Part shown: piece after piece, positions 1 to 64,000 of the stretch
How the letters are laid out: each line of letters starts with the position of its first letter
Position numbering within the stretch: the stretch's first letter is position 1
DNA from: Egibacteraceae bacterium
GTDB lineage: Bacteria; Actinomycetota; Nitriliruptoria; Euzebyales; Egibacteraceae
Assembly (NCBI GenBank): GCA_035540635.1
Contig: DATLGH010000034.1
Span: forward strand, 1 to 64,000
Reading direction: 5' to 3'
DNA: 64,000 bases
Position numbers and translations under genes: made by a program
Notes under the pieces: generated by a model
What the model was told of the DNA's origin: nothing
Database searches by the model: none
The model's input: only the letters and a program-made list of their open reading frames with translations

Positions 1-84
1 GGCCCCACCAGCCTCGGCGCCCACACCGGCGGCGGCGGGTCGGGGACGGGCGCCGCCGGTGTGGGCGCCGAGGCTGGTGGGGCC
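1..84. repeat. Perfect 34-bp inverted repeat at window start
   Basis: Bases 1-34 and 51-84 are exact reverse complements, separated by a 16-base spacer (35-50). The repeat begins exactly at base 1 and may extend further left. It lies inside the partial minus-strand frame, where the two arms encode different Pro-rich peptides. A stem this long and perfect in coding DNA is unusual. It could be a real hairpin or a fold-back artefact at a contig end. Confidence 0.9.
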
Positions 85-320
85 TGCTCGGTCCCGGGCG
101 GCGCGGCTTCGGGCGCGGCCTCGGCCACGGCGGCCGGGGGCGCCCCGCCGCCGCCGGGCGCGGCGATGACCGGTGGCGGACCGACTTCCGTGCGATGGAC
201 GGTCACCCCGGCCAGCGCCACGGTGAGCTGGACGGCGATGGCCGCCGCGGTCACGATCCGGCAGCGCTCCTGCCAGCTGCTCGCCCGACGCTGCTGCGGG
301 CTCGACGCGCGCACGTCCAT
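1..320 (-). CDS. Membrane-anchored Pro/Ala-rich protein, 5' part only
   Basis: A reading frame starts at ATG (complement of 318-320), preceded by a G-rich Shine-Dalgarno-like stretch. It stays open to the window edge, giving about 106 residues. The N-terminus is short and basic (MDVRASSPQQRRASSW). A hydrophobic segment of about 20 residues follows (IVTAAAIAVQLTVALAGVTV), then a tail rich in Pro and Ala. This is the usual look of a single-pass protein with a disordered extracytoplasmic linker before a C-terminal domain that lies outside the window. The gene is divergent from the thiolase with 134 bp between starts. The last coding stretch in view sits inside a perfect 34-bp inverted repeat, so the frame beyond base 50 may be an assembly effect. 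Function unknown. Confidence 0.55.
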   Translation of the reverse strand, partial: MDVRASSPQQRRASSWQERCRIVTAAAIAVQLTVALAGVTVHRTEVGPPPVIAAPGGGGAPPAAVAEAAPEAAPPGTEQAPPASAPTPAAPVPDPPPPVWAPRLVG

Positions 321-454
321 CTGGCCCCCCGAGAAGGTTCCGGCCCCACACAATGGCGGCTCCCGCTGCGGGGGGCAAGGGGTTCCTGGCTGCTCTGCGG
401 CGGCCCCGCGGTCCGGCGCTACCCTCGGCGCCCCGCCGCCGGAAGGAGCACGCC

Positions 455-1669
455 GTGCCAGAGCCCGTGATCGTGGCCGCGACCCGCAGCCCGGTGGGCA
501 GGGCGTTCAAGGGGTCGCTCGTCCACCTGCGACCCGACGACCTGGCCGCGGCGATGGTCACCGCGGTCCTCGACAAGATCCCTGAGCTCGACCGCACCGA
601 GATCGACGACCTCATGCTCGGCTGCGGCCTGCCGGGCGGCGAGCAGGGCTTCAACATGGCGCGGGTCGTCGCGATCCTCGCCGGGCTGCCGACGGTCCCC
701 GGCACGACCGTCACCCGCTACTGCTCCTCGAGCCTGCAGACCATCCGGATGGCGGCGCACGCCATCAGAGCGGGGGAGGGCGACGTCTTCGTCGCGGCGG
801 GGGTGGAGACCGTCAGCCGCTTCGCCAAGGGCAGCGCCGACAGCCTGCCCGACACGCGCAACCCCCGCTTCGCCGAGGCGGGCGAGCGCACCGCGCGGCG
901 CGCCGACGGCGGCGCGGGTCCGTGGGAGCCCCATGCGGGCCTGCCCGACGTCTACATCGCGATGGGCCAGACCGCCGAGAACGTCGCGCAGCTGGAGGGG
1001 GTGACCCGCGAGGGGATGGACGCCTTCGCCCTGCGCAGCCAGACGCGCGCCGTGGCGGCGCAGCGCAGCGGGTTCTTCGACCGGGAGATCACCCCCGTGA
1101 CCTTGCCGGACGGCACGGTGGTGGCCGCCGACGACGGGCCCCGCCCGAACACGAGCCTCGAGAAGCTCGCGAGCCTCGAGCCGGTGTTCCGCCCCGACGG
1201 CACCGTCACCGCCGGCAACGCCTGCCCCTTGAACGACGGTGCCGCCGCGGTCGTCGTCATGAGCGACGAGAAGGCCCGCCGGCTCGGCGTGGCGCCCCTC
1301 GCGCGGGTCGTCGCGAGCGGCGTGTCGGCCCTGGACCCCGAGATCATGGGGCTCGGGCCGATCGGCGCGACCCGGCAGGCGCTCGCGCGGGCGGGCATGA
1401 CCATCGCCGACGTCGACCTCGTGGAGATCAACGAGGCGTTCGCCGCGCAGGTCATCCCCTCCGCCCGCCGCCTCGACGTGGACATAGAGCGCCAGCTGAA
1501 CGTCAACGGCGGCTCCATCGCCATCGGCCACCCCTTCGGGATGACCGGGGCGCGCATCATGTGCACGCTGCTGAACGGGCTGGCCACCGCGGACAAGGTC
1601 GTGGGGCTCGAGACGATGTGCGTAGGGGGCGGTCAGGGGATGGCGATGATCGTCGAGCGGCTCCGCTGA
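455..1669 (+). CDS. Acetyl-CoA C-acyltransferase (thiolase)
   Basis: Thiolase of 404 residues, the usual length for the family. It either condenses two acyl-CoA units or cleaves 3-ketoacyl-CoA in beta-oxidation. The three catalytic residues are visible: the nucleophile Cys90 in RYCSSSLQT, His359 in IAIGHPFGMTGAR, and the general-base Cys389 in MCVGGGQGMAM. I chose GTG at 455 because GGAAGGAG lies just upstream and translation then begins VPEPVIVAATRSPVGRAFKG, the standard thiolase N-terminus. An upstream in-frame ATG at 353 would add 34 low-complexity residues. No other beta-oxidation gene is adjacent, so the pathway (degradative or biosynthetic) cannot be fixed from context. Confidence 0.93.
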   Translation: MPEPVIVAATRSPVGRAFKGSLVHLRPDDLAAAMVTAVLDKIPELDRTEIDDLMLGCGLPGGEQGFNMARVVAILAGLPTVPGTTVTRYCSSSLQTIRMAAHAIRAGEGDVFVAAGVETVSRFAKGSADSLPDTRNPRFAEAGERTARRADGGAGPWEPHAGLPDVYIAMGQTAENVAQLEGVTREGMDAFALRSQTRAVAAQRSGFFDREITPVTLPDGTVVAADDGPRPNTSLEKLASLEPVFRPDGTVTAGNACPLNDGAAAVVVMSDEKARRLGVAPLARVVASGVSALDPEIMGLGPIGATRQALARAGMTIADVDLVEINEAFAAQVIPSARRLDVDIERQLNVNGGSIAIGHPFGMTGARIMCTLLNGLATADKVVGLETMCVGGGQGMAMIVERLR

Positions 1670-1716
1670 TCGCCCTACCTGACCGGCACACTGTCCTGCC
1701 GGTCCCCTACTAAACA

Positions 1717-1730
1717 CCCCCAATTGGGGG
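1717..1730. promoter_or_regulatory. Palindrome CCCCCAATTGGGGG, candidate operator
   Basis: A perfect 14-bp palindrome in the gap between the thiolase and the histidine kinase. The AATT core is rare in this GC-rich sequence. A near copy (CCCCCTATTGGGGG) lies at 1800-1813, centre to centre 83 bp away, about eight helical turns. Binding factor unknown. Confidence 0.45.
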
Positions 1731-1768
1731 GTTCACAGACCGTCACCGGGTGTCTACACTCCCCCCTC

Positions 1769-3454
1769 GTGGCTACCAACGGCATAGGGTCGCGCTCATC
1801 CCCCTATTGGGGGGGCGACCGGCGGCAGACGCTCGCACGGCCAGGGGGGTCGCCGACGACCGCTCTCCTCGTTGGCGCGGGGCTCATCGTCGGCCTGTGG
1901 GCGCTGGTCAACCTCGTCGGCGGGCTGAGCGCCCCCGGCGCGGGCACCGACATGATTCTCCTCCACGCCTTGCTCGACACCGGTGCGGCGGCGCTTGCGG
2001 TGGTCGTGGCTGTGCTCTGCGTCGTGCGCTGGCGCCTGGTCGGGGAGGCGGCGGCGCTGTGGTCCGGCGTCGCGTTGCTCGTCTACGGGATCGTCACCCT
2101 CGCTCTCACGGGCGTGCTGCCGCACGTGTTCGACGTCGGTGATGCGGTCGTGTGGCTGCGGCCCGCCAGCCGCTTCGTCGTCATGGCGTTCCTCGCCGCC
2201 GCGGTCGTCAGCCCGCCCGTGGACGGGCGTCTCGGACTCACCAGGTTGCTCCTGTTCGCCGTGTCCGCGACCGTCGTCCTCGCCGTCGCGTTCCAGCTCA
2301 TTCCGGGTGCCTCCCAGTACCTCACCGGCGGGGCCGACGCCCATCTCGGCGTCCCGGCGAGCGGCTACGGCTCCCTCCTCGTCACGGTGCTGTGGGGCGC
2401 CCTGTTCGCCGGGTTCATGCTTCGCGGCCACCGGGAGAGCCGTCCGCTGCTCAGCTGGCTGGGCCTGCTCCTCCTCGGGCTGGCGTTGGCGGAGCTCACC
2501 CGGCTCCTCGCGGCCTACAACGTCGACCTGTGGAGCGCCGGCGCCCATCTCCTGCGGCTCACGGCCCTGGCCGTCGCCATGGCCGGAGCGACCATCGAGC
2601 TGCAACGCGCGTTCAGCCTCCAGAGCGACCACCTCATGCGGACGGTGGTGTCGGCCCGCGCCGCGGAGGCACGCGTCCGCGCCGAGCGCCAGGAGGTCGA
2701 GGAGCGCGCGCACGAGGCCCGTAACGCGCTCACGGCGATCGAGGGGGCGAGCCAGACACTCGAGCGCTACCGCGACCGCCTCGACGCCGACACCCGCAGC
2801 TCGCTCATGACGGCGTTGAGTGCGGAGATCGCACGGCTGCAGCGGCTCGTGAGCGCGGAGAAGATCACCGCGGACCGGGTGCCGTTCAAGGTCGCCGAGT
2901 CGCTGGCCCCGGTCGTCACCGGCGCGCGTACGCACGGTGCCGGTGTGCTCGTCGACATCGACGACGAGCTCACCGCCTTCGGCCGCTGGGCCGACACGGC
3001 CGAGGTGGTGCAGAACCTCATCGAGAACGCCCGGCGCTACGCTCCCGGCTCACCCGTGGTCGTCCGCGCCCGTCGCGAGTGCGATAGAGTGCTCGTGCGC
3101 GTGGAGGACCGCGGCCCCGGCGTCGCCCCGGAGCAGCGCGAGGCGATCTTCCGTCGGGGCGTACGCGGCAAGCAGGGCGACGGCGTCGCGGGGTCGGGAC
3201 TCGGCCTGTACGTGTCGGCCCGGCTCATGCGCGACCAGGGGGGTGACCTCCGGCTGGAGGACCGCCCGGGCGGCGGTGCGGTCTTCGTGGTGGACCTGCC
3301 GGCTGAGGAGGACTCAGCGGTCGAGACCGGTGGAGGGGGGCATGTCGAGGGCGTCAGCACAGCGCTGGACGAGCGCGACGAGGCTCCCGAGGTCGTCGAG
3401 GGGGACGGACCTGCCGCCCACCCTCGCCGTGCCGAGCGCGGGGGCCTCCGGTAG
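1769..3454 (+). CDS. Membrane histidine kinase
   Basis: Sensor kinase with about eight hydrophobic segments in its N-terminal half (for example ALLVGAGLIVGLWALVNLVG and AALAVVVAVLCVV) and no obvious extracytoplasmic domain, so it probably senses within the membrane. A helical linker follows, with the dimerisation/phospho-acceptor motif ERAHEARNALTAIEG. The HATPase domain has N-box ENARRYAP, G1 EDRGPGVAPEQ and G2 GSGLGLYVS. GTG at 1769 gives 561 residues. A TTG at 1724 would lie inside the palindrome and is less likely. The last ~45 residues, after FVVDLPAEED, are low-complexity and lie antisense to the next gene. Likely partner: the regulator at 3719. Confidence 0.85.
   Translation: MATNGIGSRSSPYWGGDRRQTLARPGGSPTTALLVGAGLIVGLWALVNLVGGLSAPGAGTDMILLHALLDTGAAALAVVVAVLCVVRWRLVGEAAALWSGVALLVYGIVTLALTGVLPHVFDVGDAVVWLRPASRFVVMAFLAAAVVSPPVDGRLGLTRLLLFAVSATVVLAVAFQLIPGASQYLTGGADAHLGVPASGYGSLLVTVLWGALFAGFMLRGHRESRPLLSWLGLLLLGLALAELTRLLAAYNVDLWSAGAHLLRLTALAVAMAGATIELQRAFSLQSDHLMRTVVSARAAEARVRAERQEVEERAHEARNALTAIEGASQTLERYRDRLDADTRSSLMTALSAEIARLQRLVSAEKITADRVPFKVAESLAPVVTGARTHGAGVLVDIDDELTAFGRWADTAEVVQNLIENARRYAPGSPVVVRARRECDRVLVRVEDRGPGVAPEQREAIFRRGVRGKQGDGVAGSGLGLYVSARLMRDQGGDLRLEDRPGGGAVFVVDLPAEEDSAVETGGGGHVEGVSTALDERDEAPEVVEGDGPAAHPRRAERGGLR
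1800..1813. promoter_or_regulatory. Near-palindrome CCCCCTATTGGGGG, second candidate operator
   Basis: Differs from the upstream palindrome at 1717-1730 by one base in the core. If translation of the kinase starts at 1769, this copy lies inside the first codons. The pair would then flank the start codon, a geometry suited to looping or autorepression. Inference from sequence only. Confidence 0.4.
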
Positions 3455-3643
3455 ACGGATCACCACGGAGGCCTCCAGCTCGGTCTCTTCCGTGCCGACG
3501 AGGGCGATGTCGAAGTGGCCCTCGGCCTCGTCGCCGTCGAGGACCACGACGTCACGGTCCTCGCGGCTGAGCACCCGCGACAGCGCGTCGCTGAACAGTC
3601 GCGGCTCGACCGCGATGGCCAGACGGCGGCGGGCAGGCGTCAT
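3314..3643 (-). CDS. Degenerate stand-alone receiver-like protein
   Basis: Protein of 109 residues that looks like the receiver domain of NarL-type regulators: RLAIAVEPRLFSDALSRVLS matches the family's first strand and helix. The acidic pocket is reduced, and where the phosphorylated Asp is expected the sequence reads FDIALVGTEE, with Gly at about position 50. No DNA-binding domain follows. It is divergent from the response regulator at 3719 with a 75-bp gap that holds a candidate operator. Its 3' end overlaps the kinase gene tail-to-tail by 141 bp. It may act as a phosphorylation-independent partner or decoy. High third-position GC supports coding, but no strong ribosome site is visible. Confidence 0.55.
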   Translation of the reverse strand: MTPARRRLAIAVEPRLFSDALSRVLSREDRDVVVLDGDEAEGHFDIALVGTEETELEASVVIRLPEAPALGTARVGGRSVPLDDLGSLVALVQRCADALDMPPSTGLDR

Positions 3644-3677
3644 GAGAAGAGGATGGCCTGTCGCCTACCGTCCGTCA

Positions 3678-3693
3678 TCCCTAATATTGATGA
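3678..3693. promoter_or_regulatory. Candidate operator (13/16 match) upstream of response regulator
   Basis: Bases TCCCTAATATTGATGA match TCATCAATATTGATGA (exact palindrome at 4519-4534) at 13 of 16 positions, with the core and right half intact. It lies 25 bp before the regulator ATG and between two divergent genes, which suits autoregulation. Confidence 0.55.
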
Positions 3694-3718
3694 GCATGTG
3701 GGAATGTGCGGGGCTGCC

Positions 3719-4375
3719 ATGAACACACGGATCCTGATCGTCGAGGACCACGCGCTGCTGGCGCAGAGCCTGCAGTTCGCCCTGGAGGACGACGGCTACG
3801 AGGTCGAGGTTGCCGCGGACATCAGCCCTGAGGCGGTGGTGAAGGCGGCTGACCGCTTCCGGCCCGCTATCGTCCTCCTCGACCTCGACCTCGGCGACGA
3901 GGGCTCCTCCCTGCCGATCATCCCGCCGCTGCGGGACATCGGCGCCTGCGTCGTCATGGTGACCGGTGAGGAGAACCGCGCGCGCCTCGGCGAGTGCGTG
4001 AACGCCGGGGCGATGGGGATCGTGCCGAAGTCGGCGCCCTTCGGCGATCTCGTCAGCGCCGTGCGCGAGGCCGCGGAGCTGCGCAGCCTGCTGCCGAAGC
4101 CCGACCGCGACGCGCTGCTCGCCGAGATGCGCCGCCAGCACGCCGAGGCCGAGAAGCGCCTCGCCGCCTTCTCCCGCCTCACCATGCGGGAGAAGGAGGT
4201 CCTCGCCGGCCTCTGCGACGGCAAGTCCGCCGAGACCATGGCCACCGAGGCGTTCGTGTCCCTCGCGACCATCCGCAGCCAGATTCGCACGCTGCTGCAG
4301 AAGCTCGGCGTCAACTCCCAGATCGGCGCCGTCGCCATGGCCCGCCGCGCCGGCTGGGAGCTCGACCGCGACTGA
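3719..4375 (+). CDS. NarL/LuxR-family response regulator
   Basis: DNA-binding response regulator of 218 residues. The N-terminal receiver has the acidic pair in ILIVEDHALL and a phospho-acceptor, probably Asp55, in AIVLLDLDLGDE. A helical linker leads to a C-terminal LuxR-type helix-turn-helix (SRLTMREKEVLAGLCDGKSA, then ATIRSQIRTLLQKLGVNSQI). ATG at 3719 gives the canonical start MNTRILIVEDH; an upstream frame from 3515 is antisense to the receiver-like gene. It follows the histidine kinase and precedes the Tad pilus genes. AT-rich palindromes occur both upstream of it and upstream of flp, making it the likely controller of pilus expression. Confidence 0.9.
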   Translation: MNTRILIVEDHALLAQSLQFALEDDGYEVEVAADISPEAVVKAADRFRPAIVLLDLDLGDEGSSLPIIPPLRDIGACVVMVTGEENRARLGECVNAGAMGIVPKSAPFGDLVSAVREAAELRSLLPKPDRDALLAEMRRQHAEAEKRLAAFSRLTMREKEVLAGLCDGKSAETMATEAFVSLATIRSQIRTLLQKLGVNSQIGAVAMARRAGWELDRD

Positions 4376-4518
4376 CCCGCATTCGCCGGGGTTGCCACGC
4401 CCCGACACGGCGGCCCCCATCGACGAGCACGGTCGTCTGCCCACGCCATCATCGGGGCGCCGACGGCCACGCGGCCTCGCGTTCTCCACCCGAGTAGTAC
4501 GCAAGCCGTGGCCCCGGG

Positions 4519-4534
4519 TCATCAATATTGATGA
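4519..4534. promoter_or_regulatory. Perfect palindrome TCATCAATATTGATGA, candidate operator
   Basis: A 16-bp perfect palindrome, 75% AT in a genome of over 70% GC, placed 158 bp before the flp start. Near copies sit at 3678-3693 and 4586-4601. The most economical binder is the LuxR-type regulator encoded at 3719; LuxR-family dimers bind palindromes of about this size. Confidence 0.65.
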
Positions 4535-4585
4535 TCGCAGCGCCGCCAACGCCGACGAAGCCTCCCGAAACGGACGAGGGGACAT

Positions 4586-4601
4586 TCATCAATCTTGGGG
4601 A
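4586..4601. promoter_or_regulatory. Candidate operator, 13/16 copy closest to flp
   Basis: TCATCAATCTTGGGGA keeps the left half of the palindrome intact and differs at three positions on the right. It lies 91 bp before the flp ATG, and its centre is 67 bp from that of the perfect copy. Confidence 0.5.
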
Positions 4602-4691
4602 TGACGCCCTCCCCCGGCCGCGCGACTATTCCGTCATCAAGCAAGACGTTCGCACGAAGGCGGGCGTCGCGAGCACCAGGAGAAGATCACA

Positions 4692-4904
4692 ATGATTCAC
4701 GCACTTGTCACCCTCCAGATGCTGGCGCAGCGCGCCGGCGAGCGTCTCAACCGCGAAGAGACCGGCGCCACTGCCGTTGAGTACGGCCTGCTGGTCGCCC
4801 TTATCGCTGCCGTCATCGCCGCTACGGTCTTCACCCTCGGTGGCGAGATCGATACTGCATTCCAGACCGTCGTCGACTGTATCCAGGCCCCCGCCGCCTG
4901 CTAG
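4692..4904 (+). CDS. flp: Flp-type pilin (major Tad pilus subunit)
   Basis: Small prepilin of 70 residues. It shows the Flp processing site: a hydrophilic leader, then Gly25 followed by ATAVEYGLL, with the conserved Glu at +5 of the mature protein and Tyr next to it. A hydrophobic helix (VALIAAVIAATVFTLGG) follows. Mature length would be about 45 residues, typical for Flp. It has two Cys near the C-terminus (DCIQAPAAC) that could form a disulfide. AGGAG lies upstream of the ATG. A strong hairpin just after the stop would let this gene be transcribed far more than the assembly genes downstream. Confidence 0.92.
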   Translation: MIHALVTLQMLAQRAGERLNREETGATAVEYGLLVALIAAVIAATVFTLGGEIDTAFQTVVDCIQAPAAC

Positions 4905-4926
4905 TTAGCTAGCCAAGCCGCACAAC

Positions 4927-4965
4927 GGGAGGCCCGGTGGTTCCTTCGGGGCCGCCGGGCCTCCC
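4927..4965 (+). terminator. Strong hairpin after flp (terminator or attenuator)
   Basis: GGGAGGCCCGG and CCGGGCCTCCC form an extended stem, with one G-U wobble, around a TTCCTTCGGG-type loop. No U-run follows, as is usual in high-GC actinobacteria. Its position suggests partial termination or mRNA stabilisation that separates pilin output from the rest of the operon. Confidence 0.7.
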
Positions 4966-4991
4966 ACTCTTACTACGCACGAGGTCCACCG

Positions 4992-5160
4992 ATGAACACG
5001 AGCGAGTCGAACCTCGGCGATGGTCTGGCCTGCTCGGGCGCAGGCGAGCAGGGTGCTACCGCCGTTGACTACGCACTGATCGCCGCGGTCATGCAGGAAT
5101 CGTCGGCACGTCGGTCAGCAGATACTCAACCTCTTCACCAACCTCGAAGGTGCGTTCTGA
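4992..5160 (+). pseudogene. Second Flp-type pilin with two single-base deletions
   Basis: From ATG at 4992 the frame encodes a leader, then GEQGATAVDYALIAAV, a clear Flp processing site with Asp replacing Glu at +5. After base 5090 the frame is lost. Restoring one base near 5092 gives AGIVGTSV, and restoring one more near 5118 gives QILNLFTNLEGAF followed by TGA at 5158-5160, an excellent Flp C-terminus. The 169 bases plus two make 57 whole codons. As written, the frame instead runs to 5165 and makes a 57-residue protein with an unrelated C-terminus. Two sequencing errors are possible, but the sites are not homopolymers. Confidence 0.7.
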
Positions 5161-5161
5161 C

Positions 5162-5566
5162 ATGAAGCGGCGGCGTGGACACAACGGCGAGCGCGGCGCA
5201 GCCGCCGTCGAGTTCGCCCTCGTATTCCCACTCCTCATCGTTTTGCTCTTTGGGATACTCGTATTCGGCCTGGTGTTCTTTCAATGGCAAGGCGTCCAGG
5301 CCGCCGCTCGGGAGGGCGCTCGCATGGCATCCCTGAGCCAGACCACGCAAGCTCAGATCCGCGACCGTGTTGACAACTCCTTGCAAGGCGTTCCACTCCC
5401 CAACGGCCGGACGATCGCCGTTGATCCCAACGTGGCCCGTCCGTGCAATTTCCGCGCAGGTCAAACCGTCAGGGTGCGAGTGGCTACTACCACCACCATC
5501 AATATCCCGCTCATCCCCACCGCAACGGTGTCCCTTGGGGGACAGGGAGTCTTCCGGTGCGAATAG
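5162..5566 (+). CDS. tadE: TadE-like minor pseudopilin
   Basis: Protein of 134 residues with the TadE signature: basic leader MKRRRGHNGERG, cleavage after Gly12, then AAAVEFALVFPLLIVLLFGI with Glu at +5. The pseudopilin helix continues into WQGVQAAAREGARMAS, very typical of the family. The remainder is a small extracytoplasmic domain. The ATG at 5162 overlaps the end of the decayed pilin frame. TadE is thought to be processed like Flp and to help pilus initiation. It overlaps the next gene, so the two are translationally coupled. Confidence 0.88.
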   Translation: MKRRRGHNGERGAAAVEFALVFPLLIVLLFGILVFGLVFFQWQGVQAAAREGARMASLSQTTQAQIRDRVDNSLQGVPLPNGRTIAVDPNVARPCNFRAGQTVRVRVATTTTINIPLIPTATVSLGGQGVFRCE

Positions 5567-6543
5567 CTGCCCGCATCGAAGTTATTCCCCAGGATCACGG
5601 TGCAGTCTCGGTCATGGTGGCCGTGTGCCTCGTCATGCTGTTCGGTGCCACAGCCCTGGCCGTGGATGCTGGCCGCTTGTGGGAGCAACGTCGCCATCTT
5701 GTCACGACCACCGACGCCGCGGCGCTCGCTGCTGCCCAGTTGTACGGCGAGGCCAGCAATGGCTGCGCGGCCGCCCCTGGTTGGATAGCTAACAACCACG
5801 CCACCGCCGCCATGACATCCTGCAACCTGGTTCCCATTGGCTCAAATGCCGGCCATGTCACCGTACAAGCCCGCACGGACGTCGACTTCTCCTTCGCACC
5901 GGCCCTGCCTAGCGCCCCTAGCAGCGCAAGCGTGCCATCCAGCTCCACGGCCATCTTCGGCCAGGCCAACACCGTGTTTGGCTTGCGCCCGATCGGCATC
6001 TGCAAGGACCACCCTGCGCTCCAAGCATGGATCACCGCGGGTGCTCAGGACGATGGCCAGATACACCGCATCGGCTATAACAAGAATGACAACGCCCACT
6101 GCGGCGAGGCCACTGGGAACTGGGGCCTGATGGCCTTCACCGGTGAGCAGTCAAACGCGGTGTTCAAAGAGCACGTGGAGGTGGGGTACGACGGCGGCGT
6201 TTCCATCGGCGATGAAGTGCGTGCGAGCACCGGGTCGTTCAACAACTCCATTCAGCCTCAGTTGAACACGCTCAAGGGGCAAACCTTCGCGGTGCCCATC
6301 TTCAGCTCGGTCATCGATCCAAACGGGCAGAACGCCCGCTACGTCATCTCCGGGTTCCTGACCATCACCCTGCACGATTTCAAGGTCACAGGCGCTGCGG
6401 CTGGTCGCTGGATGGACGTTGAGTTTCACCGGCGCGCCCTTACAGGGACATGCTGCTCAAGCGGGCCTTCGACCGGAGCGATCGTCATCGCCATCTGCGC
6501 GGTGGACCCCGATGCCACGGCCATCGCAGCTTGCAACCCTTAA
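5557..6543 (+). CDS. TadG-like pilus-associated protein
   Basis: Protein of 328 residues starting with the TadE/TadG-like N-terminal region: a short leader, then GAVSVMVAVCLVMLFGATAL and AVDAGRLWEQRRHLVTTTDA, as in putative Flp assembly TadG proteins. The GTG at 5557 overlaps the tadE stop and has GGGAG upstream. The large C-terminal part is extracytoplasmic, with several Cys residues and no family I recognise. Base composition is distinctly lower in GC than the flanking genes, and codons such as AAC, AAG and CAA are more frequent. That suggests faster divergence or acquisition of this surface-exposed part. Confidence 0.8.
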   Translation: MRIAARIEVIPQDHGAVSVMVAVCLVMLFGATALAVDAGRLWEQRRHLVTTTDAAALAAAQLYGEASNGCAAAPGWIANNHATAAMTSCNLVPIGSNAGHVTVQARTDVDFSFAPALPSAPSSASVPSSSTAIFGQANTVFGLRPIGICKDHPALQAWITAGAQDDGQIHRIGYNKNDNAHCGEATGNWGLMAFTGEQSNAVFKEHVEVGYDGGVSIGDEVRASTGSFNNSIQPQLNTLKGQTFAVPIFSSVIDPNGQNARYVISGFLTITLHDFKVTGAAAGRWMDVEFHRRALTGTCCSSGPSTGAIVIAICAVDPDATAIAACNP

Positions 6544-6569
6544 CAACAACTAAAGGAAAGAGACGGACA

Positions 6570-7358
6570 ATGGCAAGACGGATACTCGGTATCGTGGCGG
6601 CGGTGGTGCTCGCCGCGGTCGGCACGGGCGTGCTAGTGCTGTACGTGCAGGGCGCCGAGCAGCGCGCCCTGGCCGGTGAGCGCACCGTCGACGTGCTCGT
6701 CGTGCAGGCGCCCATCAAGAAGGGCACGACCGCCGAGCAGTTGGCGGGTCTGGTCGAGTCCAGCAAGATCCCGGCCAAGGTGCAGGCCATCGACAGCGTC
6801 AGCAGCCTCGACGAGCTCGACGGCAAGGTCGCCGCAGTGGACCTCGTGGTCGGCGAGCAGCTCGTCGCCACGCGCTTCGTCGAACCGGCGCAGCTGGCTC
6901 GTACCGGCTCCGTGGACATCCCCGACGGTCTGCAGCAGGTGACCCTGTCGCTGGAGCCGCAGCGGGCTGTCGGCGGCCGGCTCGCGCCGGGGGACACGGT
7001 CGGGGTGTTCATCTCCTTCGCGCCGTTCGACCTGGAGGGCGTCATCCTATCGGACGAGGAGGGGAACACCGCGGAGGTCAGCAAGACACCGAACACCACA
7101 CACCTCACTTTCCACAAGGTCCTGGTGACCAACGTCCAGGGCGAGGCCGCGCCCGCAGCCGAGGACGACGAGGACGCCACCACCGGTCCCACGCCCGCAC
7201 CCGGCGGGAGCTACCTGATCACCCTGGCGGTCGACGCGGCCCAAGCCGAGCGGATCGTCTTCGCCGCCGAGTTCGGGCTCCTGTGGCTGTCCAACGAGCC
7301 GGGCGCCGCCGTTGAGGACGGGACCGAGATCCGCACGAGAGGAAACGTGTACCCATGA
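6570..7358 (+). CDS. cpaB: Flp pilus assembly protein CpaB/RcpC
   Basis: Protein of 262 residues. An N-terminal membrane anchor (RILGIVAAVVLAAVGTGVLV) is followed by a SAF-like domain (VLVVQAPIKKGTTAEQL) and the CpaB C-terminal region with LAPGDTVGVFISF. An acidic linker (AAEDDEDATTG) precedes the last domain. CpaB is a periplasmic or extracytoplasmic part of the Tad machine; in a monoderm it probably supports the pilus through the wall. ATG at 6570 follows an AAAGGAAAG ribosome site. It starts the assembly gene cluster and overlaps cpaE (ATGA). Confidence 0.88.
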   Translation: MARRILGIVAAVVLAAVGTGVLVLYVQGAEQRALAGERTVDVLVVQAPIKKGTTAEQLAGLVESSKIPAKVQAIDSVSSLDELDGKVAAVDLVVGEQLVATRFVEPAQLARTGSVDIPDGLQQVTLSLEPQRAVGGRLAPGDTVGVFISFAPFDLEGVILSDEEGNTAEVSKTPNTTHLTFHKVLVTNVQGEAAPAAEDDEDATTGPTPAPGGSYLITLAVDAAQAERIVFAAEFGLLWLSNEPGAAVEDGTEIRTRGNVYP

Positions 7359-8563
7359 CCGACAGCCGCATCGTGCTGGCGACCACCGACCCCGACTACG
7401 AGCGCCGCCTGCGCAGCGCCTACGCGGGGGCGCTCAACGGTGACCTGCGTACGCTCTCCGACGAGGTGCTCGGCCTGCCGGCATCCCAGATCGTCGAGGC
7501 GATCGCCGGGGGCTCGTCCCCCGTCGAGGTCCTCGCCCTGGGCCCGGGCTTGCCGGTCGAGGAATCACTCGAGCTGGCGCGCCGCTTCGACCTCGACCAT
7601 CCCGAAGTCAGCGTCGTGCTCATCACCCGGCCCTCAGCCGACTTGTGGGCCAAAGCCGCACGCTCCGGCGTGCGCGACATCCTCGATCCCGACGCCGACT
7701 CCGCGGAGCTCCTCGACGTCATGGAGCGGGCCAGCCAGAGCGCCGTGCGGCGCCGGGCCAGCTTCGCCGGGGACCCCGATGCCGCAGACGCCACCCCCGG
7801 TCATATCATCACCATCGTCTCTCCGAAGGGCGGGTCCGGCAAGACCACCGTGGCGACCAACCTGGCCGTGGGCCTGGCCCAGGTCGCACCCGGAGAGGCC
7901 GTGATCGTCGACCTCGACCTGCAGTTCGGCGACGTGGCGGGGGCGTTGCAGCTCATCCCCGAGCACACCATGGCCGATGCCGCCCGCACCCCAGACCTCC
8001 TGGACGCCACCGCCCTCAAGGTGCTGCTCACCCCCCACAGCAGCGGGCTGTACGCGCTGTGCGCCCCCGACTCACCCGCCGAGGGCGAACTGATCACCGG
8101 CGAGGCCGTCACGGCGATCCTGCGGCGCCTCAGCGAGAACTTCCGCTACGTCATCATCGACTCCTCCGCAGGCCTGACGGAAGCGACCCTCTCGGCGCTC
8201 GAGGCGTCCACGGACATCATGCTGATGTGCTCCATGGACGTGCCCAGCGTGCGCAGCCTGCGCAAGGTCGTCGTGGCACTGGACCAGCTGCATATGACCA
8301 GCCAGCGCCGTCACCTGGTGCTCAACCGCGCCGACACTCGCGTCGGCATGTCCGCACAGGACGTCGAAGCCACCGTCGGGCTGCCCGTCGACGTCGCCGT
8401 GGCCAGCAGCAGAGCCGTTCCCCTCGCCATCAACCAGGGCATCCCGCTGGTGCTCAGCGACGCCAAGCACCCCGTGTCCAAGCAGCTTGCGCAGCTTGTC
8501 GGGCGGTTCGTGGAGCAGCCGGCCAGAGCCGGGCGGTTCGGCAAGCGGAGGAGCACCCGATGA
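7355..8563 (+). CDS. cpaE: Tad pilus localisation ATPase CpaE/TadZ
   Basis: MinD/ParA-type ATPase of 402 residues. Residues 1-130 form a receiver-like domain without a phospho-acceptor (VLALGPGLP where the Asp would be), as in other CpaE/TadZ proteins. The deviant Walker A SPKGGSGKTT lies at 156-165, with IVDLDLQFGDVAG as the signature A' region and YVIIDSSAG as Walker B. TadZ marks the cell site where the pilus is built. Coupled to cpaB and cpaF by 4-bp overlaps. Confidence 0.93.
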   Translation: MTDSRIVLATTDPDYERRLRSAYAGALNGDLRTLSDEVLGLPASQIVEAIAGGSSPVEVLALGPGLPVEESLELARRFDLDHPEVSVVLITRPSADLWAKAARSGVRDILDPDADSAELLDVMERASQSAVRRRASFAGDPDAADATPGHIITIVSPKGGSGKTTVATNLAVGLAQVAPGEAVIVDLDLQFGDVAGALQLIPEHTMADAARTPDLLDATALKVLLTPHSSGLYALCAPDSPAEGELITGEAVTAILRRLSENFRYVIIDSSAGLTEATLSALEASTDIMLMCSMDVPSVRSLRKVVVALDQLHMTSQRRHLVLNRADTRVGMSAQDVEATVGLPVDVAVASSRAVPLAINQGIPLVLSDAKHPVSKQLAQLVGRFVEQPARAGRFGKRRSTR

Positions 8564-9984
8564 GGCTGTCAGACCGCCTGAGCCAGGTCAACGGGGGCAC
8601 GCCGAGGGCGAACCCCACCGAGCACCGCGTGCTGCCGCTGCCGGCGCCACCAGAGGAGCCGGCGACTGACCCGCTGGTCGAGCTGAAGCAGCGCGCCGAG
8701 CAGTCGCTGTTCTCCCGGCTCGGGGCCCGCCTGTACGACGCATCACTCAGCGAGGAGCAGCTGCACACCTTCGTGCGCCAGGAGCTCAGTAAGGTGATCG
8801 CCGAGGAGCGCGCGCCCCTCTCCGACACCGAGCGGGACAACCTCGTCAGCGCCATCAGCGAGAACGTCCTCGGTTACGGGCCGGTGCAGCCGTTCCTCGA
8901 CGACCCCAGCGTGACCGAGGTGATGGTCAACGCGGAGAAGCGCATCTACATCGAGCGCGCGGGCAAGCTCGAGCGGACCAGCGCGCGGTTCTTCTCCGAC
9001 GACCACCTGCGGCGCGTGATCGAGCGCATCGTCAGCCAGGTCGGCCGCCGCATCGACGAGTCCTCCCCCATGGTCGACGCGCGCCTGCCCGACGGGTCGC
9101 GGGTCAACGCCATCATTCCCCCGCTGTCGGTGGACGGACCGACCCTGACCATCCGCAAGTTCGCCGCGGACCCCTACCAGACCGACGACCTCGTCGGCTT
9201 CGGCACCATGACCCCCGAGATCGCCGAACTGCTCGCCGCGTGCGTGCAGGGACGACTGAACATCCTGGTTTCCGGCGGGACCGGCACCGGCAAGACGACG
9301 ATGCTGAACGTCATCTCCTCGTTCGTGCCGCCTGGGGAGCGGATCGTGACCATCGAGGACTCCGTCGAGCTCCAGCTGCACCAAGACCACGTCGTCCGCC
9401 TCGAGGCCCGCCCGCCCAACATCGAAGGCAAGGGCGCGGTCGGCATCCGCGACCTGGTGCGCAACGCCCTGCGCATGCGCCCCGACCGCATCATCGTCGG
9501 CGAGGTCCGTGGCGGCGAGGCCCTCGACATGCTCCAGGCCATGAACACCGGCCACGACGGGTCACTGACGACCCTGCACGCCAACACCCCCCGCGACGCC
9601 ATCGCTCGCCTTGAAACCATGGTGCTGATGGCGGGCATGGACCTGCCGATGCGGGCCATCCGCGAGCAGATCTCCTCCGCAATCGACGTCATGGTGCACG
9701 TCACACGGCTGCGCGACGGGAGCCGGCGCATCACCCATGTCACCGAGGTGCACGGCATGGAGGGCGACGTCGTCACCCTCCAGGACATCTTCACGTTTGA
9801 CTACTCCGCAGGCATCGACGAGAGCGGCCGCTACCGCGGTGGCCAGCGTCCCACCGGCATCCGCCCGGCGTTCACCGAGCAGCTCAGCCACTACGGCATC
9901 CAGCTGCCGGTGCGCCTGTTCGGCCAGCCGGACAACGCCGCGGTCATCGAGGCCCTGCGCCCCGGCCGCCGGCCGCTGCCATGA
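8560..9984 (+). CDS. cpaF: Tad pilus motor ATPase CpaF/TadA
   Basis: Secretion-superfamily ATPase of 474 residues that powers Flp pilus extension (and probably retraction). Walker A GGTGTGKTT is at 239-247, with the Asp-box region RIVTIEDSVELQL, Walker B RPDRIIVGEVRGGEALDML and the His box SLTTLHANTP. The N-terminal domain (about residues 40-200) matches CpaF. Start ATG at 8560 overlaps the cpaE stop; a longer upstream frame is antisense noise. The hexamer would act with TadB and TadC, which follow directly. Confidence 0.96.
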   Translation: MRLSDRLSQVNGGTPRANPTEHRVLPLPAPPEEPATDPLVELKQRAEQSLFSRLGARLYDASLSEEQLHTFVRQELSKVIAEERAPLSDTERDNLVSAISENVLGYGPVQPFLDDPSVTEVMVNAEKRIYIERAGKLERTSARFFSDDHLRRVIERIVSQVGRRIDESSPMVDARLPDGSRVNAIIPPLSVDGPTLTIRKFAADPYQTDDLVGFGTMTPEIAELLAACVQGRLNILVSGGTGTGKTTMLNVISSFVPPGERIVTIEDSVELQLHQDHVVRLEARPPNIEGKGAVGIRDLVRNALRMRPDRIIVGEVRGGEALDMLQAMNTGHDGSLTTLHANTPRDAIARLETMVLMAGMDLPMRAIREQISSAIDVMVHVTRLRDGSRRITHVTEVHGMEGDVVTLQDIFTFDYSAGIDESGRYRGGQRPTGIRPAFTEQLSHYGIQLPVRLFGQPDNAAVIEALRPGRRPLP

Positions 9985-11861
9985 GACACCGTTACGCCTT
10001 CGCGGGGGTCGCAGCAGTGGTGTTCGCGCTGGCCCTCGCGCCGGCGCTCGCAGCCGAGACGATCGACACCGACGGTCTGAGCATCACCGCGGTCGACACG
10101 ACCGATCATCCTGAGGTCAGGGTCACGGTCAGCGCATCGCGGGATCAGGTCGGTCCCGACCTGCCAGCGGAGGCCTTCAGCCTCACCGAGGGCGGGCAGG
10201 ATCGTGAAGTCGCCGTCCAAACACTGCCCCCTGATGAGCGCCAGGTTGTGGTCGCCATCGATGCCTCCGGCAGCATGGGCGTCGAACCAATGGAGGCCGC
10301 CAAAGCCGCCGCTGCGACGTTCGTGCAGCGGCTGCCAGAGGGGACGCGTGCCGCGGTCATCGAGTTCAGCGCGGATGCCAGGGTGGTAAGCCCCCTGTCG
10401 GCCGATGTCGCCGCGCACGTCGCGGCCATCGGTGGCATGTCGGCCGACGGTGGCACGGCGTTGTACGACGCGATCGCCGCCAGCCTGGAGCAGTTCGAGG
10501 GTGGCGACGGCCAGGCGCTCGTCCTGTTGTCCGACGGCGGCGACACGGAAAGCGCCCTCGCCCTCGACCAGATCGAGGCGCGCGTCAGGGCCTCCGGTGC
10601 CACCCTCTACATCGTCGGGCTGGAGACCGAGGCGACCGACACCGCGGCCCTCCAGCGCCTGGCCCTCGCCGGCAACGGTCGCGTCGTTTCCGCGACCGAG
10701 CCCGCTCAACTCGCGAGCATGTACGACATCATCGCGGAAGACATCATCGCGGCAGAACCACGCGACAACTACCTGCTGACCTACCGTTCCAACGTCCGGG
10801 GGCCTGTCGACCTGAGCGTCGTAGTAGCCCACCAGGCCGGCCTCTCCGAGGTGACCAGCCGGGTGACCATGCCCTCCCCGCCGGTCGTGGCCTTCGCACC
10901 CAGCATCCTGGCATCACCATGGACCCTTGCGGTCGGCGCGGCCATGGTGTTCATCGCCATCGGCCTGCTCATGCTCGTCGCCCTCTGGCCGGGCGAGGTG
11001 CGCTCGATTCTCTCCGTGCGCAGAGCGCACGACACGACGGGGGCACCCACGATCCCGGGCATGGCCTCGTTGGCCAACCGGGCGACCCTGGTGGTCGACC
11101 GCGCCCTCACCCGCCGGAGCTGGACTCCGTCGCTGAACGCCAGCCTGGAGCGTGCCGCCATCGCCCTGCGCCCGGCTGAGTTCGTCCTGCTGACCGGCTG
11201 CGCCGTGATCACCGCGTTCGCGGCCGGGCTGCTGTTCGGCGGGTTCCTGCTGGGTCTGATGCTGAGCGCAGTCGTGGTGATTGTGGCCTTCCTGGGCTTG
11301 AAGGCCCTGGGGGAACGCCGACGTGCGAGGTTCGCTGATCAGCTCGGCGAGACCCTCCAGCTACTCTCCGGCAGCCTCCGCGCCGGCTACAGCCTCCTGC
11401 AGGCCGTCGACGCCGTCGCCCGCGAGGCCGACTCCCCCACCGCCGAGGAGTTCCGGCGCATCGTGGTCGAGACCAGGCTCGGGCGCGAGCTCGACGACGC
11501 CCTGGAGGCCATGGACAACCGGATCGGCAGCGAGGACCTCCAGTGGGTGGTGCAAGCGATCACCATCCACCGCGAGGTCGGCGGTGACCTCGCGCAGGTC
11601 CTCGACACCGTCGCGGGGACCATCCGGGAACGCAACCAGATCCGCCGCCAGGTCAAGGCGCTGTCCGCCGAGGGCAAACTCTCCGCGATCGTGCTCTACG
11701 GCCTGCCGTTCGGCGTGGCTGGCTTCGTGGCCCTTACGAATCCCTCCTACCTCGCCCCTCTGGTGAGGGAGCCGATGGGATGGGCGATGCTGGCCGTGGG
11801 CGGGCTCCTGCTGGCGGTCGGCGGCGTCTGGCTGCGCAAGGTCGTCCGGATCACGTTCTAG
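9981..11861 (+). CDS. tadB: VWA domain fused to TadB pilus platform protein
   Basis: Two-part protein of 626 residues. A signal sequence (MRHRYAFAGVAAVVFALALA) leads to a von Willebrand A domain with an intact MIDAS motif, DASGSMG at 94-100, plus DGGTALYDA and LLSDGGDTES as the other metal-site loops. A transmembrane segment near 308-330 follows. The second half is the TadB-type T2SSF domain (LGETLQLLSGSLRAGYSLLQ, EVGGDLAQVLDTVAGTIRER) with more membrane helices. Ordinary TadB is about 300 residues and lacks the VWA. The topology puts the VWA outside the cell, where metal-dependent adhesion or pilin contacts are possible. Overlaps cpaF by 4 bp. Confidence 0.93.
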   Translation: MRHRYAFAGVAAVVFALALAPALAAETIDTDGLSITAVDTTDHPEVRVTVSASRDQVGPDLPAEAFSLTEGGQDREVAVQTLPPDERQVVVAIDASGSMGVEPMEAAKAAAATFVQRLPEGTRAAVIEFSADARVVSPLSADVAAHVAAIGGMSADGGTALYDAIAASLEQFEGGDGQALVLLSDGGDTESALALDQIEARVRASGATLYIVGLETEATDTAALQRLALAGNGRVVSATEPAQLASMYDIIAEDIIAAEPRDNYLLTYRSNVRGPVDLSVVVAHQAGLSEVTSRVTMPSPPVVAFAPSILASPWTLAVGAAMVFIAIGLLMLVALWPGEVRSILSVRRAHDTTGAPTIPGMASLANRATLVVDRALTRRSWTPSLNASLERAAIALRPAEFVLLTGCAVITAFAAGLLFGGFLLGLMLSAVVVIVAFLGLKALGERRRARFADQLGETLQLLSGSLRAGYSLLQAVDAVAREADSPTAEEFRRIVVETRLGRELDDALEAMDNRIGSEDLQWVVQAITIHREVGGDLAQVLDTVAGTIRERNQIRRQVKALSAEGKLSAIVLYGLPFGVAGFVALTNPSYLAPLVREPMGWAMLAVGGLLLAVGGVWLRKVVRITF

Positions 11862-11872
11862 GGAGTTGCCCG

Positions 11873-12808
11873 ATGCCCATCCCGGTCCTTCTCGCCGCTG
11901 CCGCCGTCGCCGGCTCCCTGCCGCTGCTGTGGTGGGCCATCGCCGGCACCCGCGACCGCGCACGCCACGCCGTGGCCCACAACCTCGCCGGGGGCCTCGT
12001 CTCCACCGACCTGCGCCAGGCCGCCCTGGTGCGCGGCGCCGGCGAGCGGGCCGTGCGTCCCGCTCTCGCGTCGCTCGCCGAGCGCAGCCGCCGCTTGACC
12101 CCGGCCGGGTGGCTCGCCGCGCTCGAACGGCGCCTGGCACTGGCCGGTCGCCCGGCCGCCTGGCCGCTGGAGCGCGTTTTGGTCGTGAAACTGCTACTTG
12201 GCGCGGCCGGCGTGGTCTTCGGGATCTTGCTGTTCAGCACCAACGTCTCGCTGCGGTGGTTCGTCGGCGGTGTGGCAGCAGCCCTCCTCGCCTACTTCAC
12301 CCCCGACCTGCTCCTCTACAGCAAAGGCACCGAGCGAGCGCAAGCCATCCAGCTGAAGCTGCCCGACACCCTCGATCAGATGTCGATCTGCGTGGAGGCA
12401 GGTCTTGGCTTCGAGGCCGCGATGGCTCGGGCCGGCCGGACGGGGGACGGCCCGCTGGCCGATGAATTGATGCGCACCCTCCAGGAGATGCAGGTCGGCG
12501 TGAAGCGCACGCAGGCGCTGCGCAATCTCGCGGACCGTACGAACGTGGCGGACCTGCGCCACTTCGTCCTGGCGGTCATCCAGGCGGAGTCCTACGGCGT
12601 CCCGACCGCCGACGTGCTGCGCACGCAGGCCGCCGAGCAGCGCGTGAAGCGCCGCCAGCGCGCCGAAGAGAAGGCCATGAAGATCCCGGTCAAGGTCATC
12701 TTCCCCCTGATCTTCTGCATCCTGCCGGTGCTTTTCATCGTCATCCTCGGCCCCGCGGTCATCAACATTTCCCAGACGCTGTTCGGCGCCGGGGGGCTCG
12801 GGGGGTGA
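11873..12808 (+). CDS. tadC: Tad pilus platform protein TadC
   Basis: T2SSF-family inner-membrane protein of 311 residues, partner of TadB. Hydrophobic segments lie near the N-terminus, around residues 100-150 and at the C-terminus (PVKVIFPLIFCILPVLFIVI). The conserved cytoplasmic region reads LKLPDTLDQMSICVEAGLGFEAAM and LRHFVLAVIQAESYGVPTADVL. GGGAG lies just before ATG 11873. The stop overlaps the GTG of the next gene, which ties that ATPase to the pilus operon. Confidence 0.93.
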   Translation: MPIPVLLAAAAVAGSLPLLWWAIAGTRDRARHAVAHNLAGGLVSTDLRQAALVRGAGERAVRPALASLAERSRRLTPAGWLAALERRLALAGRPAAWPLERVLVVKLLLGAAGVVFGILLFSTNVSLRWFVGGVAAALLAYFTPDLLLYSKGTERAQAIQLKLPDTLDQMSICVEAGLGFEAAMARAGRTGDGPLADELMRTLQEMQVGVKRTQALRNLADRTNVADLRHFVLAVIQAESYGVPTADVLRTQAAEQRVKRRQRAEEKAMKIPVKVIFPLIFCILPVLFIVILGPAVINISQTLFGAGGLGG

Positions 12809-13794
12809 GCGTCCCACGCACGGTCGCACGCGTCCTCGAAGACCTCCGAGCGGGGTCACCGGGCCGACGCACCGGGCCGCTGACGGCGTTTCCTACCGGA
12901 TTCATGCCGCTCGACGAGGTGCTCGACGACGGCCTGCGCGCCCATGACCTCTTGCTCATGGGTGGCGTGCCGGGCGTCGGCAAGACCGTGGCGGCGCTGC
13001 AGATGGCCCGCAACATGGCCGCCGCCGGCAGCACGGCCATCTACGCGTGCTACGAGCACGACGAGGTCGACCTGCTCGGCCGGCTGCTGCTTCTGGAGCT
13101 CGGCGCCCTCGCGCGTCGGGAAGACGCCGTCGTGCTCGACAAGCTTCGCGTCGTCGTGCGGGAAGCCGCGCAGGGCCTGCGCAGCCTCGACGTCGTCGGT
13201 GAAGGACGGGCGCTGCTCGACGCGGCGCGCGACGCCATTGCTGACTACGCCGACCGCCTCCTGCTCGTGTGCGCCTCCGGCCGCCATACCGGCGTTGCCG
13301 AACTCGAGCAGCTCGTGACCGAACACGGCAACGGCACCGCGGCGCTGTTCGTCGACTACCTGCAGAAGGTGGCGGTCAAGCCTGATCCCCGTGACGAGGG
13401 CGAGAAGGTCACCGCGATCGCCGAAGGGCTGAAGGAGCTCGCGCTCGCCCACGACTGCCCGGTCGTCGCGGTCGTCGCCGCCGACCGGGCGTCGCTCGAC
13501 GCGCGCCGGCTGCGCATGCACCATCTGCGCGGCTCGTCGGCGCTCGCCTATGAAAGCGACGTCGTCCTCATCCTCAACGAGAAGTTCTCCTGCGTGTCGA
13601 AGGTGCACCTGGCCTACGACGCGCGGCGCGCCGAGACCTACCGCCACTACGCGGTGTGGAGCATCGAGAAGAACCGCAGCGGCCCCACGGGGGTCGACCT
13701 GGAGTTCCGCAAGGACTTCGCCCACTACCGCTTCGACCCGCTCGGCGGCCACGTCGCTGAGCGGCTCGTCGACGAGCGCTTCGACGTCGACTGA
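12805..13794 (+). CDS. DnaB C-terminal-like RecA-fold ATPase coupled to tadC
   Basis: Protein of 329 residues resembling only the helicase (C-terminal) half of DnaB. TGFMPLDEVLDDGLRAHDLL matches the family's entry strand, Walker A GVPGVGKT is at 54-61, and YEHDE follows in the position of DnaB's SLEM loop. Walker B LFVDYLQK is at 181-188, close to DnaB's IDYLQ. LKELALAHDCPVVAVVA and LRGSSALAYESDVVLILN match the H3/H4 regions. The N-terminal collar domain is absent. The GTG start overlaps the tadC stop (GTGA). No other replication gene is near, so a role in pilus biogenesis or its regulation is plausible but unproven. Confidence 0.85.
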   Translation: MSVPRTVARVLEDLRAGSPGRRTGPLTAFPTGFMPLDEVLDDGLRAHDLLLMGGVPGVGKTVAALQMARNMAAAGSTAIYACYEHDEVDLLGRLLLLELGALARREDAVVLDKLRVVVREAAQGLRSLDVVGEGRALLDAARDAIADYADRLLLVCASGRHTGVAELEQLVTEHGNGTAALFVDYLQKVAVKPDPRDEGEKVTAIAEGLKELALAHDCPVVAVVAADRASLDARRLRMHHLRGSSALAYESDVVLILNEKFSCVSKVHLAYDARRAETYRHYAVWSIEKNRSGPTGVDLEFRKDFAHYRFDPLGGHVAERLVDERFDVD

Positions 13795-13796
13795 CG

Positions 13797-15311
13797 ATGA
13801 GCCGGTCCAAGCCGCTCGGCCTCCTCCTCGCGGCCAGCCTCCTGCTCACCGCCTGCGGGCTCACGCAGCCGGCTCCCGAGGCGCTGCCCGCCGAGGAAGA
13901 GGCCACGGTGGACCCGACCGAGCCGCCCGAGGAACCACTCGAGAGCACGCTCGTGTGGACACCGTGCGAGGAGCCCTTCGAGTGCTCCACGCTGCCGGTG
14001 CCCCGCGACTACGGCCAGCCCGACGGCCCGACCGTCACGCTCGCGCTCATCCGCCTGCCGGCGCCTGCGGCCGCGCGGCGCATCGGCTCGCTCGTCGTCA
14101 ACCCCGGCGGCCCGGGCGGCTCGGGCGTCGACTTCGTCCGCCAGGCGGGGGTGGAGACGTTCCCCGCCGAGCTGCGCGCCCGGTTCGACATCGTCGGGTT
14201 CGACCCGCGCGGCGTCGCCGCGAGCGAGGGCATCGCCTGCGACCAGGAGGCGGTCGCGCGCTTCGCCGGCACGCTCACCAGCGGCGTCGCCGACGTGCTC
14301 GCCGCCGCGCAGCGCTTCGCCGCCGGTTGCGCGGCACACGGCGGCGAGCTGCTCCCGCACGTGGCCACGCCGAACGTCGCCGCCGACCTCGACCTGCTCC
14401 GCGAAGCCCTGGGCGACCGCCGCCTGACCTACCTCGGCTACTCCTACGGCACGCTCATCGGCGCGATGTACGCCGAGCGCTACCCCGACAAGGTCCGCGC
14501 GATCGTGCTCGACGGCGCGGTCGACCCGGCGCAGGACGTCGTCGCCCGCGCCCGCGACAAGGCCGCCGCCACCGAGGTCGCGCTGCAGGACTTCCTGCAG
14601 TGGTGCAGGGACGAAGAGTGCTCGATGAGCGCCGTCGGGGAGCCGTCGATGGTGTGGGCCGCGGTGCTCGCCGCCCTCCAGCGGGGATCGGTGCCCGCAC
14701 CGCTGCTCGGCGCCGGGCGCAGCATGAACCGCGGGGAGGCGATGTTCACCACCTCGGCGCTGCTCGCCGACCGCGCCGACGGTTGGCCGCTGCTCGCCGA
14801 GGCCCTCGCCATGGTCGCCGGCGACCACGACGCGAGCCTCCTGCTGGGGATGTTCGACGCCCTGAGCGGCCGCGACGCCGAGGCCGAGGAGCTGTCCGGC
14901 TTCGAGTTCGGCCAGCTCATGGCCGTCAACTGCCTCGACCTGCCGGCGCCGCCCGCCGAGGAGTACCCGCGCCTGCTCGCCGAGATGGAGGGCGTCTCCC
15001 CGCTGTTCGGCGCGGTGACGCTGCTGTCGTGGGCGCCGTGCAGCTACTGGCCGGTGCCCCCCGTGCGCCAGGCCGCGCCGATCCACGCGCCCGGCAGCCC
15101 GCCGCTCGTCGTCATCGGCACCCGCAACGACGGGGTCACGCCCTACGCCTGGTCGGAGGCGCTCGCCGGCCAGCTCGACAACGCCGTGCTGTTCACCCGC
15201 GACGGCGACACCCACACCGCGTTCGGCGGCGCGAACGTGTGCACCGACCGGGCGATCATGGGCTACCTGCTCGAGGAGCAGCCGCCCGAGGCCGGCAAGT
15301 CCTGCGGCTGA
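13797..15311 (+). CDS. Secreted lipoprotein alpha/beta hydrolase, tripeptidyl aminopeptidase (TAP) type
   Basis: Hydrolase of 504 residues with a lipoprotein signal (LLAASLLLTACG, lipid-modified Cys20). An acidic linker leads to an alpha/beta-hydrolase fold: NPGGPGGSG oxyanion motif, nucleophile Ser216 in GYSYGT, Asp in GTRNDGVTP and His in DGDTHTAFGG. The C-terminal TAP-like domain is typical of Streptomyces SlpD/SlpE and mycobacterial homologues that cleave N-terminal peptides. It begins two bases after the DnaB-like gene without a visible ribosome site, so it may be translated by coupling. Its last ~50 bases are duplicated at 16304-16355. Confidence 0.88.
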   Translation: MSRSKPLGLLLAASLLLTACGLTQPAPEALPAEEEATVDPTEPPEEPLESTLVWTPCEEPFECSTLPVPRDYGQPDGPTVTLALIRLPAPAAARRIGSLVVNPGGPGGSGVDFVRQAGVETFPAELRARFDIVGFDPRGVAASEGIACDQEAVARFAGTLTSGVADVLAAAQRFAAGCAAHGGELLPHVATPNVAADLDLLREALGDRRLTYLGYSYGTLIGAMYAERYPDKVRAIVLDGAVDPAQDVVARARDKAAATEVALQDFLQWCRDEECSMSAVGEPSMVWAAVLAALQRGSVPAPLLGAGRSMNRGEAMFTTSALLADRADGWPLLAEALAMVAGDHDASLLLGMFDALSGRDAEAEELSGFEFGQLMAVNCLDLPAPPAEEYPRLLAEMEGVSPLFGAVTLLSWAPCSYWPVPPVRQAAPIHAPGSPPLVVIGTRNDGVTPYAWSEALAGQLDNAVLFTRDGDTHTAFGGANVCTDRAIMGYLLEEQPPEAGKSCG

Positions 15312-15496
15312 CGTTCCTGCGATGGAGACTGCCCGTACCGCCAGAGGTGGTCCGGTCAGTCGTCGAACCGGCTCGGCAGCCCACGTTCACGCTGATCCGC
15401 CTCGACCGGGCAGGGGATCGTGGTCACGAAGTCCTCGCTGCCTGGCAAGGCGTCAAGCGGCCTGATTCGTACTACCCACTCCGCTTGGTAGCCGCC
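15312..15496. other. Non-coding or decayed stretch
   Basis: About 185 bases after the TAP stop. GC is lower than in nearby genes, and I see no frame with convincing coding bias, no terminator and no recognisable domain. It sits between the two duplicated elements described nearby and may be leftover sequence from rearrangement. Confidence 0.4.
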
Positions 15497-15571
15497 TCAG
15501 TAGCCGACCGCGGTCGCCAGCAACGCCACCGACCACAGGGCGAACGCCGCGGCCATCTTCGATCGGTCCAT
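15497..15571 (-). pseudogene. Truncated copy of small membrane protein
   Basis: ATG (complement of 15569-15571) follows a good purine-rich ribosome site and encodes MDRSKMAAAFALWSVALLAT then AVGY and TGA, 24 residues. The full-length relative at 16372-16554 reads MDRMTLGAVFALWSLAFLAA then AVGYWYVMLG. The copies share upstream sequence (GACGAGAGGGG) but diverge exactly where the stop appears (TGA against TGG). It is either a truncated duplicate or a one-helix short form. Confidence 0.6.
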
Positions 15572-15739
15572 GCCGACCCCCCTCTCGTCCGGCGGGCCCC
15601 GCGGGCGTCGATAGTCACTCCTCCTGGCACGGACTCGGGACCTCGAGGGTCCCGGGGCTCGTCCACAGTCGGCCGGCGCATCGGGTGGCGGCGTACGCTG
15701 GCGCCCATAGCGTCGCTCCATGTGACCAGGAGGCAGCCG

Positions 15740-16285
15740 ATGGGCACACCCGCTGGCGCCCGGCTCACCTACCGGGAGTACGAGGCGCTTCCCGAGCCGG
15801 ACGACGGCAGCCGCTGCGAGCTCGTCGACGGACAGGTCGTCGTGACGCCGCCCCCCGACGACCCTCACCAGCAAGCGCTCCGGGAGCTCACCATCGAGCT
15901 GGGCCTGTGGGCTCGCGCGCACGCGGCAGAGGTGCTCCCCGGGCCCGGGCTGCTCGTCGCCGAGGACTCCGAGCTGATCCCCGACCTCATCGTCGTGCTC
16001 GCCGATCACCTGGACGAGGCCGGCCGGCGGGCGAAGACCCGTGCCGACCTCGTCGTCGAGATCTCCTCGCCGTCCACCCGACGGCGCGACCTCGGGCGCA
16101 AGCGTGAGCTCTACCAGGCGGCCGGCATCCCCGAGTACTGGTTCGTCGACCGGGAACGCGGCGAGGTGCTCGTGCACCGCCGGAAGGAGGGCGGCTACGC
16201 ACCGGCGGTCCGCCTCACCCGCGGCACCAGTGTCACCTCGCCGTTGCTGCCGGGGTTCACGCTGCCCGTCGACCGGCTCTTCTGA
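15740..16285 (+). CDS. Uma2-family PD-(D/E)XK endonuclease
   Basis: Protein of 181 residues of the Uma2 (DUF820) family, restriction-endonuclease-like fold. Features are the N-terminal LTYREYEALPEPDDGSRCEL, the region IPDLIVVLADH carrying the first catalytic Asp, and ADLVVEISSPSTRRRDLGRK with the E-x-K pair, then YQAAGIPEYWFVDRERGEV. AGGAGG lies 6-7 bases before ATG 15740. In vivo role of the family is unclear; it is often linked to mobile or defence-related gene pools. Here it lies between two copies of a duplicated block, which suggests arrival by recombination. Confidence 0.88.
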   Translation: MGTPAGARLTYREYEALPEPDDGSRCELVDGQVVVTPPPDDPHQQALRELTIELGLWARAHAAEVLPGPGLLVAEDSELIPDLIVVLADHLDEAGRRAKTRADLVVEISSPSTRRRDLGRKRELYQAAGIPEYWFVDRERGEVLVHRRKEGGYAPAVRLTRGTSVTSPLLPGFTLPVDRLF

Positions 16286-16303
16286 GCCGCCGGCACCCGC
16301 GCA

Positions 16304-16355
16304 GGGCTACCTGCTCGAGGAGCAGCCACCCGAGGCCGGCAAGTCCTGCGGCTGA
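16304..16355 (+). pseudogene. Duplicated 3' end of the TAP hydrolase gene
   Basis: This stretch repeats the last codons of the hydrolase at 13797-15311, including the stop, with a single mismatch over about 50 bases (GYLLEEQPPEAGKSCG). Nothing of the upstream hydrolase is present. It starts 18 bases after the Uma2 stop, marking the right edge of an insertion or duplication. Confidence 0.85.
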
Positions 16356-16371
16356 CCGCCCCGCCGAGCGG

Positions 16372-16554
16372 TCAGGATGAGCGGGGCTGCTCTCGCCCGA
16401 CCCTGAACATCCCGGTGAAAGCGCCCACACAGACGGCAAGCGCGAGAGTGGCGGCGCGGTTGCGGCCGAGCATCACGTACCAGTAGCCGACCGCGGCCGC
16501 CAGGAAGGCAAGCGACCACAGCGCGAACACGGCGCCCAGCGTCATGCGGTCCAT
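16372..16554 (-). CDS. Small two-helix membrane protein
   Basis: Sixty residues with two hydrophobic stretches, LGAVFALWSLAFLAAAVGYW and ATLALAVCVGAFTGMF, joined by a basic turn (MLGRNR) and ending in a charged tail (RVGREQPRSS). ATG is the complement of 16552-16554, with a G-rich site upstream. A longer frame from 16641 is possible but has no better start. No family recognised. A truncated relative lies at 15497-15571. Confidence 0.6.
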   Translation of the reverse strand: MDRMTLGAVFALWSLAFLAAAVGYWYVMLGRNRAATLALAVCVGAFTGMFRVGREQPRSS

Positions 16555-16620
16555 CCTCAACGCCCCCTTGTCCTTGGTGTGCGGCAACGTACCCCTCTCG
16601 TCGGCCGTCAACCCCCTCCT

Positions 16621-16687
16621 CTGGAGGCTGGACCCGTGCACACCGACACGCTGATGGATGATCGGCCGTCACTGCGGCGCCCCTGGC
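16621..16687 (+). pseudogene. Fragment of a VHTDTLMD coiled-coil protein gene
   Basis: The stretch encodes GPVHTDTLMDD followed by RPSLRRPW in a frame with no start of its own. The bases GTGCACACCGACACGCT are identical to those in the intact gene at 17647, where the protein reads GPVHTDTLMDHLPPGGW. It looks like a remnant of a second copy, cut on both sides. Confidence 0.65.
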
Positions 16688-16704
16688 GCCGCCGCCACAG
16701 GTCG

Positions 16705-17229
16705 TCACGCGGCGGTGAACCGCTCCACCGCGCGGCGGAACGAGGGCGGGTCGATGTTGGGGAACCGGAACAGTTCGGGCTCGATGCGGGTGAACGCGGC
16801 GCGCAGCTCGTCGGGCGCGACGAGGCCGCGGGTTACCATCGTGCGGGCGTCCTCGAGGTCCTGGCGGTGACCGCGGTGGATCTTGGCCAGCGCCTGCCAG
16901 ACGAGCTCGACGTGGTAGACCACCAGCCGGCCTTCCTGGGTCTCGAACCGACCATGCTCCCGCCAGTCGGCAGGCAGGGGGATGAAGTCGGCGGGGGTGG
17001 CGAGCTCGACGTTGAGCCGCAGCGCGTCCTTGAGCGCCGGGATGGCGCGCAGCAGCGCGTCGCCGCCCGGCCCGGCGAACGCGAGGTCGACGTCGATGGT
17101 GGCGTCACGCCAGCCGAGCAGGACCGCGGTGGCGCCACCGGCCAGGTGCGCCCGGGCGGGGTGCCGCGCGTGACGGCCGAGCTCGCGGAGGAACACGCGG
17201 ATGCGGTCGGCCGTCGCTAGGCCGCGCAT
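16705..17229 (-). CDS. DUF6036-like nucleotidyltransferase (possible toxin)
   Basis: Protein of 174 residues with the nucleotidyltransferase fold entry HLAGGATAVLLGWRDATIDV followed by DLAFAG: GG motif, then the D-x-D metal pair. A mixed helical C-terminal half follows, ending FPNIDPPSFRRAVERFTAA. Related proteins are often grouped with AbiEii-type nucleotidyltransferase toxins. Its ATG lies inside the end of the upstream small gene (13-bp overlap), giving a two-gene operon. Enzyme activity and toxicity are inferred, not shown. Confidence 0.7.
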   Translation of the reverse strand: MRGLATADRIRVFLRELGRHARHPARAHLAGGATAVLLGWRDATIDVDLAFAGPGGDALLRAIPALKDALRLNVELATPADFIPLPADWREHGRFETQEGRLVVYHVELVWQALAKIHRGHRQDLEDARTMVTRGLVAPDELRAAFTRIEPELFRFPNIDPPSFRRAVERFTAA

Positions 17230-17489
17230 GCCAGCGCCTGCTCGAAGGAGACCAGGCGACGCACGAGCGCGTTGTAGCGCGCGTGCGCGGAGTCGGGATC
17301 ATCGGTGGCGAGCAGGTCCCATAGGCGGTGCTCGGGGTCGTCGAGGCCGGCCTCCACGGGGATGCCGAGGTCACGCAGCCGCGGAGCGCCGATCGACACG
17401 AGCAGCGACTCGACGGAGACGACGCCGCTTTCGAGGTCCTCGATGCCCTTCGCGACGAGGTCCGCCCCGGGCAGGTCAGGATCGATCAC
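17217..17489 (-). CDS. Small partner of the nucleotidyltransferase (possible antitoxin)
   Basis: Ninety residues from a GTG start (complement of 17487-17489): VIDPDLPGADLVAKGIEDLE, then SGVVSVESLLVSIGAPRLRD and an acidic, helical C-terminus. An upstream ATG is out of frame, so GTG is the best start. It overlaps the nucleotidyltransferase gene, an arrangement usual for antitoxin-toxin pairs. No DNA-binding motif is evident. A name would be a guess. Confidence 0.6.
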   Translation of the reverse strand: MIDPDLPGADLVAKGIEDLESGVVSVESLLVSIGAPRLRDLGIPVEAGLDDPEHRLWDLLATDDPDSAHARYNALVRRLVSFEQALACAA

Positions 17490-17646
17490 GCCGCCATCGT
17501 AGGCAGGCGGGTCGCGATCCGGGAGCGGCCGGCTGGCGGCCGGACGCACTGGCGTTTGTCCCCAGGCAGCAGAGGCGTCGCCTCGATCACCGCCACGCCG
17601 GAAGCGATCCTGTGGGTGGTTGCAGCAGCCCCTGCAGGAGCGGATC

Positions 17647-18099
17647 ATGGCCACCAGCGAACGTGCGCGACATGAGCTCTACGGCAAGCTGGAGGAGGTG
17701 CTCGGTCCGGTGCACACCGACACGCTCATGGACCACCTTCCCCCGGGCGGCTGGGGAGACGTGGCCACGCGCCACGACCTCGGTCGACTGCAGGCCACGC
17801 TCAGCGGCCAGTTGAGCCAGCTCGACGCCAAGCTCGGCGCTCGCATCGACAAGCTCGAAGCTCGCATCGACAAGCTCGACGCCAAGCTCGACACCCGGAT
17901 CGCGGCGCTCGACACCCGCATCGACAAGCTCGACGCCAAGCTCGACAGTCAGGTCGGCGCGCTCCGCCTCGACCTGAGCGCTGTGGAGGAGCGCATCATG
18001 TCGAGGATGCACCGGGCGCTCGCCATGCAGACCGGCGCGCTGCTCGTCGTCGTGGTGGGGGCGCTGGCCACCGCCTTGCTCGCCCTCGCCGGCTCCTGA
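17647..18099 (+). CDS. Coiled-coil protein with C-terminal membrane anchor
   Basis: Protein of 150 residues. A conserved N-terminal block (ARHELYGKLEEVLGPVHTDT, LMDHLPPGGW) is followed by a long coiled coil built from repeats such as ARIDKLDAKLD, and a C-terminal transmembrane helix (TGALLVVVVGALATALLAL). The repeats are visible in the DNA: a 31-base unit at 17863-17893 recurs at 17917-17947. This general plan resembles DUF1640/CCDC90-like proteins, but I do not claim membership. A fragment of a second copy lies at 16621-16687. Confidence 0.75.
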   Translation: MATSERARHELYGKLEEVLGPVHTDTLMDHLPPGGWGDVATRHDLGRLQATLSGQLSQLDAKLGARIDKLEARIDKLDAKLDTRIAALDTRIDKLDAKLDSQVGALRLDLSAVEERIMSRMHRALAMQTGALLVVVVGALATALLALAGS

Positions 18100-18145
18100 A
18101 GGACCGGTCCCCGCCCCGCACTTCCTCCTGCGCCCCCCCGTGCAC

Positions 18146-18151
18146 TACGCT
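18146..18151 (+). promoter_or_regulatory. TACGCT -10 box for rpe, leaderless geometry
   Basis: TACGCT ends six bases before the rpe ATG, so transcription would begin at or next to the start codon. No ribosome site is present. The same spacing (TAnnnT plus six bases) occurs before the start at 63742. Confidence 0.5.
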
Positions 18152-18157
18152 GCGCCC

Positions 18158-18829
18158 ATGAGCGCAAAGATCGTGCCGGCGATGCTCCCGGTTGACTTCA
18201 CCCGCCTCGGCGAGGACTGCATCGCCCTCGAGAAGGCCGGGGCCGACCGGTTCCAGTGGGACGTGATGGACGGCCAGTTCGTGCCGAACATCACCTACGG
18301 GCCCGACCTCATCGCCGCGTGCCGCCCCCTCGTCGACGTCGGCTTCGAGGCGCACGTCATGTGCCGCGACCCCGAGTGGATGGTCCCCAAGCTCGTCGAC
18401 GCGGGCTGCGACATCATCATCGTCCACGTCGAGGCGATGAAGCAGCCCCACGCCACCTACCAGTCGATCCGTCAAGCCGGGGCGCGGGCAGGCATCGCCC
18501 TGTCACCCGCGACGCCGGTGAGCTACATCGAGCACGTGCTCGACCTCGTCGACCTCGTCCTCGTCATGACGGTCAACCCCGGGTTCGGCGGGCAGGCCTA
18601 CATCTCCACCATGGAGCCGAAGATCGCCGAGGCCCGCGCCCTGATCGACGCCAGCGGCCACGACGTCGAGCTCGAGGTCGACGGGGGGATCAGCGCCGAC
18701 ACGATCGCCGGCGCGGCGAAGGCCGGGGCGAACGTGTTCACCTCGGGCAGCGCGCTGTGGAAGTACGACTCGTTCGCGGAGGGCGTCAAGGACCTGCGCG
18801 CCCGCGCCGAGGCGGCACTGGACGGCTGA
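18158..18829 (+). CDS. rpe: Ribulose-phosphate 3-epimerase
   Basis: TIM-barrel epimerase of 223 residues, interconverting ribulose 5-phosphate and xylulose 5-phosphate in the pentose phosphate pathway. Family motifs are present: DVMDGQFVPNITYGP, the catalytic/metal region EAHVMC, TVNPGFGGQAY and EVDGGISADT, which binds phosphate. The first metal His of the usual H-x-D motif is replaced: the sequence reads FQWDVMDG, so Gln takes that place. Such a variant appears in some other actinobacterial homologues as I remember them. The gene is probably transcribed alone from a leaderless promoter. Confidence 0.88.
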   Translation: MSAKIVPAMLPVDFTRLGEDCIALEKAGADRFQWDVMDGQFVPNITYGPDLIAACRPLVDVGFEAHVMCRDPEWMVPKLVDAGCDIIIVHVEAMKQPHATYQSIRQAGARAGIALSPATPVSYIEHVLDLVDLVLVMTVNPGFGGQAYISTMEPKIAEARALIDASGHDVELEVDGGISADTIAGAAKAGANVFTSGSALWKYDSFAEGVKDLRARAEAALDG

Positions 18830-18837
18830 TCGACGGA

Positions 18838-18912
18838 TGGTGGGCTCGACAGGTTTCGAACCTGTGACCTCTCGCGTGTGAGGCGAGCGCTCTCCCACTG
18901 AGCTACGAGCCC
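18838..18912 (-). tRNA. tRNA-Val (anticodon CAC)
   Basis: On the minus strand the sequence folds as a cloverleaf: acceptor GGGCTCG pairs with CGAGCCC, D-arm AGCTCAGTGGGAGAGC, anticodon stem CTCGC/GCGAG around the loop CTCACAC (anticodon CAC), and T-arm with GGTTCGAAACC. The discriminator A is followed by an encoded CCA (18838-18840). It would decode GUG, a major Val codon at this GC content. Confidence 0.96.
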
Positions 18913-18955
18913 GGCCCGACCGAGCATAGCGGCGCGGGGAGCACCCGGCCAGCCG

Positions 18956-19711
18956 CTACGGGTTGACAGGAAGCGCCGCGGTGAGGATCGTGCGCTCGTC
19001 GACGGACCCATCCGGCAGGCCGGTGTTCCGGCGGCGGGTGAGCAGGAGCTTGCGCGCGTCCGCGTCGAGAGGGATGAGGTAGTAGATGCGCCCGTCCGTC
19101 ACCTGCAACGGCTGGACGCCCACCACCTCACCGTCGTCCGGGCCCCGCAGGTAGACGACGTACTGCACGTCCGAGCCGCTCCGGAGGTTCATCACGAGCA
19201 GCGCGAGCTTGCCGTCGTCAACCTTGATCCGCGCGTCGAGGTCCTCGAGCGTCGACGTCCACGGGACCTCCTCGCCGAACAGCATGATCTCCGAGGCGTC
19301 GGTGACGTTGTCGGCGCGCGCCTGATGGTCGCCGATGGTGGTCCGAAGGGTGAAGTTCCAACCGGCCAGCATGATGAGCAGGACGAGGCCGACCAACGCG
19401 AGCAGCCGCGGAGAACGCAGCCCCCCCGGCGGCGCGGGCGGGAGCTCGCCCTCGCCGTCGTCGTCGTCGCTGTACTCGCGGCGCTTCGTCTCGAGGGACT
19501 TCGCTGCGCGGGCCCGGCGCCGCTCCTCGTCGCGTTCGACATCGGCAAGGTCATGCGCGAGCGCGCGCAGCTCGCCCACCCGGGCGCGGCAGTCAGAGCA
19601 CTCGAGCAGGTGGGAGCGGAACACCCGACCGTCGGACTCGTCGAGCCCACCGAGCACATGGACGACCGCCATGCCCTCGAAGAACCGGTGCCCCTCCGCG
19701 TCCGTCCCCAT
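18956..19711 (-). CDS. Anti-sigma-factor-like zinc-finger membrane protein
   Basis: Protein of 251 residues. The N-terminal cytoplasmic part has the ZAS-like motif HLLECSDCRARVGEL and helices typical of anti-sigma factors. A highly charged linker (RREYSDDDDGEGEL) and one transmembrane segment (LLALVGLVLLIMLAGW) follow. The extracytoplasmic domain resembles RskA-type C-terminal domains (DVQYVVYLRGPDDGEVVGVQ). No sigma factor gene is adjacent, which is unusual. A TATTCT box ends nine bases before the ATG, so the transcript is nearly leaderless. Confidence 0.75.
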   Translation of the reverse strand: MGTDAEGHRFFEGMAVVHVLGGLDESDGRVFRSHLLECSDCRARVGELRALAHDLADVERDEERRRARAAKSLETKRREYSDDDDGEGELPPAPPGGLRSPRLLALVGLVLLIMLAGWNFTLRTTIGDHQARADNVTDASEIMLFGEEVPWTSTLEDLDARIKVDDGKLALLVMNLRSGSDVQYVVYLRGPDDGEVVGVQPLQVTDGRIYYLIPLDADARKLLLTRRRNTGLPDGSVDERTILTAALPVNP

Positions 19712-19769
19712 TGTGGTGCCAGAATAGCCCGGGCCGCGGCGCCGGGGCTAGCCAGCACCTGCGGGTGAG

Positions 19770-20033
19770 CTACGAGGGCACCCGGCCGCGCTCCCGCGGG
19801 GCCGGGGCGCGGTCGGTCACCTCGGCGACGAGCCGGGCCACGCCGAGCTCGACCTCCTCCGCCTCGACCGCGTGCTCGAGCAGGTCTGCGATGAGTGCGG
19901 CACGCTCGTAGGGGCGGAGCATCCAGGCCTCCAGCCGGGCGAGGAGCCAGATCACGCCGAGCAGCAGCAGCGGAAACCCCGCGACAAGCGCGAGGGCTCC
20001 CACACCCACACCGAGGTTCGCCTCCACCTCCAC
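19770..20033 (-). CDS. Small single-pass membrane protein
   Basis: From a GTG (complement of 20031-20033) the frame encodes 87 residues: VEVEANLGVGVGALALVAGF, then a hydrophobic segment PLLLLGVIWLLARLEAWML, and an acidic helical tail ending in RAPAPRERGRVPS. GAAAGG lies just upstream of the start. A much longer frame on this strand is antisense to the LCP gene and is not used. It is divergent from the LCP gene with 183 bp between starts. No family recognised. Confidence 0.5.
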   Translation of the reverse strand: MEVEANLGVGVGALALVAGFPLLLLGVIWLLARLEAWMLRPYERAALIADLLEHAVEAEEVELGVARLVAEVTDRAPAPRERGRVPS

Positions 20034-20185
20034 ACGCCTTTCACCGGTCCTCCCTGAGATCCCCGGTAGCAGGGGTGGAGAAACCCCGGCACCGGGGAGG
20101 CGGTGAGCGCACGATGCGGGATGGCCAACGCTCGAGCCCTCGCGACACGAGGGTCCGCCCGCACCGGATCGCGCGGGGGGCGCGG

Positions 20186-20191
20186 TACCGT
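20186..20191 (+). promoter_or_regulatory. TACCGT -10 box for the LCP gene
   Basis: TACCGT lies 25 bases before the GTG at 20217. The implied start of transcription near 20198 leaves a short leader containing GAAGGG as the ribosome site. Confidence 0.4.
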
Positions 20192-20216
20192 GAGGGCGTG
20201 AACGAAGGGCGCGGCG

Positions 20217-21464
20217 GTGGCTGACGACGGCTGGGGGCCGGTCGAGCGCGGCGGCGGCGGAGGCGGCGGGCGTGCCGCCACGCCGTCGGCTCCGCCGCGC
20301 GAAGCCGCCCCGCGCCTTGGCGGCGACGGCTTCGGGCCGGTCCAGCGGGGCAGGGCCCTGCCCGGTCGGGGCCTCGTGCGGGGGCTGGGCCGAGGCCTGC
20401 GGCCGGCACCGGGGGGCCGGACCGGACGGGGAGTCGCACGCACGCTGCTGACCGCGGTCGCCGCGCTCGTCGTCCTCGTCCTGTTCATGGGGGCCGCGCT
20501 TGCCGCTTTCACGAGCGCCCAGGTCAACCGGGTCGACGTCGGCGGCCTCGGCCGCGCGTCCGGGCAGATGAACGTGCTCATCATCGGCAACGACAGCCGT
20601 GCAGGGCTGACCCCCGAGGAGCTCCAGGCGCTCGGCACCGAGGAGGTCGACGGCGACCGCACCGACACGATCTTCCTGCTCGCCGTCTCCGGCGGCCGCG
20701 CCGCGATGCTGTCGTTTCCCCGCGACCTCCTCGTCACCCGCTGCGACGGCACCCAGGGGCGCATCAACGGCGCCTACGCCCATGGAGGCCCGACCTGCAT
20801 GGTCCAGACGGTGACCCAGGTGTCGGGCATCCCCGTGACCCACTACGCCGAGGTGAACTTCCTCGGCTTCATCACCATCGTCGACGCCGTCGGCGGCGTC
20901 ACCGTCCACTTCGACGCGCCGTTCGTCGACCGACCCGCGGGCGTGGACCTGCCCGCCGGCTGCCAGCGCCTCGACGGGCGCCAGGCCATCGGCTACGTGC
21001 GGGCCCGCACGGTCGACAACGACCTCGGCCGCATCGCCCGCCAGCAGCGGTTCATCGCCGAGCTCGCGGAGGAGGTCATGCGACCGTCGACGCTGCTGAA
21101 CCCGCCCCGGCTGTTCGCCACCGCCCGTGCCGCCGGCCGCGCCGTCACCGCCTCCCACAACCTCGGCACCTTCGACCTGCTGCGCCTCGCCCGCGCCGGG
21201 AGGGGCTTCGCCGGGGCGGGCCTCGCGACGTACACCGTGCCCGCCACCGCTCGCTCGGTCGGCGGCGCGGCGGTGCTCGTCCCCGACGCCGCCGGCGCCG
21301 AGACCCTGTTCGCCCAGTTCCGCGACGGTTCGGTGCTCCGCCCGCCGCCGGACGCCGAGGCGCCGGCCCCCCCGGCCCAACCCGGCCCCGCCGAGCCCGC
21401 GCCGCAGCCCGAGCCTGTCCCCGACGACGCGGCCGGCGCCGCGCCCGTGCCCGCGGGCTGCTGA
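20217..21464 (+). CDS. LytR-CpsA-Psr (LCP) family wall polymer transferase
   Basis: Protein of 415 residues. A cytoplasmic Gly/Pro-rich N-terminus is followed by a membrane anchor (LLTAVAALVVLVLFMGAALA) and the LCP domain with NVLIIGNDSRAG, DRTDTIFLLAV and LSFPRDLLV. These carry the Arg and Asp residues that bind lipid pyrophosphate and metal. LCP enzymes attach glycopolymers such as teichoic acid or arabinogalactan to peptidoglycan. The C-terminus is a Pro/Ala-rich tail. GTG start with GAAGGG upstream. The next gene follows immediately, so both probably serve envelope glycopolymer synthesis. Confidence 0.9.
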   Translation: MADDGWGPVERGGGGGGGRAATPSAPPREAAPRLGGDGFGPVQRGRALPGRGLVRGLGRGLRPAPGGRTGRGVARTLLTAVAALVVLVLFMGAALAAFTSAQVNRVDVGGLGRASGQMNVLIIGNDSRAGLTPEELQALGTEEVDGDRTDTIFLLAVSGGRAAMLSFPRDLLVTRCDGTQGRINGAYAHGGPTCMVQTVTQVSGIPVTHYAEVNFLGFITIVDAVGGVTVHFDAPFVDRPAGVDLPAGCQRLDGRQAIGYVRARTVDNDLGRIARQQRFIAELAEEVMRPSTLLNPPRLFATARAAGRAVTASHNLGTFDLLRLARAGRGFAGAGLATYTVPATARSVGGAAVLVPDAAGAETLFAQFRDGSVLRPPPDAEAPAPPAQPGPAEPAPQPEPVPDDAAGAAPVPAGC

Positions 21465-21468
21465 GGGC

Positions 21469-22794
21469 GTGACCGCTCCGGCGACGGGACGGGGCCGCGC
21501 GGTGCGCGAGGCGCTCGACGCAGCACCGACCTGGAAGCTGTTCACGGCGGTGGCGGGCCCGCTGCTCGCCGTGTACCTCGCGACCGCGAGCTACGGGATA
21601 CCCCAGAGCCCCGACCCGATCGCCGCCGCCATGCCCGCCTGGCAGCTCGTCGAGCGTGGCACCCTGTCCCTGGACGCGTCCGTCGGTGACAACCCGTGGC
21701 TCGTCGACACCGGCGAGCGGGTCGTGAGCAACCGCCAGCCGGGCGTCATCGCGTGGGGGGTGCCGTTCTACGCCCTCTGGCCGCTGCCTGCAGCGGACGA
21801 CCTGCCGATGGCCCCCGCGGGGGTGGCCGCAGCCGTCGCCGCCGCGCTCGCCATGGGCGTGCTGGCCCTCGTCCTCCGCCACCTCGTCGCCCCCACCGAG
21901 GCGATGGTCGCCGCCCTCGTCGCGGGCCTGGGGACCGCCACGTGGACGGTGTCGGCCGACGGGCTGTGGCCCCACGGCCCGAGCCAGCTGTGGCTCGGGC
22001 TCGCGCTGCTCGCGCTCGCCGGCACCCGCTACGTGGCGGCTGGGCTGGGTTTCACCGCGGCGATCGTCACCCGCCCGAACGCGGCGGTCCTCGCCGCCGT
22101 GGTCGGCCTCTACCTCGCCTGGCGGCAGCGCTCGGTGCGGCCGGCGGTCCTCGTCGGCGCGGCGTCCGTGCTCGGGGTCGTCGCCCTCGTGGCCTACAAC
22201 ACCGCGGTGTACGGCTCCCCGTCGATCGCCGGCGGCTACCCGAGCGACTTCACCGACCGCCTCACCACCATGACGTGGCTCACCTACGCGGAGAACGTGG
22301 TCGGCACCTTCGTGTCGCCGGGCCGGGGCATCCTCGTCCTCTCCCCGTTCCTGCTCGTGCTCGCCCCGGGGCTGCGTGCGGGGTGGCGGGCGGCGCCCTC
22401 GTGGGTACGCGGCTCGGCGCTCGCCGGGGTCCTCTATCTCGCGCTGCACCTGCGGATGAACCGCTTCTCCGGCGGCACGAACTTCTTCAGCTACCGCTAC
22501 CCGATCGAGTCGCTGACCCTCGCCGCGCCCCTGCTCGTGCTCGCCTGGCGGGAGTGGGTCGCGGGCAGCGCCCGGCGGATGCGGTGGTTGGCGACCGCCG
22601 TCGCCGCCTCGTTCGGCGTCCACGCGCTCGGGGCCCTCTTCTTCACCGCGCCGCTCGACCCGCGCAGCCCGTGGACCGAACCGGCGATCGTGCCGGTCGC
22701 CCGGGCGGCCGGGCCGCTGCTCGTCGGTGCCGCGGTCGCCGCGGTCGCCGCCGTGTGGGTCGCGGCGGGTCGCCGGTGGCGTCAGGGGAGGTAG
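21469..22794 (+). CDS. Multi-pass GT-C-like membrane glycosyltransferase
   Basis: Protein of 441 residues with ten or more hydrophobic segments. After the first helix comes a large outer loop with SPDPIAAAMPAWQLVERGTL and VVSNRQPGVIAWGVPFYALW, the pattern of GT-C (GT39-like) polyprenol-sugar-dependent transferases. Later features include IVTRPNAAVLAAV and FFSYRYPIESLTLAAPL. The acceptor is unknown. GTG at 21469 starts just after the LCP stop, with GAGGG close by; a later GTG at 21502 is an alternative. Its end overlaps the convergent M23 gene by 13 bp. Confidence 0.7.
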   Translation: MTAPATGRGRAVREALDAAPTWKLFTAVAGPLLAVYLATASYGIPQSPDPIAAAMPAWQLVERGTLSLDASVGDNPWLVDTGERVVSNRQPGVIAWGVPFYALWPLPAADDLPMAPAGVAAAVAAALAMGVLALVLRHLVAPTEAMVAALVAGLGTATWTVSADGLWPHGPSQLWLGLALLALAGTRYVAAGLGFTAAIVTRPNAAVLAAVVGLYLAWRQRSVRPAVLVGAASVLGVVALVAYNTAVYGSPSIAGGYPSDFTDRLTTMTWLTYAENVVGTFVSPGRGILVLSPFLLVLAPGLRAGWRAAPSWVRGSALAGVLYLALHLRMNRFSGGTNFFSYRYPIESLTLAAPLLVLAWREWVAGSARRMRWLATAVAASFGVHALGALFFTAPLDPRSPWTEPAIVPVARAAGPLLVGAAVAAVAAVWVAAGRRWRQGR

Positions 22795-23978
22795 CCGCGG
22801 GGGTTGCGGGCCGACCCGTTGACGCGCACCTCGAAGTGCAGGTGGGGCCCCGTGCAGCTGCCGCTGCAACCCACCGAGCCGATCCGCTCACCGGCGCTGA
22901 CCTGCTGCCCGCGGCTCACCATGATGCGGCTCTGGTGCGCGTAGGCGGTGACGATCCCGCCCCCGTGGTCGATGAGGGTCATCGACCCGTAGCCGCCCAT
23001 CGTGCCGGTGAAGCCCACCGTGCCCGCCCGCGCCGCCACGATGCCGGCTCCCGACGGGGCGCCGATGTCGACCCCCTGGTGCTGGCGGCCCCAGCGGGGC
23101 CCGTACTCGCTCGTCACCGGTCCGCTCGCCGGCCACACCCAGCCGCCCTGCGCGACGGGGGGCACGACGGACGTTGCGGCCCCGCCCGCGGAGCGGCTCG
23201 CACGCGGGGCCGCCGCCGCCCGGCTGGCGCGCCGGGCCATCGTCGCGAGCTCGCGGCTCTCCGCCTCGAGGTGGCGTTCCTGCGCCTCGAGCTGGGTTAC
23301 CGCCTCGGAGCTCGCCGCGAACACGAGCGCGCGGTCGTTGCGCAGATCGGCGACCTCGGCGTGGAGGTGACGCTGCTGGTCGAGCACCCGTGCGAGCGTC
23401 GCCTCCTCCTCCTCGAGGACCTCTCGCTGCGCGTCGACGGCGATCCCGGCGGCCGACACGCTCTCGAGGCTGCGCCGGTCCGCCGAGGCGACGATGTCGA
23501 TGTAGGAGGACCGCCGGACGGCCTCTGTGGGGTTGTCGGCGGCGAGCAGGGCGTCCATCGGGCCGCCGCCACCGCCCCGCTTGTAGAGCTCCACCGCCCG
23601 GTTGCGCATGACCCGTCGGCGCTCGGTCGCCTGGTGCTGGAGGTCGGCGAGATGATCGCGTGCGTCGTCGACCGCCTGCTGCTGGCGCTGCACCGCCTGC
23701 TCAGCCTGGCCCACGGCCGCGAGCACCTGCGCGAGATGGGCCTCGGCCTCGCGCAGCGCCGCTGCGTCCTGCGACTGACGGGCGCGGGCGGCGTCGAGCT
23801 GAGTCTTGACCGCGGCCACCTTCTGGCGCGTCTGGGTCAGGCGCCGCTCCTCGGTCGAGCGCCCGCCGCCGGAGTGCGCCCCCGCAGGGACGAGCAAGGT
23901 ACCGAGCATCACCGCCACGAGGGCCATGACGACGGTTGCCTGCAATCGTCTGCGGTGCGCTTCCTGCACTGGCTCCAT
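22782..23978 (-). CDS. M23 (LytM) peptidase with coiled coil, EnvC-like
   Basis: Protein of 398 residues starting MEPVQEAHRRRLQATVVMAL with a secretion signal. A long coiled coil (about residues 40-250, for example VKTQLDAARARQSQDAAALR) precedes a Ser/Ala linker and the LytM domain. The zinc motif is intact: HQGVDIGAPSG (H-x3-D) and HLHFEVRVNG (H-x-H), with a second His in TAYAHQSRIM. It is either a peptidoglycan endopeptidase or an EnvC-like activator; the complete zinc site favours an active enzyme. Divergent from the VanW gene. Confidence 0.9.
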   Translation of the reverse strand: MEPVQEAHRRRLQATVVMALVAVMLGTLLVPAGAHSGGGRSTEERRLTQTRQKVAAVKTQLDAARARQSQDAAALREAEAHLAQVLAAVGQAEQAVQRQQQAVDDARDHLADLQHQATERRRVMRNRAVELYKRGGGGGPMDALLAADNPTEAVRRSSYIDIVASADRRSLESVSAAGIAVDAQREVLEEEEATLARVLDQQRHLHAEVADLRNDRALVFAASSEAVTQLEAQERHLEAESRELATMARRASRAAAAPRASRSAGGAATSVVPPVAQGGWVWPASGPVTSEYGPRWGRQHQGVDIGAPSGAGIVAARAGTVGFTGTMGGYGSMTLIDHGGGIVTAYAHQSRIMVSRGQQVSAGERIGSVGCSGSCTGPHLHFEVRVNGSARNPRGYLP

Positions 23979-24177
23979 GTCCCGATCGCGCGCCCCTCGA
24001 GGCGGCGCCCCCGGGAACGGGCACGCCGACAACGCTGAGGAGCTCACCAAGTTGTGGGGAAGACTCGCGGAAGACTAGACGGGACGGGTGGCAGGGTCAA
24101 AGACCTCCTACGACGCACAGCGGCGCGAGCCGCCCCCCGACGCCTGGCGCAGCCGCTGGTAATCTCGTCGTCACGGT

Positions 24178-25935
24178 ATGCGCACACTCATCCCGGCTCC
24201 GCCTCGGGGGGGCCCGATCGCACGGGTCCGGCGGGCCGCCACTCTCGGTCTGCTGGCTCTCGCCGCCCTCGCAGCCGTGGCCGCCCTGTCGCTCGGGGGC
24301 ATGCGCCTGGCGCGCGCGGGCGCGTTGCCCGGCACCCAGGTCGCCGACCTCGAGGTCGGCGGCCTCGCCGAGGGCGAGCTCGCCGCCGCCGTGCGCCGCT
24401 ACGCGGAGCGCCGCGAGCAGGCGCCGGTGACGGTGGCGTCGAGCGACACCCGGGTGTCGGGCGTCGCCGCGGACCTCGGCTACCGCCTCGACGTCGACGC
24501 GACGGTGCAGGCGGTCCTCCGCCGCGGCCGCCAGGCCAACCCCCTCGCCGCGCTCGCCGACCAGCTGCGGGCGTTCGGGGGCACGATCGAGGTCGAACCG
24601 GTCGAGGACGTCGACGACGCGCGCCTCGACGCGTGGCTCGAGAACACCGCCGGGGCGCTCAACCAGTTCCCCGTCGAGGGCACCCTCGAGTTCGACGGGG
24701 CGACCATCACCCGTGTCGACCCCCAGCCGGGCGCGGTGGTGCCCCCCGGACCGCTCCGCGAGCGCCTGCTCGCCGTGGTCCTCGACGCCGACGGGGACAA
24801 CGTCGTACAGGCCGGAGCCGAGCCGGTGGAGCCCGAGACCACCGTGGAGGACGTCGACGCGGTGCTGGCCCAGGCCGAGCGGGCGGTCTCAGCGCCCGTG
24901 ACCCTGTCGCGCGGCGACCGCGGCGTCACGTTCTCACCCGACGACATCGGCAACCTGCTCGCTGTGGCCCGTGACGGCGGGGACCTGCGCCTCGAGGTGG
25001 ACCCCGCGAGCCTCGCCGACGTGGTCGCCGCGAGCACCCTCGAAGCCTTCGCGACCGAACCGGTCGACGCCCGCTTCACCGTCTCCGGTGGCGCGGTGAG
25101 CATCAGCCCCTCCCGCGAGGGCTTCCGCTTCGACCCGCAGACCGCCGCCGCGCAGCTGCTCGCCGTGGCGACATCGGAGGGCCCCCGCGACGCCACCCTC
25201 GAGGGTGAGGTCATCCCCCCGCAGCTGTCCACCGCCGACGCCGAGGCCCTGCGCATCGTCGAGCGCGTGTCGACGTTCACCACCGAGTTCCCTGCCGCTC
25301 AGAGCAGGGTCACGAACATCCACCGCATCGCCGACCTCGTCGACGGCGTGCTGCTCGAGCCGGGCGAGACCTTCTCGGTGAACCGCCACGTCGGGCCGCG
25401 CACCACCGCGAAGGGGTTCGTCGGCGGCGGCGCGATCTTCGAGGGGGAGTTCGTCGAGCAGATCGGCGGTGGCGTCAGCCAGTTCGCGACGACGCTGTAC
25501 AACGCCGCCTACTTCGGCGGCTACGCCATCCCCCAGCACAAGGCGCACTCCTACTACATCAGCCGCTACCCGCCCGGGCGGGAGGCGACGCTGAACTACC
25601 CCGACGTCGACCTCGTCATCCGCAACAACTCGCCCCACGGCGCCCTCATCAAGACCGCGCACACCGGCACGTCGGTCACCGTGTCGATCTACGGCACGCG
25701 CTGGGTGAACGTGGAGTCGGTCCCCGGTGAGCGCACGAACGTGACCGCTCCCCCGCTCGAGGTCCGGCCCGCGCCCAACCTGGCGCCGGGCGGCGAACGC
25801 GTCGTCCAGGAGGGACGCCCGGGGTTCGACATCACCGTCACCCGCGTGCTCACCTTCCCCGACGGGCGCGTCGAGCAGGAGCGGGTGTTCACCCGCTACC
25901 TGCCCGAGCCGCGCATCGTCGAGCGCGGGCCGTAG
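24178..25935 (+). CDS. VanW-family protein with PG-binding-4 domains
   Basis: Protein of 585 residues: one N-terminal membrane segment (ATLGLLALAALAAVAALSLG), two putative peptidoglycan-binding (YoaR-like) repeats over residues 50-360, then the VanW domain. That domain shows VTNIHRIADLVDGVLLEPGE, TFSVNRHVGPRT and EFVEQIGGGVSQFATTLYNA, with HSYYISRYPPGREATL near its end. VanW occurs in some vancomycin-resistance clusters and widely outside them; its exact role is unknown. TAATCT lies 12 bases before the ATG. Confidence 0.9.
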   Translation: MRTLIPAPPRGGPIARVRRAATLGLLALAALAAVAALSLGGMRLARAGALPGTQVADLEVGGLAEGELAAAVRRYAERREQAPVTVASSDTRVSGVAADLGYRLDVDATVQAVLRRGRQANPLAALADQLRAFGGTIEVEPVEDVDDARLDAWLENTAGALNQFPVEGTLEFDGATITRVDPQPGAVVPPGPLRERLLAVVLDADGDNVVQAGAEPVEPETTVEDVDAVLAQAERAVSAPVTLSRGDRGVTFSPDDIGNLLAVARDGGDLRLEVDPASLADVVAASTLEAFATEPVDARFTVSGGAVSISPSREGFRFDPQTAAAQLLAVATSEGPRDATLEGEVIPPQLSTADAEALRIVERVSTFTTEFPAAQSRVTNIHRIADLVDGVLLEPGETFSVNRHVGPRTTAKGFVGGGAIFEGEFVEQIGGGVSQFATTLYNAAYFGGYAIPQHKAHSYYISRYPPGREATLNYPDVDLVIRNNSPHGALIKTAHTGTSVTVSIYGTRWVNVESVPGERTNVTAPPLEVRPAPNLAPGGERVVQEGRPGFDITVTRVLTFPDGRVEQERVFTRYLPEPRIVERGP

Positions 25936-26016
25936 TGGCCGCCCGCGCGGCGCAGGAGTCGTGACGGGCGCGCCCCACACCTACACTGCTCACCGAGTGA
26001 CCGGCCTCCCCACGCC

Positions 26017-27360
26017 ATGCTGACCGCGCTCGGCCTGCTGGCCGTCGGTGCGCTGATCGCCGCCAACGGCTACTTCGTCGCGGCGGAGTTCTCGTTCGTC
26101 GCCGCCCGCCGCACCCGTCTGGAGGAGGCGGCCTCCGCCGGCGACCGCCGCGCCACCCTCGCGCTCACCGTCCGCGAGCGGCTGTCGTTCATGCTCTCGG
26201 GCGCCCAGCTCGGGATCACCGCGACGTCCCTGCTCGTGGGCTACATCGCCGAGCCGACCCTCGGCCGCGCGCTTCGACCCCTCGTCGCCCTCGCGGGCCT
26301 CGGCGAGCAGGCCGCGTTCGGGGTCGCCTTCACCCTCGGGTTCATCGTGGCCACGACGGCCCAGATGGTCGTCGGCGAGCTCGCCCCGAAGAACCTCGCC
26401 ATCGCCCGCGCCGAGCCGGTGGCCCTCTCCCTCGCCCGCTCCACCTACTGGTACACCCGCCTGGCCGGCCCGGTCATCCGCCTGTTCGACAACGCCGCGA
26501 ACGGGCTGCTGCGCGCCGTGGGGATCGCGCCGGTCCAGGACGTGCCGAACGCGGTGTCCCCCGAGGAGCTCGAGCACATCATCGCCGAGTCGACCCGGGA
26601 GGGGTCGCTCACCGCCGGCCAGGCGGGCCTGCTGTCACGTGCCCTCGACTTCCGCAGCCTGCGGGCCGGCGACGTCATGGTCGCCCGCCCGCAGATCGTG
26701 TCCATCCCCGCCGACGCCACCTGCGAGGACCTGCGCCGCCTCGCCGTGGAGAGCGGGCACTCCCGCTTCCCGGTCGTCGGCGGGGACCTCGACGACGTCC
26801 GCGGGGTCGTGCAGGCCAAGGACGTCTTCCGCGTCGACGCGGCGGTGCGCGCGCGCGCGCCGGTCCGCAGCCTGCTGCAGCCCACGCTCGCGGTCCCCGA
26901 GACCGCGACGGTCGGCTCGCTGCTCGGCGAGCTGCGCGCCGCCCACAGCCCCCTCGCGGTGGTCGTCGACGAGCACGGCGGCACCGCCGGCATCGTCACC
27001 CTCGAAGACATCGTCGAGGAGCTCGTCGGGGAGATCCGCGACGAGCACGACCCGGCCGAACCGGGCGTGCAGGCGCTGCGGGACGGCTCCTTTCTCGTCC
27101 CCGGAGGGTGGCGCATCGACGAGACGGCCCGCGACACCGGTGTGGCGCTGCCCGAAGGCGACTACGACACCGTCGGCGGCCTCGTCATGGCCAGCCTCGG
27201 GCGGGTACCCGAGCCGGGCGACATCGTGGAGGTCGACGGTGCCCGGCTGCAGGTGCACTCCCTGACAGGCCTTGCCGTCGGCGCTGTCCGCCTCGTCCCC
27301 GCGGGCGCCGGGTCGGCGCGTCACGGGTCCCCGCACGACGGCGACGGAGGCCCGCGGTGA
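26017..27360 (+). CDS. CNNM/CorC-HlyC family transporter, first paralogue
   Basis: Protein of 447 residues: DUF21 membrane domain (ANGYFVAAEFSFVAARRTRL, QMVVGELAPKNLAIARAEPV), a tandem CBS pair (GDVMVARPQIVSIPADATCE; LAVVVDEHGGTAGIVTLEDI) and a C-terminal CorC_HlyC domain (DTVGGLVMASLGRVPEPGDI). The family includes Mg/Co-related transporters and CNNM homologues. A TACACT box lies 29 bases before ATG. The next gene is a paralogue overlapping by GTGA, so they may form a heterodimer. Confidence 0.93.
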   Translation: MLTALGLLAVGALIAANGYFVAAEFSFVAARRTRLEEAASAGDRRATLALTVRERLSFMLSGAQLGITATSLLVGYIAEPTLGRALRPLVALAGLGEQAAFGVAFTLGFIVATTAQMVVGELAPKNLAIARAEPVALSLARSTYWYTRLAGPVIRLFDNAANGLLRAVGIAPVQDVPNAVSPEELEHIIAESTREGSLTAGQAGLLSRALDFRSLRAGDVMVARPQIVSIPADATCEDLRRLAVESGHSRFPVVGGDLDDVRGVVQAKDVFRVDAAVRARAPVRSLLQPTLAVPETATVGSLLGELRAAHSPLAVVVDEHGGTAGIVTLEDIVEELVGEIRDEHDPAEPGVQALRDGSFLVPGGWRIDETARDTGVALPEGDYDTVGGLVMASLGRVPEPGDIVEVDGARLQVHSLTGLAVGAVRLVPAGAGSARHGSPHDGDGGPR

Positions 27361-28661
27361 GCCCCACCGCCGCGCTCGTCGGCCTCGCGCTGCTCCTCGC
27401 CAACGGCGCGTTCGTCGCCGCGGAGTTCGCGCTCCTCGCCGCCCGCCGGTCGCGGCTGGAGCAGCTCGCCGGCGAGGGCAGGCGCGCCGCGGCTCACGCC
27501 CTCGCCGCCGTCCGCGAGCTGTCGCTCATGCTCGCCGCGGCCCAGCTCGGCATCACGATGTGCTCGCTGGGGCTCGGGGCGGTCGCCGAGCCGGCCCTCG
27601 AGCGCGGGTTGTCGCAGCTCCTCGTTCTGGCGGCCCTGCCCGAGGGCGCCCGCCACGCCATCGCCTTCGCCCTCGCACTGTCGATCGTCGTGTTCCTCCA
27701 CATGGTCGTCGGCGAGATGGCGCCGAAGTCGTGGGCGATCTCCGACCCCGAACGCTCGGCGATGTTGCTCGCCCGCCCCTTCCGTGCCTTCGCGGCGGTC
27801 GTGCGACCGTTCATCCGGCTGCTCAACGCCCTCGCGAACGGCCTCGTCCGGCTCGTGGGCGTGCAGCCACAGGACGAGCTCGCCGCCACCCACTCCCCCA
27901 CCGACCTGCTCATGCTCGTCGCCGAGTCCGCCCAGCAGGGGACGCTGCCCCCGGAGCAGTCCGACCTGCTCGCCCGCGCCCTCGACCTGTCCGACCTCGA
28001 CGCCCAGGCGGCGATGACCCCGCGCAGCGACATCGTCGCCGTCCGCGCCGACGCGGGGATCGACGAGCTCGAGCGCCTCGCACGCGAGACGGGCCGCTCG
28101 CGCATCCCCGTCCGCGACGGCGAGCTCGACCGGATCCGGGGGGTCGTGCACGTCAAGGACCTCCTCGCCGTCCCCGCCGAGCAGCGCGCCCGCGTCACCG
28201 CCGCGACGCTGGCCCGCCCCGCGCTCGTCGCCCCCGAGTCCCGGCCGCTCGATAGCCTCATGCTCGACATGCGCCGTGACCGCCAGCACGTGGCCATCGT
28301 CGTCGACGAGTTCGGCACCGTCACCGGGCTCGTCGCGCTCGAGGACCTGCTCGAGGAGCTCATCGGCGAGTTCGAGGACGAGTCGGACCGCCCCGGGTCC
28401 GCCGGCCACGTGCTCCGGCGTCGCCCACCCGATGGCGCGCTGCTGCTGCCGGGCGCGCTGCGGCCCGACGAGCTCGCCGACCGGACCGGCGTCGCCGTCC
28501 CCGAGGGCGAGTGGGAGACCGTGGCCGGCTACGTCATCGCCCAGCTCGGGCGCCTGCCCCGGGTCGGGGACGCGGTCCCCGTGCCCGACGGGTCACGGCT
28601 GGAGGTCACGACGATGCAGGGCCACCGCATCCTCGAGCTGGCCCTCCGGCGCCCGCGGTGA
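27357..28661 (+). CDS. CNNM/CorC-HlyC family transporter, second paralogue
   Basis: Protein of 434 residues with the same domain order as its upstream neighbour: DUF21 (LLANGAFVAAEFALLAARRS, LHMVVGEMAPKSWAISDPER), two CBS motifs (SDIVAVRADAGIDELERLA; VAIVVDEFGTVTGLVALEDL) and the CorC_HlyC end domain. GTG at 27357 overlaps the first gene's stop. Tandem CNNM paralogues are common in actinobacteria and Firmicutes. The stop again overlaps the next gene (GTGA), making a three-gene unit. Confidence 0.92.
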   Translation: MSPTAALVGLALLLANGAFVAAEFALLAARRSRLEQLAGEGRRAAAHALAAVRELSLMLAAAQLGITMCSLGLGAVAEPALERGLSQLLVLAALPEGARHAIAFALALSIVVFLHMVVGEMAPKSWAISDPERSAMLLARPFRAFAAVVRPFIRLLNALANGLVRLVGVQPQDELAATHSPTDLLMLVAESAQQGTLPPEQSDLLARALDLSDLDAQAAMTPRSDIVAVRADAGIDELERLARETGRSRIPVRDGELDRIRGVVHVKDLLAVPAEQRARVTAATLARPALVAPESRPLDSLMLDMRRDRQHVAIVVDEFGTVTGLVALEDLLEELIGEFEDESDRPGSAGHVLRRRPPDGALLLPGALRPDELADRTGVAVPEGEWETVAGYVIAQLGRLPRVGDAVPVPDGSRLEVTTMQGHRILELALRRPR

Positions 28662-29824
28662 GCGGAGCGGCCGGCACGACGGCGGGCCGCGAGCGGCGAC
28701 CGCGCAGGGTCGTCGCGGTGGTGGCGGCCGCGGGCGTCGTCGCGGCGGTGCTCAGCCCGCCGGTCTCCGCGCGCCTGAAGGCGGTCGCGGTCGGCGCCGA
28801 GGCGATCGGCTACGCCCTTCCGCGGCCGTTCGCCGCCGACGTCTCCCGCGTGGAGACGCGGCTCGGCGGTGTCACCGGCGACCTCTACGCATCGAGCCGG
28901 CCGGCGCCCGCCATCGTGCTGCTGCCCGGAGCCACTCCGGCCGGGCGGGACGACCCTCGCGCGGTGGCCGTCGCCCGCGCCGTCGCCAGGGCCGGACGGA
29001 CGGTCTTCGTCCCCGAGCTCACCCTCTACGCGCGCAGCATCGACGTGGAGGACGTCGACCGCATCGCCACGGCGGCGACCGCACTCGCCGGCCATCCCCT
29101 CGGGCTGGGACCCGTCGTGATCGTCGGGTTCTCCTACGGCGGCGCCTACGGCCTCGTCGCCGCGGCCGACCCCCGCCTGTCGGGGCGCCTCGCCCTCGTC
29201 GCGACGTTCGGCGCCTACTGGGACCTCCTCGGTGTCGTCCAGGCGGCCACGACGGGCACGTCGATCGTCCAAGAGACGCGCATCGGGTGGAACGCCGACC
29301 CCCAGGCCGGCGAGCTGCTCACCGAGCACGCCGTCCAGCTGGCCCCCGCGGGCCACCGCGACCAGCTCGCGGCGGCGCTGGCGGGCCAGGCCGAACCCGC
29401 CGAGCTCGACAGGGACGCCCGGGCGCTCTACGACCTGCTCACCAACGACGACCCCGAGCGCACGCCCGCGCTCGCCGCACGGCTCGCGCCCGACGCGCGC
29501 CGCACCCTTCGGCAGCTCTCACCCGCCCGCACCGCTCACCGGGTCGACGCGCCGCTCGTCGCGATGCACGCGGTCGACGACCCGGCGGTGCCCTACGCCG
29601 AGGCGCTGCGGCTCGTGCGCGACCGCCCCGACGCCCGCCTGCTCACCGTCGAGCTGTTCACCCACGTCGACTTCGCCCCGGCGAGCCTGCTCGCGGGCGC
29701 CCCGGACCTCTGGCGCACCTGGCGCTTCGCCGGCTGGGTGCTCGCCGCACAGGAGCGCCCCGTCCTCGCAGGTCGGGCTAGTAGGTGGGGATGGAGCGGT
29801 CCACCTGGCGCGCGTAGGCGTTGA
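28658..29824 (+). CDS. Membrane-anchored alpha/beta hydrolase
   Basis: Protein of 388 residues. It starts with a basic N-terminus and a hydrophobic segment (VVAVVAAAGVVAAVLSPPVS). The hydrolase fold shows VLLPGATPAGRDD, nucleophile motif GFSYGG, the acid region AMHAVDDPAVP and His in ELFTHVDFAP. The substrate is unknown. GTG start coupled to the CNNM gene, so it may be co-expressed with metal transport by position alone. Its last 47 bases overlap the convergent moeZ gene, and its final residues are low complexity. Confidence 0.78.
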   Translation: MSGAAGTTAGRERRPRRVVAVVAAAGVVAAVLSPPVSARLKAVAVGAEAIGYALPRPFAADVSRVETRLGGVTGDLYASSRPAPAIVLLPGATPAGRDDPRAVAVARAVARAGRTVFVPELTLYARSIDVEDVDRIATAATALAGHPLGLGPVVIVGFSYGGAYGLVAAADPRLSGRLALVATFGAYWDLLGVVQAATTGTSIVQETRIGWNADPQAGELLTEHAVQLAPAGHRDQLAAALAGQAEPAELDRDARALYDLLTNDDPERTPALAARLAPDARRTLRQLSPARTAHRVDAPLVAMHAVDDPAVPYAEALRLVRDRPDARLLTVELFTHVDFAPASLLAGAPDLWRTWRFAGWVLAAQERPVLAGRASRWGWSGPPGARRR

Positions 29825-30944
29825 TGCCCCCGTGGAGGTTGCGCACCTTGCGGAAGCCCGCCTCGCTGAGCAGCCGGCACGCCTGCGCCGAGCGGACGCC
29901 GCTCTTGCAGTGGACGACGATGTCCTCGGCCGAGTCGAGCTCGTGGAGGCGCTGGGGCAGGGTGCCGAGGGGGATGAGGTCGGCGCCGGGGATGCGGGAG
30001 ATGTCGTACTCGTGCGGCTCGCGGACGTCGATGACGCGGACGTTCTCGCGCACGCGCGCGAACTCCTCGGGGGTGATCTCCACCAACCCGCCGTCGCTCA
30101 CCTGCTGCTCCCCCTCGACGGCGGGCACGCCGCAGAACTGCTCATAGTCGATGAGCTCCGTGACCGTCGGGTTCTTGCCGCAGATGGGGCACTCCGGGTC
30201 CTTGTTCACCTTGATGGTCTGCCAGCGTGACTCGAGGGCGTCGTAGATCTGCATCCGACCGACGAGCGGCTCGCCGATGCCGGTGAGCAGCTTGATGCCC
30301 TCCGTGGCCTGGCCGGCGCCGATCGTGGCGCAGATGACGCCGAACACGCCGCCCTCCGCGCACGACGGCACCATACCGGGCGGCGGCGGCTCGGGGAACA
30401 TGCACCGGTAGCAGGGGCCCTCCTTGGCGTAGAAGACCGCCAGCTGGCCGTCGAAGCGGAAGATCGAGCCGTACACGTTCGGCTTGCCGAGCAGCACGCA
30501 CGCGTCGTTCACGAGGTAGCGCGTGGGGAAGTTGTCCGTCCCGTCGATCACGACGTCGTAGCCGGCCACGATGTCGAGGGCGTTGTCGCTCGTCAGCGCG
30601 GTCTCGTGGAGGCGGACCTCGACGTGGGGGTTGATGTCGTTGATCGTGTCCCGCGCGCTCTCGACCTTGCGCTTGCCGATGTCCGAGGTCCCATGGATGA
30701 CCTGGCGCTGGAGGTTGGATTCGTCGACGACGTCGAAGTCGACGAGGCCGAGCGTGCCGACCCCCGCGGCCGCGAGGTACATGGCGAGCGGCGAGCCGAG
30801 CCCACCGGTGCCCACGAGCAGGACCTTCGCCGCCTTCAGGCGGCCCTGCCCCTCCACGCCCACGTTCGGCATGATGAGGTGGCGCGCGTAGCGGCGGATC
30901 TCGTCGTTGGTCAGGGGGGCCGGCTCTTTGATGAGGGGTTCCAT
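29778..30944 (-). CDS. moeZ: Adenylyltransferase/sulfurtransferase MoeZ
   Basis: Protein of 388 residues: E1-like ThiF/MoeB domain followed by rhodanese. ATP-binding VLLVGTGGLGSPLAMYLAAA, the DNFPTRYLVNDAC region, and zinc Cys pairs CYRC and CPIC are present. The rhodanese active loop is VVHCKSGVRSAQ. MoeZ activates C-terminal Gly of sulfur-carrier proteins (MoaD, CysO or ThiS type) and loads sulfur. Start at ATG complement 30942-30944 gives MEPLIKEPAPLTNDEIRRYA; upstream frame residues are spurious. It lies 214 bp beyond the suf operon on the same strand and could receive sulfur from SufS. Confidence 0.93.
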   Translation of the reverse strand: MEPLIKEPAPLTNDEIRRYARHLIMPNVGVEGQGRLKAAKVLLVGTGGLGSPLAMYLAAAGVGTLGLVDFDVVDESNLQRQVIHGTSDIGKRKVESARDTINDINPHVEVRLHETALTSDNALDIVAGYDVVIDGTDNFPTRYLVNDACVLLGKPNVYGSIFRFDGQLAVFYAKEGPCYRCMFPEPPPPGMVPSCAEGGVFGVICATIGAGQATEGIKLLTGIGEPLVGRMQIYDALESRWQTIKVNKDPECPICGKNPTVTELIDYEQFCGVPAVEGEQQVSDGGLVEITPEEFARVRENVRVIDVREPHEYDISRIPGADLIPLGTLPQRLHELDSAEDIVVHCKSGVRSAQACRLLSEAGFRKVRNLHGGINAYARQVDRSIPTY

Positions 30945-31158
30945 GCGGCAGTCAACCATTCGTGCAGGCGGAAATTCCCTCTGATGGTACGCCTCGCGAC
31001 GGTGACCCCCGGGTGGCAACAGGGCAAACCGGGGGGGTCCGTGGCGGCAGCAGGGTGATGCGCAGGCCGATGCCGAAGTCGAGGTCGCCGGCGGCGCGCG
31101 TGGTCGCGAAACGGTCAACAGCAGTCATGACGTCGCGGGTTGCGACCCCCACGAAGAT

Positions 31159-31566
31159 TCAGACGCTGAACCCCATCGCGCGGAGCTCGTCCTTCGCCTC
31201 GTCGGCGATCATGTCGGTGCTCCACGGCGGCGAGAACGTGAACTCGACGTCGACCTCCTCGACCCCCGGCAGGGGCGCGAGCACGAGCGTGCACTGGGAG
31301 TGGATGAGCTCCGTCAGCGGGCACCCCATCGACGTGAGCGTCATCTCGACGGTGACCTTGCCGTTGTCCTTGTGGATGGCGTAGATGAGGCCGAGGTCGA
31401 CGACGTTGATGCCGATCTCGGGGTCCATGACCGCCTTGAGCGCCTGGCGCATGGCCTCCTCGGTCGCCATCCCGTCCTCGCCGACCGGGACGTCGGTGAA
31501 GGCGTCGGGCGCACCGGTTCCCGCGCCCGCCTCCTGCGGCCAGCTTCGCATGTCGGTCTCACTCAT
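31159..31566 (-). CDS. sufT: Fe-S assembly MIP18/DUF59 protein SufT
   Basis: Protein of 135 residues. An acidic N-terminal extension precedes the MIP18 domain: MDPEIGINVVDLGLIYAIHK, then TLTSMGCPLTELI with the conserved Cys, and VEFTFSPPWSTDMI. SufT proteins help mature Fe-S enzymes. The start overlaps the sufU stop, typical of suf operons in Gram-positive bacteria. Confidence 0.92.
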   Translation of the reverse strand: MSETDMRSWPQEAGAGTGAPDAFTDVPVGEDGMATEEAMRQALKAVMDPEIGINVVDLGLIYAIHKDNGKVTVEMTLTSMGCPLTELIHSQCTLVLAPLPGVEEVDVEFTFSPPWSTDMIADEAKDELRAMGFSV

Positions 31567-32032
31567 GGGTGACGCGGTGTCCCGCTTCCCCCTCCCGGTA
31601 GGTCTCCATTGCGTCCCTCAGCGCCATCCACCCGAGCAGGGCGCACTTCACCCGTACGGGGAACTTCGCCACGCCCTGGAACGCCACCCCGTCGAGCAGG
31701 TCGTCCTCACGCTTCAGGGCCTCGCCGTGCATCATGAGCCGGAAGGCCTCGGCGAGGTCGTCGGCGTCGGTGAGCTCCCGGCCGAGCACGGCCTCGGTCA
31801 TCGCCGAGGCCGCCGCCATCGAGATCGAGCAGCCCTCGCCCTCGAACGCGAGCTTGTCGATGCGTTCACCGTCGACGTGCATGCGCAGGTCGAGCTCGTC
31901 CCCGCAGAGCGGGTTGGAATGGTGCACGTGCACGTCGCACGGCTCGAGTTCCCCTGACCGGTTCCGCGGCTTGCGGTAGTGGTCGAGGATGATCTCGTGG
32001 TAGAGGTCGTCCAGTGACATGGGTGTCGTCAT
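31559..32032 (-). CDS. sufU: Fe-S assembly sulfurtransferase SufU
   Basis: Protein of 157 residues from MTTPMSLDDLYHEIILDHYR. The zinc ligands of SufU are visible: Cys43 and Asp45 in NPLCGDELDL, Cys68 in EGEGCSISMAAAS and Cys130 in VRVKCALLGW. The insertion between the second and third Cys marks SufU rather than scaffold IscU. It accepts persulfide sulfur from SufS by a zinc-ligand swap. I chose ATG at 32032 for its GAAGG site; an upstream frame adds 15 residues. Confidence 0.95.
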   Translation of the reverse strand: MTTPMSLDDLYHEIILDHYRKPRNRSGELEPCDVHVHHSNPLCGDELDLRMHVDGERIDKLAFEGEGCSISMAAASAMTEAVLGRELTDADDLAEAFRLMMHGEALKREDDLLDGVAFQGVAKFPVRVKCALLGWMALRDAMETYREGEAGHRVTHE

Positions 32033-32086
32033 ACCGCCTTCTGCTCGATGACGGATGTCGGGTTGCGGTGTCGCCACTCCATCGCG

Positions 32087-33319
32087 CTAGGCATCGAAGA
32101 ACTTCCTGGTTACCTCGATCGCGTCGACGAGCGCGCCGAGCTCCTCCAGGGTGTTGTAGAGGTAGAAGGACGCCCTCGTCGTGGCGGGCACGCCGAGCAC
32201 CCGCATGAGCGGCTTCGCGCAGTGATGCCCCGCACGCACCGCCACGCCCTCGCGGTCCATCAGCGTGCCGACGTCGTGGGGGTGGATGCCCTCGATGGTG
32301 AAGCTCACCGCAGCCCCGCGCGCGTGCGGGTCCTTCGGCCCGTGCACGACCACCCCGTCTATCGAGCCGAGCGCGTCGAGCGTCCTGCCGAGCAGCTCGA
32401 TCTCGTGCGCCCGCACGGCGTCCATGCCGATGCCCGACAGGTAGTCCACCGCCGCGCCGAGCCCGACCGCCTCCGTGTACGGGGGGGTCCCCGCCTCGAA
32501 CTTGTAGGGGATCTCGTTGAAGGTCGTGCCCTCGAGCGTGACGTTCGTGATCATCTCGCCGCCACCGAGGAACGGCGGCATCGCGTCGAGCAGCTCCGGC
32601 TTGCCGGCGAGGACACCGATGCCGGTCGGCCCGCACATCTTGTGGCCGGTGAAGCCGAGGAAGTCCGCGTCGAGCTCGCGCATGTCGGTGGGGACGTGCG
32701 GGACGCGCTGCGCGCCGTCGACGACCACGACCGCCTCCGCGTTGGCGGCCCGTACCTTGGCGGCGAGCTCGGCGACCGGCACGACCGTGCCGAGCACGTT
32801 CGACATCGCCGTCACGGCGAACAGCTTGACCCGCCCCGTCGCGACGATCTCGTCGAAGGCGTCGACGTCGAGGAACCCGTCGCCCGTGACCGGCACGTAG
32901 CGCAGGTCGTAGCCGGCGATCGGCTGCACGAGCTGCCACGGGACGATGTTCGCGTGGTGCTCCATCTGGGTCGACAGGAGGATGTCGCCCTCGCCGAGGC
33001 GGGTGCGGGCCCACGAGTAGGCGACGAGGTTGAGCGCTTCGGTGACGTTCTTCGTGAACACGACGCCGCGGGGGTCGGCCCCGACGAAGCGTGCGATCTT
33101 CGTCCGCGCGTCCTCGTAGGCCTGGGTGCACTCCTCGGCCAGCGCGTGCACCCCGCGGTGGACGTTCGCGTTGTAGTGCTCCGCGACGCGCGCCATCGCG
33201 TCGATGACCGCGCGGGGCTTCTGGCTCGTCGCGGCGGAGTCGAGGTAGACGAGCCTGCGCCCATGGACCTGACGGTCCAGGACGGGGAAGTCCCTGCGGA
33301 TGGTGGCGACGTCGAGCAT
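32087..33319 (-). CDS. sufS: Cysteine desulfurase SufS
   Basis: Group II desulfurase of 410 residues, PLP-dependent, taking sulfur from L-cysteine. PLP Lys227 lies in GFTGHKMCGPTGIGV; VVVVDGAQRVPH and MEHHANIVPW are cofactor-site motifs. The persulfide Cys is in VRAGHHCAKPLMRVL. It hands sulfur to SufU encoded next to it. Confidence 0.97.
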   Translation of the reverse strand: MLDVATIRRDFPVLDRQVHGRRLVYLDSAATSQKPRAVIDAMARVAEHYNANVHRGVHALAEECTQAYEDARTKIARFVGADPRGVVFTKNVTEALNLVAYSWARTRLGEGDILLSTQMEHHANIVPWQLVQPIAGYDLRYVPVTGDGFLDVDAFDEIVATGRVKLFAVTAMSNVLGTVVPVAELAAKVRAANAEAVVVVDGAQRVPHVPTDMRELDADFLGFTGHKMCGPTGIGVLAGKPELLDAMPPFLGGGEMITNVTLEGTTFNEIPYKFEAGTPPYTEAVGLGAAVDYLSGIGMDAVRAHEIELLGRTLDALGSIDGVVVHGPKDPHARGAAVSFTIEGIHPHDVGTLMDREGVAVRAGHHCAKPLMRVLGVPATTRASFYLYNTLEELGALVDAIEVTRKFFDA

Positions 33320-33346
33320 CGGCGGGTTCAGCGCGCCCTTCTCTTC

Positions 33347-34093
33347 CTAGACCTTGCTCTTCAGGTGCTCGTAGCCCTTGGCCTCGAGCTCGTCCGCGAG
33401 CTCCGGGCCGCCCGACTGGACGATGCGCCCCTCGAACATCACGTGCACCCGATCGGGGGTGATGTACCGAAGGATACGCGTGTAGTGGGTGATGAGGAGG
33501 ACGCCGAGGTCAGGGCCCCGCAGACGGTTGACGCCCTCCGCGACGACCCGAAGCGCGTCGACGTCGAGACCCGAGTCGGTCTCGTCGAGGACCGCGATCT
33601 GCGGCCGCAGCACCGCCATCTGTAGGATCTCGAAGCGCTTCTTCTCGCCGCCGGAGAAGCCCTCGTTCACGTTGCGCTGGAGGAACTTCTCGTCCATGTC
33701 GAGTTTGGCCATCTCCTCGCGGAGCACCTGCATGAACTTGCGTACGGGGATGTCCTCGTCGCTGACCGCGTTCACCGCGGTGCGCAGGAAGTTCGTGAGC
33801 GACACCCCGGGGATCTCCGTCGGGTACTGCATCGCGAGGAAAAGGCCGAGTCGCGCCCGCTCGTTGGGGGGCAGCTCGGCGATGTCCTCACCCCTGACGA
33901 GGATCCGGCCACCGGTGATCTCGTACGCGGGGTGGCCCATGATCGCGTAGGCGAGCGTCGACTTGCCCGACCCGTTCGGGCCCATCAGCGCATGGGTTTC
34001 GCCCTTGGCGACCTGGAGGTCGAGTCCGTGCAGGATCTCGGTGCCCTCCACCTGCACGGTCAGGCCCTGGATGTACAGGTCGGTGTTTATCAT
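33347..34093 (-). CDS. sufC: Fe-S assembly ATPase SufC
   Basis: ABC-type ATPase of 248 residues. Walker [11 protein letters not shown]-loop [11 protein letters not shown], signature [13 protein letters not shown], Walker [17 protein letters not shown] and the H-loop [10 protein letters not shown] all match SufC; the ETDSGLD sequence is diagnostic. It forms the SufBCD complex. Start at 34093 has GAGGAAG just upstream; an ATG at 34114 would add seven residues. Confidence 0.96.
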
Positions 34094-34127
34094 CTTCTTC
34101 CTCAACGGTTTCATGGCGGTCCCGTGA

Positions 34128-34478
34128 CTAGTAGTGGCGGGGAGCGGGGGCGTCGTTCAGCTGCTGCTCGACGTCGACGTAGACCTTGCCGTCTTCGATC
34201 TTGGTCGCGTAGACGGGGATCGGCTTGACCGCCGGCAGCGAGTCCGGCTCGCCGGTGTCGAGGTCGAACACCGAGCCATGGAGCAGGCACTCGATGGTGT
34301 TGTCCTCGAGGTAGCCCTCGGGAGCGAGGTCGTAGTCGGCATGACTGCAGGTGTTGTGCACAGCCTTGACGGTGGTGGCGTCGAGCCGCGCGAGTGCGAT
34401 CGGCTCGCCGCCCGCGACCACCTTGACCGAGTGGCCGATCTCGATGTCCTCCAGGTTGGCAACCACCTCGAAACCCAT
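34128..34478 (-). CDS. Rieske-type ferredoxin in the suf operon
   Basis: Protein of 116 residues with a Rieske [2Fe-2S] site: [10 protein letters not shown] (C-x-H) and [10 protein letters not shown] (C-x2-H), plus [10 protein letters not shown] at the end. It resembles soluble ferredoxin components of dioxygenases and the short Rieske proteins found in actinobacterial suf operons. It may supply electrons during cluster assembly or act as an acceptor. GGAGGCGGTG precedes the ATG, which touches the sufD stop. Confidence 0.92.
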
Positions 34479-35785
34479 CACCGCCTCCGGGGGTCCATGA
34501 GCACGTGCGCTCCCGAGCGGATCTCCTGCTCGATCTCGCCCAGGATGGTCTCGGTGACGGCCGGCAGCTCGATCCGGTCGGTGACCTCGCCGAAGAACCC
34601 GAACACGAGCATGCGCACGGCCTCGTCGTGGGGTATGCCGCGCGAGGTGAGGTAGAACAGCTGCAGCTGGTCGACCTGGCCGACCGAGGAGTGGTGCCCG
34701 CACTGCACCACGTCCGAGCAGAGGATCTCCAGGAACGGGATCGAGTCGGCGTGGGCGCCGGCGGTGAGGATGAGGTTGCGGTTGGTCTCGTCCGACGTCG
34801 TGGCCTTCGCATGTGGCTCGATGCGGATGTTGCCGAACCACGTCGCGCGGGAGTTGCCTTGCAGCGCCCCCTTGTAGATCGACTCGCTGGAGGTGTTCGG
34901 GGCGTTGTGGTGTATGACGGAACGGTGCTCCATCTGCTGCTCGCCGGAGGCGAAGTACACGCCGAACAGCTCGGCGTGCCCGCCGGGGCGGTTCAGGCCC
35001 ACGTCGGGACGCAGGTACACGGTGCCGCCCCCGAGGGTCGCCTCCAGGTGGCGGTACACGGCGTTGCGCTGGACGTGGCCGCGGTGGCTGCCGACGTGGT
35101 CCACGCCGGCGCCCCAGTCCTGCGCGGTGACGACCTGCGCGCGGGCGCCGTCGCCCACGACGACCTCGATCACCTCCACGACCGTGGCCTGCCCCTCGCC
35201 GGCGTGGTCGACGTAGATCTTGGCCTCGGCGAACGCCTCGAGTACTACGAGCACCCGTGGCACGTGAGCCCCGTCGGCGTCGGCGTGGATCGTCACCGTG
35301 ATGGGGTCGACGATCTTCGTGTCCGACCGCACCCGGACGAACGCACCGGCGGTGAAGCCGGCGAAGTTGAGGGCGTTGAACTTGTCAGAGGCGCCCACCG
35401 CCACGCCGAGCGCGTTGTGCACGACCTCGGGATGCTGTCGCGCCGCGGTGGAGATGTCGGAGACGAGCACGCCGGGGTCATGGCTGACCGCCTCGACGAC
35501 CGTGCCGTCGACGATGCGGATGCTGCCCGCAACCTTGTCGCCGAGCGCGGCGACGACGCCGGTTACCCGAGCTCGCCCCTGCCCGCCCGAGGTCACGACC
35601 GGGCGGTCGAGGTCGAACCGCGCGGGGTCGGTGTAGCGCCACTCCTCCATGCGCTTGTCGGGCCACTCGAGGTCGCTGAAGGCCTTGAACGCCTCCTGCC
35701 GGCGGTCCCGCAACCATTCCGGCTCCCCCAGCCGCTCCGACGTCGCGAGCACGTCCGCCTCGGTCAAGTCCCTCAAGTTCGTCAC
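34478..35785 (-). CDS. sufD: Fe-S scaffold complex subunit SufD
   Basis: Protein of 435 residues with the SufB/SufD beta-helix core: IEPHAKATTSDETNRNLILT, the SDVVQCGHHSSVGQVDQLQL region with the conserved Cys and His, and FYLTSRGIPHDEAVRMLVFG. GTG at 35785, complementary to 35783-35785, with AAGGAAAA upstream gives VTNLRDLTEADVLATSERLG; longer frames are low complexity. It pairs with SufB on SufC. Confidence 0.94.
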   Translation of the reverse strand: MTNLRDLTEADVLATSERLGEPEWLRDRRQEAFKAFSDLEWPDKRMEEWRYTDPARFDLDRPVVTSGGQGRARVTGVVAALGDKVAGSIRIVDGTVVEAVSHDPGVLVSDISTAARQHPEVVHNALGVAVGASDKFNALNFAGFTAGAFVRVRSDTKIVDPITVTIHADADGAHVPRVLVVLEAFAEAKIYVDHAGEGQATVVEVIEVVVGDGARAQVVTAQDWGAGVDHVGSHRGHVQRNAVYRHLEATLGGGTVYLRPDVGLNRPGGHAELFGVYFASGEQQMEHRSVIHHNAPNTSSESIYKGALQGNSRATWFGNIRIEPHAKATTSDETNRNLILTAGAHADSIPFLEILCSDVVQCGHHSSVGQVDQLQLFYLTSRGIPHDEAVRMLVFGFFGEVTDRIELPAVTETILGEIEQEIRSGAHVLMDPRRR

Positions 35786-35884
35786 AGTCCGGTTTTCCTT
35801 CTTCAACGAGGTTGGCGGTACCGCCCGATCAGCCGACCCGACGCGGGGCGGTCGAACGAGGCGAGCGGGGCCGCGTGGAGCGTT

Positions 35885-35965
35885 GGCGGGGGCCACCGCC
35901 GCCCGGAGGGGGCTAAAGGTTTCAGCGAGCGCAGCGTCCCCCGGAGGGCGGGGGTGGCCCCCGCC
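35885..35965. repeat. Large imperfect hairpin between sufB and sufD
   Basis: Arms 35885-35912 and 35938-35965 are complementary at 24 of 28 positions and enclose a 25-base loop. The hairpin occupies the only sizeable gap (193 bp) inside the tight part of the suf operon. Possible roles are mRNA processing or differential expression. Part of the loop (GGCTAAAGG and a GAGCG-rich stretch) recurs near 38150-38200, which suggests a dispersed intergenic repeat. Confidence 0.65.
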
Positions 35966-35978
35966 CCCAGGTTCGAGC

Positions 35979-37385
35979 TCACCCGACCGACCCCTCCATG
36001 TTCAGGCTGATCAGGCGGTTGAGCTCCACCGAGTACTCCATCGGCAGCTCCTTGGAGATCGGCTCGATGAAGCCGCGCACGATCATGGCCATCGCCTCGG
36101 CCTCCTCGACCCCGCGCGACTGCAGGTAGAACAGCTGCTCCTCGCCGATCTTCGACACGCTCGCCTCGTGGGAGATCTGCGCGTCCTCCTCGGCGATGTT
36201 CATGTACGGGTAGGTGTCGCTGCGGGCGTGCTCGCTCAGGAGCAGCGCGTCGCAGATCGTCGAGTTCTTCACCCGGTGCGCGCCTTGGGCGATCTCGACC
36301 TGGCCGCGGTAGCTCGTGCGGCCGGTGCCCTGCGACACCGACTTCGACACGACCGAGCTCGAGGTGTCCGAGGCGTGGTGGTGCATCTTCGCGCCGGCGT
36401 CCTGGTGCTGGCCGTCGCCGGCGAACGCCACCGATAGGACCTCGCCGCGGGCGCCGCGGCCCATGAGGTACACGCTCGGGTACTTCATCGTGAGCTTGGA
36501 GCCGATGTTGCCGTCGATCCACTCGACGGTTGCGTCCTCGTAGGCGGCGGCGCGCTTGGTCACGAGGTTGTAGACGTTGTTGGACCAGTTCTGGATGGTC
36601 GTGTAGCGCAGGCGTGCGCCGGGCTTGGCGATCAGCTCCACCACCGCGGAGTGCAGCGAGTCCGAGGAGTAGATCGGCGCGGTGCAGCCCTCGACGTAGT
36701 GCACGTAGGAGCCGGGCTCGGCGATGATGAGCGTGCGCTCGAACTGGCCCATGTTCTGGGTGTTGATGCGGAAGTAGGCCTGCAGCGGAATGTCGACCTT
36801 GACGCCCTCGGGCACGACGATGAACGACCCGCCGGACCACACCGCGGTGTTGAGCGCGGCGAACTTGTTGTCGTTGGCCGGGATGATCTTGCCGAAGTGC
36901 TCGCGGAAGATGTCCTCGTGCTCGCGCAGTCCCGTGTCGGTGTCGAGGAAGATCACGCCCTGGGCCTCGAGGTCCTCGCGCACCTTGTGGTAGACGACCT
37001 CGGACTCGTACTGGGCGGCGACGCCGGCGACGAGCCGCTGCTTCTCCGCCTCGGGGATGCCCAGGCGGTCGTAGGTGTTCTTGATGTCCTCGGGCAGGTC
37101 CTCCCAGGAGTTGGCCTGCTTCTCCGTGGACCGCACGAAGTAGAAGATGTCGTCGAAGATGATCTTCGACAGGTCACCGCCCCAGTTGGGCATGGGCCGG
37201 CGCAGGTAGTGCTTGTAGGCCTTCAGGCGCATGTCGAGCATCCACCTGGGCTCGTCCTTCAGCGCCGAGATCTCGCGGACGACGTCCTCGGACAGTCCGC
37301 GCTTCGGCTCAAAGACCGGCTTGCCCTCGTCGTGCCAGCCGTACTTGTACGTACCGAGCTGCAGGTCTTCCGCTTTCGTGGCCAT
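35979..37385 (-). CDS. sufB: Fe-S scaffold protein SufB
   Basis: Protein of 468 residues, central scaffold where clusters form. Family motifs: FVVRSTE-like region, [40 protein letters not shown] with the conserved Cys, and [25 protein letters not shown] precedes the ATG, nine bases after the sufR stop. First structural gene of the operon. Confidence 0.97.
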
Positions 37386-37394
37386 GGATCGCTC

Positions 37395-38054
37395 CTAGAG
37401 GGGCTTTGACGTGCAGTCGTCGGTGATGTGGCAGACGCACGCAGGCGCGCCGCCCGCGATGGTCATCTCGCGCGACACCGGGGTGCCGAGCAGCTCGCTG
37501 AACAGCTGGGTCTCGTACGCGCAGATCTCGGGGTGCTGCTCCGCGACCTCCTTGATGGCGCAGTGACCCTGGGTGAGCTCGAGGACGGTGCGGCCGTCCG
37601 CGTCGGTCGCCCGCCCCGCCTGGGCGAAGTAGCCGTCGGCGCTCAGCAGCTCGGCCAGGCGCGTCGGGCCCTCCCTGGAGTCCACCCCGGACAGCGCCGT
37701 CGCGTAGCGCCCGCCCTGGCGGGCGACCCGCCACCGCATGAAGCGGGCCAGCGCGTCGTGCCCGTGCTCCTGCTCGAGGTAGGTGAGCAGCTCGATGGCG
37801 AGCTGGGCGGAGTTGTCGGGGAACAGCCGGTGCGCGCGGTCGGTCAGGGCGTACCGGGCGCTCGGGCGACCCGGGCCGTCCCGGCGGACCGTCTGCGCGT
37901 CGACGAGGCCGTCACGCTCGAGCACCTGCAGGTGCCGGCGGATCGCCACCTCGGACAGGCCGAGGGTCGCCGCGAGCTCGGCCACCGACTGCGCCTGCCG
38001 GCGCAGCTCGTCGACGATGCTCGCGCGCGTGTCGCCGAGCAGGTCGACGAGCAT
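37395..38054 (-). CDS. sufR: Iron-sulfur-dependent repressor SufR
   Basis: Protein of 219 residues with an N-terminal winged helix (SVAELAATLGLSEVAIRRHL, QVLERDGLVDAQTVRRDGPG RPSARY in two blocks) and a C-terminal Cys-rich sensor: GHCAIKE, ICAYE and CVCHITDDC, the pattern that binds a [4Fe-4S] cluster in SufR. When holding its cluster it should repress the operon. ATG at 38054 follows GGAGAG; a GTG at 38075 is also possible. First gene of the suf operon. Confidence 0.93.
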   Translation of the reverse strand: MLVDLLGDTRASIVDELRRQAQSVAELAATLGLSEVAIRRHLQVLERDGLVDAQTVRRDGPGRPSARYALTDRAHRLFPDNSAQLAIELLTYLEQEHGHDALARFMRWRVARQGGRYATALSGVDSREGPTRLAELLSADGYFAQAGRATDADGRTVLELTQGHCAIKEVAEQHPEICAYETQLFSELLGTPVSREMTIAGGAPACVCHITDDCTSKPL

Positions 38055-38075
38055 GGCGGGTTCTCTCCGGGTCAC

Positions 38076-38115
38076 GACAATTACTGTACCGCAATGTTGA
38101 GAAACCTACACAGGT
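38076..38115 (-). promoter_or_regulatory. AT-rich promoter/operator region of the suf operon
   Basis: This stretch is much richer in A and T than its surroundings. On the minus strand TACAGT (complement of 38083-38088) could be the -10 box, 28 bases before the chosen sufR start. It is the only obvious promoter for sufR through sufT and the natural place for SufR to bind, though I see no clean palindrome. Confidence 0.4.
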
Positions 38116-38197
38116 TCGTCGCTCTGGCGGGCACGGCGTCCGGCTGCCCCCTCTCCCGGGGGCGCTTCGCTCGGGCAGGCCCCCTGCCAGGGAGCGG

Positions 38198-38641
38198 CTA
38201 AAGGCCGAACTGGTGCTCGAGCTGGCGGAGGAGCTCCGCGCGGCTGAGCTCGGCGCGGCGGACCGCCACGCGCTGGTCGGGGCCGCGGCGGGCGACCTCC
38301 GCGACGGTCTGGCACAGAACGATGATGTCGAAGGGCTTCGTGAGGTAGCCGTCCGCCCCGGTGCGGTAGGCCGTGACGTGGTCGGTCTCCCCGGCCTTGG
38401 CCGTCAGCATGATGACCGCGACGTCGACGTGGTCGGGGCTGCGCCGCAGCAGGGACAGCACCTCGTAGCCGCTCATGCCCGGCATCATGACGTCGAGCAG
38501 CACGACGTCGACCCGGGCCTCGGCGAGGATCGCCAGACCGGCGAGCCCGTCGTCGGCCTCCAGGACTTCGGCGTAGCCCTCGAGGGCCGCGCTCACGATC
38601 GACCGGATGACCGGCTCGTCGTCGATCACCAGCACCCGCAT
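38198..38641 (-). CDS. Single-domain response regulator
   Basis: Protein of 147 residues that is a receiver domain plus a short tail. Acidic pocket VLVIDDEP, phospho-acceptor VVLLDVMMPGMSGYEVL, Thr in VIMLTAKAG and Lys in YLTKPFD are all intact. No output domain; the C-terminal helices (AELSRAELLRQLEHQFGL) might bind a partner. No kinase is adjacent. Confidence 0.9.
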   Translation of the reverse strand: MRVLVIDDEPVIRSIVSAALEGYAEVLEADDGLAGLAILAEARVDVVLLDVMMPGMSGYEVLSLLRRSPDHVDVAVIMLTAKAGETDHVTAYRTGADGYLTKPFDIIVLCQTVAEVARRGPDQRVAVRRAELSRAELLRQLEHQFGL

Positions 38642-38743
38642 CCCGGCTGTCTCCTCTCGTTCCCCCCGGATGTTCGGCCGTCCGCGCGCCCGACTTGAGC
38701 GTCTTGCCGGCGTGGGCTGCGTGGGGCTGGAGGAGCGAGGCGA

Positions 38744-39877
38744 CTACGCGGGGGCGTCGACGACGAGAACCCCGTCAGGCAGCTCGACGTCGTTCCACAG
38801 GCGCGTGCCCCGCAGCTGGTTGCGGCTGCCGACCACGGTGCGGGCGCCGACGATCGCGTTGCGGAGCACGACCTCGTCGCCGATCCTCGCCCCGGCGCAC
38901 ACGATGGAGTCGATGATCTCGGTCTTGTGGCCGACCTCGACGTCGTCGAAGAGGACACACCCCTCCAGCTCGGCTCCGGAGCGCACGATGCACCGGTCGC
39001 CGAGGACCGTGCGGCCGAACAGCTGCACACCCGCCTCGAGGCGTGTCCCCGAGCCGATCACCGCGGGCTGGATCACCGTGCTGCCCTCCCGCTCGACGTC
39101 GTCGCCCTCCCAGAGGCCGTCGGCAGTGAGCCGGCCCTCGGGCCACCAGTCGACGCGCCCCTCCATGACGTGGCGGTTGGCCGACAGGTAGAAGCGCGGC
39201 CGGCCGATGTCGAGCCAGTAGCCGCCGTCGAAGATGCCGTAGAGCGGCTCGCGCTCCTTCACCAGGCCCGGCAGCAGCCCCTGCTCGAAGGAGAAGAACG
39301 AGTCGGGTGGGATGTGGTCGAGCAGGGACGGGTCGAGCATGAGGATGCCCGCGTTCACCAGGTGCGAGCTCGTCTCCTCGGGGACGGGCTTCTCGAGGAA
39401 GCGCTGCACGCGGCCCTCCTCATCGAGCTCGAGCACCCCGAACTCATGGACGTTGCGCGCGGACGTGAGCCAGAAGGTGAGCGTCGCGTCGCGCTCGGCG
39501 TGGAACTTCGCCATCGTCCCGACGTCGGGGCTCGCGACCACGTCGCCGTTCATCCAGAGCAGGGGGCGGTCGTCGAAGGCGCCCTGATCGGCGCACCAGC
39601 GCAGCGCCCCACCGGTGCCGAGAGGCTTCGGCTCGGTGATGACCCGCAGGGTGATCCCCAGCCGCTCGGCCTCCTTCTCCACCCCGCTGAAGCGCTCCGC
39701 GTTGTACCCGAGCGCAAGCGTCACGTCCTCGATCCCCGTGGCGGCGAGGTGGCGCAGCTGGTGCTCGATCAGCGGCCGGTTCGCGATGGGCACCAGCGGC
39801 TTGGGCAGATCGGCGGTGACCGGGCGGAGCCGCGTTCCCTTGCCGCCTGCCAGTATCACGGCCTGCACGTCAGCCAC
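38744..39877 (-). CDS. Sugar-phosphate nucleotidyltransferase (mannose-1-P guanylyltransferase-like)
   Basis: Protein of 377 residues. The N-terminal Rossmann-like nucleotidyltransferase has VILAGGKGTRLRPVTADLPK, the NGDVV metal region and EKPV. The C-terminus is a left-handed beta-helix with hexapeptide repeats (IGSGTRLEAGVQLFGRTVLG). It makes nucleotide sugars such as GDP-mannose or dTDP-glucose for envelope polysaccharide; the exact sugar is not readable. GTG at 39877 with AAGGAC upstream. Confidence 0.85.
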   Translation of the reverse strand: MADVQAVILAGGKGTRLRPVTADLPKPLVPIANRPLIEHQLRHLAATGIEDVTLALGYNAERFSGVEKEAERLGITLRVITEPKPLGTGGALRWCADQGAFDDRPLLWMNGDVVASPDVGTMAKFHAERDATLTFWLTSARNVHEFGVLELDEEGRVQRFLEKPVPEETSSHLVNAGILMLDPSLLDHIPPDSFFSFEQGLLPGLVKEREPLYGIFDGGYWLDIGRPRFYLSANRHVMEGRVDWWPEGRLTADGLWEGDDVEREGSTVIQPAVIGSGTRLEAGVQLFGRTVLGDRCIVRSGAELEGCVLFDDVEVGHKTEIIDSIVCAGARIGDEVVLRNAIVGARTVVGSRNQLRGTRLWNDVELPDGVLVVDAPA

Positions 39878-39960
39878 GAGGCGTCCTTTTTCGTCGGATC
39901 TCGCATGATGTTCCGCCGAGGACCCGCACGGCAAACCCTATGGGGCATCCGAACCCTCCG

Positions 39961-40794
39961 CTACACGAGCGCGAGCGACTCGCGGCGGCATCGCCTGACC
40001 GTGGACGACGTGAGGCGCCACAAGACGAGCGCCCCGAGCAGGGCGGCGAGCACGGCGAGCAGCGCCGTGGTCGCGGGACTGACCGCGGCGAGGTCCCACA
40101 CGCCGTCGAGCGCGAAGCTGTCGCCCGAGCCCGGCACTGGCAGCTGGGGGGCCTCCCCCGTCGGGCTCAGCAGACCGAGCAGCCACGGGCCCACGAAGAA
40201 CACCGTTACGATGACCGCCAGCCGCAGCGCGCCGCCGCTCTCGACGATCGCGCGCACCGACGGGGCCCGGGCGGACTGCCACACGCCGAAGACCGCCGCG
40301 GCGTAGGCGACCACGACCGCCCCGGCCAGGGCGGCAGCCACCACGCCGACCGACGGCAGCGGCGCCGTGGACAGGCCGAGCGCCCGGGCCGCGAGCGCCC
40401 CGGGGATCCACACCGCGACGAACAGCCAGCCGCGCAGCGCCCCGTAGAGCGTCGCCGCGGCGACCTTGCCGACCGCGATGCCGGCGTCGGAGAGCGGCGA
40501 GGCGAGCAGCGACTCGAGTGTGCCCCGCTCCCGCTCCCCGGCCAGCGAGTCGATGGCGACGAGCCGCGCCGGCAGGAACGCCATGAACACCGCGAAGAAG
40601 ACCGGCAGGTTCGCCACCGCGGTGAACCGCAGCGGCACGAGCAGGCCGAACAGCCCGACGACGCCGAGGGTCCGGGTCAGCGGCTTGCGGCCCACCCGGC
40701 CGAGCAGGTCCCCGAGCTCCTTGCGGAGCACGAGCTGCCAGTCGGGGACGGGCCGGCGGGCAGGCGTCCCGGCGGCACCGGCGGGACCGCTCAT
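39961..40794 (-). CDS. ABC-2 type exporter permease
   Basis: Membrane protein of 277 residues with about six helices. The cytoplasmic loop ERERGTLESLLASPLSDAGI is typical of ABC-2 permeases related to NatB. It overlaps the ATPase gene by ATGA, forming a two-gene exporter. Substrate unknown. Confidence 0.88.
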   Translation of the reverse strand: MSGPAGAAGTPARRPVPDWQLVLRKELGDLLGRVGRKPLTRTLGVVGLFGLLVPLRFTAVANLPVFFAVFMAFLPARLVAIDSLAGERERGTLESLLASPLSDAGIAVGKVAAATLYGALRGWLFVAVWIPGALAARALGLSTAPLPSVGVVAAALAGAVVVAYAAAVFGVWQSARAPSVRAIVESGGALRLAVIVTVFFVGPWLLGLLSPTGEAPQLPVPGSGDSFALDGVWDLAAVSPATTALLAVLAALLGALVLWRLTSSTVRRCRRESLALV

Positions 40795-41867
40795 GGCGTC
40801 CGCGGTTTCACATCCGGCGCCGCCGTGGCTGCGGGCCGCTCACCTGCCCACCCTGCAAGGCCCTCCGCCACGCCGGCGCTGGACGCTCCCCCACCCTCGG
40901 CGGGCCACCCCCCTCCCCTCGCCGGGATGGTCGAGGGCCCGGGTGGCGCGGGCTCGTCGCCGTCGACGGTGTCGGAGATGAGGGACAGGAAGGCGGCCTC
41001 GAGGGTCTGGTTCTCGGGTTCGACGCGGTGCAGCGCCGCCCCGGCCCGCACGAGCGCCCCGACGACGGGCGCGACGCCGTCGAGACCGTCGACGGTCACC
41101 GCGACCGCTTCGCCGCCGATGGCGCTCCACGTGGGACGGGGCAGCGCCGCGGCGGCCGCCTCGAGGACGCCGCGCCCCTCGACGCGGACGCGGGTCACGC
41201 GCGCGCCGCGGCGAAGCTCCGCGGGCGCGTCCGAGGCGATCACCCGCCCGTCCTTGACGACGGTGACGACGTCGCACATGCGCTCGGCCTCGGCGAGCAG
41301 GTGCGTGGTGAGGAACACCGTCGTGCCCCCGGACACGAGGTCGAGGATCTCTCGACGCAGACCGGCGGCTGCGGCCGCGTCGAGACCGTTGGTGGGCTCG
41401 TCGAGCACGAGCAGCTCGGGTCGGCCGACGAGCGCCCGCGCGACCGCCATGCGCTGGCGGATCCCACGCGACAGGTGCTGGGGGCGCTCGTCGAGGCGGT
41501 GCGCGAGGCCGAGCTCCTCCACGACCTGCTCGACGCGCGCGCGGGCGGCGGCGCGGTCGAGCCCGTAGGCCGCGGCAGCGAACTCGAGGTTCGCGCGGAC
41601 GCTCAGGCCCTCGTACAGACCGTGGTGCTCGAGGACGGTCCCCGTGCGCCGGCGCACCGACGCCCCCCCGGCCGGCAGCTCGCGCCCGAGGACCCGCACG
41701 GTTCCCGACGTCGGCGCGATGAGGCCGAGCAGGAGTCGGATGGTGGTGGTCTTGCCGGCGCCGTTTGGCCCGAGGAAGCCGAAGACGGTGCCCCGGGGGA
41801 CCGCGAGGTCGATGCCGTCGAGCGCCCGGGTCGTGCCGAAGTCGCGCGTCAGGCCCTCACAGCGCAC
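40791..41867 (-). CDS. ABC exporter ATPase
   Basis: ATPase with Walker A GPNGAGKTT, signature LSRGIRQRMAVARAL (SRGIR instead of SGGQ), Walker B LLVLDEPTNGLD and H-loop FLTTHLLAEAERM. The start is uncertain; a GTG at 41867 places VRCEGLTRDFGTTRALDGID at the N-terminus, giving 358 residues. Upstream in-frame GTGs (41870, 41909) lack clear ribosome sites. About 55 C-terminal residues are Pro/Gly/Ala-rich low complexity and may derive from a GC-rich repeat. Confidence 0.88.
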   Translation of the reverse strand: MRCEGLTRDFGTTRALDGIDLAVPRGTVFGFLGPNGAGKTTTIRLLLGLIAPTSGTVRVLGRELPAGGASVRRRTGTVLEHHGLYEGLSVRANLEFAAAAYGLDRAAARARVEQVVEELGLAHRLDERPQHLSRGIRQRMAVARALVGRPELLVLDEPTNGLDAAAAAGLRREILDLVSGGTTVFLTTHLLAEAERMCDVVTVVKDGRVIASDAPAELRRGARVTRVRVEGRGVLEAAAAALPRPTWSAIGGEAVAVTVDGLDGVAPVVGALVRAGAALHRVEPENQTLEAAFLSLISDTVDGDEPAPPGPSTIPARGGGWPAEGGGASSAGVAEGLAGWAGERPAATAAPDVKPRTP

Positions 41868-42001
41868 CACCTCGTCACCGTCGGGCGGGCCCTTCGACAG
41901 CCGAGGCACGGGGGCGTGCCCGGTGACGCCGGGTGATGGTGGAGGGTGGGAGGGGGAGCGGTCCGAAGGCGGCACTCGACACGCCCCCTCGACCGAGCCG
42001 G

Positions 42002-42373
42002 CTACTGGTGGGACCTGCGGCGGCGACGCACCTCGCCCTGGATCATGTCCGACTGGTGCATGAACTTGCGGAGCCGCTGGTTGAACTCCTTGTCCGGCTT
42101 CGTCGTCTGCCGGCGCTGCACCTCCTCCTCCCACTGCGGGTCGGCCCGCTTGATCGAGAGGTCGATGCGGCCGTCGTCCTTCACGGCGACGACCTTCACG
42201 TCCACCTCTTGTCCCTCGCTGAGGTAGGCGTGGATGTTCTCCACGAAGTCGCGGTCCACCTCGCTGATGTGCACGAGCCCCGTCGTGTCGGGAGCGATCT
42301 CGACGAACGCCCCGAAGTCGTGCAGACGGACCACCTTGCCGCGGACGATGCTACCTGGGTGTGCGGACACCAT
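42002..42373 (-). CDS. S1-domain RNA-binding protein
   Basis: Protein of 123 residues. A single S1 domain (GSIVRGKVVRLHDFGAFVEI, TTGLVHISEVDRDFVENIHA, GRIDLSIKRA) is followed by a basic helical tail ending EVRRRRRSHQ. It resembles the general stress/ribosome-associated S1 proteins of the YugI type. ATG at 42373 has GAGAGGAG close upstream; a longer frame is antisense noise. Confidence 0.88.
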   Translation of the reverse strand: MVSAHPGSIVRGKVVRLHDFGAFVEIAPDTTGLVHISEVDRDFVENIHAYLSEGQEVDVKVVAVKDDGRIDLSIKRADPQWEEEVQRRQTTKPDKEFNQRLRKFMHQSDMIQGEVRRRRRSHQ

Positions 42374-42563
42374 ACTCCTCTCGCGGTCACACGCGCCTCG
42401 AAGCAACGGTTGACCGCTGATCGCTGTCAGGACGGATACGGAAAGGCTACCAGCCCCGGCGCGGTGCAGACGTCCAGGCTCGGGGACAGCCCATCCGCGT
42501 GACCTGCGCGGGCCAGGAGCGCGGCCCTCCGCGGTGGGCCGCCGCCCGGGCACCCCGGCGTGC

Positions 42564-43421
42564 TCACCGGCGCTGGCACACCCGGCAGTACGTCGTGCCG
42601 CGCCCGCCGAGCACGGTCTTCACGAGCGGCTCGCCGCACCGGGCGCAGGGCCTGCCCGCCTGCCCGTAGGCCGTGAGGAAGGTCGCGAACCGCCCCGACT
42701 CGCCGTTCACCATGGCGTAGTCGCGGAAGGTCGTCCCCTCGCGCTCGATGGCTTCGGCGAGCACCGCGCGGATGGCCTCCCAGAGGGCCCGCGCGCGCTC
42801 GCGGCCGACCCGGCGGGCGTGGGGGTTGACCCGCGCGCGCCACAAGGCCTCGTCGGCGTAGATGTTGCCGACCCCCGCGACGGGCCGCTGCGTGAGGAGG
42901 TAGGGCTTCACCGGCATGCGGCTGCCCGCGAGCGCGGCGTGGAAGGCGTCGGGGCGGAACTCCTCGGAGAGGGGTTCGGGCCCCAGCTGGGCCAGGGTGG
43001 CGATCGTGGAGTAGTCGCCGGCGTCGACGACGCTGAGCCGTCCGAACCGGCGGACGTCGCGGAAGTGCAGGGCCGCGCCCTCCCCGCCGTGGGGGCCGGC
43101 GGGGTCGGCGAGGAGGTGGAAGGTCGCGCGGACGTAGGGGTCGGGGTCGGCGAGGCGGAAGGAGCCGGTCATGCCGAGATGCATGACGAGCTCGCGGTCT
43201 GGCGATGAGCGCCCCGCGGGGTCCCCGGCGCCCGGAGCGGGCACCAGCGGCAGGAGGAGGTACTTGCCGCGGCGGTTCACCGCGCTGATGCGCCGGCCGG
43301 CCGCCTCGTCGAGGCGGCTGAACCGTCGCTGCGGTGTGGCCTTTACGCCGACGATCGTGCGTCCCGTCAGCAGCGGCGCGAGCTGGCGGCGAATGCTCTC
43401 GACCTCGGGCAGCTCGGGCAC
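42564..43421 (-). CDS. mutM: Formamidopyrimidine-DNA glycosylase (MutM/Fpg)
   Basis: Base-excision repair enzyme of 285 residues that removes 8-oxoguanine and formamidopyrimidines, then nicks the site. After the initiator comes PELPEVESIRRQL, with the catalytic N-terminal Pro and Glu. The helix-two-turn-helix region has QRPVAGVGNIYADEALWRAR, and the zinc finger is CARCGEPLVKTV with CRVC. GTG at 43421 gives the correct N-terminus; an ATG 21 bases upstream would block the Pro and is rejected. Confidence 0.95.
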   Translation of the reverse strand: MPELPEVESIRRQLAPLLTGRTIVGVKATPQRRFSRLDEAAGRRISAVNRRGKYLLLPLVPAPGAGDPAGRSSPDRELVMHLGMTGSFRLADPDPYVRATFHLLADPAGPHGGEGAALHFRDVRRFGRLSVVDAGDYSTIATLAQLGPEPLSEEFRPDAFHAALAGSRMPVKPYLLTQRPVAGVGNIYADEALWRARVNPHARRVGRERARALWEAIRAVLAEAIEREGTTFRDYAMVNGESGRFATFLTAYGQAGRPCARCGEPLVKTVLGGRGTTYCRVCQRR

Positions 43422-43440
43422 GCGCCCATGATGCCGTGTC

Positions 43441-43968
43441 ATGGTTCAGGCAGGCTCCTTGCCTGCCGATCACCTGGGAACCGGCAGCCGCGCACGCGGC
43501 AGCCCCGATCCCGAGCCGACTTCCATGGGTGTGGTGCACGGTTTCCATCAGCTGCCCGGCGCGGGGTCGCGGCAGTTCGACCCTGGTGCCGTGGAGCTGT
43601 TCCTGCGCGCCCAGTCGGCATGGCTGGGCCAGGGACTGGCGCGCGCCTTGGACCCCGTGGCCGTGCGCATCGTGCTGGCCGCCCACGACGCGTCCCACCC
43701 ATCGTGGCTCGGCGTCATCGCCGCGACGCAGCAGGCCCTCGGCGCCGCCCCTGGCCAGGCGCTCGCCGGGTTGTACGCCTTTCACGGCCGCGTCGCCGGG
43801 TGCCTCGAGCGGGGCCCCGACCCGCTGCTCGACGCCTTGGTGGCCGAAGGGGTAAGACGGCTGCTCTCCGTGCGTCTCGCCGCGTTGACCGAGGCGGCGG
43901 TCGCCGCGTCCGTCGCGCCGGGAGCCGTCGTAGGCGCCACGCCCGCCGAGGCTCGGCCCGCAGGCTAA
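43441..43968 (+). CDS. Hypothetical helical protein
   Basis: Up to 175 residues; codon bias in the second half supports coding. After a poor first ~28 residues the sequence becomes mostly alpha-helical: FDPGAVELFLRAQSAWLGQG, VAVRIVLAAHDASHPSWLGV, LLSVRLAALTEAAVAASVAP. Starts at ATG 43525 or nearby GTGs are as likely as 43441, and no clear ribosome site helps. Divergent from mutM by 19 bp. No family recognised. Confidence 0.45.
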   Translation: MVQAGSLPADHLGTGSRARGSPDPEPTSMGVVHGFHQLPGAGSRQFDPGAVELFLRAQSAWLGQGLARALDPVAVRIVLAAHDASHPSWLGVIAATQQALGAAPGQALAGLYAFHGRVAGCLERGPDPLLDALVAEGVRRLLSVRLAALTEAAVAASVAPGAVVGATPAEARPAG

Positions 43969-44016
43969 CCTCGGTCGGTACCACCCGCGTCGGTAGCACC
44001 CGCGAAGGAGGTCGCC

Positions 44017-45639
44017 ATGACCGACGTCGTGCCCTCGGTTCCCGACGCCGCCAACGAGCCGGTCCGCGCCTACTGCCCCGGTAGCCCCGAACGTGCCGCA
44101 CTCGCCGACCGGCTCGCCGCGATGGCCGAGGAGCGGGTGGAGGCGCCGGCGGTGATCGCCGGGCAGGCGGTCACCGGCGGCGAGACATTTCCGGTCACCG
44201 CCCCGCACGACCACCGGCTCGTGCTCGCCGACGTGCACGCCGCGGACGCGGGACGGGTCAGCCGGGCGATCGACGCAGCGCTGCAGGCCGCGCCCGCCTG
44301 GGCGCGCACGCCCTTCGAGGAGCGCGCCTCGGTGCTCCTGCGCGCGGCCGAGCTGCTGGCCGGCCCGTGGCGCGACACGCTGAACGCCGCGACCATCCTC
44401 GGACAGTCGAAGTCGTGGCAGCAGGCCGAGATCGACGCCGCCTGCGAGCTCGTCGACTTTCTCCGGTTCAACTGCCACTTCGCCCAGCGCCTCTACGCCG
44501 AGCAGCCGCTGTCCGTCGCCGGCGCGTGGAACCGGATCGACTACCGGCCCCTCGAGGGCTTCGTGCTCGCGGTGACGCCGTTCAACTTCACCGCGATCGC
44601 CGGCAACCTGCCCACCGCGCCGGCCCTGCTCGGCAACGTCGTCGTCTGGAAGCCGTCGGAGAAGCAGGCCCTGGCCGCACACCACACCATGCGCCTCCTG
44701 CAGGCCGCGGGCCTGCCCGACGGCGTCATCAACCTCGTCCACGGCGACGGGGCGCTCGTCACCGACGTGGCGCTCGACCGTCCCGAGTTCGCGGGGCTGC
44801 ACTTCACCGGGTCGACGGCTGTGCTGCGCCACCTGTGGCGCACGGCCGGCGAGCGCATCGAGCGTTACCGCTCCTACCCCCGGCTCGTCGGCGAGTCGGG
44901 GGGCAAGGACTTCGTCGTCGCGCACGCGAGCGCCGAGGTCGAGCCCCTCGTCGTCGCCCTCGGCCGCGGGGCGTTCGAGTACCAGGGCCAGAAGTGCTCG
45001 GCGGTCTCCCGCGCCTACGTCCCCCGCTCGCTCTGGCCACAGGTGCGCGAAGGCATCGCCGACCTCGCCCGCGCCCTGCCCATGGGCGACCCGGCCGACC
45101 CGGCGACGTTCCTCGGCGCGGTGATCGACGGCACGGCCTTCCGCAAGCACGTCGACGCCATGGCGAAGGCCCGCAGCGTCGGCAACGAGGTGCTCGTGGG
45201 GGGCGGTGCCGACGACGCCTCCGGCTGGTTCGTCGAACCGACCGTCCTGGTCACCGACGACCCGAAGTCGGAGACGATGACCACCGAGCTGTTCGGGCCG
45301 ATCCTCACCATCCACGTCTACGACGACGCCCGCTGGGAGGAGACCCTGTCGCTCGTCGACGCCACGAGCCCCTACGCCCTGACCGGTGCGGTGTTCGCAA
45401 CCGACCGCAAGGCCCTCCAGGAGGCCGGGGCGGCGCTGCGCAACGCCGCGGGCAACTACTACGTCAACGACAAGCCGACCGGCGCGGTCGTGGGCCAGCA
45501 GCCCTTCGGGGGCGCCCGGGGCTCGGGCACGAACGACAAGGCCGGCAGCGCCTGGAACCTCCTGCGGTGGGTCTCGCCACGCACCGTCAAGGAGAACTTC
45601 GTTCCGCCGACCGACTGGCGCTACCCCCACATGGGCTGA
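44017..45639 (+). CDS. pruA: L-glutamate gamma-semialdehyde (P5C) dehydrogenase
   Basis: Aldehyde dehydrogenase of 540 residues, the length of PruA rather than general ALDHs. It oxidises glutamate semialdehyde to glutamate in proline degradation. NAD-site VTPFNFTAIAGNLPTAPALL, catalytic Glu in LVGESGGKDFVVAH and catalytic Cys in EYQGQKCSAVSRAYVP. The C-terminus VVGQQPFGGARGSGTNDKAG also fits PruA. GAAGGAGG lies before ATG 44017. The proline dehydrogenase gene is not next to it. Confidence 0.95.
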   Translation: MTDVVPSVPDAANEPVRAYCPGSPERAALADRLAAMAEERVEAPAVIAGQAVTGGETFPVTAPHDHRLVLADVHAADAGRVSRAIDAALQAAPAWARTPFEERASVLLRAAELLAGPWRDTLNAATILGQSKSWQQAEIDAACELVDFLRFNCHFAQRLYAEQPLSVAGAWNRIDYRPLEGFVLAVTPFNFTAIAGNLPTAPALLGNVVVWKPSEKQALAAHHTMRLLQAAGLPDGVINLVHGDGALVTDVALDRPEFAGLHFTGSTAVLRHLWRTAGERIERYRSYPRLVGESGGKDFVVAHASAEVEPLVVALGRGAFEYQGQKCSAVSRAYVPRSLWPQVREGIADLARALPMGDPADPATFLGAVIDGTAFRKHVDAMAKARSVGNEVLVGGGADDASGWFVEPTVLVTDDPKSETMTTELFGPILTIHVYDDARWEETLSLVDATSPYALTGAVFATDRKALQEAGAALRNAAGNYYVNDKPTGAVVGQQPFGGARGSGTNDKAGSAWNLLRWVSPRTVKENFVPPTDWRYPHMG

Positions 45640-45698
45640 CCGCGGCTGGTGCGCGGGGCACGCCACACCGACCCCGAACCGGAGACGTTTGCGGCAGG

Positions 45699-46463
45699 TC
45701 AGCGCGGGCCCATCCGCAGGGCGCCGTCGAGGCGGATGACCTCGCCGTTCAGCAGCGGGTTCTCGATGATGTGGCGCACCAGGGCGGCGAACTCGTGTGG
45801 ACGGCCGAGGCGCCTCGGGTGGGGCACCGCGGCCGCCAGCGAGGCGCGCACCTCGGCGGGCAGGGCGGCGAGCATCGGCGTGTCGAAGGTCCCCGGCGCC
45901 ACGGTGGCGACGCGGATCGCGCGGTCGGCGAGGTCGCGCGCCGCCGGGAGGGTGAGCCCGACGACGCCCGCTTTCGACGCCGCGTACGCCGCCTGCCCGA
46001 TCTGGCCCTCGAAGGCGGCGATCGAGGCGGTGTTGACGATGACGCCGCGCTCCTCGCCCACAAGGTCCTGCTCGGCCATGCGGGCCGCCGCGAGACGCAG
46101 GACGTTGAAGGTCCCGACGAGGTTGACCTGGACGACCGTGGCGAACACGTCGAGGGGCAGCGGGCCTTGGCTGCCGAGCACCCGTCCGGCGGTGGCCACG
46201 CCCGCGCAGCTGACCGCGATGTGCAGCCCGCCGAACGCGGTCACGGCCGTGTCGACCGCGCGCTCGACGTCGCCGGGGACGGTGACGTCCGTGGGCACGA
46301 AACGCGCCCGGTGGCCGAAGGCGGCCTCGGCCGACTTGCCGTCGGAGGTCGGCAAGTCGGCGATGACGACCCGGGCGCCCGCATGGACGAGCGCCCGGAC
46401 CGTCGCCTGACCGAGCCCCGACGCGCCCCCGCTCACGAGTGCGCCACTGCCGCCGATCTGCAT
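45699..46463 (-). CDS. HSD10-type short-chain dehydrogenase (3-hydroxyacyl-CoA dehydrogenase type II)
   Basis: Protein of 254 residues: NAD motif [34 protein letters not shown], then [20 protein letters not shown] with catalytic Ser, and [14 protein letters not shown] with Tyr and Lys. The ending [20 protein letters not shown] closely follows the HSD17B10 family, which oxidises 3-hydroxyacyl-CoA, including 2-methyl-3-hydroxybutyryl-CoA of isoleucine breakdown. AGGAGAGG precedes ATG. Divergent from the DAHP synthase gene. Confidence 0.92.
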
Positions 46464-46675
46464 CTGCCTCTCCTGTGCGCGAACGCTCGCATGCCCGCCG
46501 GAACCCGCCACCCGAAGCGTACCCGCGCGGGCTGGGCCCTCCGACGGGGCCCGGGTAGACGAGGCGGTCCCCGGGAGGGCTCGAGGCGCGGCTTCGGCGA
46601 AGGCTCCGGGCGGGGTCCGGCCGGCCCGCGGGGGCAGGCTTTGCGCGGGGCACCGACCGGTGTGAGCATGGGGCC

Positions 46676-48079
46676 ATGACCTCAGGGCAGACATTTCCGC
46701 CTGGGGCGGTTTCGCCGCCTGCCTCCGCCGGCGCGCGCGTGCCGGGGTGGTCCCCGGACTCGTGGCAGAGCCTGCCCGCGGGCCAGCAACCCGCCTGGCC
46801 GGACGAAAGCGCGTTGAAGGCCGCCCTCGCCGAGCTCGCCGCCCAGCCCCCGCTCGTGTTCGCGGGCGAGTCCCGCGCTCTGTGCAACCAGCTTGCGCAG
46901 GCCGCGGCCGGCAAGGCCTTCCTGCTCCAGGGCGGCGACTGCGCCGAGACCTTCGCCGCCTTCAGCGCCGACGGGATCCGCGACAAGCTGAAGATCCTCC
47001 TGCAGATGGCGGTGGTCCTCACCTACGCCGCCCAGATGCCGGTGGTGAAGCTCGGCCGCATCGCCGGCCAGTTCGCCAAGCCGCGCTCGTCGGACGTCGA
47101 GACCGTCGACGGCACGGTCCTGCCAGCCTACCGGGGCGACGCGGTCAACGCCCTCGACCCCACCCCCGAGGCGCGGGCGCCCGACCCGGCGCGGCTGGTG
47201 CGCTGCTACCACCAGGCGTCGGCCACCCTGAACCTGCTGCGGGCCTTCACCCGTGGGGGGTTCGCGGATCTCGAGAAGGTCCACGTCTGGAACCAGGAGT
47301 TCGTGGCGGCGAGCCCCCAGGGTCGGCGCTACGCCGCGATGGCGGAGGAGATCACCCGCGCGTTGGCGTTCCTGCGGGCGTGCGGCGTGAACGTCGAGAA
47401 CGACCCGACCTTCCACACCGTCGACTTCTGGACGTCGCACGAGGCGCTGCTGCTCGGCTACGAGCAGGCGCTGACGCGGCGGGACTCGCTGACCGGTGAC
47501 TGGTACGACTGCTCGGCGCACATGCTGTGGGTCGGCGAGCGCACCCGCGACCCCGACGGCGCGCACGTGCACTTCCTCGCGGGGGTGCACAACCCCGTCG
47601 GGGTGAAGCTCGGCCCGACCGCGACACCCGAGGAGGTCGAGGCCCTCGCCGCACGCCTCAACCCGGACGGCCGGCCGGGACGGCTCACGCTCATCACCCG
47701 GATGGGCGCGGACGCGGTGGAGGAGGCGCTGCCACCGCTCGTGCGCGGTGTGCGCGACCTCGGGCTGCCCGTCGTGTGGTCCTGTGACCCGATGCACGGC
47801 AACACCTTCACGACCGGCGGCGGCTACAAGACCCGGCGCTTCACCGACGTCCTGCACGAGCTGCGGGTCTTCTTCGGGGTGCACCACGCCGAGGGGACGA
47901 TCCCCGGCGGCGTCCACATCGAGCTCACCGGCGAGGACGTCACCGAGTGCCTCGGCGGCGCCCAGGGGATCGCCGACCTCGACCTCGCCACCCGCTACGA
48001 GACGGCCTGCGACCCGCGGCTGAACAACCAGCAGTCGCTCGAGCTCGCCTTCCAGGTCGCGGAGTGGCTGCGCGGCTGA
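46676..48079 (+). CDS. aroG: Class II DAHP synthase
   Basis: Protein of 467 residues, the class II (plant/mycobacterial) form. It joins phosphoenolpyruvate and erythrose 4-phosphate, the first step of aromatic amino acid synthesis. Motifs: [20 protein letters not shown] with the metal Cys, [28 protein letters not shown] with the metal His, and [32 protein letters not shown] closes the protein. About 210 bp separate it from the divergent SDR gene, room for both promoters. Confidence 0.95.
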
Positions 48080-48092
48080 CGGCGTACTGGGG

Positions 48093-49274
48093 TCAGAAGC
48101 GGCAGGGGCCCGTGCCGACGACGGCGTTGCGGGCGACGGCGGCTTCCACGTCGGGGCGCACGCGCTCGGCGGTGAGCGCATAGCCGGTGACGGGGTCGGC
48201 CGGGGCGGCGGCGAAGACGACGCCGCCGACCCCTCCGGCACTGGTCACGAAGGGTCCGCCCGAGTCGCCGCGGCGGACCTCGGCGCGCAGGGTCAGCACC
48301 TCACGCGTCACGTTGCCGCGCCCGTAGATGTCCCGGCCGACGGCCTGCTGACGCGAGCGCACCGTCGCAGGCTTCACGACGAGCTCGCGCTGGCCACCGG
48401 GGAAGCCGAGCGTCGCGCCCTGGACGTCGCGGTCCACCGGCTGCGGCGACCACCCGATCGCCGGGGCCGCCGTGCCCGGCGCCGACACGACGGCGAGGTC
48501 GAGGGCGGGGTCGTAGTGCACGGCCACGGCGTCGTGCGTGCCGCTCGGGTCGCGCACGGTGAGCGACTGCCCACCGGCGATGACGTGCGCGTTCGTGACG
48601 ACGAACCCCGGCTGGGTGACGAAGCCGCTGCCCGTGGAGATGCCGCCACAGCCGCTCGCCTGCACCTGCACGGTGCTCGCCTGGCCTGCGGCCGCAGCGG
48701 CGGCCACGGCCCCCTCGGCCGGCGGGTCGACCGGCGGGGCCGTCGCCCCGCCGGCGATGCCGCTGAACACCTGCGGGAAGCCCTGCTGGTCGAAGTAGGT
48801 CCCGACACGGCCGAACACGTCCGGCGGCGGTGGCAGAGCCTGGTCGAGCCGCGCCAACACCGCCGACTCCCGGACCTGCTGTGCGACCGCCCGCAGCGGA
48901 GCCTGGGAGAGCGGCTCGCCGAGCAGCCAGATCGCGAGGACGAGGGTGAACAGCCCGACGGCGATGCCCGCGGCCCGGTCCACCGGTGCGGCGCCGACGC
49001 CGGCCGCGACCGCTCGCAGCCGCAGGCCGAGCGCGAAGCCGATCGCCTGCCCGAGGATGAAGCTCGCCAGCAGGATCCCGAGCGTGACGAGGGCCAGCGT
49101 CGGCCCGGGGCCGTCGACGAAGCGGGACGCGATGTCGGGGGCGAACTTCGCCCCGAGGACGATGCCGATCACCGCCCCGCCGAACGCGGCCACCTGCGAC
49201 AGCGCGCCCTGGCGGAAGCCCCGCACCGCGGAGTACAGGATGAGCAGCACGAGCAGCAGGTCGAGGAAGTTCAT
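48093..49274 (-). CDS. MarP-like membrane serine protease
   Basis: Protein of 393 residues: a CvpA-like N-terminal domain with four helices (LVLLILYSAVRGFRQGALSQ and on) followed by a trypsin-like domain outside the membrane. The catalytic triad is intact: His in FVVTNAHVIAGG, Asp in YDPALDLAVVSA and Ser in RRGDSGGPFVTS. Mycobacterial MarP protects against acid and oxidative stress by cleaving a peptidoglycan hydrolase; a similar envelope role is likely. Confidence 0.92.
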   Translation of the reverse strand: MNFLDLLLVLLILYSAVRGFRQGALSQVAAFGGAVIGIVLGAKFAPDIASRFVDGPGPTLALVTLGILLASFILGQAIGFALGLRLRAVAAGVGAAPVDRAAGIAVGLFTLVLAIWLLGEPLSQAPLRAVAQQVRESAVLARLDQALPPPPDVFGRVGTYFDQQGFPQVFSGIAGGATAPPVDPPAEGAVAAAAAAGQASTVQVQASGCGGISTGSGFVTQPGFVVTNAHVIAGGQSLTVRDPSGTHDAVAVHYDPALDLAVVSAPGTAAPAIGWSPQPVDRDVQGATLGFPGGQRELVVKPATVRSRQQAVGRDIYGRGNVTREVLTLRAEVRRGDSGGPFVTSAGGVGGVVFAAAPADPVTGYALTAERVRPDVEAAVARNAVVGTGPCRF

Positions 49275-49328
49275 GGTGGCAACTGTAGATGAGGGGCGAG
49301 CCGGGAAGACCGCATGCGGCGGCGCATG

Positions 49329-49823
49329 TCAGACGAGCGCCCTGATCTCGCCCGCGGAGGCGTGCAGGACGGCGCGTGCAGCGTCGTGCAGGGCCGCGTG
49401 GTGGCGGCGGAACGTCTCGATCTCGTCGGCGTCGCGACCCGGACCGGGACCGGTCGTCGCCGGGTCGGCCGGCTCGTCGAGGGCGGCCAGCGCGGCGTCC
49501 CAGTCGGTCTTGGCCGCGGCGTGCCGCAGGTGCATGGCGGGAGCCTGCAGCAGCGCCCGCTCGAGGTCCTGGATGACGGTCAGCACGACGTCCGTCGTCG
49601 TCCGCACCCCCGGCGTGGTGAGCAGGTGCAGCGCCTGCAGCTTGCGCATCGCCATCGCCATCACCAGGCGCGGGTCGCCGAGCTCGGCGACCGCGGAGTC
49701 GACGGCACGCAGGTCGACCGTCACCGACGAGGGGACCCCGAACCACTCCCGCAGGAGATCGAAGAGCTTCTCCGCCGAGGCGCGGGCCGCGAGCAGCTCC
49801 TGGGGCTTCGGAATCTCCTGCAT
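49329..49823 (-). CDS. Hypothetical helical protein
   Basis: Protein of 164 residues from MQEIPKPQELLAARASAEKL, nearly all helical, with FDLLREWFGVPSSVTVDLRA and AAAKTDWDAALAALDEPADP. No signal or membrane segment. The start 22 codons into a longer frame leaves 47 bp to the divergent serB gene. No family recognised. Confidence 0.65.
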   Translation of the reverse strand: MQEIPKPQELLAARASAEKLFDLLREWFGVPSSVTVDLRAVDSAVAELGDPRLVMAMAMRKLQALHLLTTPGVRTTTDVVLTVIQDLERALLQAPAMHLRHAAAKTDWDAALAALDEPADPATTGPGPGRDADEIETFRRHHAALHDAARAVLHASAGEIRALV

Positions 49824-49856
49824 CGTCGCGGAGGCTATCTCAGCGAAGCCGGCCGC

Positions 49857-49862
49857 TACCCT
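49857..49862 (+). promoter_or_regulatory. TACCCT -10 box for serB, near-leaderless
   Basis: TACCCT ends eight bases before the serB ATG and there is no ribosome site between them. Matches the TAnnnT spacing seen at 18146 and 63730. Confidence 0.45.
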
Positions 49863-49870
49863 GCGGGTCG

Positions 49871-51094
49871 ATGGACGACGCCACCGCACTGCTGCTCACC
49901 GTCTCGGGCCGTGACCGGCCCGGTCTGACGTCCGCCCTGTGCGAGGAGCTGGCCCGCTGCGGCGCCCGCATTCTCGACATGGAGCAGGTCGTCATCCGCG
50001 AGCGCCTCACCCTCGGCATCCTCGTCTCCCTCGGGGGCGACGAGGACGCAACCTGCCAGGCGGTGGCGGAGCGGGCCGCGTCGATGGGGGTCAACGTCGA
50101 GTTCGAGCCCATGGCCGCCCGCCGCCCCCGCACGGAGGCGCCCCGCCACTACGTGACCATCCTGGGCCAGCCGCTGCGCGCCGGGGCGATCGCGGCCATC
50201 ACCGGCCGCCTCGCCCGGCTCGGCGCGAACATCGAGCGGATCGTGCGTCTCGCCCGCTACCCGATCCTCGCGTTCGAGCTGCTCGTCTCCGGGGGCGACC
50301 CCGAGCGGCTGCGCGCGGACCTCGCCGTGGAGGCCGCCGCCCAGCATGTCGACGTCGCCGTGCAGCCGGCGACGCTGTACCGGCGCGCCAAGCGGCTCAT
50401 CGTGATGGACGTCGACTCCACCCTCGTCCAGGGAGAGGTGATCGAGGCGCTCGCGGCCTCCGCCGGCTGCGCGGGCCGGGTGAGGGAGATCACCGCGCGG
50501 GCCATGGCCGGCGACCTCGACTTCGAGCAGTCCCTCCGCGAGCGCGTCGCCCTTCTCGAGGGGCTGCCAGTCGGCGCGCTCGACGAGGTCCGTGACCATC
50601 TCGTGCTCACCCCCGGGGCCCGCACGCTGCTGCGCACGCTCAAGCGCCTCGGCTACGTCACCGCGATCGTGTCCGGGGGCTTCACGCACATCACCGACGA
50701 CCTCAAGGCGCGCCTGCACCTCGACTACGCGGCGGGGAACAGCTTGGAGGTCGTCGACGGCCGCCTGACCGGACGGCTGCTCGGGCCCGTGATCGACCGG
50801 GCCGCGAAGGCCGACCGGCTCGAGGCGTTCGCGGCCGACGCGGGCATCCCGCTGTCCCAGACGGTTGCGGTCGGCGACGGCGCGAACGACCTCGACATGC
50901 TGACCCGCGCCGGCCTCGGCATCGCCTTCAACGCGAAGCCCGCGGTCCGCAAGGCGGCGGACACCGCCGTCAGCGTGCCCTACCTCGACGCGATCCTCTT
51001 CCTGCTCGGCATCACGCGCGAGGAGATCGAGGCCGCCGACGCGGCCGACCGTGCTCCGGGCCCCCCGCCTGCGGGTACGATCCCGACGCGATGA
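49871..51094 (+). CDS. serB: Phosphoserine phosphatase with two ACT domains
   Basis: Protein of 407 residues, last enzyme of serine biosynthesis. Two ACT domains (residues 1-80 and about 90-170) precede a HAD phosphatase with nucleophile motif VMDVDSTLVQGEVIE, motif II IVSGGFTHI and motif III/IV AVGDGANDLDMLTRAGLG. The double-ACT plan is that of mycobacterial SerB2, where serine gives feedback. It overlaps the next gene by ATGA. Confidence 0.96.
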   Translation: MDDATALLLTVSGRDRPGLTSALCEELARCGARILDMEQVVIRERLTLGILVSLGGDEDATCQAVAERAASMGVNVEFEPMAARRPRTEAPRHYVTILGQPLRAGAIAAITGRLARLGANIERIVRLARYPILAFELLVSGGDPERLRADLAVEAAAQHVDVAVQPATLYRRAKRLIVMDVDSTLVQGEVIEALAASAGCAGRVREITARAMAGDLDFEQSLRERVALLEGLPVGALDEVRDHLVLTPGARTLLRTLKRLGYVTAIVSGGFTHITDDLKARLHLDYAAGNSLEVVDGRLTGRLLGPVIDRAAKADRLEAFAADAGIPLSQTVAVGDGANDLDMLTRAGLGIAFNAKPAVRKAADTAVSVPYLDAILFLLGITREEIEAADAADRAPGPPPAGTIPTR

Positions 51095-51846
51095 GACTGC
51101 TGCGAACCCGACAGGAGGTGGTGTTCTACGCCGACCGGCTCGGGTTGCTGCTCGGCGCGGACGCCGACCGCCTCTCGGCGATGCGGACCGACGCCGACAG
51201 CGTGGACCTGCTCACGTGGAACATCTTCGCCTCGCTCGGCACGCACGTCGACGAGCAGTGGCTGGCTCACCGGCTGAACCCCCTGGGCGGGGCGCGCGTC
51301 CGGGCGCCCGTGCGGTTGGCGTACTGGACCGGCCGCCACCGCGAGCCGCTGCTGCGGCCCAGCCACGCCTACGTCGCCGCCCTGCGGGAGCGGTCGGCGA
51401 AGGCCGGCGGTGGCGGCGCCGGCGTCGTGGCGTTCACCGAGCCGGTCGAGGTGCCCGTGCGCATCGAGTCGCCCGAGACGCTCGTGCTCGTCGACACCGT
51501 CGGTCACCGGCAGCCGCGTGGGGCCGGGGGGCGCGAGCGGGTGCTCGAGCTCATCGACGCCGGCCTCGACCATGCCCGCCGCCTCGGGTGCTCGCTCTCC
51601 GTGGCGGTCGTGTACCCGTCCGGCACGCCGGCTGCCGGTGACCTGTCGGCGCGGATCAACGAGCTCCGCGACCCCGCGACCCTGCGTGCCGAGCTCGGCA
51701 ACCGGGCGCTGGCGCCGGTTGCGCTACGGGAGCTCAGCTGGCAGCGCCTCGTGAACATCTGGGAGGCCGAGCGCGACTACCTCGACCTCGCCGGCCAGCC
51801 CGTCAAGGCGTTCCTGTCCCACCTCGAGCAGCGGGGCCTGCGGTAG
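51091..51846 (+). CDS. Hypothetical protein coupled to serB
   Basis: Protein of 251 residues of unrecognised family. N-terminal block [20 protein letters not shown], then [21 protein letters not shown] strand-rich centre ([20 protein letters not shown]) is followed by [20 protein letters not shown] and a helical end with [20 protein letters not shown]. No signal or membrane helix, so cytoplasmic. Translationally coupled to serB, but no link to serine metabolism is evident. Confidence 0.75.
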
Positions 51847-51913
51847 CCGTCGCGGACGCAAGCGCTGCTGCACGCCGCCGACGGCCCGACCGACCCGAAC
51901 GAACGGACCCTCC

Positions 51914-53125
<1,212 letters not shown>

Positions 53126-53141
53126 ACTCAAGCCGCCCGTC

Positions 53142-53180
53142 CGGCTCCGCCGCCGTGTCACGGGCGTGACGGCGGAGCCG
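53142..53180. terminator. Bidirectional hairpin between convergent genes
   Basis: CGGCTCCGCC (53142-53151) pairs with GGCGGAGCCG (53171-53180). Inside, GTCACG and CGTGAC form a second stem after a short bulge. It sits in the 64-bp gap between the stop codons of the aminotransferase and the secreted protease, where a shared terminator is expected. No U-run. Confidence 0.75.
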
Positions 53181-53189
53181 CCGGGGGAT

Positions 53190-54056
53190 CTACAGCCGCG
53201 GGGCGGTGACGAGCGTGAACGTGGTCCCCGTGCGATCCTGCGCTTGGCGGAGCTGCGGGCCGAGGCGGGTGACGCCGACGAGGCCGAGGTCAGGGCCGGC
53301 GAGGTGCACGCCGACGGTGACGAGCACGCCGAGGGCTCGCCCGTCGGCGCTGTTGACGGGACCACCGGAGTCGCCGAAGAGCGCCAGGCCGTTCACGAAG
53401 GCCTGGTCGGGGTCGCCGAGCCCGAGCGCCACGCCGGTGCGGGCCGGCACCGTCTGCCCGAGCACGAGCCCCTGCCCGTAGTGCTGCACGATGACCGGGG
53501 CGCTCGTGAGGTCCTGGTTCACGCCGGTGGGCCCGCCGAAGTGGCACATCTGCGGGTTGGCGGCGACACCCGGGTCGAGGCGGACGAGCGCGAAGTCGCG
53601 CGCCCCCCCGAGCACGGCATACGCGAACTCGCCGACGCGCTGCCCGCTGGCGTCGCGCGCCTCGGGGCCGGTCCCGGCGGCCCAGGCGTTCTCCGAACCC
53701 GTCTCGGTGAGGATGCAGTGCCCGGCGGTGCCGATGTAGCGCCTGCCGTCGCTGCCGGTGAACAGGTAGTTGAACGTGCAGGCGCCGGTGTCGCTCAGCA
53801 CGCGCGCTCCGGGCCGCACGCCGGTGCAGGAGCTGGACAGCCCGAGCGGTGAGGCGGCCCGCCCTTTCAGGAGCCCGGTGACCGAATCGACGAGGGAACC
53901 GAGCAGCACGGGCGTGCCGTCGGCGACCGTGGGACCGCACCGGTCGGGTGCGGAGGAGCTCGACGCCTTCGGCGACGAGGGGGCGGCGGCCGCGGGGGCG
54001 ACGCTCATGACGGCGAGGCTCAGAGACAGCACGACGAGGAGCAGGCGTGGACGCAT
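53190..54056 (-). CDS. Secreted trypsin-like serine protease
   Basis: Protein of 288 residues with a signal peptide (MRPRLLLVVLSLSLAVMSVA PAAAA in two parts) and a chymotrypsin-fold domain. His in GTAGHCILTETG, Asp in ARDFALVRLDPG and Ser in LFGDSGGPVNS form the triad. Six Cys residues could form disulfides. Starts at 54065 (MIRMRPR) or 54056 are both possible; the GAGGA site suits the latter slightly better. Substrate unknown. Confidence 0.87.
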   Translation of the reverse strand: MRPRLLLVVLSLSLAVMSVAPAAAAPSSPKASSSSAPDRCGPTVADGTPVLLGSLVDSVTGLLKGRAASPLGLSSSCTGVRPGARVLSDTGACTFNYLFTGSDGRRYIGTAGHCILTETGSENAWAAGTGPEARDASGQRVGEFAYAVLGGARDFALVRLDPGVAANPQMCHFGGPTGVNQDLTSAPVIVQHYGQGLVLGQTVPARTGVALGLGDPDQAFVNGLALFGDSGGPVNSADGRALGVLVTVGVHLAGPDLGLVGVTRLGPQLRQAQDRTGTTFTLVTAPRL

Positions 54057-54333
54057 GCGGATCATCTTCCTCTGCGTGAGGGAACGGCGGCGGGGGTGTA
54101 GCGCTTGCACAGTACCTGAGTCCGGCACCTAGTCAAGGGCCATCCACCTCACCACCACCCACGCTCGTTCCAGCGAACGGGTAGCGGCGCCACTAGGCTG
54201 AACCGGGTCCACGCCGACGAGCGGTTCTGGCGGTGGAGACGTGATCCTCCGTGGGGGCGCGCAGAAGCCGGCGGTGTGGGTAGGAGAGGTCATGGCCTGG
54301 AGCGAAACGACGACCACAGGAGGACCACGAGCC

Positions 54334-54807
54334 ATGGCGGCCTTCCGCCTCACCAGCCCGGCGTTCGAGCATGATGCCGAGCTGCCACTGCGCTACACCG
54401 GTGAGGGCGACGACCTCTCGCCGCCGCTGAACTGGGCGGGAACGCCGCCGGGGACCAAGGAGCTCGCGCTGGTCTGCGACGACCCGGACGCCGAGACCGG
54501 CGTGTTCACGCACTGGGTCGTGTACGGGCTCGCCCCCGACGTCACCGGCCTGCCCGAGGCGATCCCCGGTGACGCGATCATCGAGAGCGAGGAGGTCTCC
54601 CTCGTCCAGGGACTGAACGAGTTCGACGAGGTGGGGTGGAGCGGGCCCGTGGCCAGCGACGAGCGCGGCCCCCATCGCCTGTTCTTCCGGCTCTTCGCGC
54701 TCGACACCGAGCTCCTCGACCTTCCGCCGGGCGTCTCGCGCGCCGAGCTGCGGACCGCCGCAAAGGACCACATCATCGAGCAGGCGCTGCTCGTCGGCAT
54801 CGTCTGA
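54334..54807 (+). CDS. YbhB/YbcL-type PEBP-family protein
   Basis: Protein of 157 residues of the phosphatidylethanolamine-binding (Raf kinase inhibitor-like) family: LRYTGEGDDLSPPLNWAGTP, then VCDDPDAETGVFTHWVVYGL and ERGPHRLFFRLFALDTELL. The anion-binding pocket residues (DDPDA, THW) are kept. Bacterial function is unclear. AGGAGG precedes ATG 54334; an in-frame ATG at 54292 would add 14 residues. Confidence 0.9.
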   Translation: MAAFRLTSPAFEHDAELPLRYTGEGDDLSPPLNWAGTPPGTKELALVCDDPDAETGVFTHWVVYGLAPDVTGLPEAIPGDAIIESEEVSLVQGLNEFDEVGWSGPVASDERGPHRLFFRLFALDTELLDLPPGVSRAELRTAAKDHIIEQALLVGIV

Positions 54808-54871
54808 CCCTCCGCCGCACACGCCCGCGTCCCCGCAGGGCGGCAGGGCGGCGCGACAGAAAGGCCGCGAC

Positions 54872-55726
54872 ATGTCAGTGCTCGAAGACCTCGCCGAGCG
54901 GCTCGGCCGCAATGCGGCCCTCGACCGGGTGGTGGGGCCCCTCGACCGGGCGCTCCGCCCCGTGCTCGACCGCCGCCCCGTGAAGGATGCGCTGAGCGGC
55001 ACCTGGCTCGGCCACCGGCTCCACCCGCTCGTCATGGTCGTGCCGCTCGGCTCCCTCATCTCCTCCGGCGTGCTCGACCTGTTCGGCGGCGAGGAGGCCG
55101 AGGCCGCTGCCGACCGCCTCCTCGGGGTCGCCGTCGCATCCGCGGTCCCGACCGCCGCCGCGGGCCTGTCCGACTGGCTGCACACCGACAGCGGGGGCAA
55201 GCGGGTCGGCGTCGTCCACGCGGCGTGGAACACCACGGCGGTCGCGCTCGCGGTCGCCTCGCTGCGCGCACGCGCCGCCGGCAACCGGCGACGGGGCAAG
55301 GCGCTTGCCATGCTCGGGCTCGCGGCCGTGGGCTCCGGCGGCTACCTCGGCGGTCACCTGAGCTATGCGATGGGGGTCGGCGTCAACCACAGCGCCTTCG
55401 TCCAGGGCCCGAGCGACTGGACCGACGTCGCGGCGGTCGACGACCTCCCCGAGGGCCGCGCGGTGCGCGCCACAGCCGGTGACGCGGCCCTCATGCTCGT
55501 GCGCGAGGGCGAGCGGATCCACGCCCTTGCCGACCGCTGCGGCCACCTCGGCTGCTCGCTCGCCGACGGTGCGGTGCGCGAGGGCGTCGTCGAGTGCGGC
55601 TGCCACGGCAGCCGTTTCCGCCTCGCCGACGGCAAGGCCGTCGGCGGTCCGGCGGCGGCGTCCCAGGCGTCCTACGAGACCCGCGTACGCGACGGTCGGG
55701 TCGAGATCCGCGAGAGGATGGCCTAG
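54872..55726 (+). CDS. DUF2231 membrane domain fused to Rieske [2Fe-2S] domain
   Basis: Protein of 284 residues. The N-terminal half is a DUF2231-type membrane domain with four helices (WLGHRLHPLVMVVPLGSLIS, VASAVPTAAAGLSDW, GHLSYAMGVGVNH). The C-terminal Rieske domain has CGHLGCSLADG (C-x-H...C variant CGHLGC) and ECGCHGSRFRLADGKAVGGP. His residues in the membrane part could bind haem. Probably a membrane redox protein with an unknown partner. Confidence 0.88.
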   Translation: MSVLEDLAERLGRNAALDRVVGPLDRALRPVLDRRPVKDALSGTWLGHRLHPLVMVVPLGSLISSGVLDLFGGEEAEAAADRLLGVAVASAVPTAAAGLSDWLHTDSGGKRVGVVHAAWNTTAVALAVASLRARAAGNRRRGKALAMLGLAAVGSGGYLGGHLSYAMGVGVNHSAFVQGPSDWTDVAAVDDLPEGRAVRATAGDAALMLVREGERIHALADRCGHLGCSLADGAVREGVVECGCHGSRFRLADGKAVGGPAAASQASYETRVRDGRVEIRERMA

Positions 55727-55769
55727 CTGATGCGCTCGGTGCGTGACGGCGTCCATGCTCGTGATGGTG

Positions 55770-56681
55770 TCATGCGGCTTCTCCTGGTCCGGGCGGGTGG
55801 GTGGCGGGGCTCGGATTCCTCCGGCCGTCTGCAGGGAAACGCCGGCCCTGCTCCCGGCGAGCCGCCACGGCGACGAGCACGCTGACCGCCGCGAACCCGG
55901 CGACGGCGAGCGCCCCGACGAGCAGCACGTGTCCCGTGTCCGACGGCGGGGACAGGAGCCCCCGGTCGGCGTCCACCCACGGCCAGAGCGCACGCAGCGC
56001 ACCGGCCATGAGCCCGACGAGGGCGGCCATCGTGACGTCATGGCGGCGTTGGAGCAGCCAGCCGAGCACCTGGGAGAACGCGCCGAGGCCGAGCACCGCG
56101 CCGACGCCGAAAGCCGCGACGTAGCCCACCCGCAGGTCACGTGCGGCCTGCAGCGTCGGCTCGTACATCCCCATGGCCTCGAGCAGGAAGGCGCCGCTCA
56201 CGCCGGGCAGGATCATGGCGCAGATGGCGACCGCAGCGGCGGCGGCACCCTGCCAGGCGGCGGGCTCCGCGACGACGCGCGGGGGGATCCCGACGAGCGC
56301 GAAGGCGACCGCCGCGGCGCCCACCACGATCGCGACCTCCCGCAGGCCAGGCCGCGCGATGCGCCGCCACGGCAACGGCACCGATGCGACCACGAGACCG
56401 AGGAACAGGCCCCGTGTGGGGGCGGGGTAGGACTCGAGCAGGGGAGGGATGACCACCGTGCCGATCGCCAGCGCCACGGCGATCCCGCCGGCGAGCGGCA
56501 GCACGAGGCCCCACTCGACCTCGCGCAGGCGCAGCGCCGCGGCGGCGCGGATGGAGGCGATCAGCCGGGTGTAGATGCCGACGACGAGGGCCATCGTGCC
56601 GCCGCTCACGCCGGGGATGACGTCCGCCGCGCCCATCAGCGCGCCCTGGGCGAGATGGGTGAGGGTTGGGGGGATGCGCAT
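55770..56681 (-). CDS. DUF368 polyprenyl-phosphate translocase-like protein
   Basis: Membrane protein of 303 residues with about eight helices and the two signature repeats of DUF368: GAADVIPGVSGGTMALVVGI and CAMILPGVSGAFLLEAMGMY. Members called PopT recycle undecaprenyl phosphate across the membrane for wall synthesis. The C-terminus is a Pro/Arg-rich tail. Single gene, convergent with the Rieske fusion. Confidence 0.9.
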   Translation of the reverse strand: MRIPPTLTHLAQGALMGAADVIPGVSGGTMALVVGIYTRLIASIRAAAALRLREVEWGLVLPLAGGIAVALAIGTVVIPPLLESYPAPTRGLFLGLVVASVPLPWRRIARPGLREVAIVVGAAAVAFALVGIPPRVVAEPAAWQGAAAAAVAICAMILPGVSGAFLLEAMGMYEPTLQAARDLRVGYVAAFGVGAVLGLGAFSQVLGWLLQRRHDVTMAALVGLMAGALRALWPWVDADRGLLSPPSDTGHVLLVGALAVAGFAAVSVLVAVAARREQGRRFPADGRRNPSPATHPPGPGEAA

Positions 56682-56720
56682 GAGGCGGCAGGCTAGCGGG
56701 TCGCCGCGGCGGCCCGGCTC

Positions 56721-58085
56721 CTACAGCGTGAAGGTCGTGCGCGGGGGAACGCGGCCGGCCACGGCCTCACGCGCGGCCTCCGCGGCCCGCCGCACCGACT
56801 CCCTGGCCGACTCCAGCGCGAGCTGGTGCCCCGCTTCGGCGACGGCGCGGTCGATCTCGGCGAGCACGGCGGTGCGGCGCTCCTGGGTGCCGACCACCCC
56901 GCCGACGTCCTCGAGCAGCCGCAGCAGCCGGCGCATGACCGCCGCGTCCCCTCCCGAGTAGTGCGCCACCTGCGCGCAGGCGATTCCGAGGTAGTCGGCG
57001 AACGAGGGGCGGGGCAGCGCCACGCGCACGAGGCCCGCGGCGTCCCGGTGCAGCTCGGCACCGAGCGGGCGGGCGGCGAGCGCGCGCAGCACCTCCGACA
57101 GGTGACCGAGCGTGTCGACGGCGGTCGTGGGGTCGTTCAGGCCGGTCGACATGGCTTTCACGGCGATGTCGACGAGCTGGCGGATGCCCAGCGCCGGGTC
57201 CTGCTGGAGGGTCCGCTCCGCGCCGAAGGCCACCGCCCCGTTCCCTGCCCTGCGCAGCTCCTCGGTCTCCCGGAGCTCGCCTCCCCCCTCGCGCCGCCAC
57301 ACCCACGCGATCACGGTGCCCTCCGTCACGTGCTCGCCGACGGTGCGCCGGTAGCGGAAGACGACGTCACGCTCCGACGCCTCCCGCACGAGCGGCGCGG
57401 AGCGCAGCGCCTGCAGGTATCCGGAGCTCGTCGCGAGGATCTGCACGGCCCGGTCCGGGACGTCGGGCAGCGCCGCCTCCTCCCCCGACGCGGGTTGGCC
57501 GTCGCAGTTGCGCCCGATGCACGCGAGTGCCTCCTGCGTGACCTCGCGCATCACCTGCTCGACGCGTATGGACTGGGTGAGGTGGTGGATGAAGTAGACG
57601 AGGGCCGCGATGCTCGCGAAGGCGAGGACGAGCTGGAAGGTCACCGCGACGTGCGGCACGAACTCGCCCCCCGGGCTCTCGGACGAGCGCACCGAGGTGA
57701 GCGCGACGAGCGCGAACGCGAACGTGGCGAGAAAGGTCGACAGCACGACCTGGTTGCCCCGGTCGCGGAGGAAGTTGCGGAGCACCCGTGGCGAGTACTG
57801 CGTCGCGGCGAGCTGCAGAGCGACGACCGTGAGGGTGAACGACACGCTCGTGACGGTCACCACCGCGGTGGCGACCGACTGGAGGATGCCGCGCGCGCCC
57901 TCGGCCCCACCGCCGAAGAAGACCGTCACCCACGGCGACGCGGGGTCCACCTCGACGCGGCTGAGCAGCCCGCCGGCCACGACCGCGGCGAGCACCGCCC
58001 CGGTAGGCAGCACCCAGAGCGAGCGGCGCAGCCGCTCCCGGGCCGCGTCGAGACGCAACGGCAGCCTGGCCCCCTCCGCCGTCAC
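56721..58085 (-). CDS. DUF2254 membrane protein
   Basis: Protein of 454 residues. Four hydrophobic segments in the first 170 residues ([75 protein letters not shown]) and a cytoplasmic C-terminal half. [19 protein letters not shown] is the DUF2254 signature. Function unknown. GTG at 58085 overlaps the stop of the upstream ABC ATPase, so it is translated as the last gene of the peptide transporter operon. Confidence 0.85.
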
Positions 58086-59117
58086 GGCACCGCCTGCCGC
58101 TCGTCGGCGTTGAGGTGCTCGGAGCGCTCGACCTCCCTTCCCACGACCCCGTGGAGATGGCAGGCCGCCCACTGCCCGAGCCAGGCCTCCTGCAGGTCGG
58201 GGTCGACGGTGTCACAGGGCTCGAACACGTCAGGGCAGCGGGTGCGGAAGTTGCACCCCGACGGCGGGTCGAGCGGGCTCGGCACGTCGCCGACGAGGAT
58301 GACCCTCCTGCGCTCGCGCTCGCGGCGGGGGTCCGGGATGGGCACCGCCGACAGCAGCGCCCGGGTGTAGGGGTGCGCCGGCTGCTCGTAGAGGCGGTCG
58401 CGGGGCGCGATCTCGACGATCCGCCCGAGGTACATGACCGCGATGCGGTCCGACACGTGGGCCACCGCGGACAGGTCGTGGGCGATGAACAGGTAGGTGA
58501 GGCCGAGCTCGTCCTGGAGGCGCTCGAGAAGGTTGAGGACCTGCGCCTGGATCGACACGTCGAGGGAGGCGATCGGCTCGTCGCAGACGATGAAGTCGGG
58601 TTCGGCGGCGAGCGCGCGCGCGATGCCGACGCGCTGGCGCTGACCGCCGGAGAACTCGTGCGGGTAGCGGTTGCGGTAGTCGGGATTCAGGCCGACGATC
58701 TCCATGACCTCGCCGACGCGATCGTGGCGCGCCCGCTTGCCGGTGTGCAGCCCGTGGATCTCGAGGGGCTCGGCGATCGACGCGCCGATCGACCGGCGGG
58801 GGTTCAGGGACGCGAACGGGTCCTGGAAGATCATGGCGGCCCGTCGGCGAAACCGCCGCAGGGCGCGCTTGTCGTAGGCGGTCACGTCCTCGCCGTCGAA
58901 GACCACCCGTCCCCCGGTCGGCTCGACGAGGCGCAGCAGGGCGAGGCCCGCGGTGGACTTGCCGCAGCCCGACTCTCCCACGAGACCGAGGGTCTCGCCG
59001 CGGCGGACGTCGAAGTCCACGCCGTCCACCGCTTTCACGTGACCGGTGCGGCGCTGGAGCAGTCCCCCGCCGTGGACGGGGAACCACACCTGCAGGCCCT
59101 CGACGGCGACGAGCGGC

Positions 59118-59125
<8 letters not shown>
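58082..59125 (-). CDS. oppF: Oligopeptide ABC transporter ATPase OppF/DppF-like
   Basis: Protein of 347 residues: Walker [10 protein letters not shown], signature [15 protein letters not shown], Walker [21 protein letters not shown]. The C-terminal oligo_HPY domain ends with Cys residues ([22 protein letters not shown]) typical of a subset that binds a [4Fe-4S] cluster. It pairs with the OppD-like ATPase upstream. Confidence 0.94.
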
Positions 59126-60139
<1,014 letters not shown>

Positions 60140-60143
<4 letters not shown>

Positions 60144-61066
60144 GGCATCGCCTCACTCACCGACTTGTGTCGCGGGTCGAGGGCGTCGCGCAGCCCGTCG
60201 CCGACGAGGTTGAAGGCGAGCACGGTGAAGAAGATCGCCAGTCCCGGGAACAGCGCCATCCACCACGCCTGCTGGATGAACCCCCGCCCCTCGGCGAGCA
60301 TCCGCCCCCACGACGGCGCCGGCGGCTGCACACCGAGGCCGAGGAAGGACAGCGCCGCCTCGTTGAGGATGGCGAACGCGAGGCTGATCGAGGTCTGCAC
60401 GATGATGGGGGCGAGCACGTTGGGCAGGACGTGGCGGCGCAGCAGCCGCAGGTCGTTCGCGCCCAGCGAGCGGGCGGCGCGGACATAGACCTCCTCGCGC
60501 ACGGACAGGACGCTGCCACGGGTGATGCGGGCGAAGATCGGCGTGAACACCACCCCGATGGCGACCATGGCGTTCACGATGCCCGGCCCGAGGACCGCGA
60601 GGATCGCGATGGCGAGCAGGATCCACGGGAACGCGAACAGCACGTCCATGGAACGCATGACGACGTCGTCGATCCGTCCGCCGTAGAAGCCCGCGACGAG
60701 GCCGAGCGCCACGCCGGCGACGAGGGAGATGCCGACGGCGATGAACCCGACCTGCAGCGACACGCGCGCGCCGACGATGACGCGGCTCAGCACGTCACGC
60801 CCGAACTCGTCGGTGCCGAAGGGGTGCGCCGCGCTCGGCGCTTGGAGCCGGTCCGCGGCGAGGTCGGCGGAGCGCCGGTTGGGTTCGTAAGGCGCGATGG
60901 TCTCGCCGAGCACGGCGGCGAGCACGAGCAGCGCAAGGACCATGAAGCCGAAGACCGCGAGCCGGTTGCGCAGCAGAACCCCGGCGACCTCGCGCCGACG
61001 TGACGTCGCCTGGACGGCCGGGGCGTCGTCGACGAGCTCGGGTGGGCCAGCCACGTCGCCGGCCAT
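60140..61066 (-). CDS. oppC: Oligopeptide ABC transporter permease OppC/DppC-like
   Basis: Protein of 308 residues with six helices. N-terminal OppC motif, then HPFGTDEFGRDVLSRVIVGA and the EAA loop RAARSLGANDLRLLRRHVLP. ATG start abuts the stop of the OppB-like gene. Carries peptides or related solutes inward. Confidence 0.94.
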
Positions 61067-62008
61067 CTAGTACTTGATCCTCGGGTCGAGGTAGGCGTAG
61101 AGGAGGTCGACGAGGAGGTTGATGAGCAGGAAGAGCACGGCGATGACGAGCACGACGCCCTGCAGGACAGGGTAGTCGCGGCGGTTCACGGCGATGAGGG
61201 CCAGCTGGCCCAGACCCGGCCAGGCGAAGACCACCTCCACGACGACCACGCCGCCGAGCAAGAACCCGAGCTGCAGGCCCGTGACCGTCACCACGGGGAT
61301 GAGCGCGTTCTTCAGGACATGGCGGTTGACGACCACCCGCTCGCGCAGGCCCTTGGCTCGCGCGGTCGTCGTGTAGTCCTGGCTGAGCGCCTCGAGCGTC
61401 GAGGAGCGCACGAACCGGGTGAGGACCGAGCCGCTCACCACGCCGACGGTGACGGCCGGCATCGCAAGGTGACGAAGCCAGCCCGCAGGCGACTCGAGGA
61501 TCGAGACGTAGCCCGATGGCGGGAGGACCCCGAGGTACAGGGACAGCCCGAGGATGAGCATGATGCCCATCCAGAAGTCGGGGATCGAGATGCCGGCCTG
61601 GCTGAACACCGTCGCGGCGTAGTCGGTCCGCGAACCCTGCTTGACCGCGGAGATGACCCCGAGGGGCAGCGCGATGACGAGCGCGACGACGAGAGCGGCG
61701 AACGCCAGGGTCAGCGTGGCCGGCAACCGCCCCAAGATCGTGGCCGTGACCGGCTGACCGGAGCGGAACGACACCCCGAGGTCACCGGCCAGCGCACGAC
61801 CGAGCCAGGTGAAGTACTGGGCGACGAGCGGCTGGTCGAGGCCCGAGCGCTCACGCAGCTGCTCGGCGATCGCCGGGTCGTAGCGGGTCCCGAGGGCGGC
61901 CTGGATGGGGTCCCCGGGCACGAGGTGGACGAGCGCGAACACGAGCACGCTCACGCCCAGCATGACCACGACCGCCTGCACCGCCCGCCGCGCGACGTAG
62001 CCGGTCAT
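61067..62008 (-). CDS. oppB: Oligopeptide ABC transporter permease OppB/DppB-like
   Basis: Protein of 313 residues with six helices. VLVFALVHLVPGDPIQAALG near the start and the EAA loop YTTTARAKGLRERVVVNRHV match OppB/DppB. Second gene of the operon, 9 bases after the binding-protein gene. Confidence 0.94.
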   Translation of the reverse strand: MTGYVARRAVQAVVVMLGVSVLVFALVHLVPGDPIQAALGTRYDPAIAEQLRERSGLDQPLVAQYFTWLGRALAGDLGVSFRSGQPVTATILGRLPATLTLAFAALVVALVIALPLGVISAVKQGSRTDYAATVFSQAGISIPDFWMGIMLILGLSLYLGVLPPSGYVSILESPAGWLRHLAMPAVTVGVVSGSVLTRFVRSSTLEALSQDYTTTARAKGLRERVVVNRHVLKNALIPVVTVTGLQLGFLLGGVVVVEVVFAWPGLGQLALIAVNRRDYPVLQGVVLVIAVLFLLINLLVDLLYAYLDPRIKY

Positions 62009-62017
62009 GGGCGGGCG

Positions 62018-63574
62018 CTAGCGGTCGAGGCGCACGCGCTCGAAGCGGATGGCGGCATCGGGCCGCACGGTGTAGTCCTGCACGACCGGCTGCCAGGCGT
62101 GCACGACGAAGGGGTTGTAGAGGAATCCGTAGCTGACCTCGTCGACGAGCATCTCGACCGCCTCGTCGTAGAGCTCCTTGCGCCGCGCCTCGTCCGTCTC
62201 GGTCAGGGCCTCGTCGAGCAGGCGGTCCACCTCCTCGTTCGCGTAGCCGTGGAAGTTGAAGATGCCCTCGGAGTGGTGCTGGAGGTGGTAGAAGTCGTAC
62301 GGGTCGATGTTGCCCAGCCAGCCGAGCAGGAAGGCGTCGAACTCGCCTTCCCCCTGGCGGGCGAGCCACTCGGTGAAATCGAGCACCTGGATGCTCACGT
62401 CGACGCCGATCTCGGCCCAGTCGCTCTCGATCACCTGCGCCGCCGCGATCGTCTGCTCGAACTCCGTGGTGACCATGAGCTCCACCGAGAGGTCCTCGAC
62501 GCCCGCGTCGGCGAGCATCTGCTCCGCCTGGGCGGGGTCGACGGTGAAGGGCGCGTAGTCGTGATGCCACGGGTTGCCCTCGGGGATGGCGGTCTGGTTC
62601 GGCGTCGCGGCGCCGAAGTGGGCCGCCTCGGCGATCGCGTCGCGGTCGACGGCGAAGGACAGGGCCCGGCGGACGTCGGGGTTGTCGAACGGCGGGCGCG
62701 CGTGGTTGAAGGCGAAGTACCAGAAGTCGCCACTCGGCTCGCCACCCGCCTCGAGCTCGTCGCTGTCGAGGACGGTCTGCGCCTCCTGCGGGGGCACGTT
62801 GTCGGTCCAGTCGACCTGGCCGCCGCGGAGGTTCGTCATGGCGACGGTCCCCTCGGAGACGAAGCGGAACTCGACACCCTCCACGAACGGGCCCTCACCC
62901 CAGTAGTCGGGGTTGGCCTCGAGCACGAGCCGCGACCCCTCGTCGTAGCTCACGAAGCGGAAGGGTCCCGTGCCGACGGGGTTCTGGCCGATCGTGCCGT
63001 CCTCGACGATGCGCTCGGGGACGATCGCCATGCCCTTGAAGGCCCCGATCTGGGTGAGCAGGTTCGGCGTCGGCTGGGACAGCTGCAGCTCGACTGTGTG
63101 CTCGTCGACGGCCGTGACCTCCTCGATGGTGTCGAAGCGCGCGGCGTTCAACCCCTCGTCGGCGATCCGCTCGAAGCTGAACACCACGTCGTCGGCGGTG
63201 AACGGCTCCCCGTCGTGCCATACGACGCCCTCGCGCAGGGAGAAGGTCCAGGTGAGCTCGTCCTCGCTGACCTCCCAGTCCTCGGCGAGGGCGGGCTCGG
63301 CCTCGGTCGGGGGGTCCCCCGGCTGCACTAGCGTGTCGTAGACGTTCTCGAGCACCTGGAAGCTCGGGTAGGCAGACGTCATGTGCGGGTCGAGCTGGTC
63401 GGGCTCGCCGGAGATCGCCGCGATGAGCGTGCCGCCCTCGGCGACGCCCTCGATGCCCGGGTCCTCGACCCCCTGGTCCTCACCGTTGACGTCGACCTCC
63501 TCCCCCGGGCTGCAGGCCCCGGCGAGCAGGAGGAGGGCGGCGAGCACGGCGGCGAGTCGGCGGAAGGACATCAT
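62018..63574 (-). CDS. oppA: Oligopeptide ABC transporter binding lipoprotein
   Basis: Family 5 solute-binding protein of 518 residues. Lipoprotein signal MMSFRRLAAVLAALLLLAGA then Cys, followed by an acidic linker and the SBP_bac_5 fold (ENVYDTLVQPGDPPTEAEPA, LREGVVWHDGEPFTADDVVF). Captures peptides (or nickel or glycosides, which the family can also bind) for the permeases downstream. It is the first gene of the operon; ATG at 63574 or 63571. Divergent from the nuclease gene. Confidence 0.92.
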   Translation of the reverse strand: MMSFRRLAAVLAALLLLAGACSPGEEVDVNGEDQGVEDPGIEGVAEGGTLIAAISGEPDQLDPHMTSAYPSFQVLENVYDTLVQPGDPPTEAEPALAEDWEVSEDELTWTFSLREGVVWHDGEPFTADDVVFSFERIADEGLNAARFDTIEEVTAVDEHTVELQLSQPTPNLLTQIGAFKGMAIVPERIVEDGTIGQNPVGTGPFRFVSYDEGSRLVLEANPDYWGEGPFVEGVEFRFVSEGTVAMTNLRGGQVDWTDNVPPQEAQTVLDSDELEAGGEPSGDFWYFAFNHARPPFDNPDVRRALSFAVDRDAIAEAAHFGAATPNQTAIPEGNPWHHDYAPFTVDPAQAEQMLADAGVEDLSVELMVTTEFEQTIAAAQVIESDWAEIGVDVSIQVLDFTEWLARQGEGEFDAFLLGWLGNIDPYDFYHLQHHSEGIFNFHGYANEEVDRLLDEALTETDEARRKELYDEAVEMLVDEVSYGFLYNPFVVHAWQPVVQDYTVRPDAAIRFERVRLDR

Positions 63575-63729
63575 GCGTCCTGGCGTCGGGGTGGCGCGGG
63601 CGTCAACTACAACCGTCGGATGCGTGCCACCCTTCCAAGGCTGGGCACGCGTGTCAACTCGCACGCCGCGTCGTGTAAGGGACCGGCCTCCTTGGGCGGC
63701 ACGTGCTCGGCATCGTCGCACCCGCCCGT

Positions 63730-63735
63730 TACCCT
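63730..63735 (+). promoter_or_regulatory. TACCCT -10 box, leaderless geometry
   Basis: TACCCT is followed by six bases and then the ATG at 63742, the same spacing as before rpe. No ribosome site is present. Confidence 0.45.
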
Positions 63736-63741
63736 GCTGCC

Positions 63742-64000
63742 ATGTCCGACACCGCGCTCACGGAACCGCCCGCTACCGCTCAGCCCGCGACGCGCCTGCG
63801 GCTGTCGTTCTCCCGCGTGGACACCTATCTCACGTGCCCGTTGAAGTTCCGCTTCGCCTACGTCGAGCGACTCCCCCAGCAGCCGAGCCCGAGCCTGTCC
63901 TGGGGGTCGTCGGTGCACGCCGCGCTCGAAGCGTGGTGGGACCGCAAGCTGCCCCAGCCGCCTCCGGTGGAGGACCTCCTCCAGGCGCTCTACGACGGCT
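63742..64000 (+). CDS. PD-(D/E)XK nuclease, RecB/Cas4-like, 5' part only
   Basis: The frame opens at ATG 63742 and runs off the window after 86 residues. After a short linker it reads LRLSFSRVDTYLTCPLKFRF, then AYVERLPQQPSPSLSWGSSV and HAALEAWWDRKLPQPPPVED, the N-terminus of the PDDEXK_1 (RecB C-terminal/Cas4-like) family. The CPLKF Cys is the first ligand of a possible Fe-S cluster, and the His of GSSVHAALE belongs to the active site. No cas gene is in view, so a DNA-repair exonuclease is more likely than Cas4. Confidence 0.8.
   Translation, partial: MSDTALTEPPATAQPATRLRLSFSRVDTYLTCPLKFRFAYVERLPQQPSPSLSWGSSVHAALEAWWDRKLPQPPPVEDLLQALYDG

Follow-up and report, generated by a model that had tools for sequence, protein, structure and literature searches.

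A conserved palindrome as the predicted operator linking a LuxR-type response regulator to Flp/Tad pilus genes in an Egibacteraceae bacterium

Two described systems lie closest to the locus studied here. The PprAB two-component system of Pseudomonas aeruginosa directly and positively controls flp-rcp-tad and other adhesins (PMC3510237). BldM (and BldM-WhiI) of Streptomyces venezuelae controls a developmental regulon; BldM is an actinobacterial LuxR-family response regulator described as orphan and atypical, and its footprinted operator is a 16-bp palindrome, TCACCCGNNCGGGTGA (PMC4125116). Tad pilus switching in Actinomycetota is little described, and no operator for Tad pilus control in this phylum was found in the literature searched. 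We analyzed a 64-kb stretch of DNA from an Egibacteraceae bacterium (the window) in which an AT-rich palindrome recurs around a response regulator gene and the adjoining tad genes. The original prediction, made from the window alone, was that this regulator autoregulates and controls pilus expression.

The features of the locus are listed in Table 1. The regulator combines a receiver domain with a GerE helix-turn-helix, the arrangement that defines the NarL/FixJ (LuxR-type) family, and the PDB entries that matched it best over its full length were the response regulators NarL, DesR, VraR, and DevR. The phosphorylation residues D55, T82, and K104 are intact; D55 and K104 were invariant in 20 orthologs, and T82 was kept in at least 90%. 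A homolog of the kinase adjoins the regulator in most relatives. Downstream, an Flp pilin gene is followed by genes for TadE, TadG-like, RcpC, and TadZ proteins, the composition of a Tad/Flp pilus locus, within the region covered by the Pfam scan (to 8563). Between flp and these genes, a second flp-like open reading frame (4992-5165) matches Flp_Fap over 16 residues only and then seemingly leaves frame; it seems to be a pseudogene or an assembly error.

Table 1. Coordinates of the genes and predicted regulatory elements in the window
Feature	Position	Strand	Basis
Membrane sensor histidine kinase, presumed partner of the regulator	1769..3454	+	Pfam HATPase_c, 6e-21
Divergent antisense gene between kinase and regulator, 109 aa; possible degenerate receiver	3314..3643	-	No Pfam match
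Predicted -10 element (CATCCT) of the divergent gene	3650..3655	-	In register with 3676-3695 read on the minus strand
Predicted operator between the divergent gene and the regulator	3676..3695	-	PWM 21.5, rank 3
NarL/LuxR-family response regulator, proposed operator-binding protein	3719..4375	+	Pfam PF00072 Response_reg, 1.1e-13; PF00196 GerE, 4e-10
Exact palindrome, probable auxiliary upstream operator	4517..4536	+	PWM 25.7, rank 1
Predicted flp/tad operator, ATTCATCAATCTTGGGGATG	4584..4603	+	Relatives-only PWM 25.4, rank 2 of 64 kb; same spacing at relatives' Flp genes
Predicted flp -10 element (GACTAT)	4624..4629	+	Register shared with flp-type promoters
Predicted start of flp transcription, an A; leader of 56 nt	4636	+	Inferred from aligned promoters
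Major pilin gene flp, at the head of the tad locus	4692..4904	+	Pfam Flp_Fap, 4e-12
tad genes: TadE, TadG-like, RcpC/CpaB, TadZ/CpaE-like	5162..8563	+	Pfam TadE, Tad, RcpC, AAA_31

The palindrome TCATCAATATTGATGA was found in exact form at 4519-4534, and copies matching at 13 of 16 positions lie at 3678-3693 and 4586-4601, all three where they had been reported. The half-site TCATCAA, previously placed at 4633, is present one base further on, at 4634-4640. These motifs had also been called the most AT-rich of the region. The copies at 4519 (12/16 AT) and 3678 (11/16) are indeed among the AT-richest 16-mers of positions 1-9000, where GC content is 70% (72% for the window), but 16-mers at 6076 and 6539 tie with the former, and the copy at 4586 reaches only 9/16. 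The three matches in 64 kb compare with a mean of 0.02 and a maximum of 1 in shuffled sequence. Rather than occurring in many copies at unrelated loci, the motif, at up to three mismatches, was found at only seven places in the whole 3.46-Mb genome, three of them within a single 0.9-kb stretch (3678-4601); the reversed pattern, used as a control at the same tolerance, was found at none. Two further G/C-flanked palindromes surround the kinase start, CCCCCAATTGGGGGG at 1728-1742 and CCCCCTATTGGGGGG at 1799-1813. They were considered as extra operators and dropped because their spacing is unlike that of the operator motif.

A close ortholog of the regulator was present in 18 of 61 genomes (E ≤ 1.3e-42; next best match, 5e-23). 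The related records that carry names belong to Nitriliruptoria (Nitriliruptorales, Euzebyaceae, and Egibacteraceae), Acidimicrobiia, Nocardioides, and Pseudonocardia, with one Dormiibacterota MAG. De novo discovery of palindromic motifs in the relatives' loci, with the window excluded, returned CATCATCAATATTGATGATG with a log-likelihood of 189, compared with 29-38 for shuffles. When the resulting matrix was scanned over the 64 kb, the window's own sites ranked first to third (25.7, 25.4, and 21.5), and the next independent place scored 11.4. Separate analyses gave CATCCTCAATATTGAGGATG for Acidimicrobiia (with a few other loci) and CATCCCCAATATTGGGGATG for Nocardioides. In Acidimicrobiia, site density beside the regulator was ~40 times that of the remaining parts of these loci; some Acidimicrobiia loci gave no site in the motif scan. 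In some relatives, a TasA-like gene replaces flp downstream of the regulator yet keeps the site. The recognition helix begins with SEATVR in Nocardioides regulators and mostly with S[LVI][AT]T[VI]R in the others; together with the Nocardioides motif variant, this may be taken as an anecdotal hint of protein-DNA co-variation. Thus, the comparison of related genomes that had been proposed as a check revealed that the operator is kept beside regulator orthologs in Nitriliruptoria, Acidimicrobiia, and Nocardioides.

The position of the site relative to the promoter was examined by aligning ungapped flp-type promoters on the first base of the operator. An A at offset 41 and a T at offset 45 occurred together in 12 of 14 promoters, and in 0 of 14 when identical sites were read backwards; offset 52 was an A in nine of the 14. 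The same register was observed in 8 of 10 Acidimicrobiia sites located behind the regulator. We read this register as a -10 element, [GC]ANNNT, with a predicted start at offset 52, which would place the operator center at about -42.5. A site near -41.5 that overlaps a missing or poor -35 element and is accompanied by a -10 element is the hallmark of class II activation, and 12 of the 14 promoters have this arrangement, centered at -42.5 from predicted starts. The composite of operator and -10 element had 16 exact matches in 66 genomes of the class (the 61 assessed for the regulator plus five added ones, G061-G065), and all 16 fell within seven regulator-bearing genomes (hypergeometric p = 4e-5). 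As a control, the reversed composite was searched in the same 66 genomes and gave no matches. The perfect palindrome (4517-4536) has no in-register -10 element in either direction and lies 67 bp upstream of the flp operator, center to center; it is thus probably an auxiliary site. On this promoter alignment, the predicted flp operator is the imperfect copy at 4584-4603 and not the perfect palindrome.

The third site, 3676-3695, fits the divergent gene. Read leftwards, it puts the predicted start at 3643, which coincides with the ATG of this gene and would make the transcript leaderless; at loci L045, L052, and L051, the divergent gene likewise begins at the predicted start or one base after it. 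Conservation of the -10 element in the divergent-gene promoters was partial (A in only 3 of 12; T in 9 of 12). The gene overlaps the 3' part of the kinase reading frame, and of 96 loci examined (duplicate records included), 26 have a homolog in this position. Its product has a confident alpha/beta AlphaFold model (pLDDT 85) with weak fold matches (E 5e-3 to 0.2), among the best of which were true receivers and the receiver-like linker domain of RcsC. An hhalign comparison with the regulator gave a probability of 54% over 34 columns only. From the model and these matches, the protein may be a degenerate receiver.

Toward the regulator, the center of the same site and the ATG are only ~33 bp apart (in most relatives, 15-55 bp), a spacing that gives no support to the regulator activating its own promoter in simple class II fashion. 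Because the spacing fits the divergent gene, while toward the regulator the site would cover the core promoter, both the existence and the sign of autoregulation are uncertain; this half of the original prediction was not secured. The overlap with the regulator core promoter might suggest that the regulator binds these sites mainly as a repressor. We consider this unlikely, since the flp site lies at -42.5 in a fixed register and its -10 element lacks the T with which the consensus begins, as promoters that depend on an activator usually do.

The co-occurrence of site and regulator served as a control. Flp_Fap genes were located in the 61 genomes, and the 500 bp upstream of each were scored with the matrix. 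In regulator-bearing genomes, a site was found upstream of 15 of 19 flp genes (13 distinct), in most cases at a distance of 144-184 bp from the Flp domain, whereas none of the 11 flp genes of regulator-less genomes had a site at that spacing (Mann-Whitney p = 8e-4). In G035, which has no regulator, the region upstream of flp gave a moderate shared score (15.7) with another spacing. Within the 500 bp scored, no site was found at the flp genes of regulator-bearing G048 and G057 (C203) or at the second flp of the window's genome (C21). Because the loci used to train the matrix took in most adjacent flp promoters, the independent tests are the non-adjacent flp genes and the Acidimicrobiia. Among the former, the flp with a site lies on another contig than the regulator in G014 and ~9 kb away from it in G030 and G034. 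Genome G021 has two tandem flp genes, each with its own site. At L049 (10070-10522), operator and flp are duplicated in tandem, and both copies have an in-register promoter of their own.

An alternative is that the operator serves another LuxR-family regulator, whose presence only coincides with that of the two-component system. Counting the regulator itself, the genome holds 27 matches to it at E ≤ 0.001, so the binder could be one of the other LuxR-type proteins; moreover, a large LuxR-type regulator (L194) has a strong site upstream. We nevertheless regard a different binder as quite improbable: the sites follow the ortholog group of the 3719 regulator from genome to genome and, in separate lineages, are clustered next to its gene, and its nearest paralogs stand much further off (E = 3e-18) than its orthologs (E < 1.3e-42). 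That the palindrome is a chance product or an AT-rich structural element with no binding protein is scarcely credible: AT-rich elements are conspicuous in 72% GC DNA and short palindromes do arise by chance, but three copies were found against 0.02 expected, the relatives' motif far exceeded its shuffles in log-likelihood, the same motif emerged de novo in three lineages, and the operator is conserved and stands in a fixed promoter register. By contrast, there is strong support for the predicted link to the pilus: across classes, the operator recurs beside orthologs, it precedes flp almost exclusively in regulator-bearing genomes, and at flp it has a fixed class II spacing to a -10 element.

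Sites at other genes outline a predicted regulon, whose gene names rest partly on reading translations. In the window's genome, a site with an in-register -10 element precedes a leaderless secreted coiled-coil protein (G000, contig C81, 11984), and in-register sites also precede a TldD-family gene, a small open reading frame, and the large LuxR-type regulator mentioned above. In-register sites were also found before the second tad cluster in the sister genome G001, before secreted proteins in G014, and before a sugar transferase in G016. In G025 and G042, sites that are not accompanied by an in-register -10 element lie before a gene with a type IV prepilin signature and before a secreted protein, respectively. 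The common theme of this predicted regulon is the cell surface and attachment. In addition, the strongest operator found in the window's genome (31.2) lies, with an in-register -10 element, in the hom-thrC gap (L192, 2746-2965). A strong GC hairpin with TTTT follows ~155 nt after it (fold z-score -3.9), and the operator perhaps drives a short terminated transcript or short RNA. This site was present in none of seven relatives and is thus lineage-specific.

Since the site stands at a fixed promoter distance and beside the regulator gene, the regulator very probably switches on surface attachment. We hold it to be highly likely that the 3719-4375 regulator uses the palindrome as its operator, activating flp/tad in a kinase-dependent manner. 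The binding, activation, and feedback that we infer would proceed as follows. The adjacent membrane kinase would phosphorylate the regulator, a dimer of which would then bind 20-bp sites with the pattern CATCATCAA-TA-TTGATGATG. Bound at 4584-4603 in place of a -35 element, it would activate the flp/tad promoter, and the perfect palindrome upstream would probably strengthen this activation. From 3676-3695, it would likewise activate the divergent leaderless gene, whose transcript, antisense between kinase and regulator, could give feedback. A broader reading is possible but doubtful: a conserved actinobacterial surface-attachment switch built from the kinase, the LuxR-type regulator, and the divergent antisense gene, which would encode a non-phosphorylatable receiver-like damper. 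In such a switch, the regulator would activate Flp/Tad pili (or, in relatives, TasA-like fibers, secreted surface proteins, and exopolysaccharide) together with the receiver-like gene, which would damp the response by antisense transcription and competition in the phosphorelay. For the operator itself, base resolution together with a promoter register kept over several classes should make attachment regulons predictable in uncultured lineages, and the flp operator offers a directly testable promoter in a cultured Nocardioides or acidimicrobial strain.

Like PprAB, the kinase/regulator pair is encoded with the pilus locus, and the predicted regulon has secreted surface proteins. It differs in belonging to another phylum, and the passages covered of the PprAB report describe neither a PprB operator nor a divergent receiver-like gene (PMC3510237). 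By analogy with what those passages describe, the locus may work like PprAB; we do not claim membership in that system. The operator shares the outer framework TCAYC-N6-GRTGA with that of BldM (PMC4125116), but its inner bases differ from TCACCCGNNCGGGTGA, and we do not assign it to the BldM type; unlike BldM, the regulator here keeps the phosphorylation residues in its receiver and has an adjacent kinase. NarL, DesR, VraR, and DevR share its two-domain architecture and have other operators and regulons. The regulon predicted here is thus a new one, of the kind known from PprAB and from the BldM operator.
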